Positions 1 through 44,116 of a stretch of 44,116 bases of DNA are shown in pieces. Under the pieces are notes generated by a model that saw only the letters and a list, made by a program, of their open reading frames with translations, did no database searches and had not been told where the DNA came from. The translations under genes were made by a program, and so were the position numbers. Every line of letters starts with the position of its first letter. Position 1 is the stretch's first letter. The stretch lies in contig NZ_CALFBQ010000060.1 in NCBI RefSeq assembly GCF_937951745.1, positions 1 to 44,116 on the forward strand, in the 5' to 3' direction. Origin of the DNA: an uncultured Chloroflexus sp. Its GTDB lineage: Bacteria > Chloroflexota > Chloroflexia > Chloroflexales > Chloroflexaceae.

Positions 1-627
1 AGGGGATTTAAACCCATCACATGCGCCGCTTCATAGTGGTGCTTCAGCACCACCTTCAAAAAACCAAAATCCCCGCGAGGGGATTGAAACGCAACATCAA
101 AAGTTGGTACGTCGTTTGATTGCCGAGCTTCAAAAAACCAAAATCCCCGCGAGGGGATTGAAACGTAAAATCCAAAAAGGCGCGGAAGTGGTGCCGTTCG
201 CGTTATCTTCAAAAAACCAAAATCCCCGCGAGGGGATTGAAACGGGAGCAACTCGGTCCGGATGAACTGGCGAAGGTTTTCGCTTCAAAAAACCAAAATC
301 CCCGCGAGGGGATTGAAACGGACAACCCCAATGCGCCGTCCCCGTCCCTGTTCGCCGACCTTCAAAAAACCAAAATCCCCGCGAGGGGATTGAAACTTGA
401 CCACACTGGCCAATTGAACGTGTTGACCACACTGGCCTTCAAAAAACCAAAATCCCCGCGAGGGGATTGAAACATAACTAATAGCCATTGCACGACAGCA
501 TGAGCATATACCTTCAAAAAACCAAAATCCCCGCGAGGGGATTGAAACACCAACAAGCCGGCCAAGGCCGCCAGCAAGACCAACAAGCCGCTTCAAAAAA
601 CCAAAATCCCCGCGAGGGGATTGAAAC
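1..627 (+). CRISPR. CRISPR array, 8 full repeats plus 1 partial
   Basis: Eight identical 37-nt repeats lie at 54-90, 128-164, 207-243, 283-319, 360-396, 437-473, 512-548 and 591-627. A partial copy at 1-13 has one change (GATTTAAAC for GATTGAAAC). Spacers are 37-42 nt. Each repeat contains the palindrome CCCCGCGAGGGG and ends in ATTGAAAC, the usual 8-nt 5' handle of Cas6-processed crRNAs. On that basis the plus strand is the crRNA strand and the leader lies left of the window. No cas gene is present in the window, so the subtype cannot be assigned; the repeat style fits type I or III. The last repeat runs directly into an open reading frame. Confidence 0.98.
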
Positions 628-1205
628 CCGATGTGGGGCGCGGTCTGACCAATGTCCCCATCGATGCGGACCCGAACGAGCGGTTTCGATATTACTTGGT
701 CGCATTGATGCTCGCCCAAGGATTACCATACACGACCTCGCCTGCGACGTATCTTACGTGCATCCAAGAGGACGACCAAGAGGTTGCCGATAGGGTTCAA
801 CGAGCATTTCAAGACGTGCAACCTCTCGTTGAAGCATGGGCGAGCAACCAAGCGGCCATGAACGGGCAGCGGTTGTCCGATGTCTCTATCGAGATTGCCC
901 GTGTCCTTCAAGATCATGGCTTCTTTGACGGGTATCGGGACAACCTCGAGGATGTTATCCGCCGTTTCATCGGAAGTCTACCGGATGCCTCTGTCGACGA
1001 CGGCGACGGTGACGGCGACGGTGACGGCGACGGCGACGGCGACGGGACGGGCCGTGGCAAAAGCCGCGGCAACCGCCGTGGCAATCAATCGGGTGACGGT
1101 GACGGTGACGGTGACGGCGACGGCGATAGCGATGGCGATGGCGACGGCGACGGTGACGGCGACGGGCCGTGGCAAAAGCCGTGGCAAGCAATCGGGCGAC
1201 GGTGA
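621..1205 (+). CDS. N-terminal part of CobT-like VWA protein (frameshifted, 5' end abuts CRISPR repeat)
   Basis: The open frame continues out of the last CRISPR repeat; the first usable starts are TTG 621 (inside the repeat) and GTG 633, neither with a ribosome site, so the native start is probably lost. About 120 residues look alpha-helical (for example NERFRYYLVALMLAQG and VADRVQRAFQDVQPLVEAW). They are followed by a (DG)n tract and a GRGKSRGNRRGNQSG basic block. The frame then ends in PWQKPWQAIGRR, which is out of phase with the repeated GRGKSRG motif. The sensible continuation is the frame of the VWA ORF that ends at 2526. I infer that this is the amino-terminal half of one protein split by a 5-base loss near 1162-1166. 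The layout (helical domain, acidic linker, VWA) matches the CobT family. Confidence 0.6.
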   Translation: MKPDVGRGLTNVPIDADPNERFRYYLVALMLAQGLPYTTSPATYLTCIQEDDQEVADRVQRAFQDVQPLVEAWASNQAAMNGQRLSDVSIEIARVLQDHGFFDGYRDNLEDVIRRFIGSLPDASVDDGDGDGDGDGDGDGDGTGRGKSRGNRRGNQSGDGDGDGDGDGDSDGDGDGDGDGDGPWQKPWQAIGRR

Positions 1206-2526
1206 CGGCGACGGTGACGATGGTGACGGTGGCGGTCGTGGGAAGGATCGCGGCAACCGCCGCGGCAAGCAATCGGGCGACGGCGACGATGGTGACGATG
1301 GTGACGATGGTGATGGTGGCGGTCGTGGGAAGGATCGCGGCAACCGCTGCGGCAAGCAATCGGGCGACGGTGACGGCGATGATGGCGACGGTGGTGACGA
1401 TGACGGCGACGGGACGGGCCGTTCCTCTCCGGCGGGAACCGCCGATAGTGCTTCTCCACCTCGTCCGGGGGCGGATCCTACTGCCGGAACGAACCGACCC
1501 ATCGGTGGTGTCCTCCCGCGCAGAGAACGGTTATCACCCGGCGATTTTGAACAGAGTATCCAAACGGCATCCCAAACGATCCTTCAAGCCATTTCCGGTG
1601 AGATCGCTCGGGAGATATCAAGCGCTACTCTCGGACAGCAGAACCGGGGGCGGAACTCGAAGCAGATTGCCGTGAAAAACGGGGTGGTATCCGAAGTCGA
1701 GATCGTCCCGATGGAGTCGACCAGTGTGTTTTCACCCGGCGAGCGTGCCGGTATTGAGGTGGTAGCATCGGTGACCGCTGCAAAGATTCTTGACGCGGTT
1801 CGGGTGGTTTATGTGCCGCAAACGAACCAACTAAGTGGGCGACTTCCCTCACGTAGTCTTGTGCGAGCAGCCGTTGGCGCGTCTGAAACCGAACTGCCGT
1901 CGGTCTTTCGTCGAAATCGGCAGGAGCGGCGGCCTCGCCTTGCCATATCAGGCATTTTCGACGTAAGTGCTTCGATGGTAGACAGCTATGCGCAGCTTGC
2001 GTCCGCTGCTGCCGTTATGATCCGCACGGCCGAAATCCTCAATACCAATCTCGCTCCTCACAGCGATGCGCAGGATGCACCGATCCAGATGGAGATGCGC
2101 GCCTTTTCGACATCGCAAGGGATCCTGCTTTCCTTCGAGGATAGCTTGGCCGAGGTCGATGTCAACAGGGCTACCGCGCTGCAGACGGATGGTCGAGTCG
2201 TCGGGGGCGGTACCATGGGTGAAGAAACGATCAGTGCTTCCATGTATGCCCTTGCAGCCAGCTCGCCCGATCGACAGCGTATCCAGTTAATCTGTCTCGA
2301 TGGTGCTTTTTCCGACGAGCAGAATGTTGCCGATGTCCTGAAAGAGGTGCGGGGTGCCGGTATCTTACCGTATGGTGTCTTTATCGGGGCATCGCGTGAT
2401 GACGTGGTTGCCAACCTCGGTCGCCTGTTTGGCGACCGGTTCATGGTCATTCCCAAGGTTGGCGATCTGCCCGATGTGTTCGAGGCGATCGTCCGTGAGA
2501 ACCTCGCGAATCTATCCGACAGCTGA
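880..2526 (+). CDS. CobT-like von Willebrand factor A domain protein (C-terminal part; true start uncertain)
   Basis: The genuine protein sequence in this frame begins near 1167; from 880 to there the frame is a shadow of the upstream fragment. It has repeated GRGKxRGxxxGKQSGDGD linker units, then a conserved lead-in (SGRLPSRSLVRAAVG, then VFRRNRQERRPRLAI) resembling CobT, then a VWA domain. The MIDAS residues are visible: FDVSASM (DxSxS), the Thr of GGGTMGEE and the Asp of CLDGAFSD. CobT-type VWA proteins work with CobS/MoxR AAA+ ATPases, and such an ATPase is encoded convergently at 3430-5070. No good internal start with a ribosome site is seen after 1167, so in this sequence the protein is either not made whole or depends on a frame change. 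The gene is in the sense direction of the CRISPR transcript and could be reached by read-through. Confidence 0.7.
   Translation: MSLSRLPVSFKIMASLTGIGTTSRMLSAVSSEVYRMPLSTTATVTATVTATATATGRAVAKAAATAVAINRVTVTVTVTATAIAMAMATATVTATGRGKSRGKQSGDGDGDGDDGDGGGRGKDRGNRRGKQSGDGDDGDDGDDGDGGGRGKDRGNRCGKQSGDGDGDDGDGGDDDGDGTGRSSPAGTADSASPPRPGADPTAGTNRPIGGVLPRRERLSPGDFEQSIQTASQTILQAISGEIAREISSATLGQQNRGRNSKQIAVKNGVVSEVEIVPMESTSVFSPGERAGIEVVASVTAAKILDAVRVVYVPQTNQLSGRLPSRSLVRAAVGASETELPSVFRRNRQERRPRLAISGIFDVSASMVDSYAQLASAAAVMIRTAEILNTNLAPHSDAQDAPIQMEMRAFSTSQGILLSFEDSLAEVDVNRATALQTDGRVVGGGTMGEETISASMYALAASSPDRQRIQLICLDGAFSDEQNVADVLKEVRGAGILPYGVFIGASRDDVVANLGRLFGDRFMVIPKVGDLPDVFEAIVRENLANLSDS
996..1415 (+). repeat. 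Coding hexanucleotide repeat (GACGGY) with interspersed basic units
   Basis: GACGGC, GACGGT and GACGAT hexamers alternate with three or four copies of a unit encoding GRGKxRG. Hexamer slippage would keep the frame. However, the join GACGGGACGGGCCG (near 1041-1054 and again near 1408-1421) appears near 1161-1169 as GACGGGCCG, one ACGGG unit short. That 5-base loss shifts the frame. Confidence 0.85.
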
Positions 2527-2536
2527 ACCCGTAACC

Positions 2537-2566
2537 GTGCGGTCGGATACGCCAATCCGACCGCAC
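2537..2566. terminator. Hairpin between convergent genes
   Basis: A perfect 12-bp stem (GTGCGGTCGGAT with ATCCGACCGCAC) has a 6-nt loop. It lies just after the VWA stop at 2526 and just before the 3' end of the opposite-strand gene at 2578. No T tract follows on either strand, so termination is inferred from position and strength. Confidence 0.6.
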
Positions 2567-2577
2567 GAACCTTCGGA

Positions 2578-3375
2578 TCACGGTGCCATCGCTGCACTCT
2601 TGATTCGAACTTCGGGAGGGAGCTGATACTGTTGCGTGATGGTGGCGGACGTTGCGGTGAGAAGGTGCTGGCCGATCCATTGCACCAATCGGGCCGGGGA
2701 CGTTGCCGATTGGTCGAGGATACCATGGTGCTCGATCGTCCAGCGAATCATTGGATGGTCGTTGGGGGGCGGACATGGGACAGCCTTGGTGTACCAATCG
2801 TTCATGGCAAGCAGGGAGCGAAGGGTTGCTCCTGCTACGGTCACCGGCAGATGCCGCTCCGTCATCTCCTTGGGTGCCGCGGCCCACGTGAGTAGATGGA
2901 TAACGATCAAGGCTGCGATGCGTTTTCGGTCTTCTTGTTCGAACGATGCGAGCGGTTCCAGCATCATCACATTCAACGACACGTGGTCCTGCTGTGGTTG
3001 TCGGATGGCCACGGCCATTCGGTGTGGCCCGGTATGCACAAGGGCCATGTCGGTCTGCATTCCCACGGTCGCCGTCATGGCGACCGGCGTGATGGTCGCC
3101 TCGACCGCTTCGGGCAGGATATGGATCTCAGCATCGGGTATGCGACTTAATCCATCACGAAATGCGAGACTACTAATCGTCCATCCATCGTATTACCACG
3201 ACTGAATCGGTTCATAGGCATGACATGGAATGGCGATGTCACACCCATCAGGCTTCCGTGATGGAAGACGTAGCATAAACGACCACCGGATATCGTCAAA
3301 CGGGGGGATGGTCTGGACGTCCACGAGAGTCAGCGATGCTTGGGTCATATCGGCGTGCATATGATCGTACTCCAT
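2578..3375 (-). pseudogene. Unknown 265-residue protein interrupted by an in-frame TAA
   Basis: One minus-strand frame is open from ATG 3375 to the stop at 2578 except for a TAA at 3193-3195. Upstream are 60 residues ending HAYEPIQSW; directly downstream the frame continues sensibly (YDGWTISSLAFRDG, then IPDAEIHILPEAVEATIT). The part from ATG 3078 (166 residues) contains a predicted helix FEQEDRKRIAALIVIHLL and ends PPEVRIKSAAMAP. I recognise no family. It follows the AAA+ ATPase gene on the same strand after 54 nt, so it is probably the third member of the VWA-MoxR group. The TAA could be a nonsense mutation or a sequencing error. Alternatively the downstream part may be a separate gene starting at 3078. 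Confidence 0.55.
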
Positions 3376-3385
3376 GATAGACGAT

Positions 3386-3420
3386 GGCGATCTCTCTCCG
3401 CAGCCCGGAGGGAGATCGCC
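3386..3420 (-). terminator. Strong hairpin after the ATPase gene
   Basis: A 15-bp stem with one mismatch and a 5-nt loop (arms 3386-3400 and 3406-3420) lies ten bases beyond the ATPase stop and before the next same-strand gene. There is no T tract; it may attenuate read-through or protect the 3' end of the ATPase message. Confidence 0.5.
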
Positions 3421-3429
3421 GACGTACTC

Positions 3430-5070
3430 TTAGTGACCACCTAGGAGTTGCCGGAGGAGCACGAGATACGGTTCCCTACTCGGACCGTTTGGCGCGCACC
3501 ACGTAAGGAAGTTCTGAAACCGTTCGCCGGCTCTGGTTGATAGGAATGGCACCCCGCCGAGCGCTTCTCCCTCCACCAGTGCTTGGGCGGCGAGTTCCAG
3601 CGCTTGGTCTGCCATCCGCTCCCCGATTGCTCCATGGGGATCACGGTGAAACTTGTTGAGTTCACCGATAATTGCGTGATACCGTGCGAGCTCCTTGGCG
3701 AGTTTCTGCTTCTTGGCGGGTGGGAGGGTGATATCGTTCACCAAGGCGGTTCTACTGATGACCGACAGATAATCCGGCGGTCGTGCCCCCAAGACGATGC
3801 GAGACGCGCGGTCGCCAAGCGACCCATGCACGTACTCTTTCCCCGGGAACGGTATCATCGTCATCACGAACACGGTGGCCGGATGGACGGGGATCGTTCC
3901 GACCCGCGGGACGGTCACTCGGCGGGTTCCGGTCGGGTCGGCTTCCATCACTTGTTGGAGGGAGGTCTGGACATTGATCGGAAGTTCATTGACTTCGTTC
4001 AAACAGACCACACCGCCCATCATGGCAACAGCGACTACCGGGCCGAGGCGGAAGACGGTTGAGGTTGCCCCCCCGGACGATTTAAACCGGATCCCACCGA
4101 ATAAATCCGTGAGGTCCGTCTCGCCGGTCACGTCTATCGATAGGAAGGGAACCCCATACCGGATACTCCCATCTTCATCTTGCCACGGCATAAATGCCGC
4201 CAGTTGCTGAGCAATGGTCGTCTTCCCGGTACCGGGCGGGCCACTGATGAGATAGCTGAGCAGCGACCCACTCTTCGCCAATCTCTTCTTGGCCTTTTGG
4301 AGCTTGGCAAGAATGGTTCGTCGCTCGTCGTCCGACGATGCGCGTTCTATCTGCTCGTACAGTTTGGTGTAGATTTTCCGCAAGTCTGCACTGCGCTTGA
4401 GGTTGTACTGGATAGCGCCTATGGCCTTATCCAGATGTTCGTTCCGGTCGATGGCGGCGGGTTGTGGAATCGGGAATTGCCGGACGAGCTCGCTCGGCGT
4501 CGGTATCTCGGCCGGGATATTATGCTGTTTGAGCCACGCCTCGAGCGGTTGGAACTGTTCACCCGTCCAATCCGGCCTTGGCATCGGGGGGATACTGAGT
4601 GCCAATTGTGCAAACGGGTTCCCGATGTCCGCTAATCGCCGGACCTCGTCCTCGCTGCGGGTGTTCGCCCGAATCTCATCGAGGATCGCCTCCCCATACT
4701 GCGGGGCCGGTTTTGCAGTATCCTGAATCCCCAAGATCCTCTTGAGGATTTCATGATCCTGAACGGCTTCGGGGTGCGTCGTACGTCCCAAAGCGGCGAG
4801 TGCACGTCGCACGTCCGGCCGCTGTGTGAACGTATCCCAATGTGAGGGATAGCGCATGGTGCCGATGTCTTGCATCAGTTGGAGTGTGTATTGGCACCAT
4901 TGATCCTCATCTGGGGAAATGGTTTCCGAACCGCGAGCGACATTCTTGATGGTTTCGTAGAACACCAGCAGGGCTTCTCCTACCTTATCTGCATTGTCGA
5001 CATTCAAATGGGCGGCCACTCGGTGCTGGATTGCTTGCACAAAGTGGCGGATCTGGTAATCACACGACAT
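3430..5070 (-). CDS. MoxR/CobS-like AAA+ ATPase
   Basis: This 546-residue protein has an N-terminal region of about 190 residues that I do not recognise, a charged helical stretch (about 210-265), then the AAA+ core. Walker A is GPPGTGKT (277-284), followed by TDLFGG (about 321) as in MoxR/CobS proteins. Walker B reads VVCLNEVNE (about 354-362), with Asn where Asp is usual. The sensor-1 region reads FVMTMIP rather than the usual ATxNP. A likely arginine finger lies in GDRASRIVL (about 419-427). MoxR and CobS ATPases remodel partners through a VWA protein bearing a MIDAS site, and a CobT-like VWA gene converges on this one. A good ribosome site (AGGAGGAGG, 5076-5084) and an extended -10 support the start. 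The unusual Walker B and sensor may mean weak hydrolysis or decay. Confidence 0.85.
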   Translation of the reverse strand: MSCDYQIRHFVQAIQHRVAAHLNVDNADKVGEALLVFYETIKNVARGSETISPDEDQWCQYTLQLMQDIGTMRYPSHWDTFTQRPDVRRALAALGRTTHPEAVQDHEILKRILGIQDTAKPAPQYGEAILDEIRANTRSEDEVRRLADIGNPFAQLALSIPPMPRPDWTGEQFQPLEAWLKQHNIPAEIPTPSELVRQFPIPQPAAIDRNEHLDKAIGAIQYNLKRSADLRKIYTKLYEQIERASSDDERRTILAKLQKAKKRLAKSGSLLSYLISGPPGTGKTTIAQQLAAFMPWQDEDGSIRYGVPFLSIDVTGETDLTDLFGGIRFKSSGGATSTVFRLGPVVAVAMMGGVVCLNEVNELPINVQTSLQQVMEADPTGTRRVTVPRVGTIPVHPATVFVMTMIPFPGKEYVHGSLGDRASRIVLGARPPDYLSVISRTALVNDITLPPAKKQKLAKELARYHAIIGELNKFHRDPHGAIGERMADQALELAAQALVEGEALGGVPFLSTRAGERFQNFLTWCAPNGPSREPYLVLLRQLLGGH

Positions 5071-5114
5071 AACGACCTCCTCCTTGGGTGCTGGCGGTGC
5101 AGGTAATCGATGCT

Positions 5115-5123
5115 ATTATACCA
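5115..5123 (-). promoter_or_regulatory. Extended -10 promoter of the AAA+ ATPase gene
   Basis: On the minus strand the sequence reads TGGTATAAT, a TG-extended consensus -10, 45 bases upstream of the ATPase ATG. No good -35 hexamer lies 17 nt further up. Confidence 0.55.
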
Positions 5124-5973
5124 CATCGGTTGCTATCGGTGTCTCTCGGTTCATCCTGACGGTGTGATACGTCGCCTATCCGAGCGACCATCGGTGCCCT
5201 CCCGTGGTCGACGCCGATGCATCCGATCAGAGGTTCCGGAAAGACGAGGAAGTCGCGCCGGTATGTGCACGTGGTTACCCCGTTCATCCCCTCTGCTTCG
5301 GTGGTGCCGAATCGATCCTGATGGGGTGAGGAATTGGGGGCGTGGTCGGTCGTAGGACGAGGTGCCATTCGGCCACCGGATACGCCCGACCGTCGGTGCC
5401 TCCGACCTCCCGACGGTGGCGATGCGTGTCACCACGGACGGTGATGACCGACCGAGGGATGGAGTGGCGACGGGAGCATCCCGACCGAGGGACATGATGC
5501 GTGACCACACCCATCGTCTCGCTCCATCCCTCGGCCGTATCTCGTGGAGGAACGGTGGGAGCATGATTACCCTTCGGTGAGGGATCGGCGCCGTGGTGAT
5601 CCTTGTTCCGTGCCCATGGATCGGCGATCACCCGTCATGGTTCTTGCCTGTCGGTGTGATAGCATCGGTGGCTTGGCCGTCTTGTGGGGTATGGGGGAGG
5701 AATACGATGGATCGGGAAGGATGAATCGCGATCGTGGGGTCTGACCTGCGGTGCGACCTCAAGACCGGTCCCCGCTCTTCAACGGGTGACCGCATCGTGC
5801 GCTTGTCTCCTCGGTTGAGTCGTCGGGTACCGGTGGGAAGTTCTCCGACCGAATCGGTCTTTGGTATCGTGGAGGGTTTCCCCGCGATGCGGTCGGTGCT
5901 CGCTTGAGACGAGCGCCGACCGCATCGCGGGAGGGGGATCGGGTACCGAGACGGCGAGATTCCCTTTGTGCGT
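5124..5973. other. 850-bp stretch without a credible gene, rich in inverted repeats
   Basis: Open frames exist on both strands, but they are short, Arg/Pro/Ser rich and match no family I know, as expected of chance frames in GC-rich DNA. The stretch is dense in CGGTG, CCGACC and CCGATC words. It contains a 13-bp inverted repeat (CCGAGGGATGGAG 5452-5464 with CTCCATCCCTCGG 5522-5534) and the strong hairpin at 5881-5931. It lies between the ATPase promoter and the 3' end of the Asp-box gene and may encode structured RNA. Confidence 0.5.
5881..5931 (-). terminator. 22-bp hairpin downstream of the Asp-box gene
   Basis: Arms 5881-5902 and 5910-5931 pair over 22 positions with a single G-U type difference and a 7-nt loop (CTTGAGA). 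It lies 43 bases past the stop of the 5974-8745 gene. There is no T tract, so it may act in 3'-end protection, or it may be part of a non-coding RNA. Confidence 0.6.
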
Positions 5974-8745
5974 TCACCGTCGATTGGTGACCAGCGGAAT
6001 GTAGACCGTCCATGACGACGGCGGCGGCGGCGGATCGGACGACGGCGGCGGCGGCGGATCGGACGACGGCGGCGGCAGTTCGTTCAGTGGGCGAACCAGC
6101 ACGTATTCGGCAGTCCACGGACTTTTTACGATGACGCGATCACCCGCTAATGCAATCATCGGAACTCCCGCGATGCTTTCACTGAACCCTCGTTCTCCCT
6201 CCCTCTGCGTGACGCATCTCGGTTTGGTCGAGGCCGCATCACCAATCCATGCCCACGTTCCACCAGCATCGGTTGTCCGATACAATCGTGCGACGACACA
6301 CCAGCGCCGCGGATGTTCCGTCCACCACTCAAATGCGGCGAGAATGATCGTCTTCCCACTCGGATCGCGGGGATCGGCAATCGCCGCATGAAACTGTTGA
6401 TCGGCGATGATGGATGAGTTCTCCACCAGACGCGTAAGCGGTGCCCGTCGCCTCGTGACCGGCGTCCCGTTGGTGTCCCCTTCGATAACCCATATGTCTG
6501 CATCTTCAATACGGTCGTAGATTTGTTCCGCGCTGACAGCATACCATCGAGTTCTTCCCGGTTCGCCTGTGGGGGCAAAGAGGATGGTGACGTAGTTCAA
6601 CCTCCCATCTTCTGTCACCATGGGCGGGACAGACGCGCACGTGCGGATGGTATACCCGGTACCGTTAGGTTCCCCACAGGTAATGTCGACCGAACCACCT
6701 TCCTGATAGCGCACGACATACCATCGGGTCGGATCGGTTGGGTCCACCACGATGTTACCGCGGAGTTCCGGGATGATATCAATATCATCGGTCACCAGCT
6801 CATGACCGGGTAATCGGATGATAGGCACCCGCTCCCATGTCGCTCCATAATCGGTAGACCGAAATATCCTGCCGAAATTACCCACGAGGAGGACATTCGG
6901 CGTTTGTGGGTTCTGGAAGATGGGCGATACGTCATGGAAGTGCATCGGCAGTCCGATCATGGGATCGCGTCGCCATGTTCGCCCCGTATCATCCGAGATG
7001 AACCATCCCTTTGGCCAACCGTTTGGCCAACCGTTCCCCTTATCCCCCTCATCGCTCGGTACTGGGCGCGGTGCCAGTCCATACCATCGGCTCCGTCCAT
7101 CAGGCAGACGGATCATGCCGAACACCCTTGGGACGGTATGGTCGAAGGTACGATTCGGGATAATCCTGACCGGCCGAGTCAGATCGGTGAGATCGGTGAT
7201 CTCGTTGCCGACTTGATCTTGGAAATGGTAGGGTCCTACCAAGATCATGCGGTAGAGTTCGGTGTTTTCGAACGGATGGCCCTTACTGGCGATCACGGTC
7301 CACGTTTGCCCACCATCCATCGTCCGAATCGCCGGATAGAATGGGCTCGCTGCATACCCGATGTGAGGACGCACCGGATCGCGGTAGAACCACGTATGCC
7401 CTGCACTTGGCGACCAATCTGCCTCCCACGTTCGTCCACCATCCGGACTGGTTGCCACTGCATACAAGCGCTCGAGCGGCGACATGACCGACAGCACCAT
7501 CCGTTGCCGGAACGGGTCGTATCCGAGCATGATGGTGCGTTCGTAGCGGCGTCCCCCCTCTGTCGGTCCATCCCATGTGATGGGCCCCATCCAAGTCCGA
7601 CCGGCATCATCCGAACGGTACACCTTCGCAGTGACCGGGTGAACGATGATGACCGTCGTCGGCGTATCAGGGACAGTGGCCATGATGAGCTGTCGATAGA
7701 TCCGTAGGTTCGGATCGATGCGCCACACGGAGTGTCCCGCATCATTGACGACCATATCCGGCATCTGGATGTCCCGAACGGGGGTGGTGGGATGGCGGGG
7801 ATCCACGTGGACGATCCGCACTTCTCGTTGTCGCCGATTGTTTATCCAGGTGGATTTATCGTGCTGAAACATCACCGTCCAGCGTTGACCATTCCACATC
7901 GGGATAAGGGGCGGCGCCCCCAAGAAGGTCTCGCCCTCGAACCACGTTTCACCACCATCTCGGGTCCAGAGGAGTTGTCGCTCGATGGTTTCGGTGTCGT
8001 CTGATCCCGATGCCGTCCGAACCATCGCGACGATCACGGTTGGGTCGTCGGGATCGACCCATATCCGAGCGATTCCCTGCATGTACCGGCAGATGGGGTG
8101 GTCGGTATCAGGGAAGAGCCGGTGAAACCGAGGATGCGAGAAGGTGATCGGACGCCATGCCTGCCGATCCGGTTGAAACTCAAACAGCACCATGCCGTCA
8201 TATTGGGCAGCGACACAGCGCTGTTTTACCATACCGGCAACGATTTCCCGTCCGTCTGGGGTCCGCCACTGTGCCACCGGTCTGATGCTTGGCGGATACG
8301 ATACGTCGATGACCGTAATGGGGATACGGACAGGGGCGTCATGAATGGCAGCTCCGTTGAGACTATCAGGGGTCACAGTCGTCTTGACGAACGTCTGGCC
8401 GAGGTCGTCACTCCGCTCTACTACGCTCTCTGCGATCGGGGATAGTGGCAGTACCGGATAGCGATACATCTCCCCGTTTGGACCGAACCAGACTTTCTGC
8501 CAGTAGCGATCCTGCGTGACCACACGCATCTGATCGCCATCGACAAGCAGGTGGAAGCCAAAGATCGCCGCCGGTGGATTGGTCGGTCGGTACTGAACCC
8601 CTTGTCCGTACCACAGATCCCCTAGCGGGGTCCACCCTTGCTCGGCTGGATGTGAATAGATGGCCGCCGGATGAGGAGGAGCTGCTGCCATCCCGATCCC
8701 AACGATGAGGAGCATGAGTACGATGATAGAACGACGTGGATGCAT
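5974..8745 (-). CDS. Secreted Asp-box (BNR) beta-propeller protein
   Basis: This 923-residue protein has a signal peptide (MHPRRSIIVLMLLIVGIGMAAA). Many Asp boxes follow: TRDGGETW, SDDAGRTW, SPDGGRTWE, TMDGGQTWT, SDDTGRTW, STDYGATWE and TTDAGGTW. These are the hallmark turns of sialidase-, Vps10- and Ycf48-type propellers. No sialidase catalytic set is obvious, so the enzyme class is open; adhesion or glycan binding is equally possible. The C-terminus is a PPPPPSSD repeat (built from near-identical 21-24-bp DNA units around 6014-6074) followed by TVYIPLVTNRR. This resembles the Pro-rich linker plus short hydrophobic tail seen on many Chloroflexota exported proteins. The ribosome site GGAGGG and a -35/-10 pair support the start. 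Confidence 0.85.
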   Translation of the reverse strand: MHPRRSIIVLMLLIVGIGMAAAPPHPAAIYSHPAEQGWTPLGDLWYGQGVQYRPTNPPAAIFGFHLLVDGDQMRVVTQDRYWQKVWFGPNGEMYRYPVLPLSPIAESVVERSDDLGQTFVKTTVTPDSLNGAAIHDAPVRIPITVIDVSYPPSIRPVAQWRTPDGREIVAGMVKQRCVAAQYDGMVLFEFQPDRQAWRPITFSHPRFHRLFPDTDHPICRYMQGIARIWVDPDDPTVIVAMVRTASGSDDTETIERQLLWTRDGGETWFEGETFLGAPPLIPMWNGQRWTVMFQHDKSTWINNRRQREVRIVHVDPRHPTTPVRDIQMPDMVVNDAGHSVWRIDPNLRIYRQLIMATVPDTPTTVIIVHPVTAKVYRSDDAGRTWMGPITWDGPTEGGRRYERTIMLGYDPFRQRMVLSVMSPLERLYAVATSPDGGRTWEADWSPSAGHTWFYRDPVRPHIGYAASPFYPAIRTMDGGQTWTVIASKGHPFENTELYRMILVGPYHFQDQVGNEITDLTDLTRPVRIIPNRTFDHTVPRVFGMIRLPDGRSRWYGLAPRPVPSDEGDKGNGWPNGWPKGWFISDDTGRTWRRDPMIGLPMHFHDVSPIFQNPQTPNVLLVGNFGRIFRSTDYGATWERVPIIRLPGHELVTDDIDIIPELRGNIVVDPTDPTRWYVVRYQEGGSVDITCGEPNGTGYTIRTCASVPPMVTEDGRLNYVTILFAPTGEPGRTRWYAVSAEQIYDRIEDADIWVIEGDTNGTPVTRRRAPLTRLVENSSIIADQQFHAAIADPRDPSGKTIILAAFEWWTEHPRRWCVVARLYRTTDAGGTWAWIGDAASTKPRCVTQREGERGFSESIAGVPMIALAGDRVIVKSPWTAEYVLVRPLNELPPPSSDPPPPPSSDPPPPPSSWTVYIPLVTNRR

Positions 8746-8783
8746 CCGACCCTCCGTTGTGTGGATGATATTTTTCTTTATCT

Positions 8784-8811
8784 ATTGTGAAGTTTTCTGT
8801 TGATTTGTCAA
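8784..8811 (-). promoter_or_regulatory. Promoter of the Asp-box gene
   Basis: On the minus strand a consensus -35 TTGACA (8806-8811) and a -10-like CACAAT (8784-8789) are 16 nt apart. They sit in an AT-rich patch just upstream of the 8745 start. Confidence 0.55.
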
Positions 8812-8860
8812 TACGTTTCCGATCGTCGTGCTGGGGTTCCTCGGTATCCGGTTGGCGCGA

Positions 8861-9466
8861 CTACTGCGGCATCTGCTGCGATCCCGTTTCGCCCGCATCG
8901 GGTGGGTTGTCCCGGTGCGTCGCTTGATTCCTTGGCTTGGATGCAGAACGGGCACGAACCGCTGCGGCGATGGCTGCACGCACCTTCGGACGCCGTTTCA
9001 TCACCCGACGTATGGCATGCGGATCGGATGCTACGATCTGGATCAGGCGCTCGTCTTCCGTATCCGTCAACGCAACCACTTGAATGGTTGCTTCATTCGA
9101 CCGTGCGATGGACTCCATGATGACATCATCACGAAGCCCTGCCATGATGGCAGCTTGAGCAGCTCGCATCGGGTCGCGTGCGATGGCATGGATTAATCGC
9201 GGATCACGATGCTGGGTCTCGCAGACCACCGCGGTCGCCCATCGTGGGCTGTCGGCTACCGCGGCAATCAGGCGCTCGTCGGTTCGCAGGTCGGGACGTG
9301 CAATCAAGACTTCCGCAGCACATGCCGGATTGCCGATGATGGTTGTGATAAGCTGTTCATTCCTCCAATTGGTCGATCCCATCACCCATGCAGCGAGATC
9401 GGCACTCGTCGCTACGGCACCTATCAAGCGTTCGTTGTCCCGTAGGTCTGCTCGTTCGATCATCAC
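8861..9466 (-). CDS. Helical-repeat protein, 5' end cut off at a CRISPR repeat
   Basis: About six units of 27 residues follow the pattern ERLIxAIAxDPxxAAxVLxxRPDLRxD; clear examples are ERLIAAVADSPRWATAVV and PRLIHAIARDPMRAAQAAI. They resemble alpha-helical solenoids such as LRV or DUF4116-type repeats. The basic tail ends GETGSQQMPQ. The first formal start is GTG 9466 with no ribosome site. The repeat pattern continues upstream in the same frame (EVHLAAIAQEPAEAARVM) to about 9533, where the CRISPR repeat at 9534 supplies an in-frame stop. The gene has therefore lost its 5' part exactly at the repeat. The function is unknown, and it is probably not expressed from a native promoter. Confidence 0.6.
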   Translation of the reverse strand: MMIERADLRDNERLIGAVATSADLAAWVMGSTNWRNEQLITTIIGNPACAAEVLIARPDLRTDERLIAAVADSPRWATAVVCETQHRDPRLIHAIARDPMRAAQAAIMAGLRDDVIMESIARSNEATIQVVALTDTEDERLIQIVASDPHAIRRVMKRRPKVRAAIAAAVRARSASKPRNQATHRDNPPDAGETGSQQMPQ

Positions 9467-9533
9467 CCGAGCCGCTTCTGCCGGTTCTTGTGCTATCGCT
9501 GCAAGGTGAACCTCACGTGCAGCGGCATGTGGA

Positions 9534-9649
9534 CTTCAAAAAAACCAAAATCCCCGCGAGGGGGTTGAAACTCATGAGATGGGTGCGAGGAGCGCCATAA
9601 AGGTGCTCACTACTTCAAAAAACCAAAATCCCCACGAGGGGATTGAAAC
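9534..9649 (+). CRISPR. Two-repeat degenerate CRISPR remnant
   Basis: The repeat copy at 9534-9571 has one extra A and reads GGGGGTTGAAAC. The copy at 9613-9649 has a G-to-A change (CCCCACGAGGGG). They flank one 41-nt spacer (9572-9612). Both are the same repeat as in the array at 1-627. Mutated repeats are typical of the trailer end of an array, so this is probably the detached trailer of the left array. Confidence 0.93.
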
Positions 9650-10307
9650 GTATTGAAAGAGCAATCCCTATGTAAAGCACTTCACCAACGATCGCCAGCC
9701 AATCGGTCAGGTGAAAGCGGTACTGATAGCGAAACGTGCGCTTCGTGCGGCTGAAGCCGCGCACTTCCATCGCTTCGGCGAGTTCGTCGGCGAGACGGAA
9801 CGATTGCACGAGCAGGGGAACGAGTAGGGCAGGGTAGTGGCGCAGAGCGGCCCAGCCCGGTTCGAGTGGGATGCCACGCGATCGTTGGGCGGCGATGATA
9901 TTTTGGATGGTTTGGCTCATAACCGGTACTAGCTGCAATGATGCGCTGAGCGTGAATGCGAACCAGTATGGGAGGCCGCTCTGGACGAGGGCGTTGCCAA
10001 GCTCGGTCGGTGTAGTAGTTTGGAAGAAGAGGAAGAAGGCTGAAAGGAGTGCCGTAAGGCGTAGGCCGACGATCACTGCTGTTGCGAGGTCGAACATCCA
10101 CCAAGTGACGATGATCCACGTGAGGGCTATCGTGGCGACGATCCGTAACCATTGGAGATATGCTTTCACTTTGCCGGTAGCGACAATCATGAGGACGATG
10201 AACCCAAAACTGCTTAATACCCATGCCTCTGTTGGGTCAGCAGTGATAAAGATCATGTAGCCAATGACGAGCGCCAGTTTTGTGCGCGGATCGAGCCTCT
10301 TCATCAT
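9615..10307 (-). CDS. ecfT: ECF transporter transmembrane subunit EcfT (3' end within a CRISPR repeat)
   Basis: This 230-residue membrane protein starts MMKRLDPRTKLALVIGYMIF, the EcfT/CbiQ opening. It has several hydrophobic segments and the two coupling motifs with the Ala-Arg-Gly core (AAQRSRGIPLE and AMEVRGFSR) that contact the ATPases. It should join EcfA and ThiW in one complex. It begins 9 nt after the ecfA stop. The last residues (FNPLVGILVF) and the stop codon are encoded by the CRISPR repeat at 9613-9649, so the native C-terminus is replaced. The last transmembrane helix (IVGEVLYIGIALSI) is intact, so function may be retained. Confidence 0.93.
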   Translation of the reverse strand: MMKRLDPRTKLALVIGYMIFITADPTEAWVLSSFGFIVLMIVATGKVKAYLQWLRIVATIALTWIIVTWWMFDLATAVIVGLRLTALLSAFFLFFQTTTPTELGNALVQSGLPYWFAFTLSASLQLVPVMSQTIQNIIAAQRSRGIPLEPGWAALRHYPALLVPLLVQSFRLADELAEAMEVRGFSRTKRTFRYQYRFHLTDWLAIVGEVLYIGIALSIRFNPLVGILVF

Positions 10308-10316
10308 TTTGCTGCG

Positions 10317-11939
10317 CTACTTTAGTGCTTCTGACCAGTTGCAAGCGGCGGCGATCTGAAACCATTGAGTTGGTTCTAGTTTGGCACGCTGCATTGCGGT
10401 CGTATTTGCCATCACCTCCCACGGCTGGCCGGTAGTGACGATTTCGCCGTCGGCTATGACAATCCACCGCGTGGCATGGCGCGCGGCGAATTCGAGGTCG
10501 TGGGTGACGATGATGATTGCATATCCACGCTGACGGAGTACGTGCAGTTGCTGAGCGAGCGCTTGGCGAAAGTGCCAGTCTTGTCCTGCGGTCGGTTCGT
10601 CGAGTACGAGAATGGAGGCTTGCGCTGCAAGCGATGCGGCAAACGCGACCCGCTTTTTCTCGCCACCACTTAACCGGTATGGTGAGCGGTCAAGCAGCGG
10701 CTCTAGATCGAACAGCCGCACCAGTTCACGAATCCAACGCTCGTCGTACCGATGGAGCATGTGCGCACCTACGATGATTTCATTCCAAACCCGGGTAGTG
10801 AAAAACTGGTTGTCAGGATTTTGGAATGCAAGGCCGACGTGTCGGGCGAGTTGGGATACGTCGGCTTTGCGCGTATCTCGATCCACGACGATTACTCGCC
10901 CGGATTGAGGTCGGTAGAGACCGTTAAAGTGCTTGATGAGCGTTGTTTTGCCGGCCCCGTTGGCGCCGACGAGGGCGAGACATTCGCCGGCTCGAATGTC
11001 GAGACTTACCCGACGGAGGATCGGTGTTGGGCCGATGCTGTAGGTCACTTGGTCAAGCTGTATCAGTGGTTGACTGGCTGGCGTGGGTGGGGCAAAAGTC
11101 TGGGCTGCAAGGAGGCTCGGCGGCGGTTGATGGCCGTTGATTGCAGGTATGAGTTCTTGTACTTGCAATGGTGTGAAAGGTAATGCCAAATCACGCGCGA
11201 CCTGTACCACTGGTGGTGGTTCGATCCCAAATGCTGTGAGGTCTTCGCGCACGATAACTCGCGGCGGGCCGTCACTCACGATCTGACCTTGATGCATCAC
11301 AATTATTCGACTTGCATCCGCAACGATGTGCCGCAGGCGATGTTCACAGATGATGATCGTTGTTCCATTCTGGTTAAGTTGACGTAATATGCTCCGTACT
11401 CGTTGAATATTCCTCGCGTCGAGGTTTGCATACGGTTCGTCGAGCACGATTACGCGCGGCCTCAGCGCAATGATTGCCGCTATTGCAACGAGTTGCTGTT
11501 CACCACCAGAAAGTTGGCGAGGGTTGCGTGGCAAAAGGGATTCTAACTCGAGCAGTGCAGCTACTTCTTCTATCCGTTGATCAATTTCTGATGGTGACAA
11601 TCCTAAACTCTCTAGTCCAAAAGCGATTTCTTCAGCTACAGTACTGTTAAAAAGCTGAGCCTCAACATGTTGTGTGACGAATCCAACCAGCGCAAACAGT
11701 TCACTGATTGGCAAGGTACAGGTATCAAGACCGGCAATCTGTACCTTGCCTTCCAGTTTACCCCCATAGAAGTGTGGGATCAGGCCATTAAATACGCGGC
11801 ATAACGTAGATTTCCCCGATCCGCTGGGGCCGCAGATCAAGACGTATTCGCCTGCTGCGATATGTAAGTTAATCCCCTGTAACACCCAATCTGATCCTGC
11901 ACTGGCGTAACGGTAACGAAGATGTTGCAAGACGATCAT
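10317..11939 (-). CDS. ecfA: ECF transporter ATPase, two ABC domains fused (EcfA1-EcfA2)
   Basis: This 540-residue protein has two complete ABC ATPase domains. Domain 1 has Walker A GPSGSGKST (about 37-45), signature LSGGEQQL and Walker B VIVLDEP. Domain 2 has GANGAGKTT, LSGGEKKR and ILVLDEP, followed by an H-loop (IVTHDLEFA). Fused A1-A2 proteins are common in group-I ECF systems. It powers uptake by the ThiW S-component through EcfT. Its start overlaps the thiW stop by four bases, so translation is probably coupled. Confidence 0.95.
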   Translation of the reverse strand: MIVLQHLRYRYASAGSDWVLQGINLHIAAGEYVLICGPSGSGKSTLCRVFNGLIPHFYGGKLEGKVQIAGLDTCTLPISELFALVGFVTQHVEAQLFNSTVAEEIAFGLESLGLSPSEIDQRIEEVAALLELESLLPRNPRQLSGGEQQLVAIAAIIALRPRVIVLDEPYANLDARNIQRVRSILRQLNQNGTTIIICEHRLRHIVADASRIIVMHQGQIVSDGPPRVIVREDLTAFGIEPPPVVQVARDLALPFTPLQVQELIPAINGHQPPPSLLAAQTFAPPTPASQPLIQLDQVTYSIGPTPILRRVSLDIRAGECLALVGANGAGKTTLIKHFNGLYRPQSGRVIVVDRDTRKADVSQLARHVGLAFQNPDNQFFTTRVWNEIIVGAHMLHRYDERWIRELVRLFDLEPLLDRSPYRLSGGEKKRVAFAASLAAQASILVLDEPTAGQDWHFRQALAQQLHVLRQRGYAIIIVTHDLEFAARHATRWIVIADGEIVTTGQPWEVMANTTAMQRAKLEPTQWFQIAAACNWSEALK

Positions 11940-12454
11940 TGCTGTTGTGCCTGAATGTCTGCTGCCGGTTCGACCAGTCCAGTTCGGGCGAGTAGCTTCA
12001 GCGCCAACACCCCGATCATCGAGCCAATCACTGTACTGCCTAAAAATGAAGCAACCATCACGCCTACTGCCATTGTTTTACCCATAAATATCGGGGCTAC
12101 AATCAGTGCACTAACCACCGCAGCGATAATACCGGTTCCAACAATTTCACCGAGTGCGCTCAAATAGACGTTGCGCGTGTAGCGGTAGACGAGGCCGGCA
12201 AGTAGGGCGCCAATCATCCCGCCCGGAAAGGCTAGTACTGTGCCTACTCCCATCGCATTGCGAATGATAGCAATGATTGCGGCGATAATGACTGCCCACC
12301 ACGGGCCGAGCGTCACTGCTGCTACTACGTTGATAAAATGTTGGGTTGGATTGACGCGGGCAATGCCGATTGGAAACGATGTAAATGGCGCAAGCGCGAC
12401 TCCGATGGCAATGAGTACGATTGCTCGCGCGATGAGGCGACTATGAACCGGCAT
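11936..12454 (-). CDS. thiW: ECF transporter S-component ThiW (thiamine-precursor specific)
   Basis: This 172-residue membrane protein carries the ThiW family core: IGIARVNPTQHFINVVAAV, then LGPWWAVIIAAIIAIIRN, then GTVLAFPGGMIGALLAGLVYR. ThiW proteins bind a thiamine precursor, thought to be the thiazole moiety, and hand it to the EcfAT module. The gene has a ribosome site (GGAGG) and lies 99 nt after cytX in a TPP-riboswitch operon, which fits thiamine salvage. Confidence 0.93.
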   Translation of the reverse strand: MPVHSRLIARAIVLIAIGVALAPFTSFPIGIARVNPTQHFINVVAAVTLGPWWAVIIAAIIAIIRNAMGVGTVLAFPGGMIGALLAGLVYRYTRNVYLSALGEIVGTGIIAAVVSALIVAPIFMGKTMAVGVMVASFLGSTVIGSMIGVLALKLLARTGLVEPAADIQAQQQ

Positions 12455-12511
12455 ACGAACCTCCGGTGTTTCAGTAGGATGACTGAAATAGGTGATAGGC
12501 CATAGGTGTTT

Positions 12512-12543
12512 AGCCGGTCGGCACAGTTTCCCGGCGACCGGCT
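12512..12543 (-). other. Hairpin between cytX and thiW
   Basis: A perfect 9-bp stem (AGCCGGTCG with CGACCGGCT) has a 14-nt loop. It lies between the cytX stop and the thiW ribosome site. No T run follows, so a partial attenuator or an mRNA-processing element is more likely than a full terminator. Confidence 0.45.
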
Positions 12544-12553
12544 GTGTTTCTAC

Positions 12554-13867
12554 TCAACCACGTTGTTTACCGACGGGTAACGGTTGCATCAGTCTGACTC
12601 GGGCGATGACCCAGTAGACCAGCCCACTAACAAAGAGGGCGGGCAAGGTCGCGCCTACCTCAGGAAGCATTCGGGTCACAAACTGAAACGTACCGACGCC
12701 GATCACCCACGCCAAGAGACCTGTCCAATTCCAGCCCAATAGGTACCAGTACATCCCGTTCTGTTGGTCGAGTGCAGTCGGGTCAATAGCCCGCTTCCGA
12801 ATAATGAAATGATCGACCAGCACCACCCCAAAGAGGGGGGCGAAGAGCGAGCCAATCAAGAGCAGGAATGCTTCGTATTGCCCGATTGGCACAAGTAGGG
12901 CAAGGACGGTGCATACCACGCCGTACCCGATAGCGAGCCATGCGGTTGCGAGTTGGGGTACGATGTTGCCGGTTGACACGGCGGCTGAGTAGATATCAGC
13001 GAACGCGTTGTCGGTCTCATCAAGGAGGATAACGACCAGCGCAAATAGCCCGCCGCTTGTGAGCAAGATTGACCGGATGAAATCACCGCTCTCAAGCACG
13101 AGCGCATACGCGGCGCCAAGGGCATAGAACCACACATTGGCCAGAAAATAGCCAAGCGCAGTTCCCCAAAACATCTGTCGCGCCGACCGGCCAAAGCGGG
13201 TATAGTCGGCAATCAGCGGTAGCCAAGAGAGTGGCATCGCGATCACAAGGTCGATCCCGATCCCAAAGGTAAGTTCACCGGTTCCGCGGTGGTTGACGAT
13301 AGTTGTTAGGTCATAGCGGGTGATAAGTTGAATGGTTAGCCAGATTGTAGCTGCATAAACCAGCCAAATGCCCCACCGCTTCAGAAACTTGCGCACTACC
13401 AGCAAGGGGCCGCCAAACGCGAGGAGCGTTGCCAACGTACCCCAGATCAGTGTCCAAAGCACCGGATGTGAAAAGGTGCCGAGCTGTTGAGCAATCGCAT
13501 GCGCACTATCGCGCATCACAATGATTTCAAACGTGCCCCAACCAACCAGTTGGACAATATTAGCGATGGTTGGCAATAATGAGCCGCGTATGCCAAGCGA
13601 TGGTCGCAGGGCAGCCATAGTTGCGACGCCGGTATCACTGCCGACCACGCCGACAAGTGCTAACAGAACGACGCCAATGGCTGAGCCGAGCAGTATTGTT
13701 GCCATCGCTGTACCAAACCCTAAACCGGGGACAAGGAGTGCGCCGGCTTGCAGTACCAGTAATCCGACGCCGAGGCTTGCCCATAGCGTGAATGCGTCAC
13801 TGAAATGAAACGGACGACGGTGAGTTGGGATTGGGGTGAGTGGTGAAACTGTGGTTTCTGGCTCCAT
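12554..13867 (-). CDS. cytX: CytX-like NCS1 permease (putative hydroxymethylpyrimidine transporter)
   Basis: This 437-residue protein has about 12 hydrophobic segments and the layout of the purine-cytosine permease (NCS1) family; it opens TLWASLGVGLLVLQAGALLV. CytX members are linked to TPP riboswitches and are thought to import the pyrimidine precursor of thiamine. Here the TPP riboswitch and terminator lie directly upstream, and thiW/ecfA/ecfT follow. The operon therefore covers both halves of thiamine. The ribosome site GGAGG sits 8 nt before the ATG. Substrate assignment rests on context. Confidence 0.88.
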   Translation of the reverse strand: MEPETTVSPLTPIPTHRRPFHFSDAFTLWASLGVGLLVLQAGALLVPGLGFGTAMATILLGSAIGVVLLALVGVVGSDTGVATMAALRPSLGIRGSLLPTIANIVQLVGWGTFEIIVMRDSAHAIAQQLGTFSHPVLWTLIWGTLATLLAFGGPLLVVRKFLKRWGIWLVYAATIWLTIQLITRYDLTTIVNHRGTGELTFGIGIDLVIAMPLSWLPLIADYTRFGRSARQMFWGTALGYFLANVWFYALGAAYALVLESGDFIRSILLTSGGLFALVVILLDETDNAFADIYSAAVSTGNIVPQLATAWLAIGYGVVCTVLALLVPIGQYEAFLLLIGSLFAPLFGVVLVDHFIIRKRAIDPTALDQQNGMYWYLLGWNWTGLLAWVIGVGTFQFVTRMLPEVGATLPALFVSGLVYWVIARVRLMQPLPVGKQRG

Positions 13868-13904
13868 TCTGATACCTCCACATTGCTTGGGGAGGCGCCG
13901 GCAT

Positions 13905-13939
13905 ACAAAATGCCGCTGACCTTGGGGCGATCAGCGGCA
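13905..13939 (-). terminator. Intrinsic terminator of the TPP riboswitch
   Basis: A 9-bp stem (TGCCGCTGA with TCAGCGGCA, 11-nt loop) is followed on the minus strand by TTTTGT. It lies between the TPP aptamer and the cytX ribosome site, the normal place for the expression platform. TPP binding should favour termination. Confidence 0.88.
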
Positions 13940-13952
13940 GATGCCACCGGTT

Positions 13953-14044
13953 GCTTCCCTACGCTGGCATGACCCAGGTCAGGTTCGAGGGTCGATAGCA
14001 TCAGTCGGGCTATCCTCTCAGTCAGGCTCTCCTGACTCCCCTAG
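13953..14044 (-). promoter_or_regulatory. TPP riboswitch (THI element)
   Basis: On the minus strand the conserved blocks appear in order: CTAGGGGAG, CTGAGAGGATAGCCC, GACCCTCGAACCTGACCTGG, GTCATGCCAGCGTAGGGAAG. These match the TPP aptamer core (CTGAGA, ACCTGA-CTGGG, TGCCAGCGTAGGGA). It controls the cytX-thiW-ecfA-ecfT operon by transcription termination. Confidence 0.97.
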
Positions 14045-14097
14045 CTTTTACCGTTTGCTTGGAGCGGCAAAGCGGTCTATTTATTTGTATAGTACAT

Positions 14098-14126
14098 ATT
14101 ATACAGAACTATTGACGTTAGATCAA
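14098..14126 (-). promoter_or_regulatory. Promoter of the thiamine-precursor operon
   Basis: On the minus strand -35 TTGATC (14121-14126) and -10 TATAAT (14098-14103) are 17 nt apart, about 50 nt upstream of the riboswitch. Confidence 0.75.
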
Positions 14127-14145
14127 GAGACGATAGTCCGCCAAG

Positions 14146-14207
14146 AGAGCCTCCCCCTCCCCCGTGTGAGGGAAAGGCCGGGGGTGGGGGGCCTCCCACC
14201 GCGCCCA
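14146..14207. repeat. GC-rich dispersed repeat copy
   Basis: The words CTCCCCCTCCCCCGTGTG and GGCCGGGGGTGGGG repeat those at 20335-20480. It looks like a mobile or palindromic intergenic element. It sits in the gap between the riboswitch promoter and the exporter gene; nothing else is evident there. Confidence 0.6.
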
Positions 14208-14398
14208 GCGGATTGACCGGAGCGGAATACAGTCTGCTCTACGGACGCCGAGCACCCGCGCGATGACGGAAGCGCCTTTCCTTACTTCCCTGATCAGCCA
14301 AATATCCGCCTGTAGACGCTGGATGGTACCAATAATACATGGTAGCCTACATCATATACCGGCGAAATCCGCCGGTTCTAGTGCATGGCGAGGGGTCT

Positions 14399-15313
14399 GT
14401 GACTACCACTACTCGCGTCGAGCAGCCGGTCGTGTTTGCCGGGTTGACCCGCACCGATCTGACGATGCTGCTGGTTGTGTTGATTTGGGGGGCGAATTTT
14501 AGCATTGTCAAAGCCGCCTTAACCGAGATTCCGCCGCTGGCTTTTGCCACTCTGCGTTTTGCTAGCGCCAGTGTGCTGCTGTTGGCCTTTACCTTTTGGC
14601 GTGAGGGGCAGCGTGCTCTGCCCGCTGACCGGGCGACGTGGTGGAAGCTGTTTTGGATTGGATTTGCCGGCAATACGGTCTATCAGGCCCTCTTTACCTA
14701 CAGTTTGACCCTTACGACGGCGGCGAATGGTTCGTTGATCATCGCGACTACGCCGGCGTGGGTAGCGCTGGCGGCTGCCTTGCTCGGTATCGAGCGCGTG
14801 CGGGGTATGATGGCGGCCGGTATCGCGTTGGCGATCGGCGGCGTGGCGTTGGTGGTCGCCGAACGCGGTCTCAGCCTCGGCGGGAGTGGGCTGTTGGGTG
14901 ATCTGTTGATGCTCGGCGCGGCGTTGTGCTGGATGATCTATACGCTTGGCGTGCGCACGCTCGGCCAAGGACTTTCGCCGCTAGCCATTACCGCGTGGAC
15001 GATGGTGACCGGGGTGCCGGGGATGCTGCTGGTGAGTATTCCTGATTGGGGCCGAGTGGCATGGACAAGTGTGAGTCTCAATGCGTGGCTGGGGCTGCTT
15101 TACGCCACTTTGCTGGCGTTGGTAGTGGCCTATGTGCTGTGGAATAATAGTGTGCGTGTCGCCGGCAGCGCCCGCACTGCGATCTACGGATGCGCTATTC
15201 CGCTGGTAGCGACTCTGATCGCGTGGCCGTTGCTCGGCGAGCAGCCGACGTGGGTGCAGGGGGTAGGTGGTTTGCTGATTGTGACCGGGGTCTTGCTGAC
15301 TCGCCGGACGTGA
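14399..15313 (+). CDS. EamA/RhaT-family drug-metabolite transporter
   Basis: From GTG 14399 (preceded by GCGAGGGG) the protein has 304 residues, about ten membrane segments and two EamA repeats. The first begins LLVVLIWGANFSIVKAAL; the second contains LGVRTLGQGLSPLAITAWT and ends LIVTGVLLTRR. DMT exporters move amino acids, metabolites or drugs out of the cell; the substrate cannot be read from sequence. An in-frame upstream start at 14339 would add a non-conserved 20-residue lead, so I prefer the GTG. It is probably transcribed alone. Confidence 0.88.
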   Translation: MTTTTRVEQPVVFAGLTRTDLTMLLVVLIWGANFSIVKAALTEIPPLAFATLRFASASVLLLAFTFWREGQRALPADRATWWKLFWIGFAGNTVYQALFTYSLTLTTAANGSLIIATTPAWVALAAALLGIERVRGMMAAGIALAIGGVALVVAERGLSLGGSGLLGDLLMLGAALCWMIYTLGVRTLGQGLSPLAITAWTMVTGVPGMLLVSIPDWGRVAWTSVSLNAWLGLLYATLLALVVAYVLWNNSVRVAGSARTAIYGCAIPLVATLIAWPLLGEQPTWVQGVGGLLIVTGVLLTRRT

Positions 15314-15492
15314 TGGCTGTTGTTGTTCGTGCTACTATACTAAATTAGTTCGGGATGGTGACCGTGCAACGCGGGTAAAGCCGCAAAGGATCATAAACGC
15401 AAAGGCGCGAAGGCCGCAAAGGATAAATAAACATCAAGCTCTGCGCCTTCTGCGGTAAAACATCAACCTCCAGTACCGGACAGCATAATCGC
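15314..15492. other. Intergenic region with GCAAAGG-type short repeats
   Basis: Purine-rich words (AAAGCCGCAAAGG, CGCAAAGGCGCGAAGG) are followed by TCTGCGGTAAAACAT (15449-15463). The last word recurs exactly at 26210-26224 upstream of der. No gene is seen. A TATACT-like -10 near 15337 is only weakly supported. Confidence 0.4.
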
Positions 15493-18400
15493 ATGACCAC
15501 ACTGCCAACAACCTACACCCAACTCCCGCTGACCAGTGTCAGCGCGCTCGGTGCAGTAATCGCCGACCTGCCCGCGTTAGCGGCGCTGGCGGCTGCCTTG
15601 CGCCCCGGGTATCAGACGGTGGCCTCCGTGTTTGCAGCGGCTCGTCCGGCGTTGGTGGCGGCTTTGGCCCGTCGGCAGGCCAAGCCGGTGCTTTACGTGA
15701 CCCTCAGCGCCGAGAGTGCGCAGCGCGCCGCAGATGATCTGCGCCAGTGGTTGGCACCCGATCAAGTCTGGCTCTTCCCCGCTGCCGATGCGTTGCCCTA
15801 CGAGCAAATGTCTCCCGGCGCTGATGTGATCGGGCGCCGGTTGGCGGTGTTGCGCGGTTTGCGCGCTAGTTCGGTGAATGGTGTGATTGTCACCTCGGTG
15901 AAGGCGCTGATGCAGCCAACGTTGCCGCCCGCCGAACTCGATACGGCCACGATCCAGTTGCGGCGCGAGATGCGGCTGCCGGTTGAGCAGGTGGCGCAGG
16001 CGCTGCTTGCCAATGGCTATCAGCGCGCGGCTATGGTCGAAGCTCCCGGTGAAGTGAGCCGGCGTGGTGCTATTCTCGATGTGTGGCCGCCGGGTGATGA
16101 GTTGCCGTTGCGCGTCGAGTGGTTTGATGATGAGATCGATAGTCTGCGCCGGTTTGATCCGGTCACCCAGCGCAGTGAGCAGCGGCTAGAACAGGCTGAG
16201 ATTGGCCCGCCGCATGAGACTCCGCTCTGGCGGGTTACTGATGCGTTGCACCGGATCGATGCGCTCGATCTGAGCGGGTTGCGCCGCGAGGTACGCGAGG
16301 AGTGGGCCGCGGCCCGCGCTCAACTGGCCGAGGGCCAGCGCTTTGAAGGCCGCGCCTTTTACGCGCCTTTTTTCTTGCCCCAGCCAGCGACGCTGCTCGA
16401 TTATTTGCCACCAGCAAGTATGGTGGTGCTGGCTGAAGCTCATTTGCTGGCGCAACATGCTCATGAAATCGATGCGCAGGCGTCTGATTATCGTACTCAG
16501 TTGATTGCATTAGGCGAGTTGCCGGCAGATTTTCCCCGCCCTTATCTGCGCTGGGAGGAATTGGGGCTAACGGATACTGCGACGCTGATCGTTGCCGATC
16601 TGAGCCACAACGAACACCCTGATGCGATCACGCCGCCGCTGTTTGGGGTGCCACCACTTTACGGCGGGCAATTGCGCCGTTTGATTGATACGATCGTGGA
16701 ACAGGTGCGCACCGGTGAGCTAGTGGTGGCGGTGACGGCACAAGCTGCTCGCTTACAAGAGTTGGTTGGTGAGCAGGTGGCCGGCGAGACGACAGCCGGT
16801 CGTTTTGTGCCGATCCACGGCGGTCTTGAGGCTGGGTTTACTTTGCCCGATCTGCGTTTGACCTTGCTCACCGATAGCGAGATCTTCGGTATTCGCCAGC
16901 GCCGCCCGCTGAGCGAACGGCGGCGCAAGGCCAATCTCGCCGACCGCAACGCCTTTTTGCGCTCGCTCAAGCCCGGCGATTACGTGGTGCATATTGAGCA
17001 CGGGATTGCCGTATTTGATGGCATGATCCGACGCACCGTCGGTGAGGTTGAACGTGAATATCTGGTGTTGCGCTACGCCGGCGAAGATAAAATCTATGTG
17101 CCGGTTGACCAGATTGATCGTGTGACCCGCTATATCGGTGCTGGCGATGGCCCGCCTACCCTGACCCGTCTCGGCACCCAAGATTGGGAACGCACGAAGC
17201 GCAAAGTGCGGGCTGCGGTGCAAGAGCTAGCCGAAGAGCTGCTCCGGCTCTATGCCCAGCGTCAGCTCAAGCCCGGCTACGCCTTTTCGCCCGATAACGA
17301 GTGGCAGCGTGAGTTGGAAGCCAGTTTCCCCTACCTCGAAACCGATGACCAACTGCGTGCGATTGCTGAGGTGAAGGCTGATATGGAGAAGTCTACGCCG
17401 ATGGATCGGTTGGTCTGCGGTGATGTTGGCTTTGGCAAGACGGAAGTTGCCCTACGGGCGGCGTTTAAAGCGGTGCAAGACGGCAAGCAGGTGGCGATAT
17501 TGGTGCCGACAACCGTACTCGCCCAGCAGCATTTCGATACCTTCCGCAAGCGGATGGCCGCTTTCCCGGTGACGGTAGAGATGCTTTCACGCTTTCGTTC
17601 GCCGAGAGAGCAAGATGCTATCGTGCGCGATCTGGCGCGGGGCAAGATCGACATCATCATCGGCACTCATCGCTTGCTCTCGCATGATGTAGTGTTCCGC
17701 GACCTTGGCCTCGTGATTGTTGATGAAGAGCAGCGGTTCGGCGTGCGCCACAAAGAGCGGCTCAAACTGCTGCGCGCTGAGGTCGATGTACTGACTCTGA
17801 CGGCTACCCCTATCCCGCGCACGCTGCATATGGCACTCTCAGGGATCCGTGACCTGAGTGTGATTGATACGCCGCCAGAAGATCGTATCCCGATCAAGAC
17901 CTACGTCGTGCCCGCAGATGATCATCTGGTGCAAGAGGTCATCAGGCGCGAACTCGAACGCGAGGGGCAGGTCTATTTTGTGCATAATCGAGTGCAGAGT
18001 ATCTACCACGTCGCCGAGCGGCTGCGCCGGCTGGTGCCGGAAGCGCGTATTGCTGTCGGCCACGGCCAATTACCCGAACGCGAGCTGGAACGGGTGATGA
18101 TGGACTTTTTCGAGGGGCGCTATGACGTGCTGGTCTGCACCACGATTATCGAGAGCGGCCTCGATGTGCCCAACGCCAATACCATCATCATTGACGATGC
18201 CACCAACTACGGTTTGGCCCAGCTCTACCAGTTGCGCGGCAGAGTAGGGCGCGGTGCGACGCGGGCCTATGCATATCTGCTCTACCAGCCGGCCCGGTTT
18301 ATGACCTCTGACGCGCGCCAGCGGCTAGAGGCAATTCAAGAAGCAACTGAGTTAGGGGCGGGCTTTCGTATTGCTATGCGTGACCTTGAGATACGCGGCG

Positions 18401-19032
18401 CTGGTAACCTGTTGGGGGCCGAGCAGTCAGGTCATATTGCTGCCGTCGGCTTTGACCTCTACTCGCGCTTGCTAGAACAGGCGGTGCGCAAACTCAAGCA
18501 TGAGGTGGATGCTGCCGCCGATCAGACCGCAACAGTCACCGCGGCTGAGATGGCCGAAAGCCTGCGTGCTCCCACTGTTTCGGAAAAAGTGCTGGTTGCG
18601 CCGCTGGTAACCATCGATCTGCCGCTCAATGCATATCTTCCGCCCACCTACATCGCCGATGAGAGAGTGCGACTGGCGGTGTACCAGCGGATGATCGATG
18701 CTGCCACGATTGAGGAGGTACGTAGCTTGCGCCAAGAGCTGATCGACCGTTTTGGCGGGCCGTTGCCCGAACCGGTGCTGCACTTGATCTTCTGGTTGCA
18801 GATTCGGTTGTTGGCACTGCAAGCGGGGGTGGTCTCGATCACGACTGAAGGCGACCTCTTTCTGATTCGGCTGGCTACGCTGCTCTCGCCGAACCTGCGC
18901 GAACGGCTGCGCCGCCGTTTCCCGCGTGACAAGGCGTTAGCTTTTGGCCAGCAATCGATCCGGCTCGACCGGCGGTTGGCGGGGGCGCAATGGCCAGAGC
19001 GATTGCTAGCAGTGGTGGAAGCGTTGGCGTGA
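15493..19032 (+). CDS. mfd: Transcription-repair coupling factor Mfd
   Basis: This 1179-residue protein is the family's usual length. The N-terminal UvrB-like module includes FPAADALPYEQMSPG; the RNA-polymerase-interacting domain includes PGDYVVHIEHGIAVFDG and YAGEDKIYVPVDQID. The SF2 translocase motor has Walker A GDVGFGKTE (about 643-651), DEEQRFGV (about 743) and LTATPIPRTLHMAL. Helicase domain 2 carries GLDVPNANT and QLRGRVGRG, followed by the TRG motif region and a C-terminal domain. Mfd removes stalled RNA polymerase at lesions and recruits UvrA. The ATG is the only good start, although no strong ribosome site is seen. Confidence 0.98.
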   Translation: MTTLPTTYTQLPLTSVSALGAVIADLPALAALAAALRPGYQTVASVFAAARPALVAALARRQAKPVLYVTLSAESAQRAADDLRQWLAPDQVWLFPAADALPYEQMSPGADVIGRRLAVLRGLRASSVNGVIVTSVKALMQPTLPPAELDTATIQLRREMRLPVEQVAQALLANGYQRAAMVEAPGEVSRRGAILDVWPPGDELPLRVEWFDDEIDSLRRFDPVTQRSEQRLEQAEIGPPHETPLWRVTDALHRIDALDLSGLRREVREEWAAARAQLAEGQRFEGRAFYAPFFLPQPATLLDYLPPASMVVLAEAHLLAQHAHEIDAQASDYRTQLIALGELPADFPRPYLRWEELGLTDTATLIVADLSHNEHPDAITPPLFGVPPLYGGQLRRLIDTIVEQVRTGELVVAVTAQAARLQELVGEQVAGETTAGRFVPIHGGLEAGFTLPDLRLTLLTDSEIFGIRQRRPLSERRRKANLADRNAFLRSLKPGDYVVHIEHGIAVFDGMIRRTVGEVEREYLVLRYAGEDKIYVPVDQIDRVTRYIGAGDGPPTLTRLGTQDWERTKRKVRAAVQELAEELLRLYAQRQLKPGYAFSPDNEWQRELEASFPYLETDDQLRAIAEVKADMEKSTPMDRLVCGDVGFGKTEVALRAAFKAVQDGKQVAILVPTTVLAQQHFDTFRKRMAAFPVTVEMLSRFRSPREQDAIVRDLARGKIDIIIGTHRLLSHDVVFRDLGLVIVDEEQRFGVRHKERLKLLRAEVDVLTLTATPIPRTLHMALSGIRDLSVIDTPPEDRIPIKTYVVPADDHLVQEVIRRELEREGQVYFVHNRVQSIYHVAERLRRLVPEARIAVGHGQLPERELERVMMDFFEGRYDVLVCTTIIESGLDVPNANTIIIDDATNYGLAQLYQLRGRVGRGATRAYAYLLYQPARFMTSDARQRLEAIQEATELGAGFRIAMRDLEIRGAGNLLGAEQSGHIAAVGFDLYSRLLEQAVRKLKHEVDAAADQTATVTAAEMAESLRAPTVSEKVLVAPLVTIDLPLNAYLPPTYIADERVRLAVYQRMIDAATIEEVRSLRQELIDRFGGPLPEPVLHLIFWLQIRLLALQAGVVSITTEGDLFLIRLATLLSPNLRERLRRRFPRDKALAFGQQSIRLDRRLAGAQWPERLLAVVEALA

Positions 19033-19035
19033 TGC

Positions 19036-20115
19036 TCATCGCACCCGCACCAATTGCCCGCGCCGGAAAGCGACGATCACGTGATCGTAATGATACCGCT
19101 GCCGCGCACCGGTGAAGATCACGCCATCGTAGCCATAGCGGTCAAGCCACCACTCCACAGCGGCATCCGTCTCAATATCGAGGCCGAGACTCGCTGCTTC
19201 GCGTTGGATCTCATTCACCTTTTGCTTCCATTGGCCGAGTTCAGCGGTAAACGGGCGTTCAATCCGTGCGCGGTAGTGGCTCGGCGTCAACACAAAGAGG
19301 CGCTGTAACCAATTGCGCCGTTCGGTTTCGACCACCTCAACGAGCAGCAAGCCGCGCCCGGCAGGGGTGCGTTGCTGTACATCGCCACCCATTAGTTGGT
19401 AGATGCCGCGCGTGACGCTGCCATCAACCCAGCGATCGGCCTCGCTCCGGCTCACCTGCCGGATCGTCTCGCGGATATCCGAGACGCGCGGAATACGAGG
19501 TGGAGCCATAATCTGGATCGCAGGAATTGGGTGCTCGACCACCGTCTTGCCATCACCGGCGCGCCACTCGGCATGCGCGACCTCCATTGGCGAATCGTCA
19601 CCTTCACGATAGCGAAAACCAAGCCGTTCTCGCCCCTCGTGCGCTTGAGCAGTCGCGGCAATCGTGACGTGCAACTGCAACCCGCCGCCACAACCCGGCG
19701 CCGGAAACCAGACCCGTTCAGCCACAAAGGTAAATGCCATCTGTGAACCCGCCCGCGCTTGCCGTTCCGTTCGCCGCCAGCCTTGGCCGCTCAACCCGCT
19801 CCAGCCGCCGACGACAGCGCGCAATGGCGCATAGATTGCCACCACTGTCTGAGCTGACGGCGGCTCATCGAGCACCCACATCCCCGGCGGGATTGCGCCG
19901 GAAGAGGGCAGCTTGACCGTGCCACCGATCACGCTCTGCTCGACGCGCGCATTCGGCAAGCGCACCGTCATACGTCCTGCGCTTGACGGCGGCGGCATAA
20001 TAGCTGGCCCTGCGCTGAGCGCATGCCCGCATTCAATGCAAAACTTCGGATCACCCGGCGGCAACAGAGCACCACAGTGCGGGCAAAAGCGAGGGGAGCG
20101 GTGCGTGTTGTCCAT
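19036..20115 (-). CDS. Zinc-ribbon protein of unknown function
   Basis: The 359-residue product begins with a double-CxxC zinc ribbon (CPHCGALLPPGDPKFCIECG, residues about 12-31). A Pro/Ser linker and a large domain follow that I do not recognise (for example ERVWFPAPGCGGG and WWLDRYGYDGVIFTGARQRY). No signal peptide or membrane segment is visible. It converges on mfd with three bases between stops, so no terminator separates them. Similar zinc-ribbon proteins are common in Chloroflexota. Confidence 0.75.
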   Translation of the reverse strand: MDNTHRSPRFCPHCGALLPPGDPKFCIECGHALSAGPAIMPPPSSAGRMTVRLPNARVEQSVIGGTVKLPSSGAIPPGMWVLDEPPSAQTVVAIYAPLRAVVGGWSGLSGQGWRRTERQARAGSQMAFTFVAERVWFPAPGCGGGLQLHVTIAATAQAHEGRERLGFRYREGDDSPMEVAHAEWRAGDGKTVVEHPIPAIQIMAPPRIPRVSDIRETIRQVSRSEADRWVDGSVTRGIYQLMGGDVQQRTPAGRGLLLVEVVETERRNWLQRLFVLTPSHYRARIERPFTAELGQWKQKVNEIQREAASLGLDIETDAAVEWWLDRYGYDGVIFTGARQRYHYDHVIVAFRRGQLVRVR

Positions 20116-20653
20116 GCTGACCTCTTACTGGAACAAGAACGTGCAGCATACCAAGGAATGCGCGTGCAACGCTTATTATACTCCCAACGTTCTAGCCCCT
20201 CGCACTGTCGGCAGGTGCCGAATGTCATCGCAAGGGGCGAGCAGGGATGCACAGCGCGTGACCCACTCGCACCCGACGCAATCCCCCGCACGAGCGGGAG
20301 CAACGACCTCCCCCCTCGTGGCGGCGGAGCCATCCCCCCTCCCCCGTGTGGTGGCGGGGCCGGGGGTGGGGGGCCCTCCCCCCTCGTGGCGGCGGAGCCA
20401 TCCCCCCTCCCCCCCTGTGGGGGAGGGGCTGGGGGTGGGGGGCCCTCCCCCCGTGTGATGGCGGGGCCGGGGGTGGGGAGCATATTGCCCGCTGCGGCGT
20501 GATAACCATACCTCGCCACGTTGCGACCTCTGCGCCCCTTCGCGCCCTTGCGCCTTTGCCTCGTTTCCCACTTGACGCCGGCCCAGCGATCCTCTACCAT
20601 ACCTGAAGCGCACTTCGGCGCAATAGAACATAAGCCATACGGAGAATGCCTGC
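20116..20653. repeat. Gap filled by tandem GC-rich repeat units
   Basis: Between 20300 and 20482 several near-copies of a GC-rich unit follow one another, alternating CTCGTGGCGGCGGAGCCATC and GTGGCGGGGCCGGGGGTGGG. The same words occur at 14146-14207. From 20517 to 20565 there is a CTCTGCGCCCCTTCGCGCCC-type repeat. Frames through this region are Pro/Gly rich and not credible genes. No clear promoter for the DedA gene is seen. Confidence 0.75.
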
Positions 20654-21301
20654 ATGGGTCGGATTCTGGAACAGCTTGGCCTCTGGATTGAAAGCATTAT
20701 TCTGGCGATTGGCTATCCCGGCATTACACTAGTGATGCTAGCCGAAAATCTCTTTCCCCCGATCCCCTCTGAATTAGTCATGCCCTTCGCCGGCTTCTTG
20801 GTCGGTCGCGGCGAAATGAATCTCTTCTTGGCGATTGGCGCCGGCACGCTTGGCTCGGTCTTGGGCGCGATTGTGCTCTACTATATCGGGATGCTGGCCG
20901 GCGAGCCGCTCGTGCGGCCCTTTTTCCGCAATTATGGTCGTTTCTTCCTGCTGTCGGAGCAGGATCTCGATAAAGCGCTGCATGCCTTCACCACCCACGG
21001 CGATGTGATTGTGCTTGGCGGGCGGGTCGTCCCGATTATTCGCAGCCTGATCTCGCTGCCGGCGGGGATGAATCGTATGCCAATGGGCCGGTTTTTGCTC
21101 TTCACCACCATCGGTTCGACCATCTGGACATCGCTGCTCACCATCGGTGGCGTCATTTTGGGTGCTAACTGGGAATTTGTGATCGAGATTGTTGACCAGT
21201 ACCAGAAACTGGTGCTAGTGGTATTGGCGATTATAGCGGTAGTCTTTGTGGTGCAGCGGTTGCGCGGCCTGCGCGGGATGGCCTTCAGCCGCAGCGAATA
21301 A
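20654..21301 (+). CDS. DedA-family membrane protein
   Basis: This 215-residue protein has four to five hydrophobic segments and the DedA/VTT hallmarks: NLFPPIPSELVMPFAGFL near the N-terminus and GGRVVPIIRSLISLPAGMNR in the middle. DedA proteins are inner-membrane transporters or scramblases linked to lipid-carrier recycling and membrane potential; the exact substrate here is unknown. Its end lies 22 nt before the histidine-kinase ATG, so the two may be co-transcribed. Confidence 0.92.
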   Translation: MGRILEQLGLWIESIILAIGYPGITLVMLAENLFPPIPSELVMPFAGFLVGRGEMNLFLAIGAGTLGSVLGAIVLYYIGMLAGEPLVRPFFRNYGRFFLLSEQDLDKALHAFTTHGDVIVLGGRVVPIIRSLISLPAGMNRMPMGRFLLFTTIGSTIWTSLLTIGGVILGANWEFVIEIVDQYQKLVLVVLAIIAVVFVVQRLRGLRGMAFSRSE

Positions 21302-21323
21302 TGAGGCAGATCAAGCTGTCTGT

Positions 21324-22607
21324 ATGACGCAAGATCATCACAGTTCAGTCACCGAGCCGTATATCGCCCTGAGCCAGTTCTCGCCATTGACGGTGACTGA
21401 ACGGGGATTGTGTGGCGTTCTGGCGCAATGGTTGCCTCCAACCACGTGGTTGATCATCGGGTCGGTGGCGTGGCCAGTTGCCGGCGGGGCGGCACGTTTA
21501 GCGCCGAACTGGCCATTTCCGGCGAGCCGAACGGCGTTAGCTGAAGCTCCGCTCTTGCGTGAATGGATGGGAATGGACGGGTGCTGGGAGCCACTGACTG
21601 CGCGCGGAAGCGTGTGTGGCGGTCTCATTGTACCGGATACGACGCCGGTTGCGCCAGCGTTGCTCGATCAGCTTGCGCCATGGGTCGATGTCATCCATAC
21701 CCGGCGGTATGCAGCGCGGCAGGTGATCTGGCAATCTATGCTCTTGCAGATCAAGGCGCGGTACGCTGCCGGTGAAGAGCGTAGCGCGTTGTTGGCTGAG
21801 GTGTTCAAGAATTGTCTTGGTCTTGCCTTCCAACCGGCAATTGATGGGCAGGCGTTGACCAGAGACGCGCTGAGCATTACTGGCCGCTCACGCCCGCTCT
21901 GGCCCGATGAGGCCGCATTCGTCGAACTGGTATTAGCTGTCACTCATCCAGCCATCAAGCAAGCACGAGTACTCGGTTTGGCGGCGGCAGGCATTGCCCA
22001 CGATATCAATAATCTATTGACGGTTATTGTAGGACGTGCGCAATTGCTCGAACTTGATGCAGTCGGGGAGCAAGTCACCGATTTGCAGATGATCGAGAGC
22101 GCGGCAGAGATTGGCGCGGCCAGTGCGCGCCAATTGCAACGCTTCGCGCAGCTTGAGCAGTTGCCGGCTCAGCCGGTGGATTTGGCCGCGATTGCGCGTG
22201 CGGCGGTTATTATCGCTGAACGTGACTTCATACGGAATAACAATATTGTTCTCATTGCTGAGATCGCTGAGCTGCCGCTGGCTGCCGGCGAAGCGAGCTT
22301 GCTGCATACCGCGTTGGTCAATCTGATCGTTGCCGCAGCGCAAGCAGTGCCGCACGGCGGTGTGATTCGTATCAATAGTGGTGCCGATGAACGCTACGTT
22401 TGGATCGAGATCACCGATCCCGGTCTACCGCCCAATACCGATCTACAAACTGTCTCGGCGCAAACGCAGCGCGCGCATACGATCGAACTGGCCATTGCTC
22501 GCCAGACGGCGCGCGTTCACCACGGCCACCTGCGGATCATAGCCGATCCGGCTGGTGGTACCGTGACCCAGTTGTTGATACCGCGTCTACATGAAAGAGA
22601 TGGATAG
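21324..22607 (+). CDS. Sensor histidine kinase with degenerate ATP-binding motifs
   Basis: From ATG 21324 the protein has 427 residues and no obvious membrane segments. An N-terminal GAF-like sensor region is followed by an H-box (GIAHDINNLLTVIVGRAQLL) with the phospho-accepting His. The ATPase region then has an N-box reading NLIVAAAQA, in which the usual second Asn is missing, a G1-like EITDPGLPP and a final GGTVTQLLIP. It may be a weak kinase or mainly a phosphatase. An in-frame start at 21246 would overlap dedA by 56 bases and is less likely. It overlaps the Nudix gene by 17 bases, suggesting translational coupling. Confidence 0.82.
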   Translation: MTQDHHSSVTEPYIALSQFSPLTVTERGLCGVLAQWLPPTTWLIIGSVAWPVAGGAARLAPNWPFPASRTALAEAPLLREWMGMDGCWEPLTARGSVCGGLIVPDTTPVAPALLDQLAPWVDVIHTRRYAARQVIWQSMLLQIKARYAAGEERSALLAEVFKNCLGLAFQPAIDGQALTRDALSITGRSRPLWPDEAAFVELVLAVTHPAIKQARVLGLAAAGIAHDINNLLTVIVGRAQLLELDAVGEQVTDLQMIESAAEIGAASARQLQRFAQLEQLPAQPVDLAAIARAAVIIAERDFIRNNNIVLIAEIAELPLAAGEASLLHTALVNLIVAAAQAVPHGGVIRINSGADERYVWIEITDPGLPPNTDLQTVSAQTQRAHTIELAIARQTARVHHGHLRIIADPAGGTVTQLLIPRLHERDG

Positions 22608-23154
22608 TCTTATGCCAGCGTGGCATGTGCGCGAACGAGAAGTCTTGCTCCATCAGCCGCCATTTCTCACCGTCGAGCGGCATCATGTGGTGTTGCCAGA
22701 TGGGCGTGAAATCCCGAATTGGCAATGGGTGATGACGCCTGAGTATGTAAATGTGGCGGCTCTTACAGGTGATGGGAAGTTTGTGCTCTTCCGGCAAGAG
22801 AAGTATGCCGTCGAGGGATTGTCGCTGGCGCCGGTAGGCGGGTATCTCGAACCGGGTGAGGATCCGTTGCTGGCGGCGCAGCGCGAATTGCGCGAAGAGA
22901 GCGGCTATGCTGCCTCTGATTGGGAACATCTTGGCCGTTATGCTGTTGATGGCAACCGCGGTGCTGGCGTAGCCCACCTTTATTTGGCCCGTGGTGCGAC
23001 ATTTGTTGGCAAAGATGAGAGCGACGATCTCGAAGCGCAGGAATTGGTCTTATTGACGGTTGATGAAGTGCGGCAGGCGTTGGCTGCCGGTGAGTTTAAG
23101 GTGCTGGCGTGGGCGACGGTCATGGCGCTGGCGTTGTTGCGATTACAAGATTAG
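22591..23154 (+). CDS. Nudix hydrolase (ADP-ribose pyrophosphatase-like)
   Basis: The 187-residue product has a perfect Nudix box, GYLEPGEDPLLAAQRELREE followed by SGY (GX5EX7REUXEEXGU). The N-terminal half (PFLTVERHHVVLPDG, then PEYVNVAAL) is like NudF-type enzymes, which hydrolyse ADP-ribose or similar nucleoside diphosphate derivatives. The start may be ATG 22591 (overlapping the kinase), 22600 or 22612; all are in frame. Confidence 0.92.
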   Translation: MKEMDSLMPAWHVREREVLLHQPPFLTVERHHVVLPDGREIPNWQWVMTPEYVNVAALTGDGKFVLFRQEKYAVEGLSLAPVGGYLEPGEDPLLAAQRELREESGYAASDWEHLGRYAVDGNRGAGVAHLYLARGATFVGKDESDDLEAQELVLLTVDEVRQALAAGEFKVLAWATVMALALLRLQD

Positions 23155-23226
23155 TTGAGGTAAAAGCGCGCATGAGCAGCGCATACTTTATGCGCGCCTG
23201 CCCAGCTTGATATCTGCCAATCAACT

Positions 23227-23898
23227 ATGGGTCGTGGTCGCTATCCTGCTCGGTTGAAAGTTACCGCGCCTCCGCCAGAGTTGGCGGAGCGTTATTATCG
23301 TTCGTGGCCAGCGTATGCGCTGTACCATACACCCGAACGGTTTCCGCTGCTGAGCGCCGACCTGTTTGGGCGCAGCGCACCGTTGACGCTTGAATTCGGT
23401 TGCGCTACCGGCGAATATCTCTGCGCACTGGCGGCAGCGCAACCAGAGGCGTGTTTCGTTGGTGTTGATATTGTAGCCAAACCGCTCTACCGCGCGGTTG
23501 AACGGGCAGCGGCGCTGAATCTGGCCAATATTCTCTTCATTCACGCCGATGCGCGGCTTCTGTACCAGCGCATTCCCGATGCGGCACTAGCAACAATCAT
23601 TCTCCACTTTCCACCGCCGTTGCTGCGCAATCGGCAACGGAACCAGTTGCTCGTCTCGCCGCAGATGTTGGCCTGCGCTGCCCGCGTGCTCGTACCCGGC
23701 GGCTATCTCAGCTTTCTCACCGACCATCCAGACCTGTTTGCACTGATGCAAGAGCTGCTGCCAAACTTTCCGACGTTGCGTGCGCGACCGGCCTCACCCA
23801 GCGAGTTGGCCGTCTTTGAGTCGCACTATCACCGGCGCTGGGCGGTGCGTGGCCGCGAGATTAACGGGTTGCGGATTGAGCGGGTCTCGGCAGGGTGA
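23227..23898 (+). CDS. TrmB-like SAM methyltransferase
   Basis: This 223-residue protein has the Rossmann motif LEFGCATGEYLCALAAAQP, the acidic loop GVDIVAKPLY, then NILFIHADARLL, and the late motif GGYLSFLTDHPDLF. This order matches tRNA (guanine-46 N7) methyltransferase TrmB. The diagnostic FPDPW block is changed to FPPPLLRNRQRNQ, so the conserved Asp is missing. It could be a diverged TrmB paralogue with another substrate or reduced activity. Confidence 0.8.
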   Translation: MGRGRYPARLKVTAPPPELAERYYRSWPAYALYHTPERFPLLSADLFGRSAPLTLEFGCATGEYLCALAAAQPEACFVGVDIVAKPLYRAVERAAALNLANILFIHADARLLYQRIPDAALATIILHFPPPLLRNRQRNQLLVSPQMLACAARVLVPGGYLSFLTDHPDLFALMQELLPNFPTLRARPASPSELAVFESHYHRRWAVRGREINGLRIERVSAG

Positions 23899-23947
23899 CC
23901 TCTTTAGCCCTGATGAACTTATACGCTCTTACTGAGGGGGGAATGCG

Positions 23948-24208
23948 ATGGAATGTCGGGTTGGGTGTGGCGCATGTTGCATCGCTCCTTCGATCTCGTC
24001 ACCGATACCGGGTATGCCTCATGGTAAACCGGCAGGAGTGCGCTGTGTGCAGTTAACGGCTGACAATCGCTGCGCGCTGTACGGCAAGCCGGAACGTCCG
24101 GCGGTGTGCGTCCGGTTGCAACCACATCCTGATATGTGCGGTAACAGTGTGGCTGAAGCGATGCTCTTGCTCAGCGCGCTCGAATTGGCTACCCAACCTG
24201 AAAAATGA
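23948..24208 (+). CDS. YkgJ-family cysteine-cluster protein
   Basis: This small protein (86 residues) carries CRVGCGACC near the start, then VRCVQL, NRCALYGKPERPAVC and MCG. This is the Cys spacing of the YkgJ/zinc- or iron-chelating cluster family. It presumably binds Zn or an Fe-S centre; the cellular role is unknown. A GAGGGGGGAATGCG stretch provides a ribosome site. Confidence 0.87.
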   Translation: MECRVGCGACCIAPSISSPIPGMPHGKPAGVRCVQLTADNRCALYGKPERPAVCVRLQPHPDMCGNSVAEAMLLLSALELATQPEK

Positions 24209-24363
24209 CTGAAAAGTTAGCTGGCAGTGGGAAATGTGCAACTCCGCAGCGCCGATTTGCGTTATTATGGCAGGGACAAACATCGCTGCGCTACCCCCCG
24301 CTTGGAAAGGATGTTGTAACAAAATTGGGGTATCATACATGTGGGGGACAGGCGGGCGATCAA

Positions 24364-24477
24364 CGCACACCGCAGTGCGCGCTACCAAACCCATGGACTC
24401 TGCTTAGGGGTGTCGAAGCGGGCCGGTCCCGTGCCAAGGGGCACATTCCGGATCGACACTCGGGAAAGGAAGCCGCA
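24364..24477 (+). ncRNA. Structured RNA region upstream of a small gene (candidate leader or sRNA)
   Basis: Nested complementary arms are visible: GTGTCGA 24410-24416 with TCGACAC 24453-24459, inner GGCCGG/CCGG, and GTGCC 24431-24435 with GGCAC 24440-24444. A smaller hairpin (CGCAC with GTGCG) lies at 24364-24379. The structure ends just before the ribosome site (GGAAAGGA) of the 24478 gene. It matches no RNA family I know. It may be a cis-regulatory leader. Confidence 0.4.
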
Positions 24478-24885
24478 GTGACTGACTTCGATCTAGACCG
24501 TTTGAGCATATCTGAGCTCGAACGACTGCGGGACGCGATTAACCAGCGCCTGCTGCAACTGCGCTACGGTACGCCGCGTTCGCTGCCCGAACTGTTGCGC
24601 ATGTTGGAGGAGGTTAAGGTCGTCCTGAGCGATCAGGGCAAGGAGTGGCGCTCGCTTGAGCGTTGGCAATGGATGGATGGCCAGATTCGCTTCTGGCTGA
24701 ACCCAGCCGATCAGGTGCATTATCGCGCCGGCTGGTATACAATTGACGAACTGATCCTCTGGTCGCAGGATCGCGGCCCGGTGCTCGTCCCGCAGGAGGA
24801 AGAGGAAGAAGATTTAGAGGGTTGGACGGAAATTAACGGCGTTCGCATCCGTTGGTTGCCCGACGGCACGATGGAGCGTCTGTAG
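24478..24885 (+). CDS. Small conserved-looking acidic protein of unknown function
   Basis: From GTG 24478 (ribosome site GGAAAGGA) the product has 135 residues. It starts with a probable coiled coil (DLDRLSISELERLRDAINQR), has an acidic block (PQEEEEEDLEGW) near residue 105, and ends with a small hydrophobic/aromatic domain (INGVRIRWLPDGTMERL). I recognise no family. An in-frame start at 24205 would run through the structured RNA region and lacks protein character, so I reject it. Confidence 0.7.
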   Translation: MTDFDLDRLSISELERLRDAINQRLLQLRYGTPRSLPELLRMLEEVKVVLSDQGKEWRSLERWQWMDGQIRFWLNPADQVHYRAGWYTIDELILWSQDRGPVLVPQEEEEEDLEGWTEINGVRIRWLPDGTMERL

Positions 24886-24912
24886 GCGGCGAGCTTGAAA
24901 CGAGCCGCCTAC
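24882..24912. terminator. Hairpin overlapping the stop codon of the small acidic-protein gene
   Basis: A 9-bp stem (GTAGGCGGC with GCCGCCTAC) has a 13-nt loop. It lies at the 3' ends of the gene at 24478 (plus) and lrgB (minus). No T run is visible. Confidence 0.5.
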
Positions 24913-24963
24913 AGATCGGCGCACGCCGTCGTCACACCGGGCGCTATGTCGCCGTCTCACCCT

Positions 24964-25686
24964 TTATAAACCTAGCCATCGCGCCAGCAACGGCGCGAGC
25001 AATGAGGTCATTGCGCCGTTTAATCCCATTGCTAAACCGGCTAATGCGCCGGCCTCGCTGCTGAATTGCAACGAGCGTGCGGTGCCAAGACCGTGCGAAG
25101 CCAATCCTAGCGCAAAGCCGCGCTCGCTATCGTCGCGTACACCAACGAGGCCGAGTAACTCCCAGCCAAACAGTGCCCCCATCATGCCGGTAACGATCAC
25201 GATCACTGCCGTCAGCGACGGCAGGCCGCCTAATTGCTCGGCAATGCCCATCGCAATCGGCGTCGTGATCGATTTCGGCGCCAGCGAGCGCAGGGTTTGC
25301 TCGGACAGACCCACCAGCCTCCCGGCAAGCACTGCCGCTGTGATGCCGGTTGCCGAGCCAACGATGAGGCCGGCTAGCGCCGGCCAGAAGATCCGACGCA
25401 ACGTGCGCTCTGACTCGTAGAGCGGAATGGCCAGCGCTACCGTCGCCGGGCCTAACAGAAAATGCACGAATTGCGCGCCGTCAAAATAGGTGGCGTAAGG
25501 GGTGCCGGTCAGCAGCAAAATACTGACTAGCGCGATAATCGAGAGCAGTACCGGATTGAGCAGCGGCGGTGAACCTAACCGGCGGCTGATCAACGTCATT
25601 GCTCGATAGATGGCGATGGTCGCTGTTAACCAGAGCAATGGAGTTTGGGCAAGATAGACCCAGATCGAAAAGATACGATCATCCAT
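24964..25686 (-). CDS. lrgB: LrgB/CidB-family membrane protein
   Basis: The 240-residue protein has about seven membrane segments and the LrgB signatures LAPKSITTPIAMGIAEQLGG and ASHGLGTARS. LrgB/CidB proteins, with their small partner LrgA/CidA, affect murein hydrolase activity and export of small organic acids such as pyruvate or glycolate. It follows the lrgA-like gene by 9 nt on the same strand. Confidence 0.93.
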   Translation of the reverse strand: MDDRIFSIWVYLAQTPLLWLTATIAIYRAMTLISRRLGSPPLLNPVLLSIIALVSILLLTGTPYATYFDGAQFVHFLLGPATVALAIPLYESERTLRRIFWPALAGLIVGSATGITAAVLAGRLVGLSEQTLRSLAPKSITTPIAMGIAEQLGGLPSLTAVIVIVTGMMGALFGWELLGLVGVRDDSERGFALGLASHGLGTARSLQFSSEAGALAGLAMGLNGAMTSLLAPLLARWLGL

Positions 25687-25695
25687 AGTGTGCCA

Positions 25696-26034
25696 TCACT
25701 TTCTCCGGCGCAGCCAATGTACGGTCAGGCCGGTCATCAGTAACGTGATTGATGTCGAAATGACAATCGCTGCCAACAAGGGTGCCCCTTCGCGGGCCAG
25801 CAACGGCAAATGAACCATCACGCCTACTCCTGCCGGCACAAACAAGAGCGGTAGATGGGCTAATATGCTGTTCGCAGTAGCGCTGAGCGGTTCAGGTGGC
25901 CCGCCGCGCCAGCGCAAGACAGCAAAGAGCAGCAGCATGCCGATCACCGGGCCGGGAACCGGCAGGTTGAGACCGCGGCTTAACACTTCGCCGATCAGTT
26001 GGAAGATCAGAATACTGAGAAGAGCGTCGATCAT
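25696..26034 (-). CDS. lrgA: LrgA/CidA-family holin-like protein
   Basis: This 112-residue, four-segment membrane protein has the family motif NLPVPGPVIGMLLLFAVL and the following LFVPAGVGVMVHLPLL. It is the holin-like partner of LrgB and forms a two-gene operon with it. Confidence 0.92.
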   Translation of the reverse strand: MIDALLSILIFQLIGEVLSRGLNLPVPGPVIGMLLLFAVLRWRGGPPEPLSATANSILAHLPLLFVPAGVGVMVHLPLLAREGAPLLAAIVISTSITLLMTGLTVHWLRRRK

Positions 26035-26323
26035 AGGATAATGCCTTCTGAGTCAATGGGAGATAGCTGTCTGCCCACTCCTTTGTTGTCATTGCTAAGT
26101 GTGTCTGAAGTGCTGCAAATCTTTTTTGCTCCACCGAGACCGTCGAACAAAGACGTAAAGCGTGCCAAGAGCGTAAAATGGCGCGGAATGATGATCATCC
26201 TCAACGTCCTCTGCGGTAAAACATAACTGCTCTGCTCCACCGGCAACCTGCTGCCAGCCTGCGCCCAATACCCACTATAATAGAACCAAGAGGACGCATC
26301 CCTGTCAGCGTCCGGGAGGAGTT
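26035..26323. other. Divergent intergenic region upstream of lrgA and der
   Basis: It contains a copy of TCTGCGGTAAAACAT (26210-26224, also upstream of mfd) and purine-rich GTAAAGCGTGCCAAGAGCG-type words. A TATAAT -10 for der lies at 26276-26281; its -35 is weak. The ribosome site of der is GGGAGGAG. No gene is supported here. Confidence 0.5.
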
Positions 26324-27673
26324 ATGACAAAACCGATTGTGGCCATCGTAGGCCGCCCGAATGTTGGCAAATCAACCTTCTTCAACCGCTTGATCGGCGA
26401 GCGGCGTGCGATCATTGAAGATATTCCCGGTACGACCCGTGACCGCTTGTACGGTGATACGTTCTGGAACGGGCGAGAGTTTACGGTTGTCGATACTGCC
26501 GGCATCTTGTTTGGCGATGACGATCCAACGCTGCCTGAAGCAGAGATCAATCGCCGCACTCGTGCTCAGGCCGAACACGCGATTGCCGAGGCCGACGCCA
26601 TCATTTTTATGGTTGATGGGCGCGACGGTCTGACCGCGGCTGATGCTGAGGTTGCCGATATTTTGCGCACCACCGCCAAACCGGTGGTGTTGGCTGTGAA
26701 TAAGTGCGATAGCCAAGAGCGTATGCTCGATGCGGTTGAGTTTTATGCGCTCAATCTCGGCGATCCGATCCCGATGAGCGCCTTTCATGGTCTAGGCACC
26801 GGCGATGTGCTCGACCGGCTTACCGAGCATTTGCCGGCCAAGACGTTTGAGCAGGAGGAAGAGCGCCATCTGCGGGTGGCGATTGTGGGCCGGCCTAACG
26901 TCGGCAAGTCCTCGCTGCTCAACCGGTTGCTTGGCCAAGAGCGCAGTGTGGTTAGCCCTATTCCCGGCACGACCCGCGATCCGATTGATACCACGATTAC
27001 GTATCACGGCGAGCTGATCACACTGATTGACACCGCCGGCATCCGCCGTGCTGGTAAGATCGAGCGCGGGATCGAGAAGTACAGCGTGTTGCGCACACTG
27101 CGCGCGATTGAACGGTGCGACGTGGCGCTGCTGCTGATCGATGCCACCGAAGGTATTACGGCCCAAGACACTCATATTGCCGGGATGGTGGTCGAAGCGA
27201 AAAAAGGCATCATCCTTGTGGTCAACAAGTGGGATGCGGTCGTCAAAGATTCGCATGCGTACTACCAATTTGAAGACCGCGTGCGCGAGGCATTCAAGTT
27301 TGTTGATTACGCACCCATCGTCTTCGTGTCGGCGCTAACCGGCCAGCGTGTCAGCCATCTGCTCGACTATGCTCGCGAAGTGTATGCGCAACGCCAGAAG
27401 CGGGTGCCGACCAGCGAGTTGAATAACTTCTTGCGGGAAGCGGTATTGCAACAGCCACCGATGGCGGTCAAGAAAGGCGCTCATTTGCGTTTGTACTATG
27501 CAGTCCAGCCGCAAACTGAACCGCCGGTCTTCCTCTTTTTCGCCAATGATGGCGAGTTGGTGCATTGGTCGTATGCTCGTTACCTTGAAAACCGGCTGCG
27601 CGAACGTTATGGGTTTCAAGGAACGCCAATCGTCATTGTCTTCCGTTCGCGTGAACGAAAAGAGAACGACTAA
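26324..27673 (+). CDS. der: Ribosome-assembly GTPase Der (EngA)
   Basis: This 449-residue protein has two tandem GTPase domains, the Der hallmark. Domain 1 has GRPNVGKSTFFNRL, DTAGI and NKCD. Domain 2 (from about residue 186) has GRPNVGKSSLLNRL, DTAGIRRAGKI and NKWD. A KH-like C-terminal domain follows (PPMAVKKGAHLRLYYAVQ). Der is essential for 50S maturation. Start and ribosome site are clear. Confidence 0.98.
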   Translation: MTKPIVAIVGRPNVGKSTFFNRLIGERRAIIEDIPGTTRDRLYGDTFWNGREFTVVDTAGILFGDDDPTLPEAEINRRTRAQAEHAIAEADAIIFMVDGRDGLTAADAEVADILRTTAKPVVLAVNKCDSQERMLDAVEFYALNLGDPIPMSAFHGLGTGDVLDRLTEHLPAKTFEQEEERHLRVAIVGRPNVGKSSLLNRLLGQERSVVSPIPGTTRDPIDTTITYHGELITLIDTAGIRRAGKIERGIEKYSVLRTLRAIERCDVALLLIDATEGITAQDTHIAGMVVEAKKGIILVVNKWDAVVKDSHAYYQFEDRVREAFKFVDYAPIVFVSALTGQRVSHLLDYAREVYAQRQKRVPTSELNNFLREAVLQQPPMAVKKGAHLRLYYAVQPQTEPPVFLFFANDGELVHWSYARYLENRLRERYGFQGTPIVIVFRSRERKEND

Positions 27674-27765
27674 TCACACGCGCAGATCTCTTTCGCAAGG
27701 CAGCGTGCAGGAGGCTGTTGGTGGCCAGCTTGCTCGCTGCCTGCCTTTTTATGGAGGTTGTGATC

Positions 27766-29934
27766 ATGCATATCACCGATGTCTGGCCGGGCCGTCCGTA
27801 TCCACTTGGCGCGACATGGGACGGCGAAGGGGTGAATTTCGCCCTCTTTTCGGCCTATGCCACCCGGGTCGAGTTATGCCTCTTCGATAGCCCAACTGCG
27901 CCGCGCGAGGCGGTGCGGGTGATTCTGCCCGAACGCACCGATGATGTCTGGCATGGGTATATTCCCGGTTTGCGCTCTGGCCAGCTTTATGGCTACCGAG
28001 TCTATGGCCCTTACACGCCGCAACAGGGTCATCGGTTCAATCCATACAAATTATTGATCGATCCCTATGCGCGTGCCCTGTATGGCGAATTGCGCTGGGA
28101 TAAGGCCAACTACGGCTATCGCGTTGACAGCCCCTACGGTGATCTGACCATTGGCAAGCGCGATAGCGCGCCGTATGTCCCGCGCTCGGTCGTGATCGAT
28201 CCGCATTTCGATTGGGGTGATGATCGACCGCCCGATATTCCGTTGGCCGATTCGGTGATCTACGAGCTGCACGTCAAGGGATTTACTAAACTGCATCCAG
28301 AGGTGCCGGAAGCCTTGCGCGGCACCTATACCGGCCTTGCTTCACCTTCGATCATCGCCTACCTCAAAGCGTTAGGGATCACGGCAGTCGAACTCTTGCC
28401 GGTGCAGGCCTTCATTACCGATCAGTTTTTGGCCGATCGTGGTCTGACTAACTATTGGGGATACCAGCCGATCAACTACTTTAGCCCGGAACCGCGCTAT
28501 GCCAGCCAGACAGACCCACAGGCGCAAGTGCAAGAGTTTAAGCACATGGTCAAAGCGCTACACGCCGCTGGAATCGAAGTGATTATCGATGTCGTCTATA
28601 ACCATACCGGCGAGGGCAATCATCTTGGCCCAACTCTCAGCTTCCGCGGGATTGATAACGCCTCGTACTACCGGTTAGTGCCCGATCAGCCGCGTTACTA
28701 CCTCGACGATACTGGCACCGGCAACAGCCTCAATCTGAATAACCAGCGCACGTTGCAGATGGTGCTCGACTCGCTGCGCTACTGGGTGACCGAGATGCAT
28801 GTTGATGGGTTCCGGTTCGATCTAGCACGCACGTTGGCCCGTGGCCCCGCCGGTTCGGATCAGCCTAGCCCCTTCTTTGCCATGGTGCGGCAAGACCCGG
28901 TGCTTTCGCGTGTCAAGCTGATCGCCGAGCCGTGGGATGTCGGTTTTGATGGTTATTGGGTGGGGCGCTTCCCATCGCCATGGGCCGAGTGGAATGGTCG
29001 CTACCGTGATACTGTTCGCCGCTTCTGGAAAGGCGATGCTGGCCAAGCGGCTGAATTTGCTTCGCGCTTTATGGGTTCGATGGATCTCTATCAGCATAAC
29101 GGTCGCCGGCCCTATCACTCGATCAACTTTGTCACCGCTCACGATGGTTTCACCCTGCGCGATCTCGTTTCCTACAACGAGAAGCACAACGAGGCTAACG
29201 GCGAAGCGAACCGTGACGGAGATACGCATAACAACTCGTGGAATTGCGGCGTAGAGGGGCCAACCGATGATCCTGACATCCGCGCGTTGCGGTTGCGCCA
29301 AATGATGAATTTCATTGCTACGCTGTTTTTATCACAAGGAACGCCGATGCTGTTAGCGGGTGACGAACGCGGGCGCACGCAGCAGGGCAACAACAACGCC
29401 TACTGCCAAGACAACCCAATTTCGTGGGTGGATTGGCGGGCGGATGCGGAAGCGAATCTCTTGCTTGACTTCACCCGCCGGCTGATCGCCTTCCGCCGCG
29501 CGCACCCGGTTTTGCGCCGGCGCCGTTTCTTTGCCGGTAATCTGGGTCATGCCGAGTGGGATGTTGAATGGCTTAGCCCTGATGGCCAAGAGGTGAGCGC
29601 CGAGCTGTGGCAGCAACCTGACCTGCGTTGTATTGGTCTCTTGCTCAATGGGGCGGTGATTGACGATCGCACCGAACGCGGCGAACCGATGCGCGATGAT
29701 GTATTGCTGGTGTTGATTAACGCTAGTGATGAAGCGGTGCCGTTTATCTTGCCCGATTGGCCTGACGATGCCGAATGGCACGTGGTCATCGATACCTCCC
29801 AACCAAACTTGCATGATCCGCTGCAAGTGATTGATCAGATGTATCACGTTCAGCCGCGATCCTTGGCGGTTCTCGTCGAACGGATCGAGAATGAGCCGCC
29901 GATCCATATTGATCTGGCTGGATTGGCCAAGTAG
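27766..29934 (+). CDS. glgX: Glycogen debranching enzyme GlgX
   Basis: From ATG 27766 (ribosome site GGAGG) the protein has 722 residues. It has an N-terminal CBM48/isoamylase domain (PYPLGATWDGEGVNFALFSA), then a GH13 barrel with EVIIDVVYNHTGEG, the nucleophile region DGFRFDLA, the acid/base region LIAEPWDVG and FVTAHDGFTLRDLVSYNEKH. GlgX hydrolyses alpha-1,6 branches of limit dextrins in glycogen turnover. An upstream GTG at 27718 would add 16 residues before the ribosome site and is less likely. Confidence 0.96.
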   Translation: MHITDVWPGRPYPLGATWDGEGVNFALFSAYATRVELCLFDSPTAPREAVRVILPERTDDVWHGYIPGLRSGQLYGYRVYGPYTPQQGHRFNPYKLLIDPYARALYGELRWDKANYGYRVDSPYGDLTIGKRDSAPYVPRSVVIDPHFDWGDDRPPDIPLADSVIYELHVKGFTKLHPEVPEALRGTYTGLASPSIIAYLKALGITAVELLPVQAFITDQFLADRGLTNYWGYQPINYFSPEPRYASQTDPQAQVQEFKHMVKALHAAGIEVIIDVVYNHTGEGNHLGPTLSFRGIDNASYYRLVPDQPRYYLDDTGTGNSLNLNNQRTLQMVLDSLRYWVTEMHVDGFRFDLARTLARGPAGSDQPSPFFAMVRQDPVLSRVKLIAEPWDVGFDGYWVGRFPSPWAEWNGRYRDTVRRFWKGDAGQAAEFASRFMGSMDLYQHNGRRPYHSINFVTAHDGFTLRDLVSYNEKHNEANGEANRDGDTHNNSWNCGVEGPTDDPDIRALRLRQMMNFIATLFLSQGTPMLLAGDERGRTQQGNNNAYCQDNPISWVDWRADAEANLLLDFTRRLIAFRRAHPVLRRRRFFAGNLGHAEWDVEWLSPDGQEVSAELWQQPDLRCIGLLLNGAVIDDRTERGEPMRDDVLLVLINASDEAVPFILPDWPDDAEWHVVIDTSQPNLHDPLQVIDQMYHVQPRSLAVLVERIENEPPIHIDLAGLAK

Positions 29935-30039
29935 CTCACCTTAATTCCGGAGCATCTTAACGTTTTGGTAACAAATTCGTATGACCGATCAGCTATAGTA
30001 CGAGAAAGTATTCATTACAGACATCCATCGGAGCCAATC

Positions 30040-30255
30040 ATGCGCACTCGTCTGAAGCTGAAACCCGGCCAACGCGGAACCAAGAAGTTGCAGGCAATAT
30101 ATGGTGATCGCCTCGTCTGCGTGCGTTATCGCTACGATGCCGAACAGGGTCGTCGCCTCAAAACGATTGAACTGATTGTGGAAGAAAAAGAGTGGTTGCC
30201 TCGTGATCGTTATGAGTCGACCGAAGCGGCTTTCGATCAAGTGGCGGCGGATTAG
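30040..30255 (+). CDS. Small basic protein of unknown function
   Basis: The 71-residue product starts MRTRLKLKPGQRGTKKLQ and continues GDRLVCVRYRYDAEQGRRLK, then ELIVEEKEWLPRD. The ATG at 30040 has a weak GGAG site. It has the look of the small conserved proteins found in many bacterial genomes (KLxPGQxGTKKLxxxYGDxLVCVRYRYD); the function is not known. In-frame upstream starts lack a ribosome site. Confidence 0.75.
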   Translation: MRTRLKLKPGQRGTKKLQAIYGDRLVCVRYRYDAEQGRRLKTIELIVEEKEWLPRDRYESTEAAFDQVAAD

Positions 30256-30737
30256 CTGGCATCAGCAGTAGGCTGATAGAGGTGTCGGGTAGCCGTGTCT
30301 TTCCATTGATAGGCACTGCTCTACGAGGAGCGATGATCGTGATGAGGGCGGCGCTGGCGTCGCCCTCGCTGTGTTTATGGCGCGAAAAGATTTAAGCTGA
30401 TTAACCGTTTGCGTTGTGGTTAGAGGTACGCCGATGCGCGCCCATGAGTGATACAGAAACGATGCGACCCATGCCAGCTCGGCGGCGATTGAGGTGTCTA
30501 CACATCTCTGCTATGATTATGATACCGCATCCAAGCATCATAACTACGACAGCGCGATATAAAAGTACGGCCGAGAATGGTATGATGGAATAAGGTTCTC
30601 TTTACGGTACGTCTTCACGCGCTGTATGGGATCGCGTAAACAGCATATTGTCGCCGGTTGAGGCGACGGTGCGGGGTTAGCGATGACCAAGGTGTTGTCC
30701 CTGTGATGTTTACCTGCGGTATCGCTATGGATTTAGC
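30256..30737. other. Gap before the LOV kinase gene; one hairpin
   Basis: GAGGGCG (30344-30350) pairs with CGCCCTC (30361-30367), with further pairing in the loop. This is a possible terminator of the small upstream gene. No credible ORF, RNA gene or consensus promoter is seen in the rest. Confidence 0.45.
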
Positions 30738-33482
30738 ATGGAGCGCTCGGTGACGCAGTCTCACTTTGACGAATCCGCTCACTTAGCCGACCTCATCCAA
30801 CAAGTGGCTGAGTTGCAAGCGGAACTAGCTCGGTTGCGCGCGCAGAACCGCTTTCTTCTGGCTGCGGTCAATGAGATGGCAAGCGGGATGATTGTGACCG
30901 ATGCCGAACCTGATTATCCTATCATCTTTGCCAACCGAGCGTTCAGTACCATCACCGGTTATGCACCGGACGAGATCCTTGGCCGCAATTGTCGCTTTTT
31001 GCAAGGGCCGCAAACTGATCGGGCGGTGGTGGCGCGCGTTCGCGAAGCGATCGCCGCCGCGCGCCCCATTTATACCCGTTTGCTCAATTATCGCAAAGAT
31101 GGCCAACCCTTTTGGAATCAACTCGCGATCAGTCCGGTGCGGGATGAGACCGAGCGGGTGGTAGCGTTTGTTGGCTTGCAAACCGATGTTACTGCGCAAG
31201 TAGCGGTTGAACAGGCGCTGGCCGAACGCGAACAGTTGCTGCGCGCAGTTGGCAAGATGGCGAGTGTCGGTGGGTGGGAGTACGATCTGACGACGCGGCA
31301 GATGGTATGGTCGGAAGAGATGTTCGCTGTCCACGAGTTACCGGTGGGCGAGCCACCTTCGCCAGAAGCGGCATTGTGGTTCTACCCGCCGGAGGTTCAT
31401 CACCTGATCGATCAAGCATTCCAGCATTGTCTTGCCACCGGCGAGCCGTGGGATCTGGAATTGCCCTTCCGCACCGCGCGCGGCAATCTACGCTGGATCC
31501 GCTCGATTGGTCAGCCAGTTTGGGAAGCCGGGCGGATCGTCAAGCTGCGTGGCACCTTCCAAGACATTACCCGCAGTAAAGAGACCGAGCTGGCCTTGCG
31601 CGCCAGTGAGCGGCGCTACCGCATGCTGGCCGATCTGTTGCCGGGAACGGTGGTCTTGATGTTCGATACCGATCTGCGCATTACGCTACTCGCCGGCGCG
31701 GAATTAGCCCGGTTTGGCGTCAATGCTGCGCAGGTTGAGGGGCGATTATTGCCGGATATCTTGCCCGAACCGCACCGCTCTGAGCTGTTGCCGCTATGTT
31801 ATGAGGTATTGTCCGGCGTTCCCTACTATATTGATTATGTTTTTAACCGTGAAGTGTTCGATACGGCCCTGTTACCGGTTGAGATTACAGCGGGACAGAT
31901 CAGCGGCGGCTTGATTGTGGGTCGTAACATTACCGTCGAACGGCAGATCGCCGCCGATCTCTTACGCGCGAAAGAGGCGGCTGAACAAGCCGAACGAGCG
32001 CGTTCCGCCTTCCTTGCCTCGATCAGCCACGAAATCCGCACGCCGCTCAATGCCGTCATTGCTAGCGCTGAATTGCTCTTGACCAGCGCCTTGCCGGAAA
32101 CGCAGCGTTCGTTAGTCGAGACGATCAGGGTTGGTGGTGAGGCATTGCTGGCGATTGTCAATAACGTGCTTGATCTGTCTAAAATGGAGGCAGGGCGGCT
32201 TGAGATTGTTGCTGAACCGGTTCATTTGCAGGCGATTGTTGACTCGGTCATGACTTTGTTCCGTCGTGACGCCGAGCGGAAGGGATTGGCATTTACCGCA
32301 GCGATTGATCCGGCATTGCCATCGTTGGTGATAACTGATGGCACGCGCTTGCGCCAGATTTTGATCAATCTTGTGAGCAATGCGATCAAGTTTACTGATC
32401 ATGGCAACGTGTTGGTCAAGGTTGATATGGTTGATCCCAACGCTGATCAGCCTCAGGTGGTGCTCGCTGTGTGTGATACCGGGATTGGCATCGCTGCTGA
32501 GCAACTGCCGCGCCTCTTCCAGCCGTTCACCCGGCTTGACGGTGGTGAACGCACGCGGCGGGGTGGCACCGGTCTCGGCTTAGCCATCAGTGCCCAATTG
32601 GCGCACCTGATGGGTGGTGAGCTGAGTGTGGTAAGCCAGCCGGGTCAAGGATCAACGTTTACCTTGCGGCTGCCGGTGCAGGGGGTTGCCGCGCCGGCGC
32701 CGGTCTCAGCGCCGGAGGCAGACCTAGCGCCGGAACTCTCCGCGTCATTGCGTGTCTTAGTGGCTGAAGATAATGCGATCAATCAGCAAGTCGCGCTGCA
32801 CTTGTTACGTGTTTTGGGCCATCACGTCACGATTGTCGCCAATGGGCGCGAAGCAGTGCAGGCCGTCCAGTCGCATCCGTTTGATGTGGTACTAATGGAT
32901 CTGCAAATGCCAGAAATGGACGGCGAAGAGGCGACCCGCCAGATCCGCGCGCTTGGTGATCAGATCCGGCAGCCGCGGATCGTCGCTCTGACCGCGTATG
33001 CCTTGGCTGGGATGCGAGAGCGGTGTTTGGCCGCAGGGATGGATGGTTTTCTGAACAAGCCGGTGCGACTGCAAGATTTGCGCCAAGTCTTGCAGCCGCA
33101 CACTCAACCGATGAGGCCTATCACGGGGGCGAGCCCGGTTGTTCGTGATCAAGTAATCGATTGGGAAGTCTTTAGCGAACTACTGGCAGCGCTTGGTTCG
33201 GATCAAGTTGAAATGGCCGTCAAGGCGCGTGAGCTGATCCGGCGCGAATTTCAACAGCAGCTCGAACAGTTGGCCTCCTCGATCGCTTATGCTGACACCG
33301 AACAGACCCGGCGAATTGCGCATCGCCTTAAGGGAGGCGCTCGCCAAGTCGGCGCAGTGCGGGTGGCGGCGGCGGCGCAGGCGATTGAGCAGGCTGTCGC
33401 TAGCCAGATGCCGCTCGATCCGTTGTTGAGCGCATTGCAACACGCAGTCGACGAGACGCTGCGCTTACTCGAAGCGGGTTGA
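30738..33482 (+). CDS. LOV-PAS-PAS hybrid histidine kinase with receiver and HPt domains
   Basis: This is a 914-residue soluble protein. Domain order: short coiled coil (15-40); LOV domain (about 42-150) with GRNCRFLQG at 82-90 (flavin-bonding Cys 85), NYRKDGQPFWN and FVGLQTDVT; PAS 2 (about 166-285); PAS 3 (about 290-405). Then come HisKA (FLASISHEIRTPLNAVIA), HATPase (INLVSNAIKFTD, CDTGIGI, GGTGLGLAIS), a receiver (VAEDNAINQQ, VVLMDLQMPEMDG) and HPt (AHRLKGGARQVGA). The complete LOV motif predicts FMN binding and blue-light sensing. All phosphorelay residues are present, so His-Asp-His relay to an unlinked regulator is likely; no response regulator is adjacent. Confidence 0.95.
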   Translation: MERSVTQSHFDESAHLADLIQQVAELQAELARLRAQNRFLLAAVNEMASGMIVTDAEPDYPIIFANRAFSTITGYAPDEILGRNCRFLQGPQTDRAVVARVREAIAAARPIYTRLLNYRKDGQPFWNQLAISPVRDETERVVAFVGLQTDVTAQVAVEQALAEREQLLRAVGKMASVGGWEYDLTTRQMVWSEEMFAVHELPVGEPPSPEAALWFYPPEVHHLIDQAFQHCLATGEPWDLELPFRTARGNLRWIRSIGQPVWEAGRIVKLRGTFQDITRSKETELALRASERRYRMLADLLPGTVVLMFDTDLRITLLAGAELARFGVNAAQVEGRLLPDILPEPHRSELLPLCYEVLSGVPYYIDYVFNREVFDTALLPVEITAGQISGGLIVGRNITVERQIAADLLRAKEAAEQAERARSAFLASISHEIRTPLNAVIASAELLLTSALPETQRSLVETIRVGGEALLAIVNNVLDLSKMEAGRLEIVAEPVHLQAIVDSVMTLFRRDAERKGLAFTAAIDPALPSLVITDGTRLRQILINLVSNAIKFTDHGNVLVKVDMVDPNADQPQVVLAVCDTGIGIAAEQLPRLFQPFTRLDGGERTRRGGTGLGLAISAQLAHLMGGELSVVSQPGQGSTFTLRLPVQGVAAPAPVSAPEADLAPELSASLRVLVAEDNAINQQVALHLLRVLGHHVTIVANGREAVQAVQSHPFDVVLMDLQMPEMDGEEATRQIRALGDQIRQPRIVALTAYALAGMRERCLAAGMDGFLNKPVRLQDLRQVLQPHTQPMRPITGASPVVRDQVIDWEVFSELLAALGSDQVEMAVKARELIRREFQQQLEQLASSIAYADTEQTRRIAHRLKGGARQVGAVRVAAAAQAIEQAVASQMPLDPLLSALQHAVDETLRLLEAG

Positions 33483-33578
33483 CAGTTACGCCACACCGTG
33501 TTACCGTAGAATTATTCTAGCTGGCAACATAGCGACAGGGTGGTCGTATTTGTTTAACCGTTCAGAGAGGAGCAGGCA

Positions 33579-34184
33579 ATGGCAAAGAAGATCCTCTTCC
33601 TCGTCGGCGACTATGTCGAAGATTACGAAGTGATGGTGCCGTTTCAAGCGCTCGCCGCGCTCGGCTATCAGGTGCATGCCGTCTGTCCGGGCAAGAAAGC
33701 CGGTGAATTTGTGCGCACGGCGGTGCATGACTTTGAGGGCGATCAGACCTACAGCGAGAAGCGGGGTCACAACTTCACCCTGAATAAAACCTTTGATGAA
33801 GTGAATGAGCACGAGTACGATGCGCTGGTCATTCCCGGCGGACGCGCGCCGGAGTATATTCGGCTCAATCCGCGCGTGCTCGACATTGCGCGCCATTTCT
33901 TTACCGCCAATAAGCCGGTGGCGGCGATTTGTCACGGGTTGCAGGTCTTGGCAGCCGCTGGTGTGTTGAATGGTCGCCGTTGCACGGCGTATGCGGCGGT
34001 TGGCCCCGATCTGCCGCTAATTGGCGCTGAATATCACGAGTTGCCCGCCGATCAGGCCATCACCGATGGTAATCTGGTGACAGCGCCGGCGTGGCCGGCT
34101 CACCCGGCATGGATTGCCCAGTTCCTCAAGGTGCTTGGCGCCAAGATTGAAATCGAACCGCAGGCCGAGACGGTCGGAGCGTAA
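33579..34184 (+). CDS. DJ-1/PfpI-family protein
   Basis: The 201-residue protein has the class-I glutamine-amidotransferase-like fold signatures [32 protein letters not shown] and the nucleophile elbow [10 protein letters not shown] (Cys with following His). Family members act as glyoxalases, deglycases, chaperones or proteases; which applies here cannot be decided. The start has a strong GAGAGGAG site. Confidence 0.92.
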
Positions 34185-34207
34185 GCGATCAAGCAAGAGC
34201 ACGCAGT

Positions 34208-34232
34208 AGGGGCACAGCATCGCTGTGCCCCT
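34208..34232. terminator. Perfect 11-bp hairpin after the DJ-1/PfpI gene
   Basis: AGGGGCACAGC and GCTGTGCCCCT enclose a 3-nt loop (ATC), 23 nt past the upstream stop. T-rich sequence after it is weak. It may also be a dispersed palindrome. Confidence 0.6.
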
Positions 34233-34376
34233 GCATTATGTGTGTGACAAGAGGAACTTTTGCCGCGATGGTATCGTCCTAGAAAAAAGGGCCGATCATG
34301 CCTTGTCATCGCTGGGTATTCTCGGTACAATGCCAGTACAATCACGTACCAATGTCTCACCGGCCAACGGTTGCCT

Positions 34377-37226
34377 ATGCCATATATATCCTTTATCTAT
34401 CCTGAAGCGCTCTGGCTGCTCATTGTGCCGATCGGGATGGCTGCGCTCGCATTACTCGCGCCGCGCCGGTTATCGCCGTTCCGGTTCTGGGGCAGCCTGA
34501 TCGTGCGTACCTTGGTCGCTGTGGCTTTGATCTTTGCCTTCGCTGGCATTCAATGGGTACGCCCGGTCGATCGGTTGACGACCGTCTTCTTGCTCGATGG
34601 TAGTGACTCGATGCCGGCCTCGACCCGCGCACAGGCCGAGGCGTTCATTCGCGCCGCCTTGCAAGAGATGCCGGCTGACGATCAAGCGGCGATTATCGTC
34701 TTTGGCGATAATGCGCTGGTTGAACGAGCACCAGATAGCGATCGCCGGTTGGGCCGGATTACCTCGATCCCCATTGCAAATCGCACCAATATCGAGTCCG
34801 CCATTCAGCTTGGTATGGCGCTCTTCCCCGCTGATACGCAAAAACGGTTGGTGTTGCTCTCTGATGGCGGTGAAAATAGCGGGCGGGCGATTGATGCGGC
34901 GCGGTTAGCGGCAAGCCGTGGCATTCCAATCGATATTGTCGATTTGACGTTGGTCGAAGCTGATGCTGAGGCATTGGTGGCCAGCGTGGAGGCGCCCAAT
35001 AGTGTGCGTGACGGCCAAGAGGCGCTGATTGTAGCCACTGTCGAGAGTAACGTTGCCCAACCCGCTACGGTGCGTCTGATTGATGATACCGGCGTAGTGG
35101 CCGAACGCGCGCTTGAATTATCGCCCGGTTCAACCCGTGTCGAGTTTGTGGTGCTGGTTGAGGGTAGCGGTTTCCGGCGCTACCGGGTGCAAGTGGAAGC
35201 AGCCCGCGATGGGAGAGTGCAAAATAACGAGGCTGCGGCCCTGATTAAGGTGCAAGGTCCGCCGCGTGTCTTGTTAATTGCGCGTAACGCTGCCGATGCT
35301 CGCCCGTTGGCGACGGCATTGGTCGCCGCCGATATGGTGGCCGAGGTGATCTCGCCGGAAACAGCGCCGCGTTCGCTGGCTGATCTCAGCGCCTACGATG
35401 CGCTCGTGCTGGTGAATACGCCGGCTCGCGCGTTGCCGATTGGTTTGATGCAAGCTATCCCCGGTTATGTGCGCGATTTAGGGCGCGGTTTACTTATGAT
35501 CGGCGGCGAAGATAGCTTTGGCGTCGGTGGCTATGGCCGCACCGCCGTCGAAGAGGCGCTCCCAGTATATATGGATGTCCGTAATCGCGAAATGCGACCC
35601 GATCTAGCGATCGTTTTTGTGATTGATAAGTCGGGATCGATGGATGCCTGCCACTGCGCTGATCCCGATCGCAATGCACCGATAACGTCTTCGTCCGACC
35701 GTAAAATCGATATTGCCAAAGATGCGATTGCGCAGGCAACGGCGCTCTTGGGCTTGCAAGATACGGTTGGCGTAGTGACATTCGATGGCGCTGCGTTTCC
35801 AACGTTTGCCGCTACTCGCGGCGCGACGGTCGGACAGGTCATGGATGCGGTGGCAGGTGTTGAGCCGCGCGGCCCCACCAATATCCGGGCTGGCTTGTTG
35901 CGCGCCGAAGAGATGCTGCAACAAGTTGACGCCCGCATCAAGCATATGATTCTGCTGACCGATGGTTGGGGCAGCGGGGGTGATCAGCTCGATATTGCCG
36001 CCCGGCTGCGCGAACAGGGCATTACTCTGACGGTCGTCGCCGCCGGAAGCGGTTCGGCTAGCTATTTGCAACAATTGGCGGCAGAGGGCGGCGGGCGCTA
36101 CTATCCGGCGGCTGATATGGCTGATGTGCCGCAGATTTTTGTCCAAGAGACGATTACGACCATCGGTAACTATATCGTTGAGCAGCCGTTTGTGCCGGTA
36201 CGCTACGGCAGTAGCCCGATTCTGGCCGGGCTTAGCGCCATTCCGCCGCTCTATGGCTACAATGGCAGCACGCTCAAAGACACTGCGCAACTCTTGCTAG
36301 CCACCGAAGATCAGCAGCCGATTTTGGCCACGTGGCAGTTTGGCCTTGGCCGTAGCGCAGCGTGGTTGAGCGATACTAAAGGTAAGTGGGCGCGCGACTG
36401 GATTGTATGGGAGGGTTTTCCCCGCTTTGCCGCCCAATTGATCGAAGATCTGACGCCACGTGGCGGGCAGGATGTTCGCGCAGAGGTAACTGTTGCCGGC
36501 GGCGAGACGATCGTTCGCCTTGCCACGGCTGCAAGCCAGAACGATCTGACGGTGACAGCGACTTTGATCGGCGGTGATGGCTCACGGCGCGAGGTGCGTT
36601 TGACACAGGTCGCCCCTAACCAGTATCAGGCGCGGCTCGAGAGTCCTATTCCCGGTACCTATCTAGTGCAGATTGCCGGCGCACGTGGTGATCGGGTCGT
36701 GATTCAAGAAACTGCCGGGATGGTCGTACCGTATTCTTCGGAGTATCGCAGCGCACAGGCTAACCCCGGTTTACTGGCTGAGCTGGCGAATACAACTAAG
36801 GGCCGGTTTGTGACGGAACCGGCAGAGGTGTTTACTCGCCTGAATCAAGTCTTTTCTGCGCAGGAGATCGCCTTTCCCCTGCTGTTATTGGCGTTGATCT
36901 TACTGCCGATTGATATTGCCCTCCGCCGGTTGATGGTACGTCGCAGCGATTTTGGCCCGCTCAGTACGCTAGCCGGACGCTTGCGACCCGCCGGAGTAGC
37001 GCCGGTTGCACCTGACCCGGTGCTAGGCCGGTTGCGCGCTGCCCGTGATCAGGCGCGGCGCCAGATGGCTGGTGAACGCACATCGTTGCCGCCGACTCCA
37101 CCGTCCGCTCCGCCGCCGGCCCCACCGCCAACGGCTGCCGTTGCTGAGAGTGATGAGGCGCTGGCCCGCCTTCGCGCGGCCAAAGAACGAGCGCGTAAGC
37201 GGATTACCGGCGAAGGGGGTGAGTGA
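34377..37226 (+). CDS. Membrane protein with two VWA domains (BatA/GATase-like)
   Basis: From ATG 34377 the protein has 949 residues. Two N-terminal membrane segments (to about residue 60) are followed by VWA 1 with MIDAS motif LLDGSDSMP (about 73-80), a middle region resembling a class-I glutamine-amidotransferase-like domain (LLMIGGEDSFGVGGYGRT), and VWA 2 with FVIDKSGSMD (about 414-422). A late membrane segment follows (FPLLLLALILLPIDIALR, about 830-848). The Pro-rich cytoplasmic tail carries two copies of an LxRLRAAxxxARxxxxGE motif. Such proteins are common near MoxR genes, but none is adjacent here. It overlaps the next gene by one base (TGATG). An upstream start at 34260 is less likely. 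Confidence 0.88.
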   Translation: MPYISFIYPEALWLLIVPIGMAALALLAPRRLSPFRFWGSLIVRTLVAVALIFAFAGIQWVRPVDRLTTVFLLDGSDSMPASTRAQAEAFIRAALQEMPADDQAAIIVFGDNALVERAPDSDRRLGRITSIPIANRTNIESAIQLGMALFPADTQKRLVLLSDGGENSGRAIDAARLAASRGIPIDIVDLTLVEADAEALVASVEAPNSVRDGQEALIVATVESNVAQPATVRLIDDTGVVAERALELSPGSTRVEFVVLVEGSGFRRYRVQVEAARDGRVQNNEAAALIKVQGPPRVLLIARNAADARPLATALVAADMVAEVISPETAPRSLADLSAYDALVLVNTPARALPIGLMQAIPGYVRDLGRGLLMIGGEDSFGVGGYGRTAVEEALPVYMDVRNREMRPDLAIVFVIDKSGSMDACHCADPDRNAPITSSSDRKIDIAKDAIAQATALLGLQDTVGVVTFDGAAFPTFAATRGATVGQVMDAVAGVEPRGPTNIRAGLLRAEEMLQQVDARIKHMILLTDGWGSGGDQLDIAARLREQGITLTVVAAGSGSASYLQQLAAEGGGRYYPAADMADVPQIFVQETITTIGNYIVEQPFVPVRYGSSPILAGLSAIPPLYGYNGSTLKDTAQLLLATEDQQPILATWQFGLGRSAAWLSDTKGKWARDWIVWEGFPRFAAQLIEDLTPRGGQDVRAEVTVAGGETIVRLATAASQNDLTVTATLIGGDGSRREVRLTQVAPNQYQARLESPIPGTYLVQIAGARGDRVVIQETAGMVVPYSSEYRSAQANPGLLAELANTTKGRFVTEPAEVFTRLNQVFSAQEIAFPLLLLALILLPIDIALRRLMVRRSDFGPLSTLAGRLRPAGVAPVAPDPVLGRLRAARDQARRQMAGERTSLPPTPPSAPPPAPPPTAAVAESDEALARLRAAKERARKRITGEGGE

Positions 37227-37576
37227 TGGGTATGACAACCAATAGGATGGTCGCTGAACCGGTGCGAGCTTGGCTAGGTCGCTTGGCCATTGCTATCCTA
37301 ATTGGAGCGCTGGCCGGGGTCGTTGCCTACCTAACCGCGCGGGCTATTGGTTCAGCGTGGCTCTTACTTAATCAGCAATCCTTGATCGACGCCACCCGGC
37401 AGGCTTTGCAGGAAGGCGTGATGGGCTTGGCCAATACCAATCTTCGCGCTTTGCGCTTGGCCGCCGAAGCGCAACAACGCTTTATCGCCGAACTGAGCGG
37501 GTGGATCGGGCTAGGAGCATTTTTGCTGGCCGCTAGCGTCGCCTTTGTCCGGCTTGAACTGCAAAGCAGCAAATAA
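37226..37576 (+). CDS. Small membrane protein coupled to the double-VWA protein
   Basis: This 116-residue protein has two membrane helices (LAIAILIGALAGVVAYLTA and GWIGLGAFLLAASVAFVRL) around a soluble Ala/Leu-rich stretch. It starts at the ATG overlapping the preceding stop (TGATG), so it is translationally coupled and probably a partner of the VWA membrane protein. I recognise no family. Confidence 0.72.
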   Translation: MGMTTNRMVAEPVRAWLGRLAIAILIGALAGVVAYLTARAIGSAWLLLNQQSLIDATRQALQEGVMGLANTNLRALRLAAEAQQRFIAELSGWIGLGAFLLAASVAFVRLELQSSK

Positions 37577-37626
37577 TGCCATGGTGATTGCCCCTTGCGC
37601 AATCTTGGGTTCGACAATGCCGTCAG

Positions 37627-39684
37627 TCACGGCCCGATCTGTTGCCAGAGCGTTGCCGGTAAGGCTTGCACGAATGAGGATGGTTGATCGGCGCTGGCGC
37701 AGACTAATAATTCCCGCATTGCGCGTGAACAGCCAACATAAAATAGACGTTGCTCTTGCGCAATCGCCTCCTCTCGCTCCTCTGGTGGTAAGTGGTCGAA
37801 GTTGTGCGGTAGATGTTCTTGCGCTAAGCGTGTGACGGCAACAAAGGGAAATTCAAGCCCCTTGGCTGAATGCAAGGTCATCACCTTAACGACCGGTTTG
37901 CGAATATCGATCTGTTTCTTTTCCATAAACTCCGCCGGTACGCCAAGCTGCTTGAGCTGAGCGCAAATGTGCTGCGCCACTTGCTTGCTGTGGCACAGCA
38001 CAGCCCCGGTGTGCGCCGGTAAACGCCACCTTCGCGCTGCGGCGGCGAAGAAATCGCGAATTGCCATCGCTTCTTCCGTGATGTCGCGGCAAAACTGAAT
38101 GGTCGGCATATTGCCGTTGTGGATTGCGGCAGCTTGTTCATTGTCGCCGGTTATACCAAGAATGGCGGCGCAGGCGGCGGCAATCTGGGCCGTATTCCGG
38201 TAATTACGCCGCAACACAAAGCTACGCCCGCGCATTTGGAGCGCACTATCGATCTGCTGCCACGAAAACCCGCGTTGGTACAGCGATTGTCTGGCATCGG
38301 CAGTGATATAGATTGATTGCGGCGACTCGGCGCAAGCGAGCAGATAACGCAGCGCCACTGGCGAAAGGTCTTGCGCTTCATCAATCACGATGGCGCGGTA
38401 GGGCCGGGCCGGCTGATGGCGCGCTAATTCCAGCGCCTGCCGCCGCACATTGCCCCACGTCGTCCATCCTTGTTGGCGCAAGAGATTAGACCACGTCTCA
38501 TACACCGACCACACGGCTTCACGCAGCGAGGCGCGCAGCGGCAATTTGCGCCCGATCCGTGGTTGACTCGCGTAGCCTTCATACGTGGTTAGCCCCCAAT
38601 GTTCAATCACACTGGTAAACTCGTCGAGCAGGTATTCGACCCCTAACGCTCGTAACGCTTCTCGGCGGTGTTGGCGTTCAGCTTCGTTGTCGCTGACCAT
38701 GGGCGCTGTCTCTAATGCTTGATGCAACGTGTTCAGCAACTCTCCTTCAGGGGCAAAGCGGGGTGAGCCATACGCGCGGACGTATTGACGGAAGATGACA
38801 CTATCGACGGTGTTGACTTCGACTCCTTTTGCAGCAAGATCTCCTTGCAGGAGACGTTCCAACAGTTGCGTCGAGTACGAGATTAGGGCGTTGGTAAAGG
38901 TGGTAAATAACACCGGCGTTTGCCCGCTCGCTACTAGTCGTTGGATACGGTACAGCGCAACTATTGATTTACCGGTGCCCGGCCCGCCGCGCACCAGTAC
39001 CGGTTTATCGAGCGGCGTTTCGACCAGCCGCTGTTGTTCGGGATCAAGCATTAGCAAGAAATCGCTCAATTCGCCGGCCACAAACCGGTCAAGGTCTGTG
39101 GCATCATTGAGCAGGTATTGTGGTTGTTGCAGAATTTCATCGACGCTGCGCGGGTACAGAATATCGAGTACCCGTTCCATGATCGGTTGCGGTACGGGCG
39201 CGTTCAAGAGGTCATCTTCAGTATGCACTGCGAGCAATGCTGGCCAGTACTGTTCTGGGATGTGCCACTGGCGCAGATCGGCGACGGTGACTTCGCGCGT
39301 CAGCGGTTGTGACGTTACGACGGTTGGCTCGCTTGGTGGCGGTTCGGACGGCTCCGGTGCGTACAGGAAGCTAACCTCCGGTGGCGCTTCTTCCGGCAGG
39401 TCAATCTGGCCGAAGTCGTGTTGGTAGGTTTGATCATCGCGTTTGCGAATCGCAATCAGTTTGACCCATCCCGCATCAAAGGTGTAAATAAGACGATAAT
39501 CACCAATTCTGACTCGGTACAGCGGCGGGACGCGATTCTTAAGTTTTTTGGCATCTCCTTGCGCTGAAATCGGATCACGTTCAAGTACTTTGACCTTCTG
39601 CAAGGCTGTTTTTTGAATCTTTGCGGGCAGACCAATGAGTTCGTTGAGAAATGTAGGTGGTGTGATAATTTGATATTTGGTCAT
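37627..39684 (-). CDS. RelE/ParE-like domain fused to UvrD-type SF1 helicase
   Basis: This is a 685-residue protein. Residues 1-90 look like a RelE/ParE toxin fold (KKLKNRVPPLYRVRIGDYRL, then IAIRKRDDQTY). A Pro/Glu linker (about 95-130) follows, then a complete SF1A helicase: Walker A GGPGTGKS (233-240), DEAQD (435-439), RRNYRN (about 492-497), TLHSAKGLEF (603-612) and RLFYVGCSRA (646-655). No nuclease domain is visible at the C-terminus. The RelE-like part may be an RNA-cleaving or ribosome-binding module kept in check by, or guided by, the helicase. No separate antitoxin gene is adjacent. Its stop is 50 nt from the convergent gene's stop. Confidence 0.9.
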   Translation of the reverse strand: MTKYQIITPPTFLNELIGLPAKIQKTALQKVKVLERDPISAQGDAKKLKNRVPPLYRVRIGDYRLIYTFDAGWVKLIAIRKRDDQTYQHDFGQIDLPEEAPPEVSFLYAPEPSEPPPSEPTVVTSQPLTREVTVADLRQWHIPEQYWPALLAVHTEDDLLNAPVPQPIMERVLDILYPRSVDEILQQPQYLLNDATDLDRFVAGELSDFLLMLDPEQQRLVETPLDKPVLVRGGPGTGKSIVALYRIQRLVASGQTPVLFTTFTNALISYSTQLLERLLQGDLAAKGVEVNTVDSVIFRQYVRAYGSPRFAPEGELLNTLHQALETAPMVSDNEAERQHRREALRALGVEYLLDEFTSVIEHWGLTTYEGYASQPRIGRKLPLRASLREAVWSVYETWSNLLRQQGWTTWGNVRRQALELARHQPARPYRAIVIDEAQDLSPVALRYLLACAESPQSIYITADARQSLYQRGFSWQQIDSALQMRGRSFVLRRNYRNTAQIAAACAAILGITGDNEQAAAIHNGNMPTIQFCRDITEEAMAIRDFFAAAARRWRLPAHTGAVLCHSKQVAQHICAQLKQLGVPAEFMEKKQIDIRKPVVKVMTLHSAKGLEFPFVAVTRLAQEHLPHNFDHLPPEEREEAIAQEQRLFYVGCSRAMRELLVCASADQPSSFVQALPATLWQQIGP

Positions 39685-39962
39685 ACTTATCGCCCTCGCG
39701 GATCAAACTTCGCTTCCTATGGTTTAGCACGTGATTTTCTAAAATGATTGATGGTCACGATGTGATTTGTTCACGTCTTCAGAATCGGAGAGGCTAGTTC
39801 GCGTTTTATTGCCAACTGCTTTGCCCCCGCAGCATGTTGTAGCTGAATCTAATACTCACATCATAGCATCCTTGCTGCTTGTTGAAAAGAAGTAAAGAAT
39901 AACCACGTCCTAGATATATAGCACGCGCTTGTACTCGATGGAGTACAGATGTGATCAACAAT
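39685..39962. other. Gap upstream of the RelE-helicase gene
   Basis: AT-richer than its surroundings. The only structure seen is a short inverted repeat (TGTACTC 39930-39936, GAGTACA 39941-39947). No gene is supported. Confidence 0.4.
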
Positions 39963-40539
39963 TAGTCATCATTATCGTTATCGTTGTCGTCACCGCTACC
40001 GCTATTGTCGCTGCCACACCCACTAAGATCATCATCGCTAGACTTTAGGTGAGAGGGTAACGGTCTGATCGCGCCGATTGTCGTCATTGTGTGGTCGTGG
40101 TGAGGGGGTGATTGTTGGGCGAGATGGTGATGTCATTGTTACCATCTCGACCCACAATGAAGACAGTCACCTGTACGCCGTTGGCGGCATTTGTCGTATA
40201 CCCGATCACGACCACCTCAGCGCCGGCTGCTGACTCACCCCGCACCTAGATCGTGTTATCGATGATCACGGAATATCACCGATGGCCCAACGGTTGAGCA
40301 TTACCTCCCTGAGGGTGTCGCTAAATTCAACCTCGGTTTCACGGCGACGCTGAATCAACGCGATCACTTCGTTTCAGTGGCGCTCGGCAAAGCGCATATT
40401 CAACAGATTCGTAACGGCGAACGAGAATTATTGGCCTGTTTCAAGCCAATGCGCTGCAACATTGCCGCCTAACACAATAACGAACACAAGACTGACAGCG
40501 AGAGCGAGCGGCAATAGGCGAGTATAACGGCAGATCCAT
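39963..40539 (-). pseudogene. Decayed secreted/membrane protein gene
   Basis: A good ribosome site (AAGGAGGA) precedes ATG 40539. After six codons the frame must shift by one to read a signal-anchor (TRLLPLALAVSLVFVIVLGG). The continuation FSFAVTNLLNMRFAERH, then NEVIALIQRRRETEVEFSD and REVMLNRWAIGDIP, is broken by in-frame stops. Another shift gives VRGESAAGAEVVVIGYTTN and VTVFIVGRDGNNDITISP. The 3' end encodes an acidic SGSGDDNDNDNDD tail. At least two frameshifts and three stops make this a pseudogene; the family is unknown. Confidence 0.7.
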
Positions 40540-40728
40540 CGTGTCCTCCTTGTCCTAAAGAATTGCATCAGCTTAGCGCCCTCACTCTCATAGCCGCGTG
40601 ATCGCAGAAAAAGTTACGGCCTCCCTCCAACAGCGCGCCATAATCCGGCAATGGCTCCCAGACCACTGCTGTCTGCGCATTGGTTACTGATCTCATCGTT
40701 GCGGTGGAGCGGGAAGTAGCACCAGCTT
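40540..40728. other. Gap between the pseudogene and the BMP terminator
   Basis: A short minus-strand frame (TNAQTAVVWEPLPDYGALL) ends at 40568. It has some protein character but no start or family I recognise; it may be a gene remnant. Confidence 0.3.
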
Positions 40729-40767
40729 GCAAAACAATCACCGGCGAGCTACTATGCTTCGCCGGTG
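40729..40767 (-). terminator. Intrinsic terminator of the BMP lipoprotein gene
   Basis: On the minus strand a 9-bp stem (CACCGGCGA with TCGCCGGTG) is followed by ATTGTTTTGC, 33 nt past the stop codon. Confidence 0.8.
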
Positions 40768-40799
40768 ACAAACGAACAGCAACAGACTTGATTCGATGA

Positions 40800-42938
40800 C
40801 TACCGCTGGAACGGCTGCGGCGCGGGGATGGTGGCCGGATCAATGTCACCGCTGACCGGATCGACGCCAGTGGTCAGTTCGCCTTTGGTCAACGCAGCCA
40901 GAATCTCTTCCATCCGGCGCTTGACCGCATCAGGCACCTCATTGGCCGTGTCGTGGTAATCAGCGTAGCCGATACCACCGTTGGCGGCCTCGTACATCGC
41001 GATGCCGTTGCCCTTGAAGGTGCCGTTGACGACGGCCTTGATCTGATCGTAGACGGCCACGTCAACCCGCTTCAACGCCGAGGTAAGCAACCGATTGGCA
41101 CCGGGAGCAGTGCCACGGGCAAACGTCGTAAAGTACTCATCTTGATCGACGCCGATCACGTAGACACCGCGGGCAGCCGCCTCTTTGATCGCACCGGAGC
41201 CGGTCGGACCACCAGCACCCATAATCACATCAGCGCCCTCGCCAATCATCTGCTGGGCGGTGCTAGCACCGAGAGCTGGGTCAATGAAGGTGGGCAAATA
41301 GACGCCGAGCAGGTTGATGTTGGGATTCACGAAGCGCGCGCCATTGTCGAAGGCGTTGCGGAAGCGCTTGACCGGTGGGATCTCTTGACCGGCGACAACA
41401 CCGACAGTGCCGGTCTTGGTCATCATACCGGCTAGCGCGCCAACCAAGAAGCCAGCCTGATCCTCGCGGAACTGCAAGCCGACCAGATTATCGGTAACGG
41501 TGCCCGGCTCGTAGAACTGGTCAACCCCGATGAAGATAATGTCGGGGTGTTCGGCGGCGAACTTCTTGGTCGCATCGGCGATCAAGAAGCCAACAGTGAC
41601 GATTACATCAAAACCTTCATCGATGAAGGTCTGGATATTCTTCTCGTAATCGGCTTGGGCCTGCGTCTCGATATACTTGTACTCAAGCCCAAACTCTTGC
41701 GCTGCCCGCAACGCGCCGAGGTGGGCCGACTCATTAAAAGTGCCGTCATTAACCTTCCCCAAATCCGTCACCAGTGCGATCCGGGGCAATTTGACACCTG
41801 AAGGTTGGAACGGCTGCGGCGCGGGGATGGTGGCCGGATCAACATCACCGCTGACCGGATCAACGCCGGTGGTGAGCGTACCGTTGGTCAGTGCGGCGAG
41901 GATCTGCTCCATGCGCACCTTCACCTCGGCGGGCACGACGTTGGCGGTGTCGTGGTAATCGGCGTAGCCGATACCGCCGTTAGCAGCCTCGTACATTGCG
42001 ATGCCGTTGCCCTTGAAGGTGCCGTTGACGACGGCCTTGATCTGATCGTAGACGGCTACGTCAACCCGCTTAATTGCCGAGGAGAGGATCTTGTCGGCGC
42101 CGGGAGCGGAGCCGTTGGCAAAGGTGGTCACGTACTCATCTTGGTCAACGCCGATGACGAACACGCCACGAGCGGCGGCCTCTTTGATCGCGCCGGAACC
42201 GGTTGGACCGCCCGCGCCGAAGATCACATCAGCGCCGTCGCCAATCATCTGCTGGGCGGTGCTAGCGCCGAGGGCGGGGTCGATGAAGGTGGGCAAATAG
42301 ACGCCGAGCAGGTTGATGTTGGGGTTCACGAAGCGTGCGCCATTGTCGAAGGCGTTCTTGAAGCGCTTAACGGGCGGGATCTCCACGCCGGCCACCACGC
42401 CCACGGTGCCGGTCTTGGTCATCATACCAGCCAGCGCGCCAGCCAAGAAGCCAGCCTGATCCTCGCGGAACTGCAAACCGACCAGATTATCGGTGACAGT
42501 GCCCGGCTCGTAGAACTGGTCAACCCCGATGAAGATAATATTGGGGTGCTCGGCGGCGAACTTCTTGGTTGCATCGGCGATCAAGAAACCGACGGTGACG
42601 ATCACATTGAAGCCCTCATCGACGAAGGTCTGAATGTTCTTCTCGTAGTCGGCTTGGGCTTGCGTCTCGATATACTTGTACTCGAGCCCAAACTCTTGCG
42701 CCGCCCGCAACGCGCCGAGGTGGGCAAACTCGTTAAACGTCCCGTCGTTTACCTTGCCCAGATCCGTTACCAACGCGATCCGGGGCCTGCCAGAATCTGA
42801 GGGGGCGGTTGTGGAAGCGGCGGTCGGCGATGCAGGCGCCGGCGTCGCGGTGGGCTGGGCCGCAGGCTGACCACAGGCGGCCAGCATCGGCACGAGTAGC
42901 GTGAAGAGCGCTACCAGCGTGAGTAGAGTCTTGCGCAT
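40800..42938 (-). CDS. BMP/PnrA-family lipoprotein with two tandem ligand-binding domains
   Basis: From ATG 42938 (ribosome site GGAGAAG) the protein has 712 residues. It has a lipoprotein signal (LTLVALFTLLVPMLAACGQ, lipobox LAAC) and a Pro/Thr/Ala linker. Two BMP domains of 333 residues each then follow. Each contains IALVTDLGKVNDGTFNE, YKYIETQAQADYEKNIQTF, GVDQFYEPGTVTDNLVG, FGAGGPTGSGAIKEAAARG (first copy) and GIGYADYHDTAN. BMP proteins are substrate-binding lipoproteins of ABC importers for nucleosides. No permease or ATPase gene is in the window. An upstream in-frame start at 43022 would place 28 residues before the signal and is rejected. The two-domain form is unusual, since the family is normally single-domain. 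Confidence 0.93.
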   Translation of the reverse strand: MRKTLLTLVALFTLLVPMLAACGQPAAQPTATPAPASPTAASTTAPSDSGRPRIALVTDLGKVNDGTFNEFAHLGALRAAQEFGLEYKYIETQAQADYEKNIQTFVDEGFNVIVTVGFLIADATKKFAAEHPNIIFIGVDQFYEPGTVTDNLVGLQFREDQAGFLAGALAGMMTKTGTVGVVAGVEIPPVKRFKNAFDNGARFVNPNINLLGVYLPTFIDPALGASTAQQMIGDGADVIFGAGGPTGSGAIKEAAARGVFVIGVDQDEYVTTFANGSAPGADKILSSAIKRVDVAVYDQIKAVVNGTFKGNGIAMYEAANGGIGYADYHDTANVVPAEVKVRMEQILAALTNGTLTTGVDPVSGDVDPATIPAPQPFQPSGVKLPRIALVTDLGKVNDGTFNESAHLGALRAAQEFGLEYKYIETQAQADYEKNIQTFIDEGFDVIVTVGFLIADATKKFAAEHPDIIFIGVDQFYEPGTVTDNLVGLQFREDQAGFLVGALAGMMTKTGTVGVVAGQEIPPVKRFRNAFDNGARFVNPNINLLGVYLPTFIDPALGASTAQQMIGEGADVIMGAGGPTGSGAIKEAAARGVYVIGVDQDEYFTTFARGTAPGANRLLTSALKRVDVAVYDQIKAVVNGTFKGNGIAMYEAANGGIGYADYHDTANEVPDAVKRRMEEILAALTKGELTTGVDPVSGDIDPATIPAPQPFQR
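40808..42785 (-). repeat. Intragenic tandem duplication, period 999 bp
   Basis: 40808-41786 and 41807-42785 are near-identical in DNA, offset by exactly 999 bases (333 codons), differing mostly at synonymous sites. They encode the two BMP domains. Confidence 0.93.
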
Positions 42939-43054
42939 GACTTCTTCTCCTGATCTACGACGATCGGATCCGTTCAGAAGCGCCATGGGGGCGAGCATGG
43001 CCCTTCTGTTGTGACGCACCAAATGGTACGTCTCGCAATCTGTGAGTCGGCGCG

Positions 43055-43063
43055 ATTATAGCA
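43055..43063 (-). promoter_or_regulatory. Extended -10 promoter of the BMP lipoprotein gene
   Basis: On the minus strand TGCTATAAT is a TG-extended consensus -10, about 117 nt upstream of the start codon. The -35 is weak. Confidence 0.55.
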
Positions 43064-43096
43064 CATGTAGCGCAACTTTTTCTGCAGGATGCCGTA

Positions 43097-43121
43097 TGTT
43101 ATAATGTAAGTAACCTACTTA
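43097..43121 (+). promoter_or_regulatory. Extended -10 with adjoining palindrome
   Basis: TGTTATAAT (43097-43105) is followed at once by the palindrome TAAGTA-ACC-TACTTA (43107-43121). The position overlapping transcription start would suit a repressor. Downstream lies only the antisense strand of a transposase remnant, so the original target gene may be lost, or the palindrome may be an IS end. Confidence 0.4.
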
Positions 43122-43154
43122 GTTGCAAAAATAGGCAAGAAGGTTGAGAAGAAA

Positions 43155-43829
43155 TTAGATGGAGATTGTCGACCAATCCCCTGATAGCCGGCTCGTGGTT
43201 TCGGAGAACTGCCGAGCGCGAATGGATGGCATCACCAAACGTGCGCTTGATGACAGAGTTCACCGTCTCTACCTTCTAATGATGGCTATACCAGTCATCC
43301 AACTGGGCTACCGTCACCAACTCGGCCCTAGCGATCTGTTTAGAACGTACCACGTTGCCGCCACGTCGGATGTGTGGGAACAGGTATCTCCTTGTGCCCC
43401 CTCGCCCGTCACAACCAGCATCAGCCATTATCACCCAGCGCTCTCTGCGCGCAGAACACTGCGCCTCGCACTGCACTCTGCTCAGGAACACGTTGTCACT
43501 GCTTGGGATAGTTGCCTGTTGACAAGCCACAACGAGCTGCGAGTACGTGCCCACCGCGACGGACCTTACCCCGAATACTCGCATCGTGCGGCCTGTCCGA
43601 CTGCGGGAATATGTGATCGCCTAGGAGGTAGCGTAGCCGGTGTTCGCAAAGGCCATCGTTTCTTCCTCACTCCTGCCTCGTCTCGCAACTTGCGCTGTAT
43701 CCTCCCCAGCACGTTCATGCGCAGCAGCCGCTTGCAGGCGTGCGATAGGGTGGTGTGGTTCGGCACATGCTGCAACTCCAGCACGGCGCAGACCTTGTCT
43801 GTAATCAACAGAATATATTCTGTAATCAC
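43155..43829 (-). pseudogene. IS5-like DDE transposase remnant
   Basis: Minus-strand pieces in two frames read in transposase order. First is VCAVLELQHVPNHTTLSHAC (N-terminal helix-turn region). After a frameshift come DNVFLSRV and VIMADAGCDGRGGTRRYL, then IRRGGNVVRSKQIARAELVT. After an in-frame TAG (following DDWYSHH) comes KVETVNSVIKRTFGD with the last catalytic Glu. A middle part of the catalytic domain is missing or scrambled. The opposite-strand frame at 43159-43845 is its shadow. The element is dead; no clear terminal repeats were found. Confidence 0.78.
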
Positions 43830-43850
43830 AGTGAAAACATTGTGATTACA
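43800..43850. promoter_or_regulatory. Cluster of TGTAATCA boxes upstream of the SPFH gene
   Basis: TGTAATCA occurs at 43800-43807 and 43821-43828, 21 bp apart (two helical turns), and inverted as TGATTACA at 43843-43850. The last two form a perfect 10-bp inverted repeat (43821-43830 and 43841-43850). This could be a multi-site operator for the SPFH gene at 43896, or a leftover IS terminus. Confidence 0.45.
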
Positions 43851-43895
43851 TTTTATCGGGATTTTTGTTCATAAAAACTTTAGGGAGGTCAAGCA

Positions 43896-44116
43896 ATGAC
43901 AGGTATCTTGTTCTGGGTACTAGTTTGGCTGGTGGTACGCTATTTCTTATCCGGGTTCTACACCGTCGATCAGAATGAACGAGCCGTTAAGACCATCTTT
44001 GGTCGGGCCGAACGTTTGCCGGGGCCGCTAGTTGATGATCCATTTCTAGAGTATCTGCGGCCTGATGAACGTGAACGGTATCGCTACCCGCAAGTGCGGG
44101 TGATCCCTCCCGGCGG
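43896..44116 (+). CDS. SPFH/band-7 domain protein (N-terminal part, cut by window end)
   Basis: The frame is open to the window edge (73 codons). A strong ribosome site (TAGGGAGG) precedes the ATG. An N-terminal membrane anchor (GILFWVLVWLVVRYFLSGFY) is followed by TVDQNERAVKTIFGRAERL, the start of the SPFH domain of stomatin/slipin-type proteins, which organise membrane microdomains and regulate proteases. The 3' part is outside the window. Confidence 0.82.
   Translation, partial: MTGILFWVLVWLVVRYFLSGFYTVDQNERAVKTIFGRAERLPGPLVDDPFLEYLRPDERERYRYPQVRVIPPG

Follow-up and report, generated by a model that had tools for sequence, protein, structure and literature searches.

A kilobase-scale, foreign-looking gene block in a single spacer position of a CRISPR array, possibly entered by recombination between spacers and their targets

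The window, by which we mean the whole 44,116-bp stretch of DNA analyzed here, carries a CRISPR array in which an 8,906-bp block of genes (628–9533, unstranded) occupies a single spacer position. The block is probably foreign, mobile DNA, and we propose, with a probability of about 0.5, that spacer–protospacer recombination at two spacers brought this segment of a foreign mobile element into the array. Three species of the genus show products of this kind, which occur in both DR21 and type I-C arrays. CRISPR memory is conceived as one-way, with short copies going in and guides coming out; the arrangements described here suggest that recombination can occur between such a memory and the invader it targets, leaving invader DNA in the array.

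Results

The interrupted array in the window

The window is the entire contig C60 of a 94-contig draft assembly. It starts within the array, and the leader side lies beyond the contig end. The leader-side array part (1–627, + strand) holds eight perfect copies of the 37-nt repeat CTTCAAAAAACCAAAATCCCCGCGAGGGGATTGAAAC (54–90, 128–164, 207–243, 283–319, 360–396, 437–473, 512–548, and 591–627, all + strand). To the right of the block are two degenerate trailer repeats, also on the + strand: a 38-nt copy with one extra A and one A-to-G change (9534–9571) and, after a 41-nt spacer (9572–9612, + strand), a last copy with one mismatch (9613–9649), which overlaps the 3′ end of a CbiQ-like gene (9615–10307). 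All ten copies matched the Rfam family CRISPR-DR21 (RF01334) above its gathering score. Apart from the block, the spacers are 37–42 nt long; regular, near-identical repeats thus alternate with unique spacers of uniform length, as in a CRISPR array. The original prediction had stated that the same 37-nt repeat flanks the island on both sides, an intact copy ending at 627 and a degenerate one starting at 9534, and this was confirmed; measurement of the gap between the repeats likewise gave 8,906 bp for a single spacer position. As observed, the block is flush with the repeat ends on both sides. No further repeat copy with three or fewer mismatches was found elsewhere in the assembly, and a search of this genome for Cas1 gave no match, so that no adjacent cas genes were indicated.

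The genes at the two ends of the block run into the repeats. At the left end, a gene encoding Asp/Gly-rich repeats and a putative C-terminal vWA-like domain (630–2526, + strand) is 5′-truncated. Its reading frame is open through the flanking repeat, and the vWA part, which is preceded by 1,169–1,642 residues in all four homologues examined, is preceded by at most 383 here; a frameshift lies at about 1160–1205. The domain was named by reading the sequence, as the Pfam scan returned no vWA family. At the right end, a gene for a repeat-containing protein without known family (8861–9535, − strand) has no start codon before 9466, and its frame enters the CRISPR repeat and remains open to a stop inside it. 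This gene is probably 5′-truncated too, judging from the open frame, and no homologue of it was found. Thus, the earlier claim that the outermost genes lack native 5′ ends was borne out for the left gene, while for the right one it is a likely reading of the frame. Between them, all on the − strand, are a protein without Pfam family (2578–3192), a MoxR/CobS-like AAA+ ATPase (3430–5070; PF07728, E 2.8e-12; phrog_249, E 6.2e-13), a possible small ORF without family (5060–5428), and a 923-aa BNR/Asp-box repeat protein (5974–8745) with what reads as a signal-like N-terminus and a Pro-rich C-terminal tail. Matches of the AAA protein to many AAA families included one to TniB that was below the threshold. 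Pfam scans of seven ORFs of the block returned no transposase and no integrase or recombinase family above the cut-off. The tetranucleotide correlation of the block with five host segments was 0.26–0.44, compared with 0.50–0.64 among those segments, and the block is foreign-looking by this measure. The original view, that a broken piece of foreign DNA interrupts a single array, is supported.

Comparable blocks in two relatives

Equivalent blocks were observed in two further species of the genus. In G006, whose genome is a single 4.89-Mb contig, 3,374 bp lie between perfect repeats of a DR21 array, with 111 repeats to the left and nine to the right. Genes for Cas6, Cas1, Cas2, and a protein that weakly resembles Csm6, with a score under the curated cut-off, precede this array, and DR21 arrays would be type III-associated. 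The tetranucleotide correlation of the G006 block with other segments was 0.30–0.58; by composition, it is not clearly foreign.

In G003, 1,448 bp between two perfect repeats take the second position from the leader of an array whose cas genes (cas3, cas5c, cas8c, cas7, cas4, and cas1c) indicate type I-C. The block carries half of a Rep gene (phrog_11698, E 2.1e-23; a weak PF01446 match lies below its cut-off), for which the best virus relative has ~185 further upstream residues, and it shows 32% identity to an IMG/VR contig. Two small ORFs of the block were scanned and showed no family. A putative Zot-like ORF, so named by sequence reading, sits on the virus relative (L155), and none is present in the block itself. 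The block appears to be phage-like DNA, probably of the filamentous kind. Two spacers in the DR21 array of G003 itself match the block, one at 29/29 and 26/26 nt on the two sides of a 12-bp tandem difference and the other at 95% over 44 nt; the block stems from an invader of which CRISPR holds a record.

No integrase or transposase was found among the three ORFs scanned in each of these two blocks. The longest exact inverted repeats within 60 nt of the ends were 5–6 nt in all three blocks, the one in the window included, and at least two of the three start within a gene (vWA in the window, Rep in G003). All three are non-insertion sequence (non-IS), kilobase-scale blocks with flush ends and preserved repeats, the right-hand repeat in the window being degenerate.

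Long gaps among the arrays surveyed

A survey of 113 loci, with the window outside this set, gave 76 non-overlapping putative arrays with 5,110 spacers; where a long array was covered as adjacent stretches, these were counted separately. The loci were picked near Cas1 or repeat matches, so the survey is not a random sample. Ten gaps exceeded 500 bp, comprising five IS, three gaps at array ends (516–628 bp; L176, L181, and L269) that adjoin degenerate repeats, and the two non-IS blocks of G006 and G003. Transposase domains identified the IS in L159, L160, L167, and L185, and that in L189 was called from a 19-nt inverted repeat together with DUF4277, which we take to be part of IS1634-like transposases. 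Inverted repeats near the gap ends were 18–19 nt in L167 and L189, 11 nt in L159, and only 6–7 nt in L160 and L185, indicating that the terminal-inverted-repeat test is weak. The IS within spacers of L167 and L189 also have perfect repeats on both sides, and their ends lie 17–42 nt inside the gap; intact flanking repeats are, therefore, not a feature of the non-IS blocks alone.

DR21 spacers in the relatives, counted from gaps of 20–75 nt only, measured 35–48 nt with one of 62 nt (n = 695), and type I-C spacers in the genus measured 29–39 nt with modal lengths of 33 and 34 (58 each of 189). Beyond such normal spacers, the only larger gaps in the DR21 and I-C arrays were one of 118 nt, in which a degenerate repeat lies, and the two blocks. 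With 8,906 nt, the block in the window is outside the range of normally acquired spacers.

Discussion

Proposed recombination between spacers and protospacers

We propose that one element would first have supplied the cell with two spacers, S1 and S2, in the same array and in the same orientation. Afterward, DNA of the element, perhaps cut by CRISPR at the protospacers, would have recombined with the array at S1 and S2; alternatively, integration at one spacer may have been followed by trimming through recombination at the other. The result, observed as a product and not as an event, is that the array stretch from S1 to S2 is replaced by element DNA from protospacer 1 to protospacer 2. Such a swap would leave flush repeats and a block that starts or stops inside genes. 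The remains of S1 would be at the leader-side end of the block (628–668, + strand) and those of S2 at the trailer-side end (9493–9533, + strand), as delimited by DR21 spacer lengths, the right boundary of the former and the left boundary of the latter not being visible. S1 would still stand behind a repeat, without a PAM, and S2 would be without the repeat that makes a guide, so that the inserted DNA would not be targeted by S1 or S2 and may persist. One argument against this is length, as 34–42 bp is little homology for RecA-dependent exchange. The original prediction had not listed an exchange of this kind among its candidates.

The type I-C case allows the PAM to be considered. The PAM is given as TTC, 5′ of the protospacer, for another I-C system (PMC8406640), and none was derivable for the genus from the loci retrieved. 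In the G003 block, TTC precedes the last 34 nt, that is, it stands exactly 34 nt before the right repeat, which is what a genuine I-C spacer would require. With a TTC base rate of ~1% per position in this block, the chance of TTC at such a position is ~0.03 when 33–35 nt are allowed and 0.07 when 31–37 nt are allowed; this p of ~0.03–0.07 comes from one case and was judged after the sequence had been seen. Of the explanations considered, recombination at two spacers accounts best for the flush ends and the sizes, and for the internal PAM of the I-C case.

Alternative explanations

Flush ends between two repeats would equally result if Cas1–Cas2, with Cas4 in type I-C, had inserted kilobase-long linear DNA as a giant spacer and duplicated the repeat. 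The position of the G003 block, second from the leader where new spacers enter, and the Cas1 and Cas2 genes adjoining the DR21 array in G006 agree with such a capture. However, no tail of long spacers is seen in either the DR21 or the I-C arrays of the genus, the right repeat in the window is a variant whereas the left one is not, and a TTC within the block at exactly one spacer length before the right repeat would not be expected. To our knowledge, kilobase-length capture by Cas1–Cas2 has no in vivo precedent, and we consider it possible but unlikely. The wider idea that the adaptation machinery of the genus installs kilobases of invader DNA as single "mega-spacers", making the arrays sites of gene capture in addition to stores of 35–45-nt memories, seems rather unlikely. 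We regard as rather improbable, too, that an element with its own CRISPR-like repeat, or one whose integrase uses the repeat as an attachment site, integrated whole. Repeats on both sides of the block would follow from this, prophage integration into CRISPR loci has been published, as cited in PMC10434264, and integration through solitary repeat units has been put forward as a proposal, as cited in PMC8616872. Nevertheless, no integrase family was found in the ORFs scanned (seven in the window block and three in each other block), and the blocks are fragments in which the upstream part of the vWA gene and the first half of Rep are missing; a whole circular element should carry the missing gene halves at its other end, and their absence weakens this explanation.

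An assembly misjoin, in which unrelated contigs were fused at the 37-nt repeat, would be in line with a contig that starts inside an array, an assembly of 94 contigs, and the frameshift in the left gene. Since the window is a whole draft contig beginning in the array, it does not settle this point on its own. Yet the assembly kept eight identical repeats and their different spacers apart within this contig. The right-hand repeat is a variant that occurs once and has no word longer than 25 nt in common with the consensus, and no other contig has the repeat at three or fewer mismatches. Together with the equivalent blocks in the single-contig G006 and in another array type in G003, these observations make a misjoin quite unlikely. 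It is very unlikely that the block is an ordinary transposon or integron-like insertion, or that native genes lie here between two independent arrays. Although IS are the commonest kilobase-scale interruption (five of the ten surveyed gaps above 500 bp), no transposase was found in the ORFs scanned, the outer 60 nt at the two ends share no exact inverted repeat above 6 nt, the left end of the block cuts into a gene, and searches of the genus genomes gave no close counterparts of the block genes. The explanations listed in the original prediction were suitable ones to consider. Of these, the misjoin is made unlikely by the G006 and G003 blocks, among other observations, and long capture is possible but unlikely; recombination between arrays, also listed there, gained no positive evidence.

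Relation to known systems

Recombination between spacers and their targets has been described for phages and CRISPR loci in staphylococci (Varble et al. 2019, as cited in PMC8616872 and PMC10434264). As described there, an array spacer and a phage protospacer are exchanged, which resembles our proposal; the outcome differs, in that phages transferred CRISPR-cas sequence, whereas here element DNA stays in the array, in natural genomes, with a spacer position at either end. In Streptococcus pyogenes, prophages are reported to integrate into CRISPR loci (Varble et al. 2021, as cited in PMC10434264), which is similar in that foreign DNA interrupts the locus. In contrast to that account, the blocks here are gene-truncated, occur in two CRISPR types, and have no integrase in the scanned ORFs. 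IS have also been reported in CRISPR spacers, such as ISC1359 in Sulfolobus (PMC3025118). They are kilobase interruptions as well, with perfect repeats on both sides in two of our five survey cases, but carry transposases or, in one case, the presumed transposase-type domain with a 19-nt inverted repeat, and the blocks have neither. Integration through solitary repeat units, a proposal cited in PMC8616872, would leave flush repeats on both sides as seen here; as cited, it predicts a whole circular element, while the blocks are incomplete. In the literature covered, from which subscription journals were largely absent, no description of kilobase-scale foreign blocks flush in a spacer slot was found. 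Both a related recombination and the integration of prophages into CRISPR loci are already published, and the blocks are a variant on these.

If spacers serve as short homology arms, immunity would open the chromosome to the entry of kilobase stretches of an element. The DNA that entered would stay, protected from the very immunity that targeted the element, and a block, together with the spacers at its ends, would be a record of where an invader was once targeted. This would also explain oversized gaps, which CRISPR-finding programs may split into two arrays.

Search for the donor element

The original prediction had called for a search for an intact copy of the island elsewhere, and there is none in its own assembly. 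By DNA, the searches there matched the block itself, the repeats, and an inverted repeat inside the block, plus one 51-nt match on contig C11 to the Asp/Gly-coding stretch. DNA matches were obtained in 29 of 41 genomes of relatives and, among those listed, fell on the repeats and the Asp/Gly-coding stretch. The AAA protein matched in six of 41 family genomes including its own, the best outside matches being 43–44% over the AAA core only, and the vWA protein in 18 of 158 class genomes including its own, with at most 35% identity outside the block. The right-hand protein matched in its own genome and in none of the 157 other class genomes; no close counterparts of the block genes were found in the genus genomes searched. 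Among viral contigs, four distant relatives of the AAA protein were found, with no relative of the proteins P0001, P0002, P0003, and P0005 in the search for the window-block donor, nor of the G006-block protein P0007. Phages and plasmids, queried with one protein, gave no match.

We also compared the window block with 4,405 spacer entries, a set that includes nine window entries and some duplicates. The best matches (29 nt, 93%) fell in the low-complexity Asp/Gly-coding part, and with a reversed-spacer control, none of the entries matched convincingly. Neither an intact donor element nor the array before recombination was found in the genomes and viral contigs searched, so that S1 and S2 are both putative. 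Among genome contigs, at least 25 distant AAA relatives were found. One 70.7-kb contig of G051, which carries relatives of both the AAA and vWA proteins, encodes a resolvase/recombinase-family protein. The other seven of eight scanned proteins had no convincing family, one giving a weak TX13_rpt match below the cut-off. This contig may be mobile, which says nothing on the origin of the window block.

A gene block fills one spacer slot of the array

The draft genome comprises 94 contigs (4.25 Mb); the window equals its entire contig C60 (44,116 bp), which starts within a CRISPR array. Eight perfect 37-nt repeats, the last ending at 627, are separated by 8,906 bp (628–9533; GC 0.59 versus 0.575 in the contig to its right) from a 38-nt variant repeat starting at 9534 and a repeat with one mismatch starting at 9613, which confirmed the interruption described in the original prediction. 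All 10 window repeats matched Rfam CRISPR-DR21, and no extra copies at up to three mismatches were found elsewhere in this genome. The leader side is the left, because Cas1 and Cas2 precede a same-type array in the same orientation in the related genome G006 and because the right-hand repeats are degenerate. Degeneracy is a frequent trait of trailer repeats. A CbiQ-like transporter gene (9615–10307) extends with its 3′ end into the last repeat (9613–9649), which thus encodes its final residues and stop codon; the regions of G002 and G006 with the corresponding cluster showed no such repeat. Further right, a TPP riboswitch (RF00059; 13939–14052, minus strand) lies upstream of a permease/ThiW/ECF transporter cluster.

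The block begins with a 5′-truncated gene (630–2526, plus strand) encoding an Asp/Gly-rich repeat region and, by sequence reading, a C-terminal vWA-like domain; a frameshift lies near 1160–1205. On the minus strand follow a small uncharacterised gene (2578–3192), a MoxR/CobS-like AAA+ ATPase (3430–5070), a possible small ORF (5060–5428), a 923-aa BNR-repeat protein predicted to be secreted (5974–8745), and a repeat-containing protein whose frame continues into the CRISPR repeat (8861–9535). The left end cuts a gene, since four vWA homologues have a far longer part before this domain (1,169–1,642 residues versus at most 383). The right-hand gene had no homologue in the genomes searched, and the right end presumably also truncates a gene. 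The original interpretation is partly supported: the proposed lack of a native 5′ end held for the left-hand gene and is tentative for the right-hand one.

In composition the block is unlike its host: its tetranucleotide correlation with five host segments was 0.26–0.44 versus 0.50–0.64 among those segments, and its highest value of nine (0.57) was with a block in G006. For its AAA and vWA genes, the genomes searched yielded no more than distant relatives; in one genome, G051, such relatives share a contig with a resolvase/recombinase-family gene. The block is probably a fragment of a mobile element not yet characterised. An array of G007 has two identical spacers (locus L131, 14042 and 14263) with a 29-nt, 93% match to 1016–1044 in the Asp/Gly-coding stretch; as this stretch is low-complexity, the match may be due to chance.

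Blocks in related genomes

Arrays were fetched from the genus and class and screened for gaps between same-orientation repeats. The 10 gaps above 500 bp comprised five insertion sequences (IS), three gaps of 516–628 bp at array ends, adjoining degenerate repeats, and two non-IS blocks, in G006 and G003. At another array end (G004, L123 5484–6334), four gaps of exactly 185 bp each between degenerate repeats constitute a higher-order tandem structure.

In G006, a single contig of 4,890,986 bp, the DR21 array consists of 111 repeats, a 3,374-bp block, and nine further repeats, with perfect repeats at both borders. The block contains a predicted lipoprotein-like gene and an open frame of 470 aa, neither with a Pfam family over the cut-off; its tetranucleotide correlations were 0.30–0.58, so by this measure it is not clearly foreign.

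The G003 array is of type I-C (cas3, cas5c, cas8c, cas7, cas4, cas1c) and reads leader, repeat, 33-nt spacer, repeat, 1,448-bp block, repeat, 33-nt spacer, repeat, contig end. A separate G003 contig with 25 same-type repeats probably belongs to it. The block begins mid-gene in a rolling-circle Rep (phrog_11698, E 2.1e-23; a weak PF01446 match fell below the cut-off). The small ORFs after it have no family and resemble filamentous-phage ORFs. A relative at 32% identity lies on an IMG/VR contig, which also carries a Zot-like P-loop ORF, named from its sequence. One spacer of G003's own DR21 array matches the block (29/29 and 26/26 nt, on either side of a 12-bp tandem difference) and a second matches at 95% over 44 nt. 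Therefore, the block is DNA of an invader whose relatives are recorded in the CRISPR memory of the lineage.

Possible origin of the blocks

Ordinary explanations of the window block, namely an IS, two arrays, or a misjoin, are unlikely. Scans of ORFs from the three blocks gave no transposase or integrase family exceeding the cut-off, and no exact inverted repeat >6 nt was found near their ends, the latter test being weak alone since two IS also lacked a long exact one. Two IS gaps also lie between perfect repeats, so this feature is not specific to the blocks. A misjoin, one of the options raised originally, would be a repeat-driven assembly error in the window itself; it is improbable in view of the single-contig G006 case, the second array type (I-C, G003), and the variant right-hand repeat, whose longest word in common with the consensus is 25 nt.

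The most likely mechanism, at a probability of about 0.5, is recombination at two spacers. Flush replacement of a spacer slot would require joins precisely at repeat-spacer borders. If two array spacers recombined with their protospacers by homologous exchange, flush ends would arise automatically, because each spacer already joins a repeat to element sequence; the product would retain element DNA from the first to the second protospacer and lose the intervening array part. Protospacer spacing alone would determine fragment length. Among the gaps in DR21 and I-C arrays of this genus, none lay between 62 nt and 1.4 kb except one of 118 nt, which contains a degenerate repeat; this size gap and the blocks of 1.4–8.9 kb fit such a determinant. 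In a type I system, a PAM should also precede the trailer-side spacer (S2) inside the block. The 5′-side PAM of Xanthomonas oryzae type I-C is given as TTC in PMC8406640, and TTC directly precedes the final 34 nt of the G003 block. The modal spacer lengths of the I-C arrays are 33 and 34 (58 each of 189). With 16 TTC in 1,446 positions, the chance is 0.033 (33–35 nt) or 0.075 (31–37 nt); as a single case examined after the fact, this is support, not proof. The leader-side spacer (S1), behind a repeat, would have lost its PAM and cause no autoimmunity, and S2 would yield no guide because it has no repeat 5′ of it. The recombination product may thereby escape autoimmunity.

If Cas1-Cas2 had instead captured kb-long DNA directly, the block ends would be the same, and this would be a more surprising answer than recombination; that intermediate lengths are missing and that TTC stands inside the G003 block mildly disfavour it. 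Integration of a whole element via the repeat is also disfavoured, since gene halves are missing from the blocks and no integrase occurred among the ORFs scanned. Two-spacer recombination has known relatives: spacer-phage target recombination (Varble et al. 2019, as cited in PMC8616872 and PMC10434264), integration of prophages at CRISPR loci (Varble et al. 2021, as cited in PMC10434264), and, as described for Sulfolobus in PMC3025118, an IS inserted in a matching spacer and deletions with perfect repeat-spacer junctions attributed to recombination between repeats. Here, too, the process would be recombination between a CRISPR locus and its target, with the invader DNA retained; the literature searched yielded no description of a spacer slot occupied by element fragments.

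Stray repeats elsewhere in the draft genome

What remains of a type I-C array (C46:60394–60939, L151), two repeats around one spacer, adjoins a short array at the contig end whose 28-nt repeat is of another, I-E-like kind, although the genome yielded no Cas1. A putative trmJ-like gene is interrupted by about 68 nt, made up of a lone perfect 34-nt I-C repeat (C46:43609–43642, minus strand; L150/L246) and roughly 34 nt resembling leader or spacer sequence. Both gene flanks match side by side in six of the seven other genomes of the genus, with one flank among the matches listed for G002. A single I-C repeat unit has apparently relocated to this chromosomal gene.
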